A stretch of DNA of 64,000 nucleotides from Psococerastis gibbosa. Its lineage: Eukaryota > Arthropoda > Insecta > Psocodea > Psocidae. Where the stretch lies: positions 12,772,001 through 12,836,000 of the forward strand of contig OZ020485.1 of NCBI GenBank assembly GCA_963971405.1, read 5' to 3'. The notes under the pieces were generated by a model. That model searched no databases. It saw nothing but the letters and a program-made list of their open reading frames with translations, and was not told the DNA's origin. The position numbers were made by a program, and so were the translations under genes. Below, one piece after another: positions 1 to 64,000 of the stretch; within the stretch, counting starts at the first letter, position 1, and each line of letters begins with the position of its first letter.

Positions 1-2004
1 TTTTTACAGATCGATAAAAATATCGAACGATGACTCTGAGAAAATGCACATACTATCTCGTGTAGATTCAACTAATTCCGTATCTCCACAAGGCACCATA
101 ACCGAACTCAAGATTAACCACTTATGTTATGGGCTTAAGTGCAGCCCTTACATTGCTCTACGATGCCTTAAACAGCTCTGTATCGAAAATGAATCTCAAT
201 TACCTCGCGCCTGTCAAGTAATATCTACAGACACCTATATCGACGATATATGGACTGGTGCGTCATCCATTGCTGAATGCACAAAACTACGTATCGAACT
301 CACAACCCTGCTTGCTAAAGGAAAATTCGCAATTCGCCCTCAGCAAATTTGCCTCTTCTCACCCAGAAGTACTCACTGGCCTACAAGATTGCAACTTAGC
401 CTCCAGCATCAGTCTATCAGAAACACCAGAATCCAGCATCCCTGTCCTTGGACTCTACTGGAAACCAAAGTCTGATGTTTTCTGCTTTCAGCTTACTACA
501 TTCTCCGGACCTGTAACCCGAAGAAACTGCACCAGCTATCTAGCCAGAACATATGACAGCCTCGGTCTAATTCATCCAGTCATATTTTGGATTAAAAGAT
601 TTAATCAGCTTCTGTGGTGTGGTGATTTCAGCCAGAAGGATTGGGATACTCCTGTACCTACATCCCTATCTGCCGAATGGATGAACTTCATCAATGAAAT
701 GCCTGCTATTTGCACCATTGCAATACCCCGCTTTATAGCCAACCCCACCGGAAAAAACTACTTAGCTCTGTTTTCCGATGCAAGTGATAAAGGGTACGCA
801 TACCTTATTTCAACTTTTGAACAAGGTACCAATACTAGCCATTTACTAATAGCCAAAAGTAAACTTGCTCCAGTTCATACAAAGCGAACCACTCCCCAGC
901 TGGAACTAGCAGCAATCCAACTAGCGGCTAAGCTAATCAAGTGGTTATTCACAGGAAATCTACCCTACAAGATTGATGGTACCTACTTATACTCAGATTC
1001 GACAATAGCCCTAGCATACCTTAACAAGCCTACATATAAGTTAAAGGTGTATGCAGGTAATCGAGTATCTAACATAATCAGCTTTACGAAAGATTACAAT
1101 GTAACATTCCTACACTGCAAGTCAGAAGACAATGCGGCCAACCCCGCCAGTCGTGGTCTGACACCCTCGCAACTCGTCAATAGCCGCCTTTGGTTTCGTG
1201 GACCTGCGTTCCTCGCTACCAATTTCCCCCCTGATCAACCGCCTATGATCAGTGTGTGCGATTCCCTGCTACCCGATGTCAAACCCGAATTCGTAACACT
1301 AACAAATACTAGGGAGGTCAAACAGACTGTATTTATCACATCTAAAAAACTCGATACGGAATGTGTGATTCTGGAACTTCTGAATAAAAGTTCGAACTTT
1401 AATCGCCTAATACGAACCACTGCATATTTTCTACGTTTCGTCGATCATTTGCGCAAACCAAAATTGCCGCGTCCGTCATCGCTCATTCTCAGTCACGACG
1501 AAGTAAATCAGTCATCCATTCTGCTTTGCAAATATTCGCAGTTATCTATAACCAAACCTCCGCTGCATTTATCGCCATTCTTAGACGGCAATGGCGTACT
1601 ACGTGTGGGGGGGCGTCTTCATAACTCCGACCTACCGTATTCTACAAAACACCCAATATTAATTAATCAACTCAAAATGTAACCTTGCAACCTTAATATG
1701 CCGACATTGCCACCTGCTATCTGGACATGGCGGACTATCACTCAGTTTATCACTAGCTCGCCAAACCTACTGGATAACTTCTGGCAGATCCTTAATGAGA
1801 TCAATTATACACAAATGTGTAACCTGCGCCAAATGGCACTCAAAACCTCTAGCTCCACAACAGGGAAACTTGCCAAGCTTCCGTACTCAGGCCTGCTTCC
1901 CATTCCGCAACATCGTAGGAGTCGACGCATTCGGACCCTACCATGTTAAACTCTCAGCAAGAAGAAATTCAGGAAATTCTCTCAGAATTGTAACAACAAT
2001 CTGA
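1..2004 (+). pseudogene. BEL/Pao retrotransposon pol remnant (RT, RNase H, integrase N-terminus)
   Basis: This is a broken pol polyprotein of a BEL/Pao LTR retrotransposon, entering from the left edge. The first frame (44-475) holds the end of reverse transcriptase with the catalytic box YIDDI near 237-251. The reading frame then shifts at about 320-340 into a 474-residue frame (258-1682). That frame carries the Pao-type RT/RNase H linker (HPEVL, YWKPKSD), the RNase H segment LFSDAS near 767-784, and SDSTIALAYL further on. A stop at 1680 ends it; a further frame (about 1700-2004) carries the integrase zinc-binding region with HGG, GRSLMRSI and CVTC, then VDAFGPY at the start of the core. No DDE core, LTR, gag or protease is visible. 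At least two frameshifts make it non-functional. The family call rests on motif order and residue patterns; clade within BEL/Pao is not resolved. Confidence 0.85.
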
Positions 2005-2764
2005 CTTTAACTAGCGGTCTCCCGGCAAAAGCGCATCCTATTCTTCGTCATCGGTTGAAATAAAATTGGAATCGATGCTGGTGGGGGTTTTTATCCCACT
2101 GCGCTAATTAATGTTAATCAAACATCACCCATTCGAAAGGTGAAACTTCTGCTGGGTTTGTGCTATGATATAGATCATGTTTAGAATCCCATTCGTAGAA
2201 ATCCATTAATTCGATGTCATTTTGAATTAAAAAAAAAATCGTCCACACAGAAACTACAGTTCAAGTGACTAAATCATCCAAAAAAATATATTTGTAAAAG
2301 TCAACTAACCTCATAGAGTCATATACAACAAACAAACAAAAAATAGTGTATGATTGTTGTCCATTCTAAGGGCAGCCTAGTGTCGCCTATGCAGCATTGA
2401 GCTAACCAAATACAGTAGCGTAACCAGACATCAGAAAACCTAATGGTGTTGGGGTTAAGGCTCTGACATAACTGTGACCTAAAAGTGACGGCTGCATCAT
2501 ATCATACTAAATATCAAGATATAATATAGAATATAGATCAATCAATATTTTCTGTGATTTTTTTAAATAAAAAAATACACTGGTTCCTTGGTGCTAAGCC
2601 AAACCCCTACGGAAGCAGCAGTTGAATCTTTTCAATACAATTATTGACGCACAATAGAATACATAGGCAACACATAACGCTAGGTAGCATATAATATCCA
2701 TACATCTTTACAATTCAATGAACAATTATACACATAAATAAAGCCTTTAATTAGCGAAGCTAGA
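2005..2764. other. AT-rich stretch without a recognisable gene
   Basis: No open frame of note and no protein motif on either strand. It may hold the decayed 3' end of the BEL/Pao element, but no LTR-like repeat was found in the window. Confidence 0.6.
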
Positions 2765-3128
2765 GTGTAGGAAAGTGGCAGCCCGACATTTAATACTTTT
2801 TATTTTTTATTTAATTAACTAAGCATGTTATTAAAGATTTGGCTCATCAAAGTTGTAGAAGACTACTTCATGCATCATATAATAAGGTATTTTTAGTTTT
2901 CAAAATTGTAGTTTTTTTTTTTATAAAATCGATAATACGTGAAAAGCTATTGTTTATAAAAAACTACAATTTCCAAAATTAAAAATATCTTATAATATGA
3001 TGCATGAAGTAGTCTTCTACAACTTTGATGAGCCAAATCTTTAATAACATAGTTACATAGCTTAGTTAATTAAATAAAAAATAAAAAGTATTAAATTTCG
3101 GGCTGCCAATTTCCCACGGGCTTTACAC
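2765..3128. mobile_element. Palindromic MITE/foldback element (364 bp)
   Basis: The two halves are near-complete reverse complements over about 150 bases. The left end starts GTGTAGGAAAGTGGCAGCCC and the right end is its imperfect complement ending GGGCTTTACAC. Shared internal blocks include the segment around 2835-2890 and its mirror at 2995-3045. The arms are separated by a short AT-rich centre near 2930-2950. No coding capacity. A diverged partial copy of one arm lies at about 3730-3800. Terminal duplication was not resolved, so the superfamily is unknown. Confidence 0.8.
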
Positions 3129-3354
3129 TTTTAAACTTAAACAGAGAGTCAGCAACAAACATGATAAAAAATAGTGTTTTTGATACAAAATATAAAAGTA
3201 AAATATCGTATAAGTACAATAGAAAAATATATTATAGAAATAAATGACAATAGCCTAGAACAATTTACAATGTGAGTCTGATCCGGTAGTCTCTTTAACA
3301 GGATATGACAATATCCCAAACTCCGTTGCTATCATAGACGTTTTATTTATTTAA

Positions 3355-3717
3355 GGAGTCGCCCATATTACATTTTCTGTTCAAACTTCAATTTCCCATG
3401 AAATATGGAACGCAGAACAATGAAAAAATGCTGAGTCGCAAGATGAATTTTTTCTCCTAATTTCGATATATGTATAGTATGTGGCCTTAACTAACCCCAC
3501 AGTTGATGAACTCCTTCAACTTGAACTGCTGAGTGACCGTTATATTTCACGTATCAAGTTCACTAACTACAGCCGATCGGTATTGATGATTGCAACATAC
3601 TATACATCAAAATTAGGAGAAAAAATTCTTCTTGCGACTCAGCAATTTTTCATTGTTCTACGTTCGATATTTCATGAGAAATTGAAGTTTGCACAGAAAT
3701 AGAATATCGGCGACTCC
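3355..3717. mobile_element. Second palindromic MITE/foldback element (363 bp)
   Basis: The left arm starts GGAGTCGCCCATATTAC and the right arm ends with the complement, GTAATATGGGCGACTCC-like (observed GAATATCGGCGACTCC). Inverted homology runs about 120 bases from each end (3355-3478 and 3598-3717), leaving a unique centre. The small open frame at 3481-3702 lies in the palindrome and is not a gene. The sequence differs from the element at 2765, so this is a separate family of the same architecture. Confidence 0.8.
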
Positions 3718-3729
3718 GGTTGGCCCTTA

Positions 3730-3800
3730 ACGAAGCAAGTTATTGAAGATTTAGCCCATTTAAGTTGTAGAAGACTTAATATCACGCATCATGTTATGGT
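3730..3800. repeat. Partial diverged copy of the 2765-3128 palindromic family
   Basis: About 65 bases match, with many substitutions, the block at 2830-2895 (AAGATTT, GTTGTAGAAGACT, CATCAT in the same order). Only one arm is present. Confidence 0.45.
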
Positions 3801-4434
3801 GTATGGCGAAACTTAACAACCTCTCCTTCAAAGTAGTTGGTCATAATTTGCAATTTACGTGCAAAAAGAGATTATGAGAAATTCCGCTCTTACTTAGCCT
3901 ATGACCATCTAAGATTTTTTGCTTATGCTTAATATTGCTTATAAATACTAGAAGCAAACACTGGATTACATCCAAAGAAATAGAATACAACTATACGAAT
4001 GGCGTATATAATAAGGGGTTTTAACATTTTTCATACAACAATAACATGCGTTAATCCCACGCCTGTCTTTTCGCTCACTAAAGGTCGATATCAGGCGACA
4101 TAATTACATTAAAATGACAGGGGCGTGACTACATTTTTATGTTTAACCCTTTCGGGTCCGGTGGGTTATGTAAGACCCCTAAAGGGCCTCATATGACCCC
4201 TTCACTGTTGAAGAACTCCTAAGGAGCTTATTCCACAATTTTTACACTGTTTTTAATGTTTTTTATGGCCCCAATTGATACAGCGCCCACCTAGACCGGT
4301 TCATTATACATTTTTTGAAATAATTTGGTTGGCGGAACTGGTCTACCGTCGTCAGCTGGCCCAGTGTTATTGTTTATTTTGGAGGCGGCCAAAGGATGTT
4401 ATATATACCTAGATGCGCAACTTGGAATAGCTAA
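3801..4434. other. Non-coding; possible piggyBac-type terminus near 4143
   Basis: No gene is visible. At about 4143 the sequence TTAACCCTTTCGGGTCC looks like a piggyBac end (target TTAA followed by CCC...), and the next 100 bases are an irregular palindrome. It could be the left end of the element whose transposase remains at 5.67-6.33 kb, but this was not proven because no matching right end was located nearby. Confidence 0.35.
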
Positions 4435-4573
4435 GGCGCGGTTTCCACCGACCTCTCATTACAGAATGCAAATGACATTGACGTGGTAGCAGATATCATT
4501 AATAAGTCTTGAATGTCTGCTACCACGTCAATGCCATTTGCATTCTGCAATGAGAGGTCGGTGGAAACCCGCC
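4435..4573. mobile_element. 139-bp hairpin MITE, PIF/Harbinger-like
   Basis: An almost perfect hairpin with arms of about 65 bases. It starts GGCGCGGTTTCCACCGACC and ends GGTCGGTGGAAACCCGCC, flanked by TAA on both sides (4432-4434 and 4574-4576). A 3-bp TWA duplication with GG-starting inverted ends is typical of PIF/Harbinger non-autonomous elements. Related copies are at 7882-8264 and 55200-55400. Confidence 0.8.
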
Positions 4574-5669
4574 TAAACATAAGCAATAATTTGTCAAATT
4601 CAGGATTCCTTCTACTGCGAGCAGCCATATGCATTGATTTCTTCTTTGCATGTTTACATAGCCTTTCCCCTTGTTCAAAATTTTTAAAAATAATTTATAA
4701 AGCATAAAGGATTATGTATTGTGTTGCAATAAATTGCAATAACCGTTTCAAAACTGGAACAGGGCGATGCTATCAATTGTAACTTACAAGTTACAAGGTG
4801 TTCGCGCCGAGTCAGTCTGCTGTTGTGACTCGAATGCAATAGGGCCTAAACCTTCACGATGTGCGTATAATACAGTCCACTATGATAAGCTTGTCGCTAA
4901 GGGCACAGATATTGCGACAGCAAAGGATTTGTTCAATGAGGTGCGCGGAAAAACGAATGTAAGATTATTCTTCATCGATGAGCAAGACCCCAAACAAGAA
5001 CAGAATCAAAACTTGCGAAGGGCATTATACTACCCTAACCAGCTCGGACACTTGAATTTTTATGTCACTTATTTTACAAAATATTTTTTTTCTTAAATTG
5101 CGACAGATTAATTATTGTTTGATTATAATACATTAAAATATGGTCCATTAGGTAGATTTTAAATAAAATATTTTTAAAATCTATGGAAGCATAACCTCAG
5201 GGATAATATTTGTTTCCACCCTTGCAAGGACTATGAAAATGATCCACTTCCTAGGACCTGGTTTTTTCGTAAAACATTAAACTTAATCACTAGTATCCCT
5301 TCTATTGCATCGTCCAAGGGCCCTTTCTTCCCCTTGCGCCACTGTCCGAATACTTCCTTCCGTAGGTTTAGCTACGATTTCTCTGTTTTTTTTTCTCGTG
5401 TTTTCAGGCAATATCTTGAACAGAGTTTTCTGCCAGGAGTAGCCGGCAGCTATTTTCCATGCGCCTTTCCCAAGTTACGGAAGCGTTATCACTCATTCGC
5501 GTAAATCCGAGGATAACGCGATTCCTCTCGCCACATCACAAAAACATTTTATTATTGAAAAAAATTCAACTATTATTGTTAAATTGAAATTGTTTTAAAC
5601 TTTTAGATGGTTTTTGACCCGGTAAGTTCACCTAGGTTACCTAGTTAGATAGGTTAGATTGAAATTTAA
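4574..5669. other. No identifiable gene; 109-codon frame of unknown meaning
   Basis: A 109-codon frame (4767-5096) encodes a hydrophilic peptide with no motif I recognise. The minus strand around 5400-5560 reads a short peptide (AAGYSWQKTLFKIL) that looks protein-like but is broken. Both may be decayed transposon coding sequence. The region is otherwise AT-rich. Confidence 0.4.
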
Positions 5670-6330
5670 ACAGTAAATTCCTACGAAAGCTCACAAATAT
5701 GGTGTAAAGGTTTCCAAGCTATGTATTGAGAAAGGGTACACTTGGAATTTATCCGTTTATACTGGGCAGTTAAAAAAGGACAAGTGGTGCGTCTCTGAGA
5801 ATATTGTCTTAGAACTCATTGAAGGGCTTCTATCTCAGGGAAGATGGCTTGGGATAATTACTTCACAAGTGTCCCGTTGGCTGACACCCTTCTGCAAGAA
5901 TAACTTACACCCACATCATGTGTACACTGACATAAATTCGGAAACATCTGCCGAGGCAAGACGTTAGTCGTAACTAAACATGTTACGACAAGCTATTGGC
6001 AAGCAGCAGCAAAGTGCCCCTCCATAATTAATATTCTTGCATTCAGTATTGACTCGTTCGTCTAACCATTCGCTATCTTTTAATTTACTTTACCTTTATA
6101 ATCTTCTACCTCACGGTTCGGGGCATCGGAACACCAGCTGGGCGCCCAGATCTTCTCCACGCCGACCCGGAACCCCAGGTAGGAGACTAAAATTAGTTGT
6201 CAGCACTAGACGCAGTGAATGCTGCGTTGATGAAGAATGAATTCAATGGGAAGGACTGAAGGAGTGACAGTATTGAAATGTAAAGACAAAAGGGACGTCC
6301 TTATGCTGTCGACCGTGCATAAAACAAACA
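5670..6330 (+). pseudogene. piggyBac-type transposase remnant (DDE_Tnp_1_7)
   Basis: Fragments of a piggyBac family transposase in several frames. The first reads KAHKYGVKVSKLCIEKGYTW, then NLSVYTGQ and ENIVLELIEGLL. After a frameshift near 5850 it reads DNYFTSVPLADTLLQ, the conserved block around the second catalytic Asp. About 260 bases of unrelated or heavily decayed sequence follow. A last piece near 6250-6330 reads EGVTVLKCKDKRDVLMLSTV, the block preceding the third catalytic Asp region. Stops and frameshifts show it is dead. The TTAA-CCC motif at 4143 may be its left terminus. Two other piggyBac fragments occur at 41.86-42.11 and 43.39-43.97 kb. Confidence 0.75.
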
Positions 6331-6409
6331 GCACTAATTTAAAAAGCGCTCATTCAGTAGCAACAGGCTGTTTACTAATTATAAAAATCTGACAAAGAAA
6401 AATCCTATT

Positions 6410-7138
6410 ATGAATCCTACTAGTTTCATAACCAAAGAGCTATCAGCAATGTCATTGCAAGAGCAAAAAGATAATATTGAACTTATTACAGGAGACGATT
6501 ACGTTAAAAACATAAAGTTGATGTCTGGAACCGAAGATGAATGCTCAGCTATGATGATCCATACATGGTTGAGACGACGAACTTGTCCCTTTCGCCCAGG
6601 TCAAAACAATCTTGAAAGCCCATTGACAAAAATTCTGAGCAAGCCTGAAGTCCCCTACGAGAAGAAAATCTACAAAGGTTTGGACAAGAATCTAATAGAA
6701 CTGATGGACGTGGACAACCCCAACACTTTGAAGCCCATTACTTGGTACTTACTAAAGAACCCAAATGACGGAAGTGATGAGCTGAGATATAAGGTGGCTT
6801 CGAAATTCCATGATATGAAACCATCTCCAGAGTCTATATATCCATCTGCCTCTGCCCCCGATTGGACCTGGCCCCAAGCCAAATTTAAGAAAGGCCCTGA
6901 TGAATGCTTTGAGCTTGGGCTAGAAATAGTCAACAACTTTGCCCCTGTCCTCGATGAACTAAAAAGAGATAGAGAGCAGCAAGAAAAAGCCAGAAAAAGA
7001 TTTTGGAGCCAGATTTCATCGCTTGGTTCTCCTCCAAGGGGAGATGGGCTATCTGTCAAACTCCAATTCAAAAGTCCTCAAGGGTTTGGCTGTCTCAAAG
7101 ATCCCCAAGATAATCAGTCTTTTAAGTCAGATCCATGA
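6410..7138 (+). CDS. Intact 242-residue ORF of unknown function
   Basis: The frame is open from an ATG at 6410 to a TGA at 7136 without interruption, unusual for this decayed region. The protein is hydrophilic, has no signal peptide or membrane segment, and is charged. The C-terminal third holds a short helical stretch (LKRDREQQEKARKRFW, about residues 181-196). A Trp/Pro-rich patch (SAPDWTWPQAKFKKGP) lies in the middle. I do not recognise a family. The position between piggyBac and P-element remnants suggests a processed host-gene copy, a capsid/nucleocapsid-like protein of an unknown element, or a fragment of an element-borne gene. No intron signals or poly(A) tail are evident. Confidence 0.4.
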   Translation: MNPTSFITKELSAMSLQEQKDNIELITGDDYVKNIKLMSGTEDECSAMMIHTWLRRRTCPFRPGQNNLESPLTKILSKPEVPYEKKIYKGLDKNLIELMDVDNPNTLKPITWYLLKNPNDGSDELRYKVASKFHDMKPSPESIYPSASAPDWTWPQAKFKKGPDECFELGLEIVNNFAPVLDELKRDREQQEKARKRFWSQISSLGSPPRGDGLSVKLQFKSPQGFGCLKDPQDNQSFKSDP

Positions 7139-7881
7139 GTCATTAATGACAGCATATTGGAGCTGGAGGAAGAGGGCCTTATAAAATTGGGACTGCGAGG
7201 GTAAAGGTCCTATTGGGATCATGTATCAGACCTTGTCTTGAGCCATTCATGTTTATCTATTTGTCAAGTATCTATTAATGTGTAAAACGGCCTTGCTTTT
7301 ACTTAAAAAGACGAAATGAGGGGGTGAAAAAGTAGTGCCCCAAGTTATTGCTGACTATAACGTAGGGAAAATGAGTATAGATATCACTTCTCCAACGCCG
7401 ACGAAGGCAGCTTTGAGAGAGAAAGTGAAGAGTCTGGAGGCGAAGTTGAAACGGCGTGACAGTAAAATTGAAAATATGTGTGCCTTAATTAAAGATCTTA
7501 AAGCTAAACAGCTGTGCTCTAACGATGTTGGTGAGTGGTTGGAAGAGCGTTATTCACAGTTTCCTTTGGATTTTTTCATGAAATCTGATGGAATCAAATG
7601 AATAATGAAGGCAAGGTTGAGGGCGGATTTTAATCTAATGCAACCAAAACTTTTGCTCTTACATTACAGTATTATTCACCTGAGGCATACAAATACCTTC
7701 GAACAACATTTTGTCTTCCGCATCCAAGACATATCTCCCAATGGATTTGTAATGTGGATGCTGAGCCGGGAATAATGTCATCTGTTATAAAATACTTCGA
7801 TAGAAATAAGAGTTCAAGGCCTTATTTGCAAAATGTAGGCCTTGTATTTGATTCGATGAGCATTCGAACTCAAACTACTAA

Positions 7882-8264
7882 GGCGCCCATTCCACCGACC
7901 GGCTAGGGCTATTTACAAAAACGGTGACGTGGTAGCAGACATTCAAGACTTAGGTGGCGTTTCCATCGACCTCGCATTGCAGAATGCAAATGACATTGAC
8001 GGAAATTAGAATTTTTCTTTTTGTAGAAATCTATTAAAATGTTTGTACTTAACATATCCCATGACGCCATTTTTTAATTTTAGTTTGTTTGTTTGTGAAT
8101 TTACTGTATGATCATTGATCAATTTTAACTATGGCATAGAGGAAAATAAACATTTCCGTCAATTCTGCAATGCGAGGTCGGTGGAAACCCCGCCTAAGTC
8201 TTGAATGTCTGCTACCACGTCACCGTTTTTGTAAATAGCCCTAGCCGGTTGGTGGAATGGGCGC
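7882..8264. mobile_element. Outer hairpin MITE inserted in the P element
   Basis: Inverted ends GGCGCCCATTCCACCGACC and GGTTGGTGGAATGGGCGC bracket arms of about 70 bases each (to 7952 and from 8195), flanked by TAA and TTA. It interrupts the P transposase between its MSIRTQTT and the GYADLGS blocks. Its centre is occupied by a second hairpin element. The arm core (GACGTGGTAGCAGA) is shared with the element at 4435. Confidence 0.8.
7953..8194. mobile_element. Inner hairpin MITE nested in the loop of the outer one
   Basis: It starts GGTGGCGTTTCCATCGACC and ends GGTCGGTGGAAACCCCGCC. It is flanked by TA on both sides; removing it with one TA restores the perfect palindrome GACTTAAGTC at the centre of the outer element. 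The arms are the same sequence that forms the outside of the 4435-4573 copy. The AT-rich middle carries no coding sequence. Confidence 0.75.
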
Positions 8265-9722
8265 TTAACGACAAAGGCAAAAACAGGATTAGCGGTTACG
8301 CCGATTTAGGAAGTATTGCGTCTTTGGAGCCTGAAAAGCCTGCTACGGAGGTATTAGTGTTGCTGGTAATCTCATTGTCGCAAGCTTTTAAGTGCCCTTT
8401 AGCGTACTATATAATTGATTAAATAACCGCTAATCTGCTCAGTACGATACTCATGACAGCGATGCACCAGCTTCATGGCGTCGGCATTAATGTTCGCTCC
8501 GTCACTTGTGATGGTGCTCATGCAAATGTAGCAGCGTTGCGGGTGTTAGGTTGCGACATTAAGAATGGAGAGCATACATTCTCAAAAAAAATTAGTGAGG
8601 TATTTGTTTTTATGGGCCCGTGCCATACGTTAAAACTGGCTCGCAACTCTTTCACTGAAAAAAAATTGTCGTCAGCCGCACGAGCTATTTCTTGGACCTT
8701 CATTGAAAGACTCGAGGAGTTGCAAGGGATTGAGGGTCTAAAGTTGGCAAATAAAATAACCGGCATGCACGTTAAATTTAGGAACAAAGTCATGGACGTA
8801 GCCCTAGCTGCTCAAATGATAGTGGTGTGGCCGATGCAATTGACTTTCTCCGCCACATCAAAGTTCTTGGGTTGTAGGACAGTGGGCCAACTACTACTTA
8901 TATAAAAGTAATAGACCGAGAATTCAACATATTGAATTGCCGAAATCCTTTTGGAAAGGGATTCAATCAGCCAATTAGGTCTGCCAATATTGGATTCCTT
9001 GAAGAGACGGTTTCGCACATTATTGATTATTTTAATGATCTATTATGCGATGACATTCCATTAAAGTTATATGAGAGAAAGATGTTTGCTGGGGGGTTTT
9101 GTAACATCATTGCGAAGTGCCATTGGTTTGGTTTTCTATATGCAAGAAAGTCCACTGCGATATTTTCTTACTTAAAAAATTTCGCAAGACCACATTGAAT
9201 TGCTGTTTGGTAAAATATGAAGACAAAGTGGGTGCAACAATAACCCCGATTGCTTATAATTTAAAGCTGTTCTAAAAAAGTTTTTATTGCACAACGCCAT
9301 AAGATCTTCTGAGAGAGGCAACTGCACAGATTTCGATGAAGAGAGCAGTAGCTACATCGTTGAATTTCTCAGTTGAAAACGGTCTCTTAATGAGTCTCCT
9401 GAGGAGGACACCTTTAGACGTTGAGGCTTTACAATTAGGCTATGAGGAGACTTTAAGTGAAATCCGCAATTGTATTATTTATTACATTGCCGGATATTTT
9501 GTGAGAAGTCTAAAAGTTTGCGTTTTGCAGAGTGGCCGGCGGTAATAACATGGGAGGCAAAACATATTTATGTTAACTGTCGAACCCAAGTACAGAAGGA
9601 ATACCACGGTAGCAGAAAACTTTTGAATATATACATTGACCATATGAAGTGGAACGACTAGCATTAAAAAACCTGTATGTAAGAAGTGTCAAGAAATGGC
9701 TTACAACACCTTCAAGACCAAG

Positions 9723-9801
9723 GTCTCCAGATTCAGATCCAGACGCGGATGATAATGACACGAGTAATGCCGAGGAAAATAGCAGTCCCAGTGTTAAAAT
9801 A
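9723..9801. repeat. Left copy of a 79-bp identical direct repeat
   Basis: This copy is identical base for base to 11412-11490. It lies in an AT-balanced transposon remnant (PDSDPDADDNDTSNAEEN in one frame) and is followed by an A-rich tract. Because the sequence outside the pair is contiguous transposon-like DNA and the inside is GC-rich foreign-looking DNA, the pair is best read as a target-site duplication. Confidence 0.8.
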
Positions 9802-11411
9802 TAAAAAAAAAAAAATAAGTAGACGGACAGGGTTCCCAATCTTCTTCTTGTTAAAGCGCCGCCTGGTAGCCGGGCACCCATCTTTACAAACGACGAACTT
9901 CGCTAGCAACGGGATTTTCTAATCAATCAACATTCATCTGGACCAGAGCATGGAGGACCCCTCCCGCCAGGACCCTCCCCCCGACGGAGAGGGTCCGGAG
10001 GCAACACCTCATGCGCCCCAACGCGGGGAAAGCGTTAACACCGCGGATGCTTTCCAAGCATTACGAGCAGCCTTTGCCCCCTCCTTCCCGAGGACGCCCA
10101 CATCAATCACATCGCGAGTAGTCAATCCCGGCCTCCTGGGCCCCAACAAGGTTGGGCCTAGTGCCGGTTTCCAAGGCACCGATGCCCCCATCGCTGCGTA
10201 CAATTCTATGTCCAACGCAGAACGACTGGCCATAGCCAGTTCCTTCACCCTCCCGAGGGAGGAACCCGCACCTCAAGAGGAAGACATCTTCGCTGCAGTT
10301 GTGCAACAAATGCACAGGATGGATGCTTCCCCGCCGTCAGTGGTGGGTACCACGTCCCTAGCCCAGCATGACGTCCCCGAACGTCAAGGCCCTAGAACAT
10401 GCGATGATCCATCAGCATACACGAGACAGGTGCCAAGGCCCATAACCCGTGCTTACACCCGTAGAAGGGCCGAAGCCTCTACCAGCAATGATGACTCATC
10501 GCCCCCGGGCGCGATCACCGTATCGAGTGATGGGGACTCTTCCCCCCCACAACCACCCCATAAGAGGGACAGGTCAAGGGGTCCCGATGACAACCGGCCC
10601 CCTACTCCAGTCGACCCTAGTGAGGCTGACACGATGCCTGTCCCTGAGGTTAAGCCACTCTGGGACGGACATGTCGCAGCCTTCGGAAGACAAGTAAAGA
10701 CGGACCTCACCAGGTGGACTAACACCAGTCCTTCAGAGCTGAGGGATATTGAAGACCCCCTCACAGCTCTTTTATTTCACGTTAAAGGAGTGAATCGGAC
10801 GAAACTAGGAACGTCCCATTTTGGCCCCGTCGCCAAGGCTCTGTCCGACGAGTTGACACGGTCTCTAGACGAAGGGGGTCCCGTACCCCCGCCGAAGGAT
10901 AAGCAGTACCGTCCCAAAACCCAAAAAACCGGAGAGGACGATGAACGGGCAGGTACTTCTAAGAGCAAGAAGTCCACTCCTGTGGATAAGAAACCCGATC
11001 CCCGCCTGAAACGCCAGAGTATGGTTAGGTACATAGTGGAGAAGGTTAACGCTATATTACATCCAAGCGAAAAATACCCCCTTTCCCGAACATTGGGGAT
11101 CTTACGTATGGGGGCGTCCAACCCGACCTTCGTTCGAGCCTTTGCGACCCAATTCCTCGCAAAATCAAGTTACGGCTCGTTAGGTCGGGAGAAGGGAGTG
11201 GGCCCACAAAAGGTGACCCTCCGGTTGTGGGCGGGCTCCGCGAAGTCCGTGCCCCGACTCCCCTTGAAAGACTCGCCACCCTCTGCCACCATCACAGTCC
11301 TCGATGACTTCATTGAAAATGGTGAGGATAGTTTATCTCCAGTAAACCCGGAAGATAAGGTGGCACACCCCGCCCAGGATTCCGACGACGAAGCACAGCG
11401 TACCGTAACCA
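9802..11411 (+). mobile_element. GC-rich insert with a 79-bp target duplication; possible non-retroviral viral element
   Basis: About 1.6 kb with base and codon use very unlike its neighbours (many CCC, GGG and CCG codons). It is bounded by two identical 79-bp direct repeats. It has no inverted ends, LTR or reverse transcriptase, and almost all of it is one long open frame plus a short leader. That is what a reverse-transcribed foreign mRNA integrated by LINE machinery would look like. An A-rich tract is next to each repeat, but I cannot tell an mRNA poly(A) from target sequence. The identity of the two repeats implies recent integration. Confidence 0.6.
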
Positions 11412-11491
11412 GTCTCCAGATTCAGATCCAGACGCGGATGATAATGACACGAGTAATGCCGAGGAAAATAGCAGTCCCAGTGTTAAAATAA
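9950..11491 (+). CDS. 513-codon Pro/Ser/Asp-rich ORF, viral phosphoprotein-like in character
   Basis: An uninterrupted frame from an ATG at 9950. About the first 487 codons belong to the insert; the last 26 or so read through the right-hand 79-bp duplication in a fortuitous frame. The N-terminal half is low-complexity and probably disordered (runs of Pro, Ser, Asp and Arg; SSDGDSSPPQPPHKRDRSRG). A basic linker (about residues 325-355, many Lys) follows. A more ordered segment of about 90 residues comes next (from KRQSMVRYIVEKVNAILHPS). An acidic tail with SPVNPEDK and DSDDEAQ ends it. Disordered acidic halves around one folded domain resemble phosphoproteins of negative-strand RNA viruses, but no homology was recognised. 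It could also be a gag-like or unknown viral protein. The intact frame suggests youth or selection. Confidence 0.45.
   Translation: MEDPSRQDPPPDGEGPEATPHAPQRGESVNTADAFQALRAAFAPSFPRTPTSITSRVVNPGLLGPNKVGPSAGFQGTDAPIAAYNSMSNAERLAIASSFTLPREEPAPQEEDIFAAVVQQMHRMDASPPSVVGTTSLAQHDVPERQGPRTCDDPSAYTRQVPRPITRAYTRRRAEASTSNDDSSPPGAITVSSDGDSSPPQPPHKRDRSRGPDDNRPPTPVDPSEADTMPVPEVKPLWDGHVAAFGRQVKTDLTRWTNTSPSELRDIEDPLTALLFHVKGVNRTKLGTSHFGPVAKALSDELTRSLDEGGPVPPPKDKQYRPKTQKTGEDDERAGTSKSKKSTPVDKKPDPRLKRQSMVRYIVEKVNAILHPSEKYPLSRTLGILRMGASNPTFVRAFATQFLAKSSYGSLGREKGVGPQKVTLRLWAGSAKSVPRLPLKDSPPSATITVLDDFIENGEDSLSPVNPEDKVAHPAQDSDDEAQRTVTSLQIQIQTRMIMTRVMPRKIAVPVLK
11412..11490. repeat. Right copy of the 79-bp identical direct repeat
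   Basis: This is identical to 9723-9801. It is followed by an A/T-rich tract (11491-11521) similar to, but not the same length as, the tract after the left copy. Confidence 0.8.
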
Positions 11492-11599
11492 AAAAAATAA
11501 AAAAAATAAATAAATAAAAAGGCATAAGTAAAGTCATTTTTGGAGGTATTGCCAAAAGTTGAATCTTATTACTGTAGAGCGTCTTCTTCCAAGCTTTAT

Positions 11600-11835
11600 C
11601 TTGAGCCTGTATGGCACAGCCTAAGGAATTTTAGGAATGTGAGATGACATGAAGGGGTTATTTCCCGGCCTTCATAACCTAGCCATGATCTATTTGCCTA
11701 TCGTGGCAACTTCGGTACCCAGTGAGCGTTTATTCTCAGAAGCTGCAGCTACAATCACCCAAGAAAGAAACCGTTTATTACTGGGCCCCAGCAGGCTGAT
11801 CATTGCGATTGGTATTAACTTACTCCTGGCATACA
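11600..11835 (+). pseudogene. hAT transposase C-terminal dimerisation fragment
   Basis: The frame encodes LHNLAMIYLPIVATSVPSER, then LFSEAAATITQERNRLL, the hallmark dimerisation motif of hAT transposases (ATSVPSERxFS, then RxxL). The coding sequence is interrupted at about 11789 by a 40-base piece that recurs at 58517, part of a small element. Nothing upstream in frame gives a catalytic core, so only the tail survives. Confidence 0.8.
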
Positions 11836-11837
11836 GG

Positions 11838-12108
11838 CATACATTAACTATATTGATGATGAATTATTATTATTTATACCGTATAATTGTAAATTTCAGA
11901 TTGATGATAATGAACCTCAAACCCCGGGCTTAATGGCCGACTGCGTTCAACATGACCTTCAATTTAAAATTGTTCCTAATTCAGGAATTGAGATTGACAA
12001 AGCTGAAGATGAGGATGAAGATTCTTCGGTGCATACAATTTGCGGAAGCCAGGAGGGTTGTCATAACGTTACGATGTGTCCAATTCTGAACCACCATATC
12101 TTACTGTA
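11838..12108 (+). pseudogene. Short open frame of unknown origin
   Basis: An open frame of roughly 88 codons follows the hAT tail (reads YIDDELLLFIPYNCKFQIDD, later an acidic patch EIDKAEDEDEDSS). It looks like coding sequence because it is open and acidic, but no family was recognised. It is probably part of a decayed transposase. Confidence 0.3.
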
Positions 12109-12770
12109 GGACCGATATATACCACAAAGACGTTCACACGTCTTACTCTTGTGCACGAAACTGTTTTGGAACATATCCATAAATTATGGATTCGAGGGGA
12201 AGATGAAATAGTTAGGTCTCCAATGGAAATGGAAACTTTCTGGGTATCATTGAGCTCGTTGCTCAGTATGATACTTTCTTGGCCGAACATCTCAAACTCT
12301 ATGAGAACAAAGGCAAAGGTCATACAAGTTACCTTTCTTCTACAATCTATGAAGAACTCATTGGAATTATGGGGAAAACAATGAGGGAAGAAATAGTAAA
12401 TAGAGTGAAAAGCTGTAAATATTTTTCTATATCTGTTGATTCGACGACGGACGAGGGGCATATTGATCAAATGTGTCAAGTCTTACGGTACCTCGAAGGA
12501 TTTACACCGACAGAACGTTTCTTGACATACATGCCAAATCAAGGACATAAGACAGCTGAAATGATGGAAGGGATTACGAAATTTCTTGCTGACACATCAA
12601 TAGACCTAAATAACTGTCGATCTCAGTCATACGATAACACAAGTGCTATGAGTGACGAATTTGGTGGCTTACGCACATTAACATTAAATATAAATAAGCT
12701 GGCCTTGTGGGTTCCCTGCTGCAACCATTCGCTTAAATCTTGTTGGGACTGATGCGATGGATGAACCCAT
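12076..12770 (+). pseudogene. hAT-like (ZMYM1/DUF4371 type) transposase remnant
   Basis: The best piece (12279-12752) reads AEHLKLYENKGKGHTSYLSS, then REEIVNRVKSCKYFSISVDS, TTDEGHIDQMC, and a block ending NCRSQSYDNTSAMS. This is the DUF4371 region of ZMYM1-like hAT proteins; the Asp of SVDST is part of the catalytic core. Upstream, 12150-12270 carries the preceding segment in two frames (GEDEI, then NGNFLG-IIELVAQYD after a shift), so it is frameshifted. The copy stops after CCNHSL, and no dimerisation domain follows. Confidence 0.8.
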
Positions 12771-12923
12771 TGAAATTTTTGGTATTTCAAATTATAATTT
12801 ATAATTGCTTCAGCTATGGAAAGCTCCATCATACTGGAGGGATTTAGGGGAAGCCATCATACCCATGGGGTGATAATTATATGATGGACTCATTAGTAAG
12901 CAATACACACTGTCATTTTAACA

Positions 12924-14090
12924 TTGGCTACATGTGACTCAACACTGGCCAATCAGCATAGGGAAATAATGTATTTCTTCGTGCATGTTCTTGCAGGAGA
13001 TGGTGACAGTTCGGTGTATAAGACCCTTCTACAGGCCCGTCCTTATGGCTCCTCTGCTGTCATTGAGAAGATCGAGTGCGGGCTTCACCTTCTCAGAAAT
13101 ATGAGGGGCAAAGTGATTGATTTGAAGACCTTTAAGGTGCCTAAAGCTGCCTCTGCTCAAATCCCAAAGAAAATGATGGCAACGCTAAAGCGGCTTATTT
13201 CTTCTTCTGCCCAGAGAATTTCTGTTGCAGTGACTAAAGCTGCCCAGCATTGCCGCACTGAAAACGGGACTTCACAGGAGAAAGAGGGAAGATTGCAAAA
13301 AGGATATAGGAAATATCCAACTTCATCTTTTTGGCAGGCTCTCGGCTTGCAGGTAAGTTCAGGAAGGGAAATTTCCTGCATATTTGTGATTGCCATAACA
13401 ACATCCATTCTTCTATCTTTGAGTAGCTAATTTATATAGTGGCAATAACAATAAAAGGGTTTTGAATATTACTCCTGATGGCGATTCATTTCAAGTCATG
13501 CCTTTCAGTATATTATTCCGTATAATTACCGTTTTAGGTCATACTTCTGCAATGGCGTAGGGCAGAACGGAAATATTGATTTTGTAGACGACCTAAAGAA
13601 GATTGGCTTGTTCTCGGAGTTGACGGTTATTATGAGCAGAGTGAGCGCCAATGCTAGGAGCATTCTCCTCCATCAGAATACCAATGCCCTCGAAACACTC
13701 AACTCGATGGTGAACAAGTTGATTGAGGTGAGAAAATTTGAAAGATCATTAAGATATGCATAATGTCGATGTACGCATTTTATTCACCTGTTGACACCAC
13801 TAATTTTTAAATTTTTTAGGGAAGAGAATTTGTCATTCAAGGCGTGGCAAGTACGTGACTCGAACCAGGTGCTCACTTGCTTCCTTCAATTCCACGAGAT
13901 TGGCAACAGGCTTGCAACACACAATGCAATTGGACAGTCCAGGTGTGTACATCTAATCCCCACATTTACTTATCCAGGTTCTGTTAAATGTACGATACAA
14001 TAATAAATTGATCTATAACATATCGGTATTCTTATTTCAGGAAGTCAAACCAAGAAGTATGGGGATAGAAAAATCTGGAACGTTGAGAGA
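12924..14090 (+). pseudogene. Mutator-like transposase remnant with intron-like gaps
   Basis: The first part (12924-13352) reads VLAGDGDSSVYKTLLQARPY and EKIECGLHLLRNMRGKVIDL, matching the core of arthropod Mutator-like (MULE) transposases. It ends in FWQALGLQ at a consensus splice donor CAG/GTAAGT. A second exon-like block (13538-13728) reads GQNGNIDFVDDLKKIGLFSE and ETLNSMVNKLIE, then GTGAGA. A third (13819-13941) follows TTTTTTAG and carries GREFVIQG. A last block after TTATTTCAG at 14040 reads SQTKKYGDRKIWNVERLKKR, a basic tail. Frames do not all join cleanly, so it is probably dead. The capsid-like element starts immediately after it and may have inserted in it. Confidence 0.7.
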
Positions 14091-14093
14091 TTG

Positions 14094-16292
14094 AAGAAGC
14101 GGAAGCGGCACCCGCGTATGGCGCGCCCACGACGCCCTTGAACCGGTGCATTTTGGGGATTATTCGGTCGTAACGGACCTTTCCACTGATCAGGGCTTCT
14201 GCTCAGTTCCAATTGACCAAGAGGAAGAAGGTGATTTTATATCTAGCTTCCGCGATGGGCTGCCGACGCCGATGATCGTGTCACTTAAGTGGCCCCGATA
14301 ACGGGCATTGGTAGCTATACTAGTAGGCGCACCATAGGCGGAGGGCTCCATGCCCCCGTATTCAATCCGGGAGCGGTAATCCACTACTTCCCAGCGGCCA
14401 TCACGCCTATCACGGGTGCCATGTTGGCTACCAGCCCATCAGTAAGGTGGGAATCCAGTAAATGGCTGGGCAGAATAAGCGAAACCAATCTGTCTGCCTT
14501 TAAGAACGGTGGGGTCATAAACGAACGCGCTGTACATTCCGCCATCGTGCCCTGGCTCCAATATATCAACCCGGCCGATCTCAGGAACGTATCTGGGCTG
14601 GTAGATCTGTCTCCCGATATATACGATAATATGGGGTTTTATGCTAAAGGTATATGGCTAGCGTTGGCCCAAGATCATACAACGTACGTTGGGGGAGTAA
14701 ATGGCAATAACGGGATAGGAGCTATCGCATTCCCCCAAATAGGGATGAACATCGCCCCCGCTCCCGGAGCTAGCTTATATCTGGCTTTGGAGACCGAAAT
14801 CCGTAGGGGAGCGCTAGTATTGCGGGAAGGGAAGGAGTTCTCGGATGCGGAGGTTCTAATTATACAGTGGTTAGCCCAGTCAGGCCGTCGGCTCAATGTA
14901 GCTGCAGGGCAAGTTGCGTCACATATGATGGCGCTGGACTGGCCCGCCATCCCTATATGCGTCATGCATTGGCGGGCTGCCGCGATACCGTTACCAGGAG
15001 CCGCTGATGTATCCCCCCCAACAGCTCTGGGCTTTCATGCGCCGCATAGCTAATGCGAGAAATGAACAGTCGGCATATCAGCGAGCTCTATATTGGGTAA
15101 TGGCTCATAGCGGTCTGCGTTTGGCAGAGGCTGTCCCAGCAGGCCCCCCTCCTGTATATGGGCATGTCTTCCCTAACTTTTCAACTGGGCATGCACACAT
15201 CCCGATGCCTTTCTTTCACAATGTGCTGTACTGCGCATTGAAGATCTTCCCAGCTACATCCCCGCAAAGTATTCTAGATAGTGATGCTTGGGATTCACTT
15301 AGCAATCAAGGCCGCGTGCGCTTAACCACACTCTTCCAGGCGTGCTACAACGCATTCTTTACAACTATGACGGCCAGTCAGGATATAACGCTGCAACACT
15401 TACTGGCCTACCAAGTAAACGTGGCCCCTAACATCTTGCCGGGTAATCTGAACCCACTAATGACTTTAGTGACAGAAACGTCAACACCGCCGGATGAGGC
15501 GACGGGCGCATGCTTGTTAGTAGCTCACCCCCTATCGGGGTTTTCTAGGTTCATGGGTACAAAGGTGCCCTCATGCACATTGTGGGGTGGGAAGTATGGA
15601 TCAGGGGCTCCAGGTGGAATAGTCCTTGCTAACATCCAAAACGGCATTGCGGGCAGGGAATTGGATCGTCCGCCGCAATGGCACAGCCCAGCCGTTGTGG
15701 ACGATTTTCTAATGATCAGGCCTCGAAATGGGCATGGCCAGGTTACACCACCACCGCGGACTTTACACGCGAAGTAATCCAGCTAGGGAGAGTGGCTCGC
15801 AGGGGCTGGCACTCTTGAGGGGCAGTTCGTCGAATACAGCATACTGGCCCACAATGTCTTGTGCCAATACTGGGAGCTGGATGGCAATCGGGTCGACGAT
15901 CTGTACCAACGGGCCCCTGGGTTCGGGGACGCGCCTGACTTGGAATATGGAGCGGCTGTTGTCCCCCACCTGACTTTTGGGCAGCGAACTTCGTACATCA
16001 ACCCTGTTCAGTGACCAGTTACGATTGGGTTGATATGACAGTCAACTGCCCAGCATTGCTCCAGGCTCAAATGAACGCCCCTCTTCTGAGAGCAACAGTG
16101 GATTGGGGTACTAAGCTACTGGACGGAGTAGGCTTGGTCCCCTCTCGAGTGCAACGCCAGCCGGGATCCTATCTGGGATCATCGACCACCCAATTTGCTG
16201 GGTTTATAAGGCGTGCACCATCGACATCGGCAGCGGTCCCGTTTTCCGAAGCGGCTCCGTTGGCTAGTAGCGGGGCAGGGGCAGCCCAGTAA
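14094..16292 (+). pseudogene. Endogenous totivirus-like (Victorivirus-like) capsid gene, decayed
   Basis: About 733 codons' worth of a single capsid-like protein, the usual size of Victorivirus capsids, spread over frames by at least five frameshifts (about 14285, 15010 in a C-run, 15735, 15815 and 16012). Pieces include VWRAHDALEPVHFGDYSVV at the N-terminus, FNPGAVIHYF, GGVNGNNGIGAIAFPQIGMN, VVDDFLMIRPRN and LTFGQRTSYINPV. The C-terminus is Ala/Gly/Ser/Pro-rich and ends GAGAAQ, as in victoriviral capsids. GC content and codon use are higher than the surroundings. The stop codon overlaps the next start as TAATG. Capsids build the particle of double-stranded RNA viruses; here it is a fossil without coding potential. 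The call relies on architecture, composition and remembered family resemblance, not on an alignment. Confidence 0.7.
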
Positions 16293-16465
16293 TGGCTGCA
16301 CACCTCAAGCCACCAAGAGGCCCACTAGAATTGCCCGTCCGCGTTCTAGCGTGGGCCTCCTCCCCCGATAGCTGGGGGGAATATCCAGCTAATGAATATC
16401 ATACACCACCCAGCCTTGTAGCCACCCAACATATATCCGACTCGAAGGACCATGTTGAGGCGTAA
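16292..16465 (+). pseudogene. Truncated start of the second (polymerase) ORF of the totivirus-like element
   Basis: An ATG at 16292 overlaps the capsid stop (TAA at 16290-16292). It opens a frame of 57 codons (begins MAAHLKPPRGPLELPVRVLA, ends DHVEA) closed by TAA at 16463. In victoriviruses the polymerase is translated after termination-reinitiation at such an overlap. Only the N-terminal leader is present, and no polymerase motif remains. The right boundary of the viral insert is therefore near 16466-16497. An 8-base match (TTGAGAGA) at 14083 and 16498 is a weak candidate target duplication. Confidence 0.6.
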
Positions 16466-16970
16466 GTAAGGTGAAGGTAACAGACAACGGCAGAGGCTTG
16501 AGAGAGACTAAATTCTTAATTTAAAAATTAAGAACCTTAAACTATTGTACTTAAAATCTAACACACTAAGATTAAATTCCTTACAAGCTAAACATTTAAC
16601 ACTATTATATACATGGGGTTACAGGCCTGCTGTGTGTGGTCGCTAAACATGAGGGGACCCTTTGCTGCAGGGGCGGCTCCAGCCATGGCCTGATGGCTGA
16701 TTTGGATTTTGTGCGAGGCAATGTAGGCCCGCACACCCCCCCCCCCCCCCCCCGAAAACCTTTTCTGAAACCGTCCCTGGAAGAGACAGATTTCTTATTA
16801 AATTTTATTAAAGAGACAGATTGAAACAGATGATGAAGCAGAAGAATTGGATACGAGCGTCTGTACTCCATCATGGGGACCATATGTTGGCAACCATAAA
16901 GTGTTTTCCTAAACAGGGCAAGGTGGAATTCAGAATCCCAACCTGACTCCATCGCCAAAAGCAATTTATC
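16466..16970. other. Non-coding junction with an 18-C tract
   Basis: No gene. A poly(C) tract of 18 bases sits at 16736-16753, preceded by GGGGCGGCTCC. A short perfect inverted repeat (TTCTTAATTT...) lies near 16513-16536. A fragment at 16830-16960 could be coding remnant but no family was recognised. Confidence 0.5.
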
Positions 16971-16971
16971 G

Positions 16972-17240
16972 GGAGTGTCAGAGTGCGGGTTTACGCTAAG
17001 AAGTGCTGATCGCTACCAATGCCATTTACTGGGATCATGATGATAATTAATAAGTAAGTCATTGGTATATGGCGTTCAAAGGGCCAACAGGCTATGTCAA
17101 CTTAATGACACGCCATGGCGAAGGATGGACACCCTACAGGATATCGGCCTATATTTTATCATACGTTAATAAAATAGTAGCTAAAATGACAAACCAGTTG
17201 GGAGTTGACCCATTATGACTTATCCTCTTAATTCTATATG
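16972..17240 (+). repeat. Copy 1 (5' part only) of an ISL2EU-like transposon family
   Basis: About 240 bases match 18270-18445 and 36895-37150 (blocks AGTGCGGGTTTACGCTAAGA, CACGCCATGGCGAAGGAT and GGATATCGGCCTATATTT in the same order). It stops matching after the ACCCATTATGACT block. Unlike copy 2, the target CTCTCTTACAAC portion is missing here. Confidence 0.7.
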
Positions 17241-17913
17241 CTATGATTTATTCGACGGCAAACAGTCTGAAAAAAAGGTTGAAACGTCCGAAAGTCGGAC
17301 CGGTTATTTAAATTTTTTTAACCAGGCTTTGTTTGGGACATGACCACCACTAGTTTATCAATAGCATTTTTCGAGGAGAATGAACTTTTGTTAAAAAGTG
17401 ATAATATTGATGAATATAAAAATAAATTTCTGTGAGCTAAAAAAATACAAGCATTGGCCAGCCTATTTGCGTCTGTTGGCTTCCCAACTATCACGGATGT
17501 AAGGAAACTTTTTTGTTTGTTTCTTGTACCCAATTTCCCTTTAAAAATAGGGAACTCGCGACGTTCACGCTCCTAGCAGTTAGCATTACAAGGAGAAATT
17601 TGAAAAGTGAACGGAAATATGTGTCTGGCGATCTGAGTATTAATAAGCTCTGGTTAGAAATAGAAATATATATATTGTACAAATACAGGGTTGCCCCCAA
17701 TTACAAAGTACAAAATAAAAGTGTGAATTGATTATATAGATACAGTGATTACTTGATCGGAAATGTAGGTACAGAGAAGAAAATTAATCAAAAAAGTTTT
17801 TCCTTACATGTATGATCATCAGGCAGGACTGAATTTCAAGGTTAAAAGGAGACACTTTCGGATGGTTTTCACTACAAAATTTAACACCGATTTAAGCCCC
17901 CCCCCCCCCCAAA
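17241..17913. other. Decayed transposon-like DNA without a defined gene
   Basis: Short AT-rich open frames occur on both strands but none is supported. A 14-C tract lies at 17897-17910. Confidence 0.5.
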
Positions 17914-18252
17914 ATGGACATGTGCTCTACGTGCCTTTCGTTAACTGAAATAATTTCAGGAGCGAAATCGGCATTTGAAAAAAAAAACTTTATGACCGCC
18001 AAGAGGATCCAGAAGTTAAGAGCGAAGGCATTCTTTACTTTGTTGAAAGAAAAAGCCCCAAAGGAAAGCAACAATGAACGACTACTGAACCTAGTACCCG
18101 AAATCCTTAACCGCACTCTGGTTTTGAATTTAGCACGAGAAGACCTAGACAGGACTTATAGAATCGGCAGGAACAAAATGACAGGGTATGCATGTAGATC
18201 CAAAGAGACTATAGCCAGCAGCACAAGCTTGTTCGCTCGTTCCTATGCATAA
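17914..18252 (+). pseudogene. Chimeric 112-codon fragment, LINE ORF1-like at its end
   Basis: The first part is rich in Lys/Glu (TAKRIQKLRAKAFFTLLKEK) and resembles regions seen beside transposase-like proteins, without a firm match. The end reads REDLDRTYRIGR, like the EDI-R-RIGR motif in the RNA-binding ORF1 of arthropod LINEs. It probably joins pieces of two elements. A real host gene is unlikely. Confidence 0.35.
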
Positions 18253-18260
18253 TTTAATTA

Positions 18261-18462
18261 ATGAGATCGGGCGTGTCACAGAGTGCGGGTTTACGCTAAG
18301 AAGTGCTGATCGCTATCAATGCCATGTACTGGGATCATGATGATAATTAATGAGTAAGCCATTGGTGTATGGCGTTCAAAGGGCCAACAGGCTATGTCAC
18401 CTTATTGACACGCCATAGCGAAGGATCGATACTCTATAGAGTAGTTTGGATGTGATAACTCT
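18261..18462 (+). repeat. Copy 2, left part, of the ISL2EU-like transposon (split by the errantivirus)
   Basis: This matches 36891-37088 closely (from ATGAGATCG to GATAACTCT). The family continues at 27626 after the retroelement. The last four bases CTCT (18459-18462) are the target duplication of that insertion. Confidence 0.85.
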
Positions 18463-18884
18463 TGTAATGTGTATGATTTAATCAAACTATCTTAAGCATA
18501 CTTTACATACATATTTGTAGACCCACAGATACTTTTCCACTCTGATATATTCTAATCTGTATTTACTATTTACTCCATACTTTGGACAGTCCTATGGACA
18601 ATTTAACTTATCTTCTGTATTTTTTCCAGTGAAATAACTTTTCCACTCAGATATATTCTAATCTGTATTTACTACATACTTTGGACAGTCCAAGGGACAA
18701 TTTGCCTTATCTTCCGTATTTTTTCCAGTGAAAGGTAATAAAAAGCAGAAGCAACTCCCAAAAAACTGTCTTCACTCTCTTACTGTTGAACTGAACGTTT
18801 TATTATAAAGTTTATTAATCTCCAGTGTTGTGTTATTACGTTTTTTACATCAACTTGAATAAGCATCGAAGCCCGAACATTACA
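18463..18884 (+). repeat. 5' LTR of the errantivirus-like element
   Basis: 422 bp, starting TGTAATGTGTATG and ending GAACATTACA. It contains two near-identical internal blocks (from CTTTTCCACTC to TTTTTTCCAGTGAAA, about 95-100 bp each). Polymerase II initiation would lie in the second half (TCACTCTCTTACTG region), but I cannot place it exactly. Confidence 0.93.
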
Positions 18885-18886
18885 TT

Positions 18887-18904
18887 TGGTGGCAACGGTG
18901 GGAT
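18887..18904 (+). promoter_or_regulatory. Probable primer-binding site
   Basis: TGGTGGCAACGGTGGGAT begins two bases after the LTR; TGG is the complement of a tRNA CCA end. The cognate tRNA was not identified. Confidence 0.6.
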
Positions 18905-18977
18905 CTTCGCGTAGCTTCTGAAGTTCAAGTGATTGAAAACAAGAAACACTACTGGACAATTCTCACAATACATCAAG

Positions 18978-19000
18978 ATGTATCTCTTATATCTGTGAGT
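18978..19000 (+). promoter_or_regulatory. Upstream ATG and splice donor predicted for env mRNA
   Basis: An ATG at 18978 opens a short hydrophobic frame that runs into the perfect donor GTGAGT at 18995-19000, before the gag start. The donor leaves two bases of a codon. Joined to the acceptor ending at 25031, the env frame is exactly in phase. Errantivirus env is known to come from a spliced RNA. Confidence 0.65.
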
Positions 19001-19068
19001 ACTTAAGCAAATTCTTCCTCCAATTCAAAACTTTAATTCATATCCAATATCCAAAACACTAGTCTACA

Positions 19069-20070
19069 ATGTCAGTTAACGGAGACGATGTCCCGGATGA
19101 GGGATTTAATCAATCTCGAGTGCCAGTCAGCATCCTGAAGAGCCTCATCCCAAAATTCCAAGGAGACCGGAATTCACTCCATGAGTTTATAGATAACTGC
19201 GAAGAAGCAGTTAAACTCGCAACAGATGACCAACAAAATATTATATTTAGACTTATTAAATGTAGTATCTCTGGTAATGCAAGAATGCTCACCCGAAATA
19301 GAACGTTTAATGACTGGCAAAGTCTAAAAGAATTTTTAATAGAGGCCTATGGTGACAAACGATCACACGGTCAATGGCAGCTAGAGCTGAACTCTTGTCG
19401 TCAAAAACCTGACGAACCCATAGTTCAGTACTCAAATCGTATTGAAAAGTGCCTAATAAAACTTATTAATTCCTTAGATGATGATTCAACTTGTAGCGAA
19501 AAGGAAGCAAATTGCAAGCTTTTACAAAGACAAGCTCTCAATGTTTTCATTTCTGGTTTATGGTCGAATAATATAGCCATTTTGGTAAAAACACGACAAC
19601 CAGTCACATTAGAAGATGCAATTAGTATCGCACAAGCCGAAGAATCTGAGATTAAATCCAAAGCTGAAATAAGTCGTTACAAATATCAAACTCAGACTCC
19701 TCAAAACACTAAATCTAAACAATGCACTTATTGTAAAAAATCTGGACATTTGATTTCGGAATGTTATCGCCGTCAAAGCAACAGTCCTAACACTCCTAAT
19801 CCGCAGAAACCAATACATGTAATTAACTCAGGAAATCTCAACATAACACCAAACCAAAATAAAAAAATCTGTAATTATTGCAAAAAACCAGGACATCTTA
19901 TACAAGAATGCCGACGTAGGGCATATAACAATATGAAAAAACAACAGTCAACTTTCGATCAAAATCAACAATCCTCAAGTTCTTTAAACTCCCAACCATC
20001 TCGGAACAGCGCCAATTCTCGGGATGGACAAACAATAAAGGCGCATTTTCAAAACAACAACAACGGCTAA
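19069..20070 (+). CDS. gag: Gag polyprotein of the errantivirus-like element
   Basis: A 333-residue Gag from the ATG at 19069 to the TAA at 20068. The N-terminal two thirds is a capsid-like helical region (KFQGDRNSLHEFIDNCEEAV and YGDKRSHGQWQLELN, as in retrotransposon Gag/CA). Two CCHC zinc knuckles follow: CTYCKKSGHLISEC (about residues 222-235) and CNYCKKPGHLIQEC (about 269-282). The tail is Asn/Gln/Ser-rich. It packages element RNA in virus-like particles. The frame is intact. Pol lies in the -1 frame and overlaps the end of gag. Confidence 0.9.
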   Translation: MSVNGDDVPDEGFNQSRVPVSILKSLIPKFQGDRNSLHEFIDNCEEAVKLATDDQQNIIFRLIKCSISGNARMLTRNRTFNDWQSLKEFLIEAYGDKRSHGQWQLELNSCRQKPDEPIVQYSNRIEKCLIKLINSLDDDSTCSEKEANCKLLQRQALNVFISGLWSNNIAILVKTRQPVTLEDAISIAQAEESEIKSKAEISRYKYQTQTPQNTKSKQCTYCKKSGHLISECYRRQSNSPNTPNPQKPIHVINSGNLNITPNQNKKICNYCKKPGHLIQECRRRAYNNMKKQQSTFDQNQQSSSSLNSQPSRNSANSRDGQTIKAHFQNNNNG

Positions 20071-22635
20071 CAGACCATCCGTCTGACAGACCACCCGTTC
20101 TAATTATATCATCATCCACCACTTGTCCTTTTGTTCATATAACGGCGCCTGGCATAAAAACACCTAAAGCATCATTCCTATTAGATACAGGTGCCCATGT
20201 GTCACTCCTGAAAATTTCCGAACTCACAGCTAAGGCTGAAACCATAAAAACTTACCCATATGAAAAATATTTAGCTGGTCTTGGAGGCAGTAACCCTTCA
20301 ACTCAAATTTTAGGTACCGCAACAATTCGGTTGAATTTCTCTGGTAAGCACATTCTTCATAAATTTTGTGTGGTATCATCCGAAATTTGTGTCAACCATG
20401 TTGGCATATTGGGTAACGATTTCTTTACAAATTATGGTTGCCTAATTGATTATGTGCAACAAAAATTGATTATAGGAGCAGCGACATCAATTAATTTTTA
20501 CACAACACCTTTTCCTTCAATACCCTTCCTCACACAAGAAGAACCTCATTGGGTCAATCAATCTAACGGTGAACGAATCATGCCGTCACTCCAACCATAC
20601 ATTACAGAATCTGAACTACAAAGCGACCCAGGTGAATCTATGACACACGATAACTTACGTACATACCAATCTGAGTCTGATGTCTCCATTGACGAGACTT
20701 TTGAACCAAAACCCCCGTCTGTACCAGCCTCACCCACACCATCCTACAGTAATCGATTTTTCAACCATTTTCATCCAAACTCTCCAACCTCAACTAGTTC
20801 CGATGAAGAATATTGTGACTTCACAGACCCGTTTACTACCAAATATATTTTTTCTTCAACAAAATCATCACAAACGGAAATTCCGATATTAATAATTAAA
20901 CCGCGAACAGAAACATTTGTCCCTATCCATATTCTAAATAAAAATCTTAATGAAGGCATAGTTCCAAACGAAGAAATTCTCCCTGGAGTCTTCCTCTGCA
21001 GCAGTATCGTAACAGTTCAACCCAATGGTTATGCCGTAACTTCTATACTGAATACAACGGAAAAAACAGTAGAAATTCAAGAAATTTCTATCAAAATCGA
21101 CCCTTGTCACCCTACTACCTCAATATCAAAACAAACACAACATCCAACTATTCTCACCTCCATGGAAACAGAGACTAATATACGTTCACGAACTGATCGT
21201 CTAAATGATCTCCTTGATACAAGCACTTTAAATATTGAAGAAAGGGAATCATTATTTAAAATTTGTAGTGAATTTAGTGATGTATTTTTCCTGGAAGGAG
21301 ACACATGGCAAACTACTAATACATTGGAACATAGTATCCCTCTTACCTCAGAAACTCCTATAGCAACAAAACAATATCGTTATCCAAAAATCCATGAAAT
21401 CGAAGTAAATAAACAAATGAATGAGATGTTAAAACAAGGCATAATTGAAAACTCAACCTCACCTTTCTCCTCACCCTTATGGATAGTCCCCAAAAAGCCT
21501 GACGCATCTGGTAAAAAGAGATGGCGTGTCGTAATTGATTTCCGCAAATTAAATGAAAACACAATAGGTGACTCATACCCTCTACCTAATATCACTGATA
21601 TTTTGGACCAATTAGGCAACTCAAAATATTTTACAGTACTAGATTTAGCTAGTGGATTTCATCAAATTCGTTTAAATAAAAATGATAAGTACAAAACTGC
21701 ATTCTCTACTCCTAATGGCCATTTTCAATTTACGTCAATGCCTTTTGGTTGAAAAAACGCCCCAAGCTGCTTTCAACGACTTATGAACACAGTCTTAGCA
21801 GGAATACTCGGTTTACGGTGTCTAACATATATTGACGATATAATTATCTACGCTCCTACATTGAACGCACATAATTCCCGTTTGCGTGAAGTCCTTGAAC
21901 GTTTAAGACGCCACAAATTAAAACTGCAACCTTCAAAATGTAAATTTTTTAGAAAAGAAATAGTTTACCTCGGACATCGAATAACAGAACACGGTGTATT
22001 ACCCGATCTTGAGAAGACGCAAATAGTCAAGAATTATCCAATTCCAAAATCTCCTGACGACATTAAGAAATTTCTAGGCCTTGTTGGTTATTTTCGTCGT
22101 TTTGTAAGCAATTTCGGAAAAATCACTATACCTCTTACTCGTCTTCTTAAACGCAATACTCTCTTCCAATGGAACAATGAACAGCAACTAGCATTTGAAT
22201 CATTGCGTGATGCAATCACGTCCGAACCAATTCTTCAATTCCCTGACTTCACAAAACCTTTTAATTTGACTACGGATAGTTCAAATTTCGCTATCGGTTC
22301 CGTTCTTACTCAAGGCGAATCTCCAAATGACCTCCCAGTAGCTTATGCATCACGAAAGTTAAATTCGGCAGAATGTAATTATTCTGTAACTGAATGTGAA
22401 TTGTTGGCTATCGTTTGGTCTGTCAAATACTTTCGTCCATATCTCTATGGCACTAAATTCTATATATTTACGGACCACAAGCCTCTAAAATGGCTTATGA
22501 ACGTAAAGGATCCAGGATCTCGTTTAGTTCGCTGGAGACTAAAACTCGAGGAGTACGAATTCGAGATAAAATATAAACCAGGCACTGCCATTTCCCATGC
22601 TGATGCACTGTCGCATATTCCTGAGTCCTTTGAAA

Positions 22636-23340
22636 CAAGTTCAAATCAAAATCTTACTAAATCCAACTCGAATCCTATATCTAACTCTAATCCATATTCG
22701 AGTTCTCAAAATCAAAATCTTACTAAATCCAACTCGAATCCTATATCTAACTCTAATCCATATTCGAGTTATCAAAATCAAAATCTTAATAAATCCAACT
22801 CGAATCCTATATCTAACTCTACTCCATATTCGAGTTCTCAAATTCAAAATCTTACTAAATCCGACTCAAATCCTATATCTAATTCTAATCCATATTCGAG
22901 CTATCAAAATCAAAATCTCACTAAATCTGACTCAAATCCTATGTCTAATTCTAATCCATATTCGAGTTCTCAAAATCAAAATCCTACTAAATCTGACTCG
23001 AATCCTACATCTAATTCTAAATCTTACTAAATCCAATTCGAATTCTATACCTAATTCTAGTTCTCAAAATCTTACTAAATCCAATTCGAATTCTACATCT
23101 AATTCTAAATCTCTAAATCTTACTAAATCCAATTCGAATTCTATACCTAATTCTAGTTCTCAAAATCTTGCTAAATCCAATTCGAATTCTACATCTAATT
23201 CTAATTCTCAAAGTCTTACTAAATCCAATTCGAATTCTACACCTAATTCTAAGTCTCAAAATCTCAATCTTACGAAATCCAATTCAAAATCTACATTTAA
23301 TTCTAATCCTAATTATTTTTCAAGCTATCCAAAATCTTCC
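22636..23340 (+). repeat. Tandem Ser/Asn-rich repeats in the pol linker
   Basis: Five to six 66-base units (22 residues, containing LTKSNSNPISNSNPYSSS) are followed by shorter units of about 48-60 bases (LTKSNSNSIPNSSS). Units differ by a few bases, and the later ones are out of phase with pol. It lies between RNase H and the integrase zinc finger. Confidence 0.85.
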
Positions 23341-25021
23341 AATTCTGATTCTAGTTCCCAAAATCTGAATCAACCTCGACTCTTAACGGTAATTCGAGTC
23401 CTAGTACTCATCTGTCAAACCCTAGTTTTTATTCTTTTCAAAACTCAAATCAAATTTCAAGATCTCTTAAATCAAATTGCAATAATCCCAACGAAACTTA
23501 CTCAAAATCTCCAATTCTTATTTCTCATTCAAATTCTCAACTTTATGATAATTCTGAGTGTCATGCGATTACTCAATTAACCCATAGTAACGACGATGAC
23601 ACATACCAAAAATTTCTGCATTCACTCAACACAAAAATGATATCGTATAAATTTCTAGAAGAATATGATGGCAACTTATCATTTACTCAACAAAATTCTG
23701 CCTTCTTCATAGCAACTGATTTAGATAATATTCCTGATCTAGCCTCAATTCAAATCGATGTTAAAGACTTCATCCCTTCTTCTCCAAACATAGGAGAAAT
23801 AGTTTCAATCCCAATTCAACCTCAAACCTTATATTTAATAATAATTCAACAAAATCATTGGGACGATCTTAATTATGAAAAGACCTTCAATGCACTTCAA
23901 ACACTAAAACATGTTCTAGTTCGCGATTCTCAAACCTCCATAAGTTTCTCTTTGGACACTTTCCGTAATTTGAAATTTCATAAGGTTCGTTCCATGCTAC
24001 GATACATATTTCGAACCACAAATATACAAATCAATATCTATAAAAATCTAATCCTAAATCCTGATCCTACATTAATTCCAGAGATTCTTAAAGAAAATCA
24101 CTCTACCCCGACTGCCGGACATTCTGGTTTTCATAAAACACTAGAACGTATTAAACGTAAATATAACTGGCAATCTATGAAAATGGACATCGCAAATTAT
24201 ATTAAAATTTGTATTGAATGTCAAAAGAACAAAATCATTAGAAAACATCAAAAAGCTCCTATGGAAATTACGACAACATCAGAAAAACCTTTCGAACGCA
24301 TTGCATTAGATATTGTTGGTCCTTTTCCTATTTCTGAAAATGGCAACAAATTCATTTTAACACTCCAAGATGACTTGACTAAATTCTCTCAAGCCTATCC
24401 AATTCCTAATCATACAACTGAAACAGTAGCCACAATATTAACACAAAAATTTATTTGTAATTTTGGTATCCCTGAAAAAATCTTGACAGATCAAGGATCT
24501 GAATTTTTATCTGATTTGTTCCTCAAAATAACCAAATTATTCAAAATCAAGAAAATTCAAACTACTGCCTACCATCCTGAAAGTAATGGTGCATTAGAAC
24601 GCAGCCACATAACCCTAGCCGATTATCTGAAAACATTTGTCAATAATAAACAAACTGACTGGGACGAATGGATACCACTTTACCAACAGCCTTAACCAAC
24701 ACTCCTACATTCAAATATTCGTACGATGATTACTTAGATCAATTAACTCTAAAGTTGACCAAAAGTCATGAAATCGCACTTGAAAACATTACAAAATCGA
24801 AGAAATACAATAAGGAACGTTATGACAAAAACACTTATACGCACACATACCAAATAGGAGACATGGTACTCCTCACTAATGAATTCACTAAGCCGGGACA
24901 ATCCAAAAAATTGTCATCCCGTTATAATGGACCGTACAGAATAATCAACGTTACTTTCCCTAATGTCACTCTTCAAATAAATCGTAAGCAAGTAACTGTT
25001 CATGTTAACAGACTTAAACCT

Positions 25022-25031
25022 TTTATTTCAG
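25022..25031 (+). promoter_or_regulatory. Predicted env splice acceptor
   Basis: TTTATTTCAG ends at 25031, within the last codons of pol. It is a clear pyrimidine-rich acceptor directly before the open env frame. Placement at the pol/env boundary is typical of errantiviruses. Confidence 0.65.
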
Positions 25032-26979
25032 ACTAACATTCATTATCCTTGATAGACGTCTTACTATAAGTCTTCCATATAACAACCAAGAAATTCAACA
25101 AACTTCAGGCATTTTCTTCGACAACATTGGACAAGTCTCATATTATTCATTACAATGGAAATTTATCTCTCATTTAGATTTATCTACTCTAGCTAATTCT
25201 TTTGATAATTGTAAACGAGTATATCAACACACGGAAGGAGTGTGCAAGAAAAATAATATTTTTCAAGAATACAATTTATGTGACCAATACCATAATATAT
25301 TAAGACACAAAATCGCTACTGTTATGGCCAAAGACCAAATACTTCACGATCTCGTCAGTCACAGACATAAACGAGGATTATTTAATGTCTTCGGCACTAT
25401 TTTTAAAACAATCTTCGGGACATTAGACGATAATGACGCAACCTATTATAACGAGGCTATAGATAAGGTTAATCACGACGATAAGGAAATTTTGCAACTA
25501 ATAAAAGAACAAACTGTGGTCGTTGAATCCACAATAACTAATTTCAACAAATCTATAACAAATCTACGGAAAAATGAAGAAACATTTCAACACAACATTC
25601 AACTTTTCCAAAATATAACACAAAACATTACACGCGCGATTTCCATCATCAATTTACGTAACCAAGTCGAAAGTCATTATCATCTGTTGTCCACAACTTT
25701 CACGGATCTCGATATTGAATATGGAACACTTATTGACGCAATCCTCTTTGCTAAATCAAACATATTACATCCAAGCTTAATTTCCCCAACACAATTAGTA
25801 ACAGAACTTCAAAAAACTATTTTACACTTACCAAGTGATGTTCATTACCCTATTACTCTTAATTATAACAATGCCCATGACCTCATGAATCTCGTCGATT
25901 TATCTGTTTATTACCTTAAACCCAGACTAATCTGCGTTATTGCTATACCATTAGTTAATCAACTAGCTTTTGACTTGTTCCAAATCTTTCCAATTCCAAT
26001 ATATTCCCAACATACCTATCGTTTTATAAAACCCAGTGCCCCTTACTTAACTTTATCTAATACAAAAATACACTATTCTTACTTAAATGATCTAAATCTC
26101 TGTCGTAGCCTACCTCAAGCCCAATTTATATGCAAACCAAATCATCCTTTGTCTCTAGTTCATGCTAATCCAAGTTGCGAAACTGGATCGTTTTCTTTAA
26201 CTACTACAATTCCAAAAATTTGTGAAATTCACATTACTCAAACACTTGACTCCACTTTATGGAAAAAACTCATGTTTAAAAATAAATGGCTATACGTGAG
26301 TCCTAAACCAGAAGCCGTGACAATTACTTGTCCAAATATGCATCCTGTAGATATTCAACTCTCAAAAGTTGGTATCTTTTCTCTTGAGCCTTCTTGTAAA
26401 GCATACTCTTCTACTATTGTAATAATTCCTGATAGTTTTATGCAAAGTAATTTTAGTAGCTTTATACCTATGTACTCTTTAAGCGCTGATGATTGTTGTG
26501 AACTTGATAAAAATGATAATATTGCTCAATTTGATCAAACTTTCCAACCTATATCTCCTGTCAAATCATTTGACGACTTATTGCTGTCGTCACATAAACT
26601 TGAGCATATTCGTAAAATTGCTAATAATATTATGAATGAAAAATTAACGACTCGACATATGAGTCTTGTAACTATTCTTGTATATGTTACAATCGCTATT
26701 GTTTGTTTAATAATTTCATATAAACTTTTCCTTTGTTTACGATCTTATACTAAGTCTTCTGACTCCCTAGAACCTTATAGCAGGTCTATTGTCAACTGTA
26801 ATATTTTTAATGTATGTCAAAGAAGAGAACATGAAAGCCCAGCTGTATCACTTACTTCTCTTACCAATATTGAACACGGTTCAATTACAAATGAGCCTTC
26901 TCCTACCACCGCTCTTAAATCTCAACTTCGACGCTGTAGTCGCCAACCTGCACGTCTTAAGACTGACACTTCCTTTTAA
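25032..26979 (+). CDS. env: Env: fusion-type envelope protein of the errantivirus-like element
   Basis: The frame is open from 25033 to a TAA at 26977, about 648 codons in this exon. A hydrophobic start, suited to a signal peptide, arises only by joining to the leader at 18978-18994. A furin-type site RHKR (25363-25374) is followed by GLFNVFGTIFKTIFG, a fusion-peptide-like segment. Coiled-coil-prone Asn/Thr-rich heptads come after. Near the C-terminus SLVTILVYVTIAIVCLIISY is the membrane anchor with a cytoplasmic tail of about 80 residues. This is the layout of insect errantivirus and baculovirus F-like envelopes, which mediate fusion at the cell surface. The frame has no stop or shift, so env is better preserved than pol. 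The internal GTG at 25240 is not the likely start. Confidence 0.85.
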
Positions 26980-27194
26980 TATTTTATTTACGCATTCTTT
27001 CATGATCTCTGACTCCAATGCCAATAATCTGCTAATATTTCGTCTTTCAACCTTCAAAATGGCATTCGACATTTCTGCTTTTTCAACTTATCTGACTTCT
27101 TAATTTCAAGGTTTCCTCTACGCTCACTTCTGATCGACTTATTTCTTACCTTATTTTCTTTGACGCTTCCAGTCCCTTCCATCGTCTTTTCCCA

Positions 27195-27203
27195 GGGGGG
27201 AGG
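27195..27203 (+). promoter_or_regulatory. Polypurine tract
   Basis: GGGGGGAGG sits immediately before the 3' LTR. It is the expected primer site for plus-strand synthesis. Confidence 0.85.
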
Positions 27204-27625
27204 TGTAATGTGTATGATTTAATCAAACTATCTTAAGCATACTTTACATACATATTTGTAGACCCACAGATACTTTTCCACTCTGATATATTCTAATCTG
27301 TATTTACTATTTACTCCATACTTTGGACAGTCCTATGGACAATTTAACTTATCTTCTGTATTTTTTCCAGTGAAATAACTTTTCCACTCAGATATATTCT
27401 AATCTGTATTTACTACATACTTTGGACAGTCCAAGGGACAATTTGCCTTATCTTCCGTATTTTTTCCAGTGAAAGGTAATAAAAAGCAGAAGCAACTCCT
27501 AAAAAACTGTCTTCACTCTCTTACTGTTGAACTGAACGTTTTATTATAAAGTTTATTAATCTCCAGTGTTGTGTTATTACGTTTTTTACATCAACTTGAA
27601 TAAGCATCGAAGCCCGAACATTACA
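27204..27625 (+). repeat. 3' LTR of the errantivirus-like element
   Basis: 422 bp, the same length as the 5' LTR; one substitution found by eye. It is followed by the target duplication CTCT (27626-27629) and the continuation of the interrupted transposon. Confidence 0.93.
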
Positions 27626-29270
27626 CTCTCTTACAACACGGGGGGCCCGGATATCGACCTACATTTTATCATAGGATAATAATATAGTAGCTAAAATGAC
27701 AAACGAGTTGACCCATTATGACTAATCCTCTCAATTCTGTGGCTATGATTGGTTGTATTTCTGTTGTTACTTTTAGTATTAGCAAATCAGGTCACGAACT
27801 GGTTTATTACAACTGCCAGTTCTCCATGGAAACCAGACACCTAGAGCCGGGGTACGTAGAAAACGCCTGAATAACAGACAAGGGAGCCTCGACGCAGATG
27901 TCGAATTGGGACTGATGATATTGAATCAAACAGCGATTTTTTAGCAGACGACCTCGCTGAATTAAAGGAAAAATCAGCACGAAGAATGCGGCTAACAGTC
28001 TTGGCTAATCCTAAAAAATGTTTAGGGATTCCGAAGGGCTGCATGTTTATTGTTGATTAGTGGCTGAATGGCTCCCCATCGCCAACGCCAGAAAAAGAAA
28101 AAAAAAAAAATTGTTGATTTACTAACAAGAGACATGTCCCTTCGGAATGTAGCTATTGTTCTGCGGCGCATTAGGCTCTATAGAACCTTGGACGAAATCT
28201 GAGACAACTTCGGGCTTTCCCAGCAGTAGGCCAGTGCAATATTTCACAAGCCATTGTCTAAGGTCCATTCTAAACTGATACAGCTGATATATTGGCCCCT
28301 AAGGGAGAAAGTAATAGCGAACACGCCAATTTTAAAAGCGTAACTTGCATTTTAGACGCTTTCGAAATCGAAATTCAAGGGCTGGCGAATCCAGTCCATC
28401 AGGCAGCCACATGGTCTCAATACAAAAAATGTAATACAACAAAGTAGGCACTGGTTTCGTGGGTGTCGAAAGGGAACGGAGGTCGGACTGAGGATACAGG
28501 GATTGTAACTCAGTCCGATTTCTTAACTAAATTACCGACAGGTGGCTAAGATATGACAGATCGTGGGTTCAAGACTCTGGAACCCTATCTCTTATCAAAC
28601 TATTGCCGTATTGCCCGATCCCCGAGCGGGTTTATAGATGCTGGTGTCACCATGACTCGGGAAGAGGTAAAACGGGCCTAGCCCATAGGGAAGTGACAAA
28701 AAACTGTAAAAAAATTTATTTTGGAAATAAATTTTGATTGATTGATTGCGGACTAAGCAAATAACCGCGCTCCGCACTCATGTGGAGCGCGTTATAGAGC
28801 GCATAAGGGAGGAAAAGTTGCTCTCCATGCACTCTTGTGCCAGCAGCGCAGAATCAAGAGCCATGCTGGAAGAGGGCTTGCGTTTAATGAAGGAGGACAT
28901 CAGCATGTCTCAAGCAGTGCCTTCTGATTGATGCGATCAGCCTGAGAGATGAGAGCAGCTCCGATGAAGACGACGATTCTCGTGAAGGACAGGATTCCTA
29001 CCGTGTGAGATTTGAGTAAAGGAGATGAAAGAGGACCCGTCTGACATTGACCCAGACCGACTAACCCTGCTCTCACAACCTGCCATAACGCCTTTAATCA
29101 GAGTTCCCATGCTTCTGCTGGCGTGAGCTTGACAGATCCCGACTCCGTACTACATGCAGATGATCAAGAAGATGGAGCCATTTCTCAGGAGTAGTCCCCA
29201 ACTACGGATGACGCAGTTACTTCACCCGAAATGTATATGACGTCTAAATTATGTCCCAATGCCGAAGAAT
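27626..29270 (+). pseudogene. Copy 2, right part, of the ISL2EU-like transposon with transposase remnant
   Basis: This is the continuation of 18261-18462 and paralogous to 37089-38580. Broken transposase coding is visible. A helix-turn-helix region lies around 28130-28260 (NVAIVLRRIRLYRTLDE, with stops), and a C-terminal DDE block from 28553 (MTDRGFKTLEPYLLSNYCRI) to ERVIERIREEKLLSM. This order (HTH_Tnp_4, then DDE_Tnp_4 ending HVERVIERIRE) fits PIF/Harbinger-ISL2EU transposases. A 70-bp LINE tail splits the DDE block at 28678-28747. Stops and frameshifts make it dead. Confidence 0.75.
28678..28747 (+). mobile_element. Tail-only LINE insertion
   Basis: A 70-base insert relative to the paralogue (which reads GAAGAGGTATTGCGGACT at 38061). 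It starts ACGGGCCTAGCCCATAGGGA and ends in TTGATTGATTG repeats. The same head and tail end the LINE at 31663-31743, so this is an extremely 5'-truncated copy of that LINE. Confidence 0.8.
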
Positions 29271-29359
29271 CACGTTACTTGGTCTGGTTACTGGACAACT
29301 TTTCTGATCCCTACTCCATTCTATGTGCGGATGATTAAGGATATGGAACAATCGCGCAG

Positions 29360-30227
29360 CAGCAGCCTACGCCCATGGATGCCAATCAATCGACGTCATT
29401 GAAACGGACAGCCGAGAGAGCATATTTCACCCCTAAGTGCAGGTATAATAGCGATATAGGAAAGATGACGATAGGCCTTCCCCAAGGCACAATTTTAGCT
29501 CCAGTGCTTTTAAATATATATCTAAATGACTTACTAAACCACCCATTCAACGGTGAAATTAGCGCTGGACAACACAGAATACAAAATATATTCCACCCAA
29601 AAATCTAAATATACAAAATATCTAGGTATCGTGCTCGATGAAGAAAACAAATGGGCAAAACACACAGATCTCTTAGCGGCAAAAATACGATTTTTTTTTT
29701 TTTACAGATTCCTACAACTGAGACAATGCCTTAATACAGACACACTAATGATGGTATACCACGCACTAGTACAATCTATACTACTATCATACGGTATAAC
29801 CGCCTGGGGAGGAGCAAACCAAAAAATTATAGAGAAATTAAACGTAATACACAGGAAAACGCTAAAAATCATTCACCGGAAACCAAATAGACACCCACCG
29901 AAGACCTATTAAAACTAGCTAACGTACTGTCAATGAAAAAGCTATACATAAAAGAATCTATTTGCAACACCTACAAAAATATACATAAGCAAGACAGACC
30001 CACACTTCAACACAACACTAGGTACAGACAAACAAACCCACTATCCATACAAACGGTCTCGGCAAGCTACTCGCAAAAGCAAACATCCTATATAGGCAAA
30101 AAGTACTACAACAAACTTCCCTTAAACATAAAAAAACAAAAAACTACCACGTTTATAGGTAAAAGGTAAAAAATTGGCTTACTGACATAGAAATTGCATA
30201 ATAATAAAAAAAAAAAACTAACAAGTA
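29360..30227 (+). pseudogene. LINE reverse transcriptase C-terminal fragment
   Basis: Frames around 29455-29560 read GLPQGTILAPVLLNIYLNDL, the RT motif with LPQG; the YADD box is missing. After a junction, 29553-29912 reads KYTKYLGIVLDEENKWAKHT (thumb motif YLGI) and YGITAWGGANQ. 29933-30169 holds the far C-terminus (SASYSQKQTSYIGKKYYNKL). There is no intact endonuclease or RNase H. The element continues after the inserted foldback, at 31566-31743. It is probably in the CR1/Jockey-related group; the clade was not resolved. Confidence 0.75.
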
Positions 30228-31565
30228 CTGTTCGCCCAGAAAAGTTTGCAAATGCACAAAAGATTTTCCCGTGATACCTTCACAAGTCCCGGCTCTCCAT
30301 GTAAATTTCCTATTCTGCATTTTCAAATCAGATAGAACTACTTTGCATGTGTTTGTATACACAAAACTTATGGGGGTTCCATTCCAAATTTAATGCATTA
30401 AGGTCACAAGTGGACATTGCTTATTTATTTGGCTAAAATTTTCGATCTGTTGCACTTTTTACGAATTTACTGCTCCAATGTCAAAATTAAAAATTAAAAT
30501 TTTCTGAATGTTAGTTAATTGTCTTCTACTACTGTAGCACCGTTAGTGGAACGGTTTTAGGGTCATCATAGAAAAAAAAATCAAAGCAATATTTTTTGTT
30601 ATAAATATTATTAGTGCGTTTCTTGAATTTTGAGAAATTTATAAACGTTGCTTCTTACTATACTGTATTATAAAATGGATCAACTTCAAAGTAGACAGTT
30701 AACTTAAGAGCGTTCAGGCCACAGAAAAGAGTATCTGTGTATCATACCAATAAGGGTCTCATCAAGGTATACATTGCGCTTTCCTTCAGACCTGACGTTC
30801 CGGATTCATTGTAAATACCTATAACGCCAAGAACGGGTGCGTGGCGACTCGACCAAGACGTTGTTTTGTTAAACTTCTTAAATCTGCAAAGCATTAAAAT
30901 TGTGACTGCTTTGTTTCTAACGCACTTCTGATGCGTGTATACATATATAATAGTCTCCTTAGTAACTTGAAGATGGCGTGAGCCGAAACTGGGTTCGTTT
31001 TATACTTTATTACGTAAAACTTTACAAAGAAAAACATTTTCACAATGAGTTCTGATGCGAGTACTAATTGATTGCATTGATTTCTTTATATTATGGATAT
31101 GGAGAAGTGTTTTGATCCATTTTATAATACAGTACAGGAAGAAGAAACTTTTATAAATTTTTTCAAATTCAAGAAACGCACTAATAATATTTATAACAAT
31201 AAATATTGCTTTGATTTTTTTCTATGTAGACCATAAAACCGTTCCACTAACGGTGCTACAGTAGTAGAAGACAATTAACTAACATTCAGAAAATTTTAAT
31301 TTTTAATTTTGACATTGGAGCAGTAAATTCGTAAAAAGTGCAACAGATCGAAAATTTTAGCCAAATAAATAAGCAATGTCCACTTGTGACCTTAATGCAT
31401 TAAATTTGGAATGGAACCCCCATAAGTTTTGTGTATACAAACACATGCAAAGTAGTTCTATCTGATTTGAAAATGCAGCATAGGAAATATACATGGAGAG
31501 CCGGGACTTGTGAAGGTATCACGGGCAAATCTTTTGTGCATTTGCAAACTTTTCTGGGCGAACAG
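30228..31565. mobile_element. 1.34-kb foldback element inserted in the LINE
   Basis: Two arms of about 460 bases (30228-30685 and 31107-31565) are near-identical reverse complements. The element starts CTGTTCGCCCAGAAAAG and ends CTTTTCTGGGCGAACAG. TA flanks both sides (30226-30227 and 31566-31567). The unique centre of about 420 bases has no open frame. A TA duplication with long inverted repeats suggests a Tc1/mariner-type non-autonomous element. Confidence 0.85.
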
Positions 31566-31743
31566 TATACATTAATGCACCACAAACACACCACTACACT
31601 CACAAATACACTGTGACGATTGTTTAAATTATTTTAGAAAATATACTGAATATCCACCCTAGAACGGGCCTAGCCCATAGGGAAATGTTTCAATTGTATA
31701 ACTGTATACTGTATTGGGATATATTAAAATTTGATTTGATTTC
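31566..31743 (+). mobile_element. 3' end of the interrupted LINE
   Basis: The LINE 3' untranslated end, with the signature ACGGGCCTAGCCCATAGGGA at about 31662 and a TTGATTTGATTT tail. Confidence 0.7.
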
Positions 31744-31744
31744 A

Positions 31745-32040
31745 GTCATTCCACGAGGCAAACATAGGTCTACATAGGTCATATAATAGTAAGGAGCTTT
31801 GACTGTTTAACCAAACCGAACTAAGGAAAGGCACATTTCTTCCACAAGGCGAAGCTAAAATGAAGGTCAAAGTATTCAAGTCACCACGTCTACGCTGGTG
31901 AGACAGATGGACTACTGTGTTGAAGGAAATGAAGGCCGCTGGCAATGATGGTGAAAAGTCACTTCTGCAGACTTGATAAAGTATTGCAGCACCCTACCAG
32001 GCTAAAATGCAAGAAATCTCAACTTGAGGTAAGCCAATAA
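31745..32040 (+). pseudogene. hAT transposase C-terminal fragment (copy 1)
   Basis: The frame near 31840-31970 reads LKEMKAAGNDGEKSLLQT, matching the fragment at 39140-39345 but with more stops and a deletion of the SERVFS region. It is clearly related to that copy. Confidence 0.6.
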
Positions 32041-32489
32041 AATTGTCATTGACAAAAACCTTATTTTCAATTCAATTCTCAAACATAAAATCTATCAATA
32101 AGTGAAGTTCATTGACAAAGTTCCGCCAGAAAATTACATTCAAATTATATTTTTTAGCTTGAAACATTGGAAGCAGCGGTGAAAATTCGTCAATGCAAGA
32201 TGCAGTGCACTCTTCAGCTAAATACGAATAACTTAGGACGGAACAAAATTCACAAGGTTGAATGTAATAATAGTTTTATTTTATTTTATTTTAACAGAAA
32301 ACGATAGTTGAAGAATTTAAATTGTGAGACCCACAATTCAAATTGGAAGAGAGAAAACATAGAAATGAAATCATTGCCTACCGACTTACTCTATATTTTT
32401 ATTTCATGTGACGTTGACATGTATCTTTCTATACACATATTAATAAAGCTGTTAATTTGTTTGCCAGTTTTTTTTTTTTTTTTTTATAT
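32041..32489. other. AT-rich non-coding spacer
   Basis: No supported gene. A run of T bases occurs at 32468-32483. Confidence 0.5.
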
Positions 32490-33466
32490 AAGTTGGGGTA
32501 CAGGTGTTACCTGTGTGCACTTAAGCCTATTGGCCTATTGTGCCCCCTACAACAAAGTATCTACATCACTTTCTCGAGGCCTATCTCCCTCACGAGAGCC
32601 AGGATCTTGAGGGGATTCAGAAGTGGTAGGTCTTTTACATGTAACTGCAAGCTTTCCGAGCATGCTGCTCTTCTTCGTGCGATTGCATCGCATCGCATCG
32701 CAGGTCCTCCGCACCTTCATTGCAGAATCTGCAAGACTATAGTTGTCTCCCTAAGAGACTCCAGATATTTAACCCCAGGACCAAAGACGCCAAGGCCTGT
32801 TCTTGGTTTGGTACTTCCTAGCCTAGAGCCATCAGTATACCACTTGATTGTGTGACTATTGAGAATTCCTGCTGATTCGCAGCATTCTTTCATTGCCCCT
32901 AATATAGTTTCGAATTCCCTCCTAAAACAGTATTTTGGATGGATTCTATCGCTTGGCATATCCAGGCAGTGGTCAGACGTAGTCAGAGAGGCTGAGTCTC
33001 TCTTAATTGCCCTTCCACTCCTAGTAATGCCATTTCTGCAGAAGTTTCCACTGCAACATGGAGGGGTGGGAAGTCCAGTACTATCTCCATTGCTGCAGTG
33101 GGACAGGATTACATAGCCCCTGTAAAGCATCATGTTAGAGAATACGGGCTTCTGAATGTAGCCATAATTTGGATTATTCAGAGAAAAATTCTCATGTGGT
33201 TTGATTTTGCCATGTCCATGAAGCCATTGTTTGCCAGTTAGTGTTGCCCCAGGTGAGCGATGTTTTACCTTGCGGCGCCTAAAAACATATCTAAGAACAA
33301 GAACAGTAGAGGAACGCTGGAATGGTTTGGCATTATTAAATGTCCATCCCGCCATAAATCTCGATCCAGACGCAATAATAACACGTTTTGCCAATAAACG
33401 AAAACATCGAAGGGTCGACTTAGTTTTGTGGGCCGAAATAGACATAAAATACAATCGTCCTTTCAT
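32490..33466 (-). pseudogene. LINE fragment, minus strand, with RNase H domain
   Basis: A 249-codon frame (32717-33466, read leftwards) covers the part between RT and RNase H and enters RNase H with HTIKWYTDGSRLGSTKPRTG and GVFGPGVKYLESL. The TDGS Asp and the following Gly-rich turn are standard for LINE RNase H. Further RNase H coding continues leftwards to about 32490 in other frames. The presence of RNase H fits I/R1/LOA-like or related LINEs. It is truncated at both ends. Confidence 0.75.
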
Positions 33467-33479
33467 ACTGTAATTACAT

Positions 33480-34696
33480 TTAATTTTGTGTTGCTTACAA
33501 TAATCAATTAATAATTATTATCATTTGTTACATTGTGGTTAACCTTCAAATGATTTGGATGTGTAACTCTACTTAAGGAAGTAAAGAAATTTTTGCAGCT
33601 GTATCAATTTTTTAATAGTTTTTTTAGTGTCTGTAGGAAGTAGGTAACGACCAAAACAGCTACATGTTGTCGTATATAGTAGGATGCCAATGGTCCACAT
33701 CAAAGAGCACTAGCGACAATACTATGGAGGGGGGCAAATACGACCGTGACCCCCCCCCCTCTTAAAAGAAACTATGTATCCGCCTCTGTGAAGACCCGAA
33801 TTTTAACAGACAATAGACGGATTCTTATATTATTATTACGTCCCTGCAGCCCTACTATTTCGTTTACCGACAAACTTAACATCAGGAAAAGAATTACATT
33901 ATTCTGAGTAAGCCCCTATTGATTCAGTTGTTATAAATAAAATAGTGATAAATGAGCGGGCTATTTAAATTCATTCAATTGATCCTCCGCTATATATATA
34001 TATATTTTAAAATATTAATTTTCCCCTTACATTTCGACAAATTATTTATAATTTTTAATAGGGTATTCACTGTGTTTATAGACGTCGAAAAAACGGGGAA
34101 ATAGAGAAATAACTCAGCGAGAGGATGGAAACCGTAGAAATAGAAGAAGCATAGGGGTGGGCGATGCTTATTTGTTTTCTTCGACATCTATGACGTCTAT
34201 AACATTAATACTGTGAGTCAGCGCAGCATCAAAATAAGCTCCATTATATATTTGCTACAAAGCTGAAAAACTGTGGACTACTTGGACCGAAAATGGTCCA
34301 CCAAAAGCACACTACAATAGGTCGATCTCAGGCTGGTTCGATGTAGTCACAATTTAAATATTGGCGCCTAACTTGTGACTGGCGACTCGTCCGCCACCTA
34401 TGTAAAACTATCACATCTAACTTTCAAGTCTTCACCAATCTGACTCTTCACATCTGCAACCAACTGCCACTACTTTATAATTTAATAAGTTCTACTAAAA
34501 TAACAAGTCTTTTACCTTCATATTATTTAATCAACTGCTACTGAACAACTATTTTACATGCAAGAATCTGTCTCAAGAAAAGGAATCCTCCTAACCGAGC
34601 TCGGAAAGGTATCAAGTAAGAGAACACCAAAACCATCTGTAAGTACCTACATAAATTCATCTTTCCCTAAACCTATTATACTAAATAAACATCTAC
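33480..34696. other. Non-coding AT-rich DNA
   Basis: No gene was seen. Contents include a C/G-rich transposon-like end near 33728-33785 (GGGGGGC and CCCCCCCCCC) and a (TA)n run at 33991-34005. Confidence 0.5.
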
Positions 34697-35380
34697 GATG
34701 GTCAAGTTTTCGAAGATTGGTTTTTTAAGTGCATGCTTCCTGTTTTATCTCAACAAGAGGTCCTCATTGGAGACAATCTATCATCTCATATACGTATGAA
34801 AGTTTTAGAAGGTTGTAAAGAGAATAATATAAAGTTTATATGCTTTCCCCGAATACAACACACATCTTGCAAGTTGCAGCCCCTTAACGTGGCCGTTTTT
34901 AGGGGCATGAAGAGGCACTGGAGGCGCATACTCGACGACTGGAAGCAAATTCCATACGGGTCGAGATGTGGAACGATTCCAAAAGATCAATTCCCCAGGT
35001 TGATACATGATTTGTGGCAAACCATTGATCCCGAAGGGGTCATCATTAAGGCAGGGTAAAAAAAAACTGGAATTTGTCCACTTGATCCACAGACTGTAAC
35101 ATCACAAATGCCGAATTCACTAGTCGAAAGCGATACGATGAAATCCACGAAGGACGTTGTAGGCGATGCCTTTTTGTACAAGCTAAAAACGCTGAGACAA
35201 GATGTAACCAGTAAACGAAATAGGATACGAAAAAAATTACATGTCCACGCTGGCCAAAGTGTGACTGCAGAGGAGCTAGCTGATGCTATATCTGAACCTG
35301 AAAACCCGGATTCAAAAGAAACGAATACTACAGAAGAGCTAGAAAGAAGGAAAGGCGTCTGGAGGCCTTTGGAGCTTTGC
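34697..35380 (+). pseudogene. pogo/Tigger/Jerky-type transposase C-terminal fragment (DDE_1)
   Basis: The frame begins GQVFEDWFFKCMLPVLSQQE and continues LIGDNLSSHIRMKVLEGCKE, NIKFICFPR, LQPLNVAVFRGMKRHWRRIL. This is the block with the second Asp and the LQPLD-AVF motif of pogo superfamily transposases. The conserved HLLQP position reads CKLQP, a substitution. A stop at 35057 precedes a further 126-codon stretch (35108 on) with the usual basic tail (RKKLHVHAGQSVTAEELADA). The N-terminal helix-turn-helix and first Asp are absent. Confidence 0.8.
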
Positions 35381-35700
35381 CTGGTCCTCCACCGTTTTCG
35401 AACACTAACCGGTTTCCTGCCGATGCGGAATATGTTGATCTCGATGGGGTCATGGTTCCTCACTTTGAGCAGATGTTGCAGGCAATAGACTTGCCTGACC
35501 GTGCCATGGAACGGGAGGGTCATAATAATTGGGGTCTTTCCGATGCGAAGAGGTCATTTGATGTGGCCTTTTCGAAAATTGCCGGAGCTCTTAGAGCCCT
35601 GGACGAGCAGGCTCTTCTTCGGTTCGGTATTTATACGCGGGCTTCTTTTGAGCATCATTTTTCTTTGACGTGGGGAAACCCACCTCCTGCTGTTCCGTAA
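35377..35700 (+). CDS. 107-codon ORF of unknown function
   Basis: The frame reads VDLDGVMVPHFEQMLQAIDL and FGIYTRASFEHHFSLTWGNP to a stop at 35698. It overlaps the pogo tail in another frame. It is protein-like (mixed hydrophobic and charged, no low complexity) but no family was recognised. It may be an exon of an adjoining element. Confidence 0.3.
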   Translation: MPGPPPFSNTNRFPADAEYVDLDGVMVPHFEQMLQAIDLPDRAMEREGHNNWGLSDAKRSFDVAFSKIAGALRALDEQALLRFGIYTRASFEHHFSLTWGNPPPAVP

Positions 35701-36295
35701 ATTTCCTTTGTTATTTTTATTTATTTTCTGTTTCCTTCTTCAATTTATTGTTATCGCTTAATTAATTGGTGGTCCAGTAGCCGTTCTTACACAACGGTGC
35801 GTACGGGGATCGTAACCCCCGCCTGAGGAGCGTTAGCCTCACCAGGTAGTTGTGCATGTTAGTGCAAAACTTAGCAAGTTGAGTGCTGTGCCGCTTTTTC
35901 TCATGCAGCAGTTCAGTTCCGTCTCTTGCCTATAAGCTCACGCATTTAGTATTACCTACCTTTATCTATTTTATTTGTTTTTTACTTATTAATTACTTGC
36001 CGCGGACTGTGCTATTGTATCGTACTTCCTGCCTAACACCTCATCCTGTCTCACTATGGCTCTTACTACTCTGCTACTGTACTTCAGCACCGGTACCGGT
36101 AAGCGTCGGCTACACGTCTCATGGTAAGCCACAGTGCTCCTGCACCTCCTTCTAGCGCCCAGCCGCGTCTAGTGATTCCGAGACTGCATGACGACTCCGA
36201 AGGATCGAATTCCATAAGCAGTGATAGTGATAGTCAGCCAGATACTCCTAAAAGAGAAGATCCCTATGCTGGTACCATTCACACTCGCCAAGACT
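35701..36295. other. No clear gene
   Basis: A 79-codon Ser/Pro-rich frame at 36121-36360 may be the N-terminal end of the LINE that follows, but it is not convincing. Nothing else was seen. Confidence 0.4.
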
Positions 36296-36889
36296 TTCGA
36301 GCGGATCATCCTACAGAGACTCAACAAATTTCTAGACAAAAGGAAGATTCTCAGGCCTGAGTAGTTTGGATTCCGACCAGGTCATAATACTCAGCATCAG
36401 CTTATCCGATTGGCAGAGCATGTGCTTAAGTTCTGGGGCCAAAAGAAGAAGACAGGAGCTGTTCTCCTCGACGTAGCCAAGGCGTTCGATTCTGTCTGGA
36501 CCCAAGGGCTCATCAAGAAGTTGATTGACCTTAAGCTGCCTGACAAGTTGATTCATCTCCTTCTCTCATATTTGACGAATAGGACTCTACGAGTTGACAT
36601 CGATGGCACTCAGTCGGATCTTTTTCCCATCACGGCGGGTGTCCCGCAGGGCAGTATCCTGGGTCCGGTCCTGTTTCTACTCTACATCAATGATTTACCA
36701 GGGATTGAAGTTGAACTGGGCATCTATGCAGATGACACCATCATATATGCTTCTTCCCAGAGAGTCAAAAATATGCAAAGACCTAAACCTAAATCGAGCC
36801 CTGGAGGCCATCCAGCTTTGGTGTACAAAATGGCGAGTACTGATAAATGCAGTTCAAGAGAATTCTCCACACTATGCATATTTCAATGA
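36296..36889 (+). pseudogene. jockey-like LINE reverse transcriptase fragment
   Basis: The frame starts FERIILQRLNKFL, passes an in-frame stop at about 36359, then reads FGFRPGHNTQHQLIRLAEHV, GAVLLDVAKAFDSVW, TAGVPQGSILGPVLFLLYIN, and the catalytic box YADDTIIYA near 36725. After the box it jumps out of the RT, so the thumb and C-terminus are lost. It immediately precedes copy 3 of the ISL2EU-like family. Confidence 0.85.
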
Positions 36890-36890
36890 A

Positions 36891-38590
36891 TGAGATCGAG
36901 CGTGCCAGAGTGCGGGTTTCCGTTAAGAAGTGCTGATCGCAACCAATGCCATTTACTGGGATCATGATGATAATTAATGATTAAGCCATTGGTGTATGGC
37001 GTTCAAAGTGCCAACAGGCAATGTCACCTTATTGACACGCCATGGCGAAGGATCGATACTCAATAGGGTAGTTTGTATGTGATAACTCTCTTACAACACC
37101 GGGGGCCCGGATATCGGCCTATATTTTATCATACGTTGAAAAATTATGACTAATCCTCCCAATTCTATAGGCTATAATTTATTGTATTTCTGTTGTTCCT
37201 TTTAGTATTAGCAAATGAGAAATCATCGCAGTCGCAGTCACCGTCAGTCGCTCATTTCAGGTCAAGCCCCGGCTTATAACTGCCAGTTCTTCTTGGAAAC
37301 CAGATACCATGAGCCGGGGTCCATAGAAAACGCCTGAAAAACAGTCAAGGGAGCCTCGACGCGGATGTCAAATTCGGACTTCACAAAATACTGATGAGAG
37401 TAACTCAAACAGCGATTTTTCAGCAAACGACCTCGCTGAATTAATGGAAATATCAGCAAGAAGAATGCGGCTGATAGTCTTGACTAACCCTAACAAATAT
37501 TTAGGGAGTTCGAAAGGATGCATATTTATTACAAGAGACATGTCCCTTCAGAATGTAGCAATTGTTCTGCGGCGTAATAGGCTCTGTAGAACCTTGGACG
37601 AAATCGGAGACAACTTCGGGCTTTCCCAGCAGCAGGCCAGTGCAATATTTCACAAGCCCAAGGTCCATTCTAAACGGATGCAGCTCATATTGGCCCCCAA
37701 GTGAGAAAATAATTGCGACCCTGTCAATTTTAAAAGTTTAACTTGCATTTTAGACGCTTTCGAAATCGATATTCAAAGGCTGACGAATCCAGTCCATCAG
37801 GCAGCCACATGGTCTCAATACAAAATATGTAATACAACCAGGTAGATACTGGTTTCGTGGGTGTCGAAAGGGTAAGGAGGTCGGATTGAGGATCCAGGGA
37901 TTGTAAATCAGTCCGATTTCTTAACTAAATTACCGACAGGTGGCTTAGATATGACAGATCGTGGGTTCAAGACTCTGGAACCCTATCTCTTATCAAACTA
38001 TTGCCGTATTGCCCAATCCCCGAGCGGGTTTTTAGATGCTGGTGCCACCATGACTCGGGAAGAGGTATTGCGGACTAAGCAAATTACCGTGCTCCGCATT
38101 CATGTGGAGCGCGTTATAGAGCGCATAAGGGAGGAAAAGTTGCTCTCCATGCAATCTTGTGCCAGCAGCGCAGAATCAAGAGCCGTGCTGGAAGAGGGCT
38201 TGCGTTTAATGAGTGAGGACATCAGCATGTCTCAAGCAGTGCCTTCTGTATATACTTTTGATGCGATCAGCCTGAGAGGTGAGAGCAGCTCCGATGGAGA
38301 CGACGGTTCTCATGAAGGACAAGATCCCTACCTTGTGAGATTCGAGTAAATGAGATGAACTAGGACCCGTCTGATAAGGACACAGACCGACTAACCCTCC
38401 TCCCACAACCTGCCCTAACGCCTTTAATCAGAGTTCCCATGCTTCTGCTGGCGTGAGCTTGACAGATCCCAGATGATCAAGAAGATGGAACCACGTCTCA
38501 GGGGTAGCCCCCAACTACGGATGACGCAGTTACTTCACCCCAAATGTATATGACACCTAAATTATATTCCAATGCAAGTTATTTCCATTA
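36891..38590 (+). pseudogene. Copy 3 of the ISL2EU-like transposon (transposase remnant)
   Basis: The longest copy, holding the site that is empty here but occupied by the errantivirus in copy 2 (37081-37100). 37444-37704 encodes the helix-turn-helix: LQNVAIVLRRNRLCRTLDEI, then GDNFGLSQQQASAIF. 37951-38349 encodes the C-terminal DDE block: MTDRGFKTLEPYLLSNYCRI, MTREEVLRTKQI, HVERVIERIREEKLL. The two pieces do not join in one frame, and the DDE block's first Asp is not visible. A short acidic end follows. The order resembles PIF/Harbinger-ISL2EU transposases; superfamily assignment is moderately sure. Confidence 0.75.
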
Positions 38591-38599
38591 GCATTTTAC

Positions 38600-39135
38600 A
38601 TTGCTGAAGGAGAACTACATTACAGAGGCAGACTCGGCAAGGGCAAGAGGTGAAGTAGCAAGCAGAAGGCATGAGCTGTTGCGTTTTTACAAATTAGCTC
38701 CTAGAAATTATAATGCGATTACGAAGATGTACCTGCCTAACAAATAATCGTCAGTTTTGACGCACCTACGAAGTGTACCCTTCAATGTTGGCTTAAATAA
38801 CTGCATTTCCATCTGCTCCAGCTGGAAACATGAGTGAATGCGATAAGTAATACGTGCTGCGTTTTGATAAAGTTGCGATTGGTTCCCATCTGGAGTATAA
38901 TACCAAAGATGATGTGATTGACGGGCACATGGATTTCGGAGCTGGTGAAAGGTTAAAAATTTGCAAACCCCGGGGCGATTAACAAGCTTGTTAAGGAATC
39001 CAATGTACCCAGGTGGAATGGATATTTCCTACATAACACGGAGAAAATGCTTACCATCTACGATCCGTCACACCTATTGAAATGCACGAGGACTTTGCTG
39101 GTTTGCCATCCGCTACGCATCAATAAGAATCAAGT
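38600..39135 (+). pseudogene. P-like transposase fragment
   Basis: Frames read ARGEVASRRHELLRFYKLAP, later FDKVAIGSHLEYNTKDDVID with GHMDFGAG, and INKLVKESNVPRWNGYFLHN with TIYDPSHLLKCTR. FD-(I/V)-x(n)-H...DFG and PSHLLKCTRN are typical of the RNase H-like and GTP-binding insertion regions of P/THAP9-type transposases. It is frameshifted and truncated. Confidence 0.65.
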
Positions 39136-39139
39136 AGTA

Positions 39140-39395
39140 CACTGGATCACGTCTACGCTGGTGAGACAGATGGACTACTGTGTTGAAGGAAATGAAGGCC
39201 GCTGGCAATGATGTTGAAAAGTCACTTCTGCCAGACTTGATAAAGTATTGCAGCACCCTACCAGGCTCAAATGCGGAATCTGAAAGGGTGTTCAGCGAAA
39301 TTTTCAACTACTGGACAAGCAAGAAATCTCAGCTTGAGGTAAGCCAATTGTCATTGACAAAACCTTATTTTCAATTCAATTCCCTTATAACATAA
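39140..39395 (+). pseudogene. hAT transposase C-terminal fragment (copy 2)
   Basis: Reads LPDLIKYCSTLPGSNAESER then VFSEIFNYWTSKKSQLEV, the hAT dimerisation motif (SNAESERVFS). It is related to the fragment at 31745-32040. Confidence 0.75.
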
Positions 39396-39691
39396 AATCT
39401 TTCAGGACCGGTTCTTTTTAAAGAATGCCAGAATTAACTTAGACGGATTTAAAGCTCAATATTAGTAATTACGTATTTAAATTAACGTACTCTTTTGCCT
39501 AGCACCTGTTGGCTGATCTGTTTAGAAATAAAGTAGGTTTTATGTAAAAATATAATAATATATATTATCATATTATATTTTTGTAATATTAATAAATAAA
39601 AGTAAGTTTTATCATTATCTCGAAATCGCAATTTTGTCACTTGTACCCCTTGGCTTCTGGGCCCTTCATTATGTAATGTTGATACATCAAA

Positions 39692-40233
39692 TATGAATGT
39701 AGTCGAAGAGGTGATGAGTAGAAGAAGGGTAGTAAAATTTATAATAACGCGGCCGAAAGAGGCCAATTTTTGTTGAAAATCGTGCACACCCCCAAAGCCA
39801 AACCCCTTGCTTGATCACCACAAATATAGCATGACGTGATAGAAGTACTCATGATAGTGGTTTTCAAACTATGCACAAAGGACCTATTGCACATTTTAGA
39901 ATAACGATTGACCATCTACAGCACAATGACATATGATATTTGCATGTCTTCACCGGTTTGAAAACAGCTGATTTCTTTTTTAGTGTACAATTCGTTAGAA
40001 ATAGACTTCTGCCGTGAAGTAGACTACTTTAGGAATTGTAAATTAAGTATATGCAGTATTGTAGATGCAACCAAAAGCTTAGTGTTAGGTTCCACTGAAA
40101 TCAAAGATATACTAGCTAACCTTGCCGAAGAAGATCGCCAAAGCGAGCGGATTGTATCAACAAATTTTGTGTTTAGAGACATCGATTTTTGCAGCTCTTT
40201 GGCACGATAGTTTAGAACGTGTGAATTCGGTTA
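39692..40233 (+). repeat. Tandem duplication, first copy
   Basis: About 540 bases, starting ATGAATGTAGTCGAAGAGG, are repeated immediately downstream. Differences include several small indels (for example AATGACATATGATATT against AATGAAAAATATT). Confidence 0.85.
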
Positions 40234-40247
40234 ACATTAATATCGAA

Positions 40248-40816
40248 TATGAATGTAGTCCAAGAGGTGATGGGTAGAAGAAAATGCATGTCTGGGTATT
40301 AAAATTTATAATAACGCGGCCGAAAGAGGCCAATTTTTGTTGAAAATCGTGCACACCCCTGACGTTTCACACCCTCAAAGCCAAACCCCTTGCTTGATCA
40401 CCACAAATATAGCATGGCGTGATAGAAGTACTCATGATAGTGGTTTTCAAACTATGCACAAAGGACCTATTGCACATTTTAGAATAACGATTGACCATCT
40501 ACAGCACAATGAAAAATATTTGCATGTCTTCACCGGTTTGAAAACAGCTGATTTTTTTTAGTGTACAATTCGTTAGAAATAGACTTCTGCCGTGAAGTAG
40601 ACTACTTTAGGAATTGTAAATTAAGTATATGCAGTATTGTAGATGCAACCAAAAGCGTAGTGTTAGGTTCCACTGAAATCAAAGATATACTAGCTAACCT
40701 TGCCGAAGAAGATCGCCAAGCGAGTGGATTGTATCAACAAATTTCGTGTTTTGAGACATCGATTTTTGCAGCTCTTTGGCACGATAGTTTAGAACGTGTG
40801 AATTCGGTTAACATTA
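40248..40816 (+). repeat. Tandem duplication, second copy
   Basis: Matches 39692-40233 with small indels and substitutions. It carries the more coding-like version of the hAT segment and runs on into the rest of the hAT transposase. Confidence 0.85.
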
Positions 40817-41658
40817 GCCATCAAAATCCAAGAATCGATATTACCACTTATTTATACATTAACAATTATTTATATTAACACTTTTATCAATTTGATTGAG
40901 TCTCTGAAATCATACATTGACCAGCTTCGAGATTCATTTGAGGAGTACGAAAGAGAAGGAATTGATTTATGCGGACACTCTACTTACAAATCGGATAAAA
41001 CTCGCTAACGTATTCGGAGTGAGTGTTTGAAACCACTAGACTACGGAGCAGCTAAAGAAGCGGAGTTGAGTTGCAGTGAAGCATTTCGCATCCACAGCTT
41101 TCTGCCTGTAACGGACCAATTCGCGGTATCTCTAAGTCGAAGGTTAGCCGCATATTCAGAGATAAATCACATGTTTGGTTATATCCAAAATCTAGAAGAC
41201 ATAAGTGCAGGGGATCTTAAAGTCAAAGCGGAATTTTTAGTAACTTTTTATAAATACGACTTAGATGACAGTTTGTACAAGGAATTAGTTCAATTTCGAA
41301 AATTCGTAAATATTTACACAAAAGATCTCGATAAAAATGAAATTTTTAAGGGAGAAAAAATTAGTTATGAAAGATGGATGTACAATCTTCTATTGGAAAA
41401 CGAGTTGAAGACAGTTTCCCCAACGTATAAACAATGTTTAAATTATATTTGGTAATAATGAGTGGCAATATCAGCAGTGACAGGCCATTTTCCACTCTTA
41501 AAATTGTAAAAGATCCTCATCGCACAAGTACTTCAGAAGCTGGTCTAAACAATTTGTATATTTTAAAAATTAACCCCGATATTTTGCGAGAATTAAATTA
41601 TGACGACATTATAGACACTTTCGCTAATATGAAGAGCAGGAGAAAGAACTTCTACTAA
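40561..41658 (+). pseudogene. hAT-like (ZMYM1 type) transposase pseudogene, C-terminal half
   Basis: The segment 40561-40878 reads NSLEIDFCREVDYFRNCKLS and QQISCFETSIFAALWHDSLE, the region leading up to the hAT all-alpha insertion. An interrupted stretch continues with ESLKSYIDQLRDSFEEYERE. 41027-41455 reads KPLDYGAAKEAELSCSEAFR, LPVTDQFAVSLSRRLAAYSE. 41434-41658 gives the dimerisation domain: SGNISSDRPFSTLKIVKDPH and LRELNYDDIIDTFANMKSRR. There are several stops and frame changes. The usual SSAPSERxFS is altered to SSDRPFSTLK. Confidence 0.8.
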
Positions 41659-41860
41659 GTTTAATTTAAGGCCGAGATGCCATTTTTTTCAAAATGGATA
41701 TTCAAAAATTATTTAATTTCATGTTACCATTGGGCGATCTTCACTTTGAAATTTTGTTGCAATGTTTATTAAAATCATATTGCATTTAACGAAATTATTT
41801 TGAATTTGATTGATGTACATTAGTACCTACCTTACATATGAATACACAATACACACATAC

Positions 41861-42109
41861 AACATGAATAAACCCGGTAGGACGCCAAAAAGAGTAAAAA
41901 GAATGTTCAACGTAGGGCACCTTCCAATTGAGGGACCTACCAGGAAGAGTTGCAAGTCCTGCTATCAGCAGAAAAAAGTTGAAAAAAGAACGAACACTTA
42001 TTGCTCTGCTTGTGAAATAGCTGTGCAAACATTGCTTTGCGATTTATACCTGAAATGGACAAAAAGCAGAAGATTTCATAAAATTACTTGCACCGATTTT
42101 GGAGAATAA
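41861..42109 (+). pseudogene. piggyBac-type transposase C-terminal cysteine-rich fragment
   Basis: Reads MNKPGRTPKRVKRMFNVGHL, PIEGPTRKSCKSCYQQKKVE, KRTNTYCSACEIAVQTLLCD, LYLKWT. Cys pairs in this spacing (CxxCxnCxxC) fit the C-terminal RING-like zinc region of piggyBac transposases. No catalytic core adjoins it. Confidence 0.55.
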
Positions 42110-42339
42110 TGCAATTGGAATTTTGCTAGCTGATCAATATGGCGCATTGAGTTCCCAGCGTTTTAAAGTCATTCATCGCATGGAAAGGGACCGAGAGGGT
42201 GCAAGAGTACTCAACACGGCTCAGTGGACTGTACAGTGGGTCAGCGGCTTTTCAGTTATCGATGCGGTGCGGTCGGATTTACAGCCAATTCTTGTTCATG
42301 TTCGTCGCCCACAGATATGCGTTAGCGGTTGAAAGCGAT

Positions 42340-42845
42340 TGATTGATCATACCACCACATGGTTTACTAAACACTTTGTATATGCCGATGACGCAGCTGT
42401 TCAGCTGTTGCAGTACAGGACAAAACGTTCGAGGCGGTTGGGCAAAAGTTGGAATTGGCCTAGCTAAGTATGTTAACAACAACTTACTGAAACCAAATCC
42501 ATCTATTTTCATCTCCGCAATAAGCAGTCTGACAGAGAACTGAAAGTAATATGGGGTAATGAAAAACTCAGACATAACAACTACCTGAAATATTTAGGTG
42601 TTATTTTCCACAGAACCCCCCCCCCCCCCCCCCCTATAAAAAGCATTGCGAAGCCACGAAGATGCAGGTGTTCACCCGAAACAACCTAGTACAAAAGCTT
42701 ACTGGTAGCTCATGGGGTGCCCAGCCAGGAACACTGAGAACCTCTGCACTTGGGCTTTGCTTCTGAACGGGAGAATACGCAGCTCCTGTGGGCTGTGTGG
42801 CACAGTCGGTTCATGCCAAAGAGGTGGATGTTGCTCTAAGCCAGT
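42340..42845 (+). pseudogene. LINE reverse transcriptase fragment (YADD and thumb)
   Basis: Reads HFVYADDAA, LKPNPS with FHLRNKQSDREL, YLKYLGVIFHRT, a 19-C tract at 42616-42634 that throws the frame, then YKKHCEAT, TRNNLVQKLTGSSWGAQPGT, LRTSALGLCF, a stop, and HAKEVDVAL. This is the RT palm end and thumb of a CR1/Jockey-related LINE. The poly(C) tract occupies the place where relatives have about TLSYKKH. Confidence 0.8.
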
Positions 42846-43280
42846 GGTTCCCAACCGGTGGTTCGCGAGAATGCCTCCAAAATATGTACTATTGCCTCTC
42901 TAACTTGGCCTATTTGGAGAAATTTTAATTTATTTAGTTTGAAACCCGAAGACCTGCCTGAGAGTATTCAAGAAGAGGTAATCGAACATCAGAACGGCCG
43001 CAATTTCAGGGATTCTTTTAAAACAGGTATAAGTTTGGAAGAGCTGTCGTGCGAAAAGGCTCAATCATACGCGAATATTCGTCACGTAGCATTGCGTTAA
43101 CCTCATGATGTTTTCTACTACGTTTTTGTAAGAGCAGGCGTTCTCGACTTAGCTGATTATAAAAAATAATCAGCGAAACCGGCCGAGTGTTTGCAGTGAC
43201 GCATGAGTTGCCATTAACAAGAACATTAAGCCGAGAATACAACAACTTGTAAAAAACATGCGTGCCCAAGTTTCACATTA
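42846..43280 (+). pseudogene. hAT-derived fragment (ZBED5/SCAND3-like C-terminus)
   Basis: The segment opens with CAGTGGTTCCCAACCGGTGG, similar to hAT-Charlie terminal repeats. The frame 42858-43100 reads LPESIQEEVIEHQNGRNFRD, a block found before the dimerisation motif of ZBED5-like hAT proteins. A broken tail to 43280 carries ALTRTLSREYNNL-like coding. No SERxFS motif survives. Confidence 0.55.
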
Positions 43281-43384
43281 ACTTTGTCGTACATTAAAAT
43301 CATACTGTAAGCTAAATATAGTGTTTATACTTGTAAGCCTTAGAATTCTATAATAATAATAAAATCAATGTATGGGGTCCGCAG

Positions 43385-43977
43385 CGACACATTGTCGGGC
43401 TGAGTGGGTGTTGCAGTGACAAACGCTTGGAAGACATACGGGAGGTTGAAGAAAGTAGATATAAGATGTCGCTGCTACAATTCCAATCAATGGCCCAGGC
43501 CCTTACTAGTGCCAATAAGACAACTTCTTCTAAGAAAAGGGGCCGCCCTGCATCTTTCTCGTCGACTCCTACTGCATCACCTGTGCCCGAGGCACGAAAA
43601 AAAATACCAATTCCCGAAATTGCGAGAGACGAGGTGGGACACGGGCTAGAATATGGTCCACGGGGAAGATGCATGGTGTGCATTAAGTGTCAAACTCAAG
43701 TGAAGCTCTAAATGCAACGTACACTTGTGCTTCACAAAGAAAAATAATTGTTTCAAACAATCATTTGAAATAAACTTGACTTTGTTTTAATTATTTTTGT
43801 TCTCTTCTTACCAATGCGTATCGAAATACGCATTCCCCCAAAATCTCCCCCCCCCCCCCCCCCCGACGGAATATTTTTAAAAACCTCCAAGGCGATATTT
43901 ACTAGTGCTATATCATCATAAATCAACATATATATATTTTTTTATGCGTTATCATAATTTGGTATTGAAAGGGTTAA
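43385..43977 (+). pseudogene. piggyBac transposase 3' end with terminal repeat
   Basis: 43427-43711 encodes a linker (SSKKRGRPASFSSTPTASPV) and ARDEVGHGLEYGPRGRC, the start of the C-terminal zinc region; CNVHLCFTKKN follows after a frameshift. The 3' end is an A/T-rich stretch with an 18-C tract (43847-43864) and ends ATTGAAAGGGTTAA; GGGTTAA is the mirror of the TTAACCC that begins piggyBac elements. TTAA lies at 43974-43977. The transposase core is missing. Confidence 0.75.
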
Positions 43978-44367
43978 TGGGCCTACATTAACAAAACAAC
44001 ATAGTACATAATTATTTGTGAAAAATACACGAATTAATTTTTATGTTACGTACTACTTCTCCATTGTATTCCATTTCTTTGGTTCACACAGCACATCTGT
44101 CATTAAATTATCAATCATGCTTTATCTACTGTAAATCTATTGTGATGTGAACTTGAATTTAAGTTATTAAACTTTAGCAACAATAGAAATCAAGCAAAAT
44201 CAGTAAATGGTTCAGCTGTACAGCGGCCTACATGTATCATTGACGATTGGAGTATGCGAGGTTTGATGATCCGCATGCAATTGATGATAATACTGATAAT
44301 TTACATTGTAGTATTATATGGTATACATAACACTGACATTAAATTAACTTTGGTTGAAGAGGTAACC
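43978..44367. other. AT-rich spacer
   Basis: No gene or repeat was recognised. Confidence 0.5.
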
Positions 44368-44546
44368 TCCTCGTTATAACCGAAATTAGAGGATATGGAA
44401 AAAACTGGGCTTGGCGGGATTCGAACCCACGATCTACGCCTAACCGGGGTGTCGTCCAGCCGTTAAGACGACGCCCCGGTTAGGCGTAGATCGTGGGTTC
44501 AAATCCCGCCAAGCCCAGTTTTTTCCATATCCTCTAATTTCGGTTA
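44368..44546 (+). repeat. Palindrome made of tRNA-like sequence
   Basis: Two arms of about 79 bases are near-perfect reverse complements around a 12-base centre (CAGCCGTTAAGA). Plus-strand positions about 44453-44517 fold like a tRNA: D-arm region GTCCAGCCGTTAAGAC, anticodon arm ACGCC-CCGGTTA-GGCGT, and T-arm GGGTTCAAATCCC; the acceptor stem is poor. The loop CCGGTTA would place GGT (Thr-like) at the anticodon, but base 33 is C instead of U. A TTTTTT run follows. The left arm is an inverted copy of the 3' two thirds of that tRNA-like body. It is a SINE-like or tRNA-pseudogene element, not a functional tRNA. Confidence 0.7.
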
Positions 44547-45240
44547 ATACTGATAATAGTGTTGTCATCAAAACCTCACGTACAATTCGCAATGTGGTTG
44601 AGTTCAGAACACACGGCCCAAAGTAAATTTTTACACAATACATGCCAGTTCTTTCTTTGTAAACCTCTCTGTAGAATAGGGTAGCTAGATGCACTCTTGT
44701 TGGGAAGCCGACTTCAGGACGACATAAAATGGCAAATTTAGTTTAGTACTCATTCTTTTAAGAAAGTGGATTACAGTTTAAGAGCTTATATACCGGGGAG
44801 ACAAGACGAATAATTTTTAAAGTAGGTAGCTCCGAACTGAAACGGGCACGCACTAAAATGAAGGATCTTGCATTAAGTACCATTGTCAATAAAGAATCTG
44901 CTGAAATTTATAAATTAAAGTCTTAAATCAAGAACTTAAGCAATGAACATAAACTTAAATAAAAACATAAATATTTTTTTAGGGCTGCATTTGTTGGAAA
45001 ACGGTACAAGAGTACCTACATTTGCTAATCAAAAGTCTTAGCCCTGTTATTGTGAAGTTCTTAGTACACTTAAAAGTAGAACGTCATTCATGATACACTA
45101 TTGTAGTAGGTAATATTTATTATAGATTTTTTTTCGGACATTACTAGTATTACTTTACCCATTGGTAAAGCGGTTCACGCCCTCAATGTCAACCCGAGTA
45201 CAAGTGACAATGGAAACCCTCTATTATGCATCCCATCAAG
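44547..45240. other. AT-rich DNA without a recognised gene
   Basis: A short coding-like stretch near 44820-44925 (RARTKMKDLALSTIVNKES) is broken and unassigned. Nothing else was seen. Confidence 0.45.
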
Positions 45241-45414
45241 GCCGTAGCCAGGATTTTTTTCTTGGTGGGGGGGTTAGAAATTTTGTTGGGTATTACATAG
45301 TGGTTTTCATTTTTCCTCTCAAAATCCGATTCTATCTAGTATCAAGCCATTTCATTTCGGGGGGGGGGGGGGGGGGGGGGTTGAACGCCATGAACCTCCC
45401 TTCGCTACGGCCAT
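45241..45414. mobile_element. MITE with GGCCGTAGC ends and a poly(G) tract
   Basis: Inverted ends GGCCGTAGCCAGG and CCCTTCGCTACGGCC. It holds a 22-G tract (45359-45380). A related end (CAGTGGCGTAGCCAAGGG) is at 55666. Confidence 0.6.
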
Positions 45415-45718
45415 ACTTCCCATTGACATTGCACCAGGCGATATCTCGATTAAACCTAGTTCGTGAACGAGTCTCCGATATGATAAACAAGGTAAAAGTT
45501 GTAAGCATATTTATAAACAGCAGAAACATTACTTGACAATGTCAACCTTAGTTTAAATACATGTTATCATATTTTGGTGTGAACCTCACCAAAAAAAAAA
45601 AAACAGTACAAAGACCCAAAAAAGAATACTTTACTCCTAAAAAGAGTACATCTGGTCACCCTATTTTAAGAGCCCACCATTTGTCTTCTATAAAGCCACC
45701 ATATAGTAAACATATTAT

Positions 45719-45982
45719 CTACGAAATAACTGTGTCAATTGAAGCTGGTTTGACTTTGATTTGTGATACGATTACATCGCCTTCTATTAAAATGGTATCG
45801 AGATTAGAAGGCTCCTCCAGCCGCAATGGAAAGGCAAGCACATCGGATTCATTAATTTTAACATGAAAACCTTCAGTCAAATAAAAAATACGAATATTGA
45901 AAGACATACCAGGCGAGAAAGGAGACAAGTCAGGCTTGATTTCTTCACCCCATTTTCCACCATTCCACGAATTTAAAATTAT
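45719..45982 (-). CDS. Galectin exon 6 (last)
   Basis: Encodes IILNSWNGGKWGEEIKPDLS and GFHVKINESDVLAFPLRLEE to IDTVIS and a TAG stop at 45719-45721. It completes domain 2. Confidence 0.9.
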   Translation of the reverse strand: MILNSWNGGKWGEEIKPDLSPFSPGMSFNIRIFYLTEGFHVKINESDVLAFPLRLEEPSNLDTILIEGDVIVSQIKVKPASIDTVIS

Positions 45983-48900
45983 CTGCAAAAATTGAAGCAA
46001 CAATTAAAAACTGAAACATTTTTCATTATTTTGCTATTCGCGCCTTTGCGTCCTTCTAACTGTAAAAGCAATGAAAAATATTTTTGTGAGCCTACTGTAC
46101 ATGCCGAATTTCATCAATTTCTATCGAGTAGTTTGGCCCCAAATCGAGTTGCAGACCAAACGACAAACCACCAGAGATTTCATAAAAACCACCTTTTGTG
46201 TTGGCTTCTCAAATTGTGTAAATCGGTTGGAATCACGAAATCGATAATTGCGACCATCACAAAGCATTCCTTATCCTAACGTACAACTAGGATAACAATG
46301 AACATCTCATTTATGACTATACGATTGAAATTCAATGAGAAATGTGACTTTGAAAAAACAACGGAAGATGCGAGGGTACATTTGCTCTTATGTCGCGTCT
46401 GGGCAACGGGAAATTCTATAATGAGGAATGCGTCTGGGCCACTCCAGGCTCACACGGTCATTTAATGTTGAACCACCGAGTTGCTATAACGGTGAAGTCC
46501 CACTGACACAGGCGCATGTCCAGCTGACCTGCCCGGTCTCCGCTGACCCCTGAACCTGTCTTCCTCTTCTGTACACACTGCGACCCCTGCTTGGAAATGA
46601 CGAGAATACTCTGAGCATGGGGTTGACAACAACATGAACGCGGTAGCCCAGAAGGGAAAAGCGCCGATTTATTTAAGAATAACAAATTGCATGGCCCGTA
46701 AGAAATGTTAGGAAAAATGAGTTAGGTAATGTTCACAAACCTGTTGCTCTCGCAGCCCAGGCATACAAAGCCTGAGGTTGAAATGGAAAGGTACATCGGG
46801 GTGAGGTACTATTGTTGATCCGGCCTGCAGATTGACGTAGAAACTCTGAGGCAACAATTTAATACGGCCTTTTATCTCCACTATTGTTCCAGGCTTAATT
46901 AATTCAGTCTTTCTCTGCAATAAAAAAAAATTGGTTATTTAGTCCTATGGTGAATGACAGATTAAGCCAAAAGATTGTGTACAGATTCCTCCAAGCAAGA
47001 GTAGCTTACAACAAATAATCTAAAATGTTGCATCAACCAACATAAACCTAAGAATGAAACGAATACTGAAGTCTGTGGTTTCGAGCATTCCATATTATAT
47101 ATGGGTGTGAGACATGGTATATCAGCGAAACAGACCAAAAAAAAAAAAGAAAGCTTTTGAGACGAGTGCTATCGTCACATTCTACGAATATCATGGCAAG
47201 ACCACGTCACCAATGAGGAAGTTCTAACCAGAATAAGCGAAGCGAAAAGAAACTCTAGTTGCAACCATATCTTGCAAGAAGGGCACGCTGGTTCTGATAT
47301 CTACTACGACATGAGAAGTTTGTCAGTTGCATCATAGAAGGGACCATAGAGGCGAAAATCGACCAGGACTTCCATTGTCGATTGTCGCTTTTGCAGTCGG
47401 TGTTGATTGACATCGACGGGTGAACCAGTTAGCCAACGTCCAAAAATGCATACGGAAACAACACCAATAATGTCCGAATAACGAATGAGGCTGTTTGGCA
47501 GGGCAAGCTTCAATGGCCACTACAAGTAGGCCTATGTCCGTAAAAGCTCTTCAAGTAATAAATAGCACCAACCTTAATATCAGGATGTTCGTCCTCTGCT
47601 TCTTTAGGATAGATGACCCGAGGTAATTTGCTAGGCACTACGGTCGGATAGCTTTGGGAATTGTGATAGAAAATCAAGTCGACGGCGAGGTCGCCTTCTA
47701 TTTGCAGAGATCGTACTTCATCGACAGGCATACGGAACGAAAACTTGCAGAAGTGTCGGTTGTTTACAGCCACCTGAAATTAACGAGGTAATTGGTAATA
47801 GTTGTAGAAAATCATCAGAGTTGATGCTCTGTTGATGCTGAGTACTGGACGCAACTGCCTGTGCTGAGTGAGTGCCTCATCCCATCTAAATTATCCCACT
47901 ATACACCATACTTCACTGGCGAAAATCTTACATAAATGCTTTAACTGTGCAGGCCCGTGATGTGGCGGTACATCGAAGTTTTGGGGAAGGTGATTGGACA
48001 ATTGATAGTAAATAAAACACACGCCTGTGCCCTGCGGTATGTCAAATAATTGTCATAAATTGTAATTGGTATCAATATTATTGAATATATTGTATACACT
48101 AACTTAACTGAGCTTTAACAGTTTAGTCTCAAAAACTGTGGAGTGTGCGGGGATTGATCAACCTACACACCCCATTAGCTGAGATGAGTAGTGAGTAGCT
48201 CGAACAGAAACTGGCAAGACAGAGTGCAGACTGGGATTAGTATTTAGTGGGACTGTGGGAGGCTGGGACTCGCCGGGAGGTTTCAGTCCCTAAATCCGAA
48301 TGCCAAAAACAGCCATGACCAAATTCCTCAGCCACTCACAAACAGAGGGTGGTGAACAAAGGAATATGGACTGGTGACCATGGCACGGGCGGAATGAGGT
48401 CCCAACCCCCTGCTGCGTTTACCTCCCACGTTCTCACACGGGGTAGGCTGGGACCCCACCACCCAATCTCATGTTGGGGGTTTATCGGCCCCAACACTTA
48501 CTATACATTAAAAAATATAGAAGAACACATCTTTTATACTAATTTTCCAGTAATAGCTCCAATATTTATATATCCTGTCAAATTAGAATTTTTACACTTA
48601 TGAAGTCTTTCCTTTGCGGGCTGCCCTTTAAACGCCCCAGCAGACGTCAGAGAAAGGGAGAAAGAAACACCAGAAATTATCAAAATATGGTGGCATACCA
48701 TAAATTGTCCATCGGCTACGAATATAGTGACAATGACATTTCGTCCGGGTGTGAAGGGGAATGGCCGACCACATGCCAGCTCTTCCTCTCCCCAGCTGCC
48801 CCTCCTCCTAATATTTCGAACGACAGCGCGGCGGTCGAACCGAGGGTTGAAATGGAAACATATGTTACTACCTGCCCCCTTGCCCGCCAGCAGGTTGATT

Positions 48901-51900
48901 GTGAATCTGGAACATAACAGCTATTCAGTGTTCTGTAGAAAGTGCGATAAGAGGCGCTCATCTTAAATCTAGTTACCGCTTAGGTGAGGTGATATGCCTT
49001 GCGTCGTGCTCAGAATCTGATGTGAGAGCAAGGTACCCCCCGGATAGCTCAGCCAATCAACGATTCCGCAGATGCGACTAAGCGTTAGCGGGAGGATCTC
49101 GCCATAAACGCAATAGAGTCAAAGTCATGTTATTAACACAACTCGGGCAATCACAGATTTCCGTAGATGCGACCCAAGGTCAAATGCGCTCAACTTCTGC
49201 ACCTGCGATTCTGTTGTCAACCCTGCCATTGAATTGTATATTTCTTCTTCACTCTCCGAAATTTAATTATTTATTTTATTTTTCAACACTACAACTTGGT
49301 CACATTTCCTCAGACACACGTTTGCCCACTATGGCTATACTGAGCTTATGGATAGGTCCGAGCTATTCTATTTTATTATCGTTGGTTGGAGCTCTAATCA
49401 TTTTCAAATCTGACACTAATGTAATGCTATAATAAATCATACTTCTCTTTATTACGCGTTAAACACGCTATCCGCTATCGTGAATCCATGAATAGATCTC
49501 TTTTGCATAGAAAATTGTTTCAGATCAGATCATGGACGCAACCGTGCACAACCAATTTAACGACATGTCTTGAACTTTGAACTTCTATACGAAAGACGTA
49601 AATAAAAATTAAATAAAAATAAGGACAATTTTCTTTCTTTCTTATGTCAACAGACAAAACTCAACATTTAGTCAGGTATTGAGAAGACTCGACATTTTCG
49701 AAGAAAGTGCTAATGCTTTGAAGGAAATGCATGAAATTATAAATACAGCCCAACCTTTAACTTAAGGAAAAAATATTTTTGCTTGAAGACAGTGCTCATG
49801 GTTTGATGAATATAAACACATTCATATGCTTCAATTATGTAACACATAAGCTTATGTTTCTGATTATGAATTTGTTTGTGTCTTTACTGAATGCCTGCAC
49901 TGAGTATTAAGGTTCCAGATTTTTCTTCAAACTTTTCACTTCCACATCCCGTCCTACATACCTAGGGCCTTTCATTTTAGATTCGAATAAAAACAAACCT
50001 ATTAGGATAGGAATCAACAGTCCCATGAATTTGAATAGTTTTCCCCACGTAGAGTCCATCAGGAATCTCACCTATGTAAGGTAATACCTGCAAATTAAAA
50101 GAAAAACAATGTTAAAATTAAGACAAGTCTAAGTCATTTTTAGAAAAGTCGGTTGTCACTCGTTTATTTCTTAATGAGCCTCTTTCGTACAGGAACATGC
50201 TTGCAGCCAACCCATCAAAACTTCAGGGTTTTGACGTCATTTCTATTGCTACAAGACGGATTGCCGCCATTTTATTTCGAACCTATTTATTTATACTTAA
50301 CATGACATTCGTAAAATTTTTTCATGAAAATTGGCAATCTCTTACTAATGAGGAACCCGAAAACGTCGACGGAAAAGTAAATAGAGCAATATTTTTTACG
50401 TCGCTTTTAAGAAAGAAGAAAGAAAATTGTCTTTATTATCCATATGGGCGAATTTTAGCTTTGTATGGGTTACTTCGCCCTACTCAGCAGTTTTAGAGGA
50501 AGCGACAAGTCCCAGCCATGTACTGTACATGATTAAAACATATCTTTCGTTTTCAAGGCATAGGCATAATTAAGCCCGCGGGGAGTTTACCCATTCACAT
50601 CTTATTTGGGCAAAAACATAATTATGTGTTTATTATTTTTACATCTTTTAGAGGACCTCAATTTTAGAATCTCAATGGGTTGCCGTGCATGTGTGTCGAT
50701 TATGTATCATTGAAATGTACCGTAAACTGTGCTTTAATATGCCTAAAAATCACAAGTTGAGAATTAATGCGGTATCGGATTGTAACTAGGGTAGAGTGGA
50801 GTTTCATTATAGGAGAGTACGCCAAAAAATATTTTTTTAATCTTGGGGCCACCCATGGAGCTAATTTGGGGCCACACGATGCCACGTAACTCTTGCGATC
50901 GCTTCTTGTTGGTTTTTATTTATCTGTTTATTTGAAGAAATTTAATTCCTCAATTATTTCAACAATTAATATCCGTCTTATTAAATATTCTGTGGGCAGT
51001 CTGAAAGACATTGGGGTGACAATAATATGGTGTATTTTCGTACCCAAGAGCGTAGAATCAGGCGCCTGATTGCTGACAATTTTCTCTCCGGCTTCCGTTG
51101 ACAAGAATCCAGCAATTTTAGCCCTTACTCGTATAAACGATGTTAGGAAGAGTACAAATTTAAAAAAAAAGTTTGACAGTGGTTAGCAGTTTCAAGGTCA
51201 AGTAGCCTACACTGTTCAAGATTAAAAGCGAAAATCGAAAATGACCTTGACAAAGCGGAAAAGGAAATTCTCTACTATATGTTAATGACACACTGATGAT
51301 AGTGTCTTCTACGTGATAAATATACATGAAAATATGTAAGCACGATACTCATACATGCGTTCAATTCAGTGATAGGTAACACGTGTCTTTAGCATAGCCC
51401 ATAGGTATTTCTATAAGTATCGATGCTCAAAGTAATGAACACATAAAAATAGTATAAATTTAATGTAAAGGTCAGGCATAAAATGTGCTGCAACTAAAAA
51501 AATATTGCTCTAATCTAATGGCATCATTTGCATCAACGGTCAACCGACGAAACATGCTGGCTACGCTCCTCAGACCTCAGTAGGTAGAAAAGCAATGATT
51601 GCCTGACTGTCGCATCACGGAAACAATGTAGAACAGACTTCGCCCACGTTAATCAATGAACAAACAGTCAAGCTCAGAGTAACTTGTCAATAATAACAAT
51701 TACGTAAGATTCAGCTATGCTGCGTAGGTTAAGGTTACATACCGGATTGCACACTTTATGTACTCCAAAATTGTCCACACTTTCAACCACCTCTTCGCCT
51801 ATTGCAATGCCCAGCTTTTCTGAATTTTCCGCACACCAAAACATACCGTGCCGAGCATCAAATAAACTTTTAGAAGTAGAAATCTTGTATATATCAGTTC

Positions 51901-51979
51901 TTGGCACAACGCCGCAACAGTAGAAATGGCTTCTCTTTGTTTTCCTCTCATCTAGTTCCACTTTCCGACAGCAGAGCAT
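45719..51979 (-). CDS. Tandem-repeat galectin, six coding exons
   Basis: The only convincing host gene. Coding exons, in order: 51979-51743, 50089-49999, 48906-48699, 47773-47573, 46914-46741, 45982-45719 (stop TAG). All introns are GT-AG and all phases join. The product is about 390 residues: an N-terminal extension of 79, then two galectin domains. Domain 1 (exons 2-4) has PYIGEIPDGLYVGKTI, FHFNPRF, VVRN, SWGEEE and VAVNNRHFCKF, a full set of beta-galactoside-binding residues (H, N, R, N, W, E). Domain 2 (exons 5-6) has GTIVEIKGRIKLLPQSFYVN, FHFNLRL, NSWNGGKWGEE and VKINESDVLAFPLRL; Pro of HFNPR is Leu. Galectins bind galactose-type glycans and act inside or outside cells without a classical signal peptide; insect forms are linked to immunity. 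Exon 2 has two extra bases in an A-run (T-run at about 50039-50044) that break the frame; this is either a sequencing error or a real lesion. Confidence 0.85.
46020..46265 (+). repeat. Interspersed repeat (GACNGAC/FHKNH family), copy 1
   Basis: Reads GTGAGCCTACTGTACATGCC, then AATTTCATC, AGTAGTTTGGCCCC, and TTTCATAAAAACCACCTTTTG. The same chain of motifs is at about 59460-59610, with a short form at 62020-62100. It lies in intron 5 of the galectin gene. Confidence 0.65.
46741..46914 (-). CDS. Galectin exon 5
   Basis: 58 codons starting RKTELIKPGTIVEIKGRIKL and ending LRLCMPGLREQQ: the start of domain 2. Acceptor TTGCAG, donor GTTTGT. Confidence 0.9.
47030..47280 (+). pseudogene. RTE-like LINE C-terminal fragment in galectin intron 4
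   Basis: Frames read GSETWYISETDQ, then CYRHILRISWQDHVTNEEVL and TRISEAKRNS, the post-RT region seen in RTE-type LINEs. It is frameshifted and truncated. Confidence 0.55.
47290..47553. repeat. Unassigned repeat, copy 1 (galectin intron 4)
   Basis: Blocks ATGCATACGGAAACAACACC and AATAATGTCCGAA, GTCCGTAAAA recur with substitutions at 56330-56500. Element class unknown. Confidence 0.6.
47573..47773 (-). CDS. Galectin exon 4
   Basis: 67 codons: VAVNNRHFCKFSFRM, VRSLQIEGDLAVDLIFYH, then an inter-domain linker (PSKLPRVIYPKEAEDEHPDI). Acceptor ATTTCAG, donor GTTGGT. Confidence 0.9.
48000..48600. other. Intronic, non-coding
   Basis: Part of galectin intron 3; no separate gene is supported on either strand. 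Confidence 0.5.
48699..48906 (-). CDS. Galectin exon 3
   Basis: Encodes FTINLLAGKG, FHFNPRF, RAVVRNIRRRGSWGEEE and PFTPGRNVIVTIFVADGQFM, the sugar-binding core of domain 1. Acceptor GTTCCAG, donor GTATGC. Confidence 0.9.
49000..49950. other. Intronic, non-coding
   Basis: Galectin intron 2. A 101-codon frame at 49127 has no features and is rejected. Confidence 0.5.
49999..50089 (-). CDS. Galectin exon 2 (contains a 2-base frame break)
   Basis: Begins GTATTACCTTAC after the acceptor TTTGCAG and encodes LPYIGEIPDGLYVGK; then two extra A bases shift the frame before TIQIHGTVDSYPNR, which is unmistakably galectin. It ends AATAG at a GTTTGT donor. Confidence 0.8.
50090..51742. other. Galectin intron 1, non-coding
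   Basis: A 99-codon plus-strand frame at 50197-50496 shows no known motif. No transposon core was recognised. Confidence 0.5.
51743..51979 (-). CDS. Galectin exon 1
   Basis: 79 codons from the ATG at 51979 (context CAAAATG) to a GTATGT donor. It encodes MLCCRKVELDERKTKRSHFY and later AENSEKLGIAIGEEVVESVD, ending in CNP, which joins smoothly to the PYIGEIPDG start of domain 1. The N-terminal extension resembles nothing I know. The exon is supported by its exact phase-0 length and its end matching galectin NPV-LPY boundaries. Confidence 0.7.
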
Positions 51980-52407
51980 TTTGCGCGGGAAAACTTTGAA
52001 AACTTTTTCTCATTTCAAATTTTTGTAAACCATAAGTTTCACTAGAAATATTTAGGAATTATGTATTTTTATTTCACAAAATTACGTTATGGTAGCACAA
52101 GCTATGGTAAATGTGCGACTGAAAAATCAATCGACTGTATTTTAGCAATACACACACGTGACTAACTACTCAGAACACGCAGGTATGTACACCTACTGGA
52201 GACAGTACCGTCATGAGCAAAATTGCAGTTGATTGTGTTATTGATAAAGAAAGAGGAAAACGTGAACATCTATCATGCAGTGGAAATTTTGAATTGAGTA
52301 TGTTAATGGACAGTACCGTTCGTAGGCTTACAGTCAACTAACCGGAGCGTTGTAGCCTACTGTGCTCTTCAACATTTTTCCCAATTTCATTATTGCCTTT
52401 TATTGCC

Positions 52408-52409
<2 letters not shown>
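51980..52409 (-). promoter_or_regulatory. Presumed galectin 5' flank
   Basis: The sequence directly upstream (to the right) of the galectin start. AT-rich, with no clear TATA box that I could fix. Included as the likely promoter region only by position. Confidence 0.3.

Positions 52410-52482
<73 letters not shown>
52410..52482. repeat. (ATT)n microsatellite
   Basis: About 24 uninterrupted ATT/TTA triplets. Confidence 0.95.
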
Positions 52483-52483
<1 letters not shown>

Positions 52484-53416
52484 GGTGCAGTAGAATTGGC
52501 TGCACCATAATTTATAACATTTACAGATTGTGAATGGTGATAAGTTCTTCGAGCATAGGTCACGAATATATTGGGAGGCAGGGCTGAGCAGTCAAGGACG
52601 GGCGTTTGCTGAAGTTATGAAGTAAAATACAATACATTTTAGGTACCTAATTCACTTTAATTTAATTGATTTGTTGTTATTGCTATATCTACGGCTACTG
52701 TTGTGTTAATTTAAAAGAAATCGTTTGTGGCTGAATCACTCTTCCAATGGGCACTAAGTTTAGTCTTAACAATTATTCTCCTGTAGTATACATATCGAAT
52801 ACACTCCCTATATCAGTCCAGCCATATACATAGAATGATTGTGTTCGCAAAATTTCTATACGCGGTAAACCCGCGTTTAAGTCGCAATCGGGTAAATATT
52901 TTTCGTCTACAATACGGTACGTTATTAATTAGGTACCAAGTCTCCATACACTATATATATATATATATACACACAGTACTTTAATGAACGAGATTTCTCT
53001 TGTATTTTATATGCCTGTATATATGCTCACTTGTAGCAGTAGGTCAGCCAAGGACCAAGAATGAAAAAGCTTTATTATTTATATACGCGTATTAGCTTGA
53101 GAGACATTCCCATATAGTTTTGGTCTATCCTATGTCATTATTGGATGAATTAGGTATAGTAGGGCCTAACCTCATCGTAGGCCTAAAACCTACGGTACGC
53201 CCTGCACAATGTTTATTTCTCACTCACTCAGTTGCACGTTAAAACACAACTGATTAGGCCATGCGTCATACTCCCTAAGTATACTACGTGATGCATACAT
53301 AGGGACCATGGCAGACGAGTACCTATTGCTGCGACCTTGACAACTACTACACTCTACAGTCCGTAGCCGGACTAGGTCACTTCGTGGATGCCATCTTAAT
53401 TAAATCCTGCTACATA
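52483..53416. other. Non-coding AT-rich DNA
   Basis: No gene. A (TA)n run lies at about 52952-52969. Confidence 0.5.
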
Positions 53417-53773
53417 TAGGGTTGCCAACCGTACTCTATTTCTGAGTATTGTACTCATTTTCATGTATGTGTCCTCTACAAACTGAGAGTCATTTAGAGT
53501 ACGCAAAAATACTCTTTTTCTGAAACATGTAAGAAGCAAAATATTTTTTTTATGAAAGAATGTAAATTTAGGGACATTGGCTAAGAAAAGACACTCTAGC
53601 ACGAATGAAAATTGTTTGAATTTGGGCGCGAATTTCCATCTAGTTCCGTGATTTTGACTCATTTAATAGTAAATAATTATACTAAGTACTCTTTTTTTTA
53701 AATACGGTACTCTTTATTTTCCATCTCTAAAGTCAGATGTACTTTATTTTGAGAAAAAAAAGTTGGCAACCCC
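53417..53773. mobile_element. MITE with GGGTTGCCAAC ends
   Basis: Starts AGGGTTGCCAACCGTACTC and ends with the complementary AGTTGGCAACCCC. The internal part is AT-rich with repeated TACTCTTTTT blocks. Such ends are common in hAT-type MITEs, but no clean 8-bp duplication was found. Confidence 0.65.
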
Positions 53774-55199
53774 ATAGCTACATAAGTCTATTCCATGGAA
53801 TAGGAAAGTCGTCGTTTCGTTTATATAAAGTATACACCGTACCATCCATTCAGCAGCTTCTTTCCCCAAATCAGCCTTTAGAAGTTTTGGATTAAAAATC
53901 AATCAAATGAGTGCCCTTTGGTCCATACTGCGTAGAATGCATATTCCCTTCAAATTCGTATACTATGTAGCCTTTGTATCCATCATTTGCTGATAAGTAG
54001 CTTATACTTGGGCGATATGGACATGATAGTATCATTAATATGTCGTATTTTGAGAAAAACTTTCGCTTGTCAGTTTAATAGGCTTGTCCGACCACCTGAA
54101 CTAAACCAATCAGAAACCAAGCTTTCAAGAGAAAATCTGAGTAACTACCCCCCACTAAGCGCTTTTTTTGTACAAATTCGATTTTTACAGGAAAGTTCGA
54201 TCTTAAAATGCGATAAATAGGAAATCATGTACGGGTTCATTTGTACCAATTCTTTGTGATTTTCTCTTGGGATGTTCTCTCCTCGTCATACACTGTACAT
54301 TACGATTAGATGGTCCTTAACTTCTAAACTTCTAGACATAAAATAGACCCATTACCTTCCACAACAAGGTCCCAGCCTCGACCTTCCGCGCTGTAGCCCA
54401 ATACTCAACTTTACTAAGGCCATGGCGTATGCCTGTGGCAATGTTCCCGAAGCACCCGGATATAATGGAAGCCCCCGGTCACCTTGGGAACGGGGGCGCG
54501 TTGTTTTGGGAACGGGGGCGCGTTGTTTGGGAGCCGCTGCGGTTGCGCAGTGCCGTCTACAGGCCCCATAACAACCCCCATCTGCCTGCATCAGTACCAC
54601 ACACAGCGTCGCGGGGCCTACAGCGCTGCGTCCCTTACCGACAACAAGTGTCCGAGGTAAGACCCCCATATTGGAAAGCGTTTTCTTCTATCCAAAATCC
54701 TGCAGTGGCTTTCTATGGCCCACATTTCCTCATTCTAAATTATTTAGTTCTACTGGTTATGGCTATGGGCGTATGCTATTTTATGATATGTACCTACTAA
54801 CTTTATACTGTTGGACCAACAATCGAAACGAACGACGCACTGTGTTTGTTCGATTTTATTAATGCATGCTTATGGGCATTTTTGAATAAACAAAGTGCTT
54901 TATTCGTTTTAATTTCTGGTCCAATAGTAATGTGTAAGGCAATGAGTGTAAGGAGCATTCGTTTATTTTCCAATGTCAATAATATTTTTCTGTGCCTATC
55001 CAGTGTTGTGTCTGTGATAATAATAACAATAATTTAAAGTGCTATATGTATGTTTACTAATACATATGAAAAAGAGAAAGCATTACAGTGCAAGGAGCAT
55101 TTATTCTTTTCCCAATGCCAATAATATTTCCCAGTGCTGAAATAATCAGTGACAGGGAGAAGACTTTGCCGTGTTGTGGTTTATAAAGTTTGTCGGCAG
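53774..55199. other. Non-coding; includes a GC-rich patch at 54420-54660
   Basis: No gene supported. The patch at 54420-54660 is much more GC-rich than its surroundings and contains a perfect 22-base tandem duplication (54484-54505, 54506-54527; TTGGGAACGGGGGCGCGTTG plus TT). Origin unknown; perhaps foreign or an old exon. Confidence 0.5.
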
Positions 55200-55400
55200 G
55201 TAAGGTTAATAAGTATAAATAATAATAAATAAAGTACAAATATTTTAATAGATTTCTATAAAAAGAAAAATTCAAATTTCCGTCAATGTCATTTGCATTC
55301 TGCAATGCGAGGTCGGTGGAAACCCCACCTAAGTCTTGAATGTCTGCTACCACGTCACCGTTTTTGTAAATAGCCCTAGCCGGTCAGTGGAATGGGCACC
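55200..55400. mobile_element. PIF/Harbinger-like hairpin MITE, right half only
   Basis: The right half of the nested pair at 7882-8264: TTTCCGTCAATGTCATTTGC, GGTCGGTGGAAACCCCACC, TAAGTCTTGAATGTCTGC, ending CAGTGGAATGGGCACC and then TAA. The inner and outer parts have the same order as at 8.0-8.26 kb, so this copy descends from an already nested composite. The left half is missing. Confidence 0.75.
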
Positions 55401-56289
55401 TAAGCAGCTACACTATTTTTTATCGTGCACTAAAAACCATAAGGAAAGGAGAAACCTTACTAGTGTAAGTAAATAATAAGCAATTCGTTTCAGTGGGCTT
55501 ACCATGCCGTTTGGTATTAAATTTTTCTTGGGGTAAAAATGAAAACAAAACATTTTTTTCCATCCTAAAATTATATCTTGTTTAAACTTTTAATTCTAGT
55601 TTAAGATGAAAAATAGTAGTCGTAGTAGGTGCGTAGTAGCAACTGGTATAGTAGTAGTAGTAGTCAGTGGCGTAGCCAAGGGGGGGGGTCCCCTGGATCT
55701 GAACCCCCCCCCCCAAATTTAGCAAGACAGCAAATTTTTCATGTATTTATTTTAATAATAATAATAGACTATGTTGACGACGGCTATTGAAGTTTCTGCA
55801 GTAGAATGTCTATATTTCTTTCTGCTGATTTGCGGCATTGGTCTACTCTTAGACCATGAAAAGCCTTTCCCATGTGTGGAAAATTTAAATTAAACCTAGT
55901 TGGAAGTTGGCCGCTGAATACCTGTACTTTTCTCAAGTATGGTTCTCTGGAATATTCTACCACGAGTATAAAACACCGCAGCCCGTTACCCCCTCCTATA
56001 TGAGCATTTCGCAGATCTCACCATCCCTGCTCGTTTGTTCTAACTGTTAATGGCCAATTTCATGCTCTTCTATATGCCACTCGCTTTGCTTGCCTCACTG
56101 AATGAACCATTTTAAAATGTTTCTAATGGGTCATTAGTCCTATTCGCCTTTTATGGGTCTATTATCATGGTATGGTAGGTTACTATTTATTAGTACAACA
56201 CTACTGTATATCATTCCACCAGCAACTACAGTCAAAATCTGCTACGGTATAGGAGTGCAGTTGACTCATGATCTGTGCTTGGTTTCGAC
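55401..56289. other. Non-coding, with a G/C-run transposon end
   Basis: At 55666-55720 a CAGTGGCGTAGCCAAG end is followed by 9 G, GTCCCCTGGATC, and 11 C. No gene elsewhere. Confidence 0.5.
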
Positions 56290-56515
56290 TGTTTCATTGC
56301 GTCAATGGTAAGCTTGTCTCAGCTTGACCATTATCGCTTGTAGCTGGTGTAGGTTGACATCGAGAACGTGTACCAGCTTACCAATGGCCAAACATTCATA
56401 CGGAAACAATACAAATAATGTCCGAAATCCGCGGGGTCGTTGGTATTGGGCAATGGACCTATGGACCACTCACTATAAGTAGGTCTGGGTCCATAAAAAG
56501 TAATTAAAAATAATA
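56290..56515. repeat. Unassigned repeat, copy 2
   Basis: Diverged copy of 47290-47553 (ATTCATACGGAAACAATACA, AATAATGTCCGAAATC, GTCTGGGTCCATAAAA). Confidence 0.6.
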
Positions 56516-57139
56516 ATAATAACAACTATATAATACCGGTAACTATAGTGTAGTTTAGTGGTATACCCCTCAGGCTTATATATCCTGAACTTAGCCCCAG
56601 CAGATTCCCAGATAAGCATAAAAACATTAATAAGTACACATACTGTAGGATAGCCGTTCTTAAACTGGGGGTCGCGCGAGCTAGGTTAATGAAATGTAAA
56701 GAACTAAAAAAATTATGCTAGAAAAGTATAATTTTGAGTTAAAAGAATAAAAATGGTAAAAAGGACCAAATCAGTAAGATGTTGGTAGCCTCCTTCCCTA
56801 AATATTATATAGGATATCCCCCAGTGGAAAATGTTTGAAAAAAATAGAGGTGGAATTATTAAAGATTTAACGCATTTTCACGTGTAACTATTGCACCACT
56901 ACTCCTTAGTAAAGTCAGGGATTGAGTAAAGGAGGGGCTCAACGTGAAAACTGAGGTTATAATAGTAGACGCACCGGGTTACAATAAACCAAAGACTGCA
57001 AACCCAACCGGTTTCGACTTAATAATACAATAAATATAAAAAAGTAGGCTATTTTAAACAAATTAAAGGAATAAAAAGATAAAAGAGCACTGAGAACAGA
57101 TAATATATTGTATATTCAGCACACTCCATCTACTCAAAT
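56516..57139. other. Non-coding
   Basis: AT-rich. A CTTAAACTGGGGGTCGCGCG motif near 56660 resembles an hAT terminal repeat but was not paired. Confidence 0.4.
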
Positions 57140-57660
57140 CGCATGAAACTATCGAGAAGATGCTAGGAAATAATATATATCGAAGGATAATCCGACCATT
57201 CATAACCTATGGACGTGAGACATGGTTTATGGTTTATGACCTGGAGGAGCGAGGAGCTGCTTAATAGATGGAAGCTTAAGATACTCAGAAAGGTGAATGG
57301 ACCAGTGCAAAATCAGGGAGAAAGGGATGGACAGAGAGGGTGGCGTATCCGTAGAAACGATGAGATCCACGCGATATACCAAGAACCTACGATAGTAGCC
57401 GAAATCAAGAAAGCCCGCTGGTGGGTAGGGCACGTGGAACTATAATTCCAGACAACAGGGCATCAAGAGCAGCCTTACACAAGATGCTCCAATGGAGAAG
57501 ACGAGAGGGAAGACGACGGATGCGATGGCTGGACGACGTCGAGGTGGATCTGGCGACCCTTGGCGTCGATGACTGGCGAAAGAAAGCCCAGGACTGCTCA
57601 GGCTGGTGCGGTGTGGTAGAACAGGCTAAGGCCCTTCAAGCGCCAAGGAGTAATATGTAA
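57140..57660 (+). pseudogene. RTE-like LINE C-terminal region
   Basis: Two frames: 57209-57445 reads WFMTWRSEELLNRWKLKILR, WRIRRNDEIHAIYQEPTIVA and ARWWVGHVE; 57421-57660 reads PDNRASRAALHKMLQWRRRE, RRRMRWLDDVEVDLATLGVD, DWRKKAQD, AKALQ. This is the conserved tail after RT (WRIRYNDEL, RW-GHVER, RPRMRWLDDVEDDL) of RTE-type LINEs. One frameshift near 57440. RT itself is absent. Confidence 0.8.
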
Positions 57661-58335
57661 TAGGAGGATAGACAATTAGTGTTTAGCGCGACTCTTTCAT
57701 TTTATAATTTTTATGATACGGACTCCATTGTGGAGGGGCCACTATAGGTTGTCGCGTATATACTGAGATCCGAGGCTGGTCCTTATTATAAGAAAAGATA
57801 ATTTCGAGGCTGACGTCATGGAGTAAAATGTAATAATATTTCCAAATTACGTGACACACCAATTTGGGGAGGGGAGGGGGGATGGCAGGGATTTCGAGGT
57901 GATGGAGGCGTAATTAAAGTTTACCCCTATCTCCTTTCAAAGTTAGCAGCAAGACTGCAAGATTGAAGTGCCATAACTATTAGAACTTTGCCATCAATCC
58001 TTTAGCTGTGCACAAATCTTATTAGAGTGAAGGCTTTTAATAAAGAAATTATCATGCATGTAGAAATTAGCTCAGGCACCTATAGGCATGTATACAGGTT
58101 CACGGATGCTACTTTTAGCGAGTAAGATACCATTGTCATGCATTATTACTCCATAAAGCCTGTTTATCGCAATTCTGTTCTGTTCTAATTTAATACCATT
58201 CAATAGCCTACGATATACGTTTACAACCGCTTTAATGTTGAATAAGCTCCTAAATTAATAAGGATAACAACTCAGTCTGTACACACCACGACCACACGCC
58301 TAGAGCCAGGTACACACAGGCTACCCGAAAGTATA
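57661..58335. other. Non-coding
   Basis: No gene or element recognised. Confidence 0.5.
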
Positions 58336-58475
58336 GGATATATTGAAAAAGTGGGCTTGGCGGGATTTGAACCCACGAACTACGCCTAACCGGGGCATCG
58401 TCTTAACCGCTGGACCACAATCCCACAATCCCGCCAAGTCCAGTTTTTTTCATATATCCTCTTATTTCGCTTATA
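58336..58475 (-). repeat. tRNA-like SINE/pseudogene, copy 2
   Basis: On the minus strand it folds as a tRNA. Acceptor half GGGATTG pairs with CAAGCCC (one mismatch). D-arm GTCCAGCGGTTAAGAC, anticodon arm ATGCC-CCGGTTA-GGCGT (Thr-GGT-like, C at position 33), T-arm GTGGG-TTCAAAT-CCCGC. A-box and B-box matches (TGGTCCAGCGG, GGTTCAAATCC) are good. It is wrapped in a larger inverted repeat (GGATATATTGAAAAAGTGGG left, mirror at 58443-58462), like the palindrome at 44368. Confidence 0.7.
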
Positions 58476-58516
58476 ACGTTCAACCAAAATTAATTTAATG
58501 GCAGTAGGGCCTCGTT

Positions 58517-58687
58517 AATCAGCAGGCTGATCATGGCGATTGGTATATTAACTTACTCCTGGGATTAAAACTGTAAACAAACAAATTTTGAATAGCACTT
58601 TCCATTACAAAATTATCTTGTTAACATTTTTAATACCAGAGTATTATAATAACCCCGGTATTATAATCACCATGATCAGCCTGGAGA
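58517..58687. mobile_element. Short MITE with CAGGCTGATCATGG ends
   Basis: Starts AGCAGGCTGATCATGGCGAT and ends ATCACCATGATCAGCCTGG, inverted copies. Its first 40 bases recur inside the hAT fragment at 11789. Confidence 0.6.
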
Positions 58688-60329
58688 GGCAACACAATGA
58701 ACCTTTCCGGATTATTGAGGTGTCCGGATTATATAATAGGCCTATGCCGTATTTAATGGCAATAAGACACATGTTTACCCATAGTTTCTTTAATCAATTT
58801 TTAAATTAAAGCATAAAGACAAAAATGTTCATGTTCAAAATTACAACCATGTAAGAAGAACCGGTCCGAGTTTACTCGAATATATGCTTTCCAATTTATC
58901 AATTAGTAGGGAGAGAAAATGATGAATTTCATGGCAAATAATTTTCCTATGGTTAAATTTCGGATATCACGGGGGGGGGGGGGTCGTCCACCTGACGTCA
59001 CTGGAGGTGAAGTAAATTCTAGATATGACAGACCAACACATTACCACACAGCAATAATGGCAGGGCACGCAATGCATTTGAGCGTGAATTTTTTCCAATT
59101 TTTTTTTTTGCATAAAACCAAATAGCTTTTTGGGAAAGCAAACTGTCCGGTTTCGTTACTCAATTTAACACGTAAAACATGCCTGAAGGTAGAAATCATC
59201 GATAGAAAGGTTTCGCAGAAAAATTAATTTTTAGACATTTTTCATTGAAATTAAGTTATTTTTATTTTTTTACCCCCAGAAGCAAACTATTAAGGGGTAA
59301 GTGACCCCCCGCATTTTATAAACATTAATAACGAATAGAATATATGTGAATTTAAAAGAAATCGTTGGAGCCGTTTTTGAGAAATAATTTTTTAGACGTT
59401 TTTTTTGGAGTTTTTTGAGCCCCCCAAATTGAGTTAGCCCAAAATAAAAAAAATGGTTCTGAGCTATAGTTTTTTGTGAACCTACATGCCAAATTTCACC
59501 CAAATCCACGGAGTAGTTTGCCCGGAAATCGATGAACAGACAGAGCGACAGACAGACATTTCGTAAAAACCACTTTTTTGGGTTCCTGGGACTACGTATA
59601 AATTGGAAAGCAAAAATAGTATGTTAAAATAAAACATTAGTTAATTCTTTTTGTCTTTTTGAACTGTCGACGCATTGGCTCATGGCAGCCCGCTCCTATA
59701 CACACGCCCGCCATCCCCACGAAGCCCGGCCATTGCCCGGCCGGATTACAGCGATCACCAAACAAGCCGGAGTCCCGATTACCGAGGCCCTACTGCTGTA
59801 TATACCATATGTACAATAATACCGCAATATATTAAACACGGACAACGTAAAAAAGTTAGTGTTTTAATTTTTCGCGGACTTCTTGAAGTCCTTTCAGTAA
59901 TTTATTAATAACGTCATTTGTGCTCATTTTTTCCTGAGTCCGAACTGGAAGAAGGCAGAACACCTTTTTCCGCATAATTTCAGCATAAGCTGTTAAAGAA
60001 ACTAATTAAACTAATTAGGCCTACAGCTCCATTCTCATACATGCAACTCCTCAGTGATGTCTCTATATTCACCATGCTATTTATTTATTTAACAAAAAAT
60101 ATTTAATTCAATTAATTAATTTAATTTATTATGTAATGCTGTGTTTTATTTATTTCTATTTTTAATTTGAGTGATACGTGTTCGTTGATTCTCATTCAGC
60201 TATATGTAGCTGTTGTGGCTACTGCTGATTTGTGTAATGCAAAATTGTTTTTAATACCCATATTTTTATTATTATTATTATTGCCTGCACAGAATAAAAA
60301 CAGAAAATTGTAAATGCGAAGACAAAGTT
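58688..60329. other. Non-coding, with the interspersed repeat copy 2 near 59460-59610
   Basis: No gene supported. It contains a 13-G tract at 58971-58983. At 59460-59610 lies the repeat also found at 46020-46265 (TGAACCTACATGCCAAATTT, GAGTAGTTTGCCCGGAAATC, GACAGACAGACATTTCGTAA). Confidence 0.5.
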
Positions 60330-60928
60330 GAAGTAGTATAGAAGAGCATAAGTACCTTGGTCTGCAAATTGACAGTAGAATGACGTAGGAAAACCATATA
60401 GAAAGACTATGCAAACGACTACGCTCAGGGAGTGCGGCTTTGGCACGATTAAAATATGGAGTACCTCTTAAAACAATTAAATTAGCGTACCACGCCCTGG
60501 TTGAATCCATAGTAAGCTACGGTATAACAGTATACTTCAAAGATAGAAACACATACACCTACAAACTAGAAATGATACAAAAGCGTATAATAAAAAACAT
60601 GTTATCAAATAAAATCAACAAGAAATACAAACACTACGAAGAAAAATTCAAACATGCTAACATTTTGCCAATAACGAAACTATTCAAGTATAAATTAATA
60701 AGAGATAACTATTTTAAAAAAGAATACCAAATAGATGATAAAGGGAAGTACAATACAAGAAACCCAAAAAAGCTTATGTTTGAGATAACATATAACAAAT
60801 ACGGAGAGAGATTAAACAAAGTACTTATACCAAAGATATTTAATGAACTTCCTCCACAAATGAAAAAATTTAAACAGATGGGTGAGTTAAAAGCGGGTAT
60901 AAAAAGATGGCTGGTCAATGGGAGGTAA
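60330..60928 (+). pseudogene. LINE reverse transcriptase C-terminal fragment
   Basis: Reads EEHKYLGLQIDSRMT, a stop, then RLRSGSAALARLKYGVPLKT, IKLAYHALVESIVSYGITVY, later YNTRNPKKLMFEITYNKYGE, IPKIFNELPPQMKKFK, with a frame open for 162 codons to a TAA at 60926. It is the RT thumb and far C-terminus, the same general family as 29553-30169. A long A/T-rich 3' tail follows. RT palm motifs and the endonuclease are missing. Confidence 0.75.
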
Positions 60929-62109
60929 TAATAATAAAAACTGACATTAAAATAACAATTAAAAATAAAATAAAAATAATAATAAAATAAACATTATGAA
61001 TAAATAACAAAAATAAATGATTAAGCCTTGTTTAGCAGCACTGTATGAGTCTTTTGTCCCAAATAAGCGCTAGCTTGGGGATGCGGGATGGTATTATTAT
61101 GTATTGTATTTTTGTAACATATACTCCTTGTCCAGGGAATACTGGACCAGGAAAAGAAAGAAAGATTATTACTTGTGGAAATTATCAACGCTTGCAAGTT
61201 TGATGTGTAAATAATAGTTAACCTCGTCGTGGCTAAATGTTCAACGAAGCCAAATATACAATATAAATTATAATATTTCCCAAGCTATCGGCGGGTATTC
61301 CAGGGGCAGCCCAGATGAAATTCTCCCCCGCATTTGTGGGCATTGAAGTGGAACTATGGAAGTTTCCTGAAACATGCGGTTTGTGCTGTCCTCTTCGCCA
61401 TAGCTTTTGCTTTGTAAATACCTAGGGTCTGTTAGAATAGGGATGTATTTGCGTAATATCTTTGTTCGTTTAGTGAATTGGCAAAAGTAAAGACGGGAGA
61501 TAAAGAGTATTTATTTAAAGAATAAGCTATAATGCTCTGTGGTCGAGAAAGGTTCTGTATTGATAATGAAATTATCATCTTATTATGACCTGAATACGCA
61601 CGTATAAGAGAGAGACGAATTTCAATCAATAATTATTAGTAAGAGGGGCATATAGGCACGTGTGTTGTAATGTGCACGTGTGCTGTTTCTGTATGTATGT
61701 TTGCAATAAGTTGGTGTGAGGCCTATAGTAGGAGATATAAAGAAAAATTTGAATGTGGAATAGTGCGGTCTTCGCATTTTGATTGGTACCGTACTAGCAC
61801 CGGCAGTAGTACTACCAGTCTACCACACGCGTGCTGCACCATTGGGGTTTCCCCGCACGAAAAGTTTCAAATAAATAGGCGCGAAATTAGTGGTTTTTTG
61901 ATACTCAACGTCAGATCAAGACGTCTGCCTGAAGTGGAAGTCGTTCCCTCATTCGCCCACTGTAAAGTGTAAGTCGAAGTCATTTCAGTGGGGTGGGGGG
62001 GGGGGGGGGGAGGTTGAAAAAAAAACAGACAGACAGCCAGGCAGGCAGATAGGACAGACATGTCGTAATTTCTTGGGACCTCAAAATGTGTAAATTCTTT
62101 GGAATATCG
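60929..62109. other. Non-coding, LINE 3' tail and a poly(G) tract
   Basis: The first 200 bases continue the LINE 3' untranslated tail. A 16-G tract is at 61995-62010, followed by poly(A) and a short form of the GACAGACA repeat (62020-62100). No gene. Confidence 0.5.
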
Positions 62110-62252
62110 AAATCGAAAATTTCGACCGGCCAGGTTGCTGTGAGGAGGTGCTCCTGGAACTGGTCCGCCCATCTATGTCTTGGTATTCCTCTAGGTCTAC
62201 TTCCACGTGGGGCAGTTTCCCAAACAGCTTTAGTCGGTCTGCTATCGGGCAT
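62110..62252 (-). pseudogene. RTE-like LINE C-terminal fragment, minus strand
   Basis: Reads MPDSRPTKAVWETAPRGSRP, then RGIPRHRWADQFQEHL, matching the MPDDRPTKKV...RGRPRKRW-DQVKEDL tail of RTE-type LINEs. It is short and truncated. Confidence 0.65.
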
Positions 62253-64000
62253 ACGGTGTGCGTGGCAGTTTCTGAAGTCTTTTGACTCTAAGGTCGTCGA
62301 AGCCTATATGAATTGCTGCATTATTTCGCATTCAGCTATTCAATTATTCAGCACTTAACTAACTTATAAATAAGAAAGAGAAAACATTTTACACACTGCA
62401 CTGTGCAGTAGAGTATAAATAAATAATTACTAAGCCAACCTAGTGGAGTTAAGGCTATAAAGCCCTCTCTTACACTCAACTAGGACCGCCTGCATTACAT
62501 GCCCTCCGAAACTTGGCCAGAAAATGTAGCATGTATGGGACTCGAAACAACAACCTTGCGGGTGAAAGTCACAGTCCTTACCACTACATGTCCCAGCATA
62601 TACTGCACTAGAGTATAGACGAGGTGGGAAATTCATTGCATACAATAACTCATCTCAATGCATTGAAACAAGCTTGCTGCCTCGAGTTGCGCTGACTGCT
62701 GATGTGGTACAGTAATGTGAACTCGAGTCCCAATTAGCAGTTTGTTAAGGTGGGAATGGGCATTGTTCCAAGAAACCTTGGGCGGGTTTCTGCCAGAAAT
62801 AGATTACTTATAGGGATTTGTGTCTTTGTGGGGTTTTTTATGTGGTTATGGGACTCGTATAGTACGTTCAACTATTTTACGGTCGTTATTGCAAGCTACG
62901 ATGCCTTTGGTGCATGCACACTGAGAGGAGAGGAGTAGACTCATTTTCAATCAATCCATGAAATATTGGGACCTTTTCTGTTATCATCCCAAATATAGCT
63001 TTTTTTTCGAGTTTTTACTAGTATTGTAAGCTTTTATAATGTTTTTATTTACATTTATAATGCTTATATATATATTTTTTATTATATATATATATACTGT
63101 TGTTGTTGTTGTTTCTAACGCCTGCTTTCAGTATTTCTGCTTTAAGCAACCCTGTCAGCCTGGCGGGGGGAGTGAGTCTGTTTGTTAACTTGAGGCACCC
63201 TAAGGACTGACTCTTTCACCTCGGGGAAAGGGAAGTTGACTGACAGGGTGGACCTCCTGATCATAGTAGATTCCGAACCACTTGGGGAACATGGTAAAGT
63301 CACACGATTAAATCGGAGGTGACCAGGAATCGTCACGCATATAATCTGACTGGTATAGTCTCAGCGCGTTATAATGTCCCACCACTCCCACCATGTTCCC
63401 CTGCCAACGCTGTGCACACAACCATCAAGTTTGCCGCAGTTTGAAACATGCTCTGCTCTAATGGATTCAACATGGTAAGGCCATTGGCATTTTCAATACT
63501 TATTAGGCCATATCCGCTAATGTTGTCATCTACTATAGCTATATTATCCATCTTTCATGGGAAAGTTTTTTCGACCTATAAGGCATTTGCATTCCGTTCC
63601 GGTACCGTAGTCTTTTAAGGGTGACTCCGTCCAGAATGTTTAAATTAAATTAAATTCTTGCCCCGGGCACAGGCCCCGGACGACCAACAAACCACTTGTC
63701 GCGCTCTGTTGACCCGAATATCTATTAGATTAGATATTTAGATTTATGCATTACATCAACTCCCATTATATATAATTTCCTCTGACATTTTCCAATTTCG
63801 GGGGGAGGGGGCATACGGTATATACGAAACTGACTGCGACCATACGTAATTGTAAGTAGGAGTTGTCAGATGGTTTGAAGTAGGGTAAGTCTAACCAGGG
63901 ACGGATCCAACCCATTTATTTGAGGGAGGTAGTGGCGGGTCAAAATGGAATAAACGTATTTAGTACCGATCAAATTATAACGTAATATTGTACATTGACT
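62253..64000. other. Non-coding to the window end
   Basis: No gene supported. (TA)n and (TGT)n runs lie near 63065-63110. Minus-strand short frames at 63142-63551 have no motif. A GGGGGAGGGGG tract is at about 63800. Confidence 0.45.

Follow-up and report, generated by a model that had tools for sequence, protein, structure and literature searches.

The stretch from 14094 to 16465 in the window analysed here (64,000 bases, C2:12772001-12836000 of a host genome of 409 Mb in 68 contigs) has been proposed to be the remnant of a totivirus-like capsid gene that retains a stop/restart junction of the victorivirus type. This raises the question of whether a viral capsid gene was once copied into this locus and, if so, from which kind of virus. 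The reading that we favour, to which we assign a probability of about 0.62, is that the element is a fossil of the capsid gene of a toti-like virus (Ghabrivirales), that is, a non-retroviral endogenous viral element, and that the live virus most likely used stop/restart.

A toti-like fossil in an arthropod genome is in itself a kind of object that is already well documented. According to the cited passages, a screen of 1188 arthropod genomes recovered 5686 toti-like fossils in 593 species (PMC10636211), so that the rarity in arthropods put forward in the original prediction is too strong a claim for toti-like fossils in general. Those of planthoppers are described as usually broken by frameshifts, and most of them are reported to give small RNAs of 24-29 nt (PMC10636211); ticks also carry such fossils (PMC10675110), and one in the black soldier fly is described as holding both capsid and polymerase parts (PMC9231314). 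The element is like these arthropod ToEVEs, which are fragments of capsid and/or polymerase genes in DNA form. It differs from them, as far as they are described in these sources, in that they were found through their similarity to known toti-like viruses, whereas the element has no detected named relative and keeps its junction. Insect toti-like viruses with related fossils make up the clade of Leptopilina boulardi toti-like virus as presented in PMC9231314, which can be likened to the element by description, not by sequence. No arthropod fossil with a preserved stop/start junction was found in the literature surveyed by titles, abstracts and passages.

Reading frames, composition and searches

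The element lies on the + strand at C2:12786094-12788465, among transposons within a contig of 52.6 Mb. Its features, named according to the capsid reading, are the following.

14083-14090, no strand: 8-bp direct repeat, left copy; may be a target-site duplication
14095-14301, +: open frame, putatively encoding the capsid N-terminus (true start not located), codon score indecisive
14289-15053, +: open frame of 254 codons, putative N-terminal half of the capsid
14929-15777, +: open frame of 282 codons, putative central capsid, matched by a relative in the same genome
15633-15818, +: short open frame, codon scores indecisive
15787-16014, +: open frame, putative C-terminal capsid
15939-16292, +: open frame of 117 aa, putative capsid C-terminus with an Ala/Gly/Ser-rich tail and a TAA stop
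16271-16465, +: open frame containing the 57-codon start of the downstream frame
16290-16294, +: TAATG stop/start overlap (TAA 16290-16292, ATG 16292-16294)
16292-16465, +: truncated downstream frame (57 codons from its start), -1 relative to the capsid frame, presumed polymerase gene, ending in TAA at 16463-16465
16498-16505, no strand: 8-bp direct repeat, right copy; may be a target-site duplication

The predicted chain of about 733 codons broken by at least five frameshifts was recovered, with five frame changes mapped and with runs of open codons longer than expected from shuffled sequence. Among 1000 dinucleotide shuffles of 14094-16465, in which the longest stop-free run had a mean of 137 codons, runs of at least 254 codons appeared in 3 and runs of at least 282 codons in 2, and in none of them did the second-longest run reach 254 codons. 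Taken together, the runs of 282 and 254 codons exceed chance. The 254-codon frame is probably a genuine part of the gene up to about 14980 and the 282-codon frame from about 14990 to about 15720, while the frame at 15633-15818 was probably read between about 15720 and 15818. When a codon model was trained leaving out one piece at a time, the chosen frame was the best of the three forward frames in all four pieces, although some reverse frame outscored it in one of the four; for 15720-15815 and for the N-terminal stretch, the frames score too similarly for a choice. The same applies around 15775-15786, where the alternative to a frame change is a pair of stop codons in one frame, codon scores favouring neither reading. 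Pooled, the four interior pieces (586 codons) have high contents of Ala (12.1%), Gly (8.9%) and Pro (7.7%), whereas Lys (1.4%) and Cys (1.2%) are scarce. The element contains three homopolymers of at least six bases, one of them near a frame change, and assembly error might conceivably account for all of the frame changes.

As had been predicted, base composition sets the element apart from its surroundings, with a G+C content of 0.54 versus 0.37-0.42 in kilobases 12001-14000 and 17001-19000, but this is not unique in the window, since 10001-11000 reaches 0.575. The G+C-rich region is bounded at about 14090 and about 16500, and another such patch, separate from it, is found at about 16600-16800. 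The 8-bp direct repeat close to these edges is a weak mark of insertion, because two random 60-base stretches of the window shared an 8-mer in 4.9% of 5000 draws. The right edge lacks a poly(A) run. A Mutator-like transposase gene adjoins the element, with its match at 12900-13427.

The capsid profile match to which the original prediction looked did not appear, as five queries from the element matched 0 families in Pfam at E <=10; the best reading is still that of a toti-like capsid fossil. At E <=1 the sole Pfam match was FrpC, obtained with the N-terminal piece at a sub-cut-off E of 0.28. Relatives were likewise absent from NCBIfam (four pieces), PHROGs (two pieces), PDB chains compared by sequence, IMG/VR, phage records, GTDB contigs (one piece) and plasmids (one piece). 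A large protein set gave 1935, 4299 and 209 candidates, none of which matched at E <=0.01, 10 and 10, respectively. Pieces were searched separately, and not every piece was run against every collection. The absence from these collections says little about arthropod toti-like viruses, because there was no totivirus positive control and the coverage of such viruses in the collections is not established.

A relative in the same genome

With the 282-codon piece as the only query and a threshold of E <=0.001, the genome of 409 Mb yielded one other match (G000:C3:4325467-4326069, minus strand, 28% identity, E 8e-4), so that the count of two places is a lower bound. This relative sits on another contig, inside a frame of 649 codons without a stop, and found no match in Pfam, PDB or IMG/VR. 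In a pairwise BLASTP comparison, it aligned with the 282-codon piece at 25% identity over 213 residues (E 3e-10); the score was 47 bits, and of 500 shuffles of the relative, 302 produced an alignment at all, the highest score among them being 34.3. The piece at 14289-14978 matches the relative just upstream and in collinear order (35% over 46 residues, pairwise E 0.009), and pieces after about 15720 gave only chance-level scores. Since this sole relative is itself unnamed, the words capsid and viral rest on layout and composition, from which a viral capsid origin of the element appears likely.

Two motifs shared by the pair are separated by 183 codons in the window element and by 187 in the relative. 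The motif TLWxGxYGS lies 237.7 codons ahead of the stop in the element and 237 codons ahead of it in the relative, and this equal distance is the best argument for regarding the TAA at 16290 as probably a genuine stop and thus the true end of the capsid protein. For the same reason, a decayed capsid gene with its junction intact is the best reading of the locus. The corresponding part of the original prediction, a totivirus-like capsid fossil with a preserved junction, gains from the relative and from its equally distant stop; the assignment to Victorivirus, discussed below, is not supported.

In the element as in the relative, the next open frame lies at -1 with respect to the capsid frame, and the G+C content is high compared with local DNA. 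However, the relative has no TAATG, its two frames overlapping by 106 bases (L002 817-922), and only 15.6% of its last 32 residues are Ala, Gly or Pro; the pair therefore shares neither the overlap signal nor an Ala-rich tail. The relative is flanked by direct repeats of 205 bases, identical at 203 of 205 positions (L003 3644-3848 and 6480-6684, G000:C3), which belong to transposon-like sequence and make an unusually long flanking duplication. Their near-identity suggests that the relative was inserted recently. A long flanking duplication like that of the relative was absent from the window in a self-comparison (repeats of at least 60 bases, E <=1e-5). An A-rich stretch follows the second frame of the relative. 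The first ~80 codons of its 649-codon frame are transposon-like sequence that is found again nearby, and hence the viral part would be shorter than 649 codons.

The stop/start overlap and the downstream frame

The TAATG junction is present as predicted: at 16290-16294, an ATG that overlaps the TAA of the capsid frame opens 57 more codons. The predicted Ala/Gly/Ser-rich tail was also found, Ala, Gly and Ser accounting for 65% of the last 20 residues before the stop, and Ala, Gly and Pro for 60% of these 20 residues and 50% of the last 32. Taken alone, the junction is weak evidence in view of how often such sequences occur in the window. On its + strand, 97 of 3568 stop codons (2.7%) lie in TAATG and 344 in ATGA; on both strands together, TAATG ends 7 of 137 open frames of at least 80 codons, and 14 of 197 TAATG sequences open at least 57 codons. 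The 57-codon frame is not confirmed by codon usage, because another forward frame outscores it. No RdRp match was obtained in Pfam for the forward frames of 11900-19099 at E <=0.01, and the element stops 57 codons into the next frame. RNA folding at the junction was not above that of shuffles (MFE z -0.18 to -0.35), and a crude scan for pseudoknots upstream of the overlap gave a candidate than which 18% and 11% of 200 shuffles did no worse in the two stretches considered.

How the downstream frame was expressed bears on the first rival explanation. It holds that the element derives from the same kind of viral capsid gene, that ribosomes frameshifted into its downstream frame and that TAATG is a coincidence; it thus overlaps with our preferred reading on what the element is. 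The -1 position of the downstream frame at both loci and the 106-base overlap of the relative, which lacks TAATG, speak for frameshifting. However, the frames overlap by only 22 bases in the window (16271-16292), and no canonical slippery heptamer occurs either in 16240-16300 or in L002 801-950 of the relative. We consider frameshifting unlikely. From the overlap, the lack of a canonical slippery heptamer and the conserved position of the stop, we infer that stop/restart was most likely the mode of expression.

The overlap had been taken as the known signal of victoriviruses. The signal itself is there, but overlaps of this type have also been reported outside Victorivirus. Victoriviruses are described as generally using AUGA or UAAUG together with an upstream pseudoknot (PMC3597494, PMC6631646, PMC13013214), and a stop/start overlap is also ascribed to EbRV1 (PMC3597494) and to river orthototiviruses (PMC12779748), both of which can be likened to the element by what these sources describe and not by sequence. 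Beyond these viruses, UAAUG is reported to be used by a hypovirus (PMC6631646) and by influenza B (PMC3542737).

Origin of the element and its surroundings

The host genome was also searched with the polymerase family RdRP_4 (PF02123), which comprises totivirus-type polymerases and some others. One place matched (C21:257576-258169, E 4.6e-11), compared with 0 of 14 control genomes, these counts being lower bounds. It lies in an open frame of 610 codons (L004 445-2277, + strand, G000:C21), which matched RdRP_4 at 1.1e-12 and RdRP_1 at 1.5e-7 in Pfam and nothing better than E 0.23 in the PDB. No relative of the capsid pieces was found at E <=0.1 in the 10 kb around this locus, and the polymerase and the element are therefore not linkable. 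The 610-codon frame is followed by a frame with a Baculo_FP_2nd domain, and its first part may be the end of a non-LTR retrotransposon frame.

Use of UAAUG by the hypovirus and influenza B leaves room for a second rival, in which the element would be the capsid gene of an RNA virus outside Ghabrivirales that had a large, Ala/Gly/Pro-rich shell protein and an overlapping next frame. In its favour, no sequence link ties the element to any Ghabrivirales capsid. Its size, the capsid-first layout with a -1 next frame and the missing poly(A) at the right edge nevertheless fit toti-like genomes best, and the same genome holds a polymerase of the RdRP_4 family, so that we regard such an origin as unlikely. 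Ghabrivirales is the probable order of the virus; a toti-like family would agree with the layout.

A third possibility is that no virus was involved and that the two loci represent a host or transposon gene of low copy number, decayed at one locus and still open at the other. The surroundings of both are rich in transposons, the frame of the relative opens with its transposon-like codons, and no viral match was obtained anywhere. Against this, only two places were found in 409 Mb (one piece, E <=0.001, a lower bound), their sequences are 28% identical, and each locus combines a G+C content above that of local DNA with a subsequent overlapping -1 frame. This explanation appears quite unlikely to us.

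With Victorivirus, the element has in common a possibly similar capsid size (about 733 codons with the start not located, beside a range of 746-780 aa given in PMC3597494), the UAAUG overlap and Ala-rich last residues (the last 20-32). The differences concern the capsid profile, the tail and the junction. Totivirus_coat (pfam05518), which is reported in one victorivirus capsid (PMC13013214), gave 0 matches with five queries at E <=10, a result to be read with the provisos that the presence of this family in the Pfam copy is unconfirmed and that broken pieces score lower. In the passage of PMC3597494 on capsid composition, the C-terminal ~130 residues of victorivirus capsids are Ala/Gly/Pro-rich, with 52% in HvV190S and 17-24% in four other genera. 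The last 130 residues of the element, counted over two pieces kept apart, contain 41 (31.5%), which is above the four other genera and well below HvV190S, and little higher than in the rest of the protein, where stretches of 130 residues have 20.8-30.0%; a short tail thus stands in place of a 130-residue region. The junction, as stated above, gave no structure signal above shuffles. Judging from these sequence features, the element would resemble Victorivirus only in the overlap and in the outermost residues of the tail. A true victorivirus fossil (Victorivirus, Pseudototiviridae), left by a fungus-type virus that once infected the host or arrived with a fungus, for which a planthopper toti-like virus described as grouping with Victorivirus and thought to be fungal in origin (PMC10636211) would offer a parallel, is therefore very improbable, and membership in Victorivirus as originally predicted was rejected on the unmatched Totivirus_coat, the low C-terminal Ala/Gly/Pro content and folding at shuffle level.

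Under the preferred reading of a toti-like capsid fossil, the element would extend from about 14090 to 16497 and represent a DNA copy of part of a toti-like dsRNA virus, comprising a nearly whole capsid gene (~733 codons) with its stop codon, followed by 57 codons from the start of the next gene, presumably that of the polymerase. The copy would have been made by some reverse transcriptase, inserted beside or into the Mutator-like transposase gene and subsequently broken up by small insertions and deletions. While the virus was live, ribosomes that ended the capsid at UAA would most likely have restarted at the overlapping AUG and thereby produced a small amount of polymerase. The present element would make no whole capsid, and any role it has could be that of a source of transcripts or small RNAs.

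The lineage may be an undescribed one whose virus may have used stop/restart. As a tentative extension, which we consider possible but doubtful, the two loci could represent an undescribed lineage of animal-infecting dsRNA viruses with capsids lacking detectable relatives, in which the mode of polymerase expression switched between stop/restart and some other mechanism and the capsid end stayed the same, one copy being old and shattered and the other so young that its 649-codon frame is still open. If the preferred reading of a toti-like capsid fossil is right, two deeply different members of a capsid family absent from the databases searched would have entered one genome, a stop/start junction would be recorded in a fossil, and a search of related species for the same insert could show how old stop/restart toti-like viruses are and which hosts they infected.

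Several other features of the window were observed. An open frame at 35302-35697 (+ strand) matches the coat protein family of TMV-like viruses (PF00721, E 1.8e-15) and eight PDB sequences at E <=0.01, the best being 'Capsid protein' 8eaw (E 4.9e-9), with cucumber green mottle mosaic virus (2.4e-5) and the TMV coat (6.6e-4) among the others; it is a coat protein gene of a rod-shaped virus in an apparent animal genome. At 9923-11491 (+ strand), an intact, G+C-rich frame of 522 codons with no Pfam or IMG/VR match is followed by an A-rich tail. Just upstream, 9723-9821 is a truncated copy of the end of this frame, 96% identical to 11412-11512 and with an A-run, a layout that is as would be expected for repeated retrocopies of polyadenylated RNA. 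A frame of 266 codons at 6338-7138 (+ strand), with no Pfam match, is possibly virus-derived or a host gene. The segment 18463-27625 is a young Ty3/gypsy-type element whose long terminal repeats of 422 bases are 99.8% identical; it carries a Baculo_F-type envelope gene and seems to have entered another repeat, of which a copy lies at 36872-38575. Judging from this element together with a Pao element and P-element-like genes, the host is probably an arthropod. There is also a tRNA-Thr (ggt) gene at 58351-58424 (- strand) and a weaker Rfam tRNA match at 44447-44517 (+ strand).
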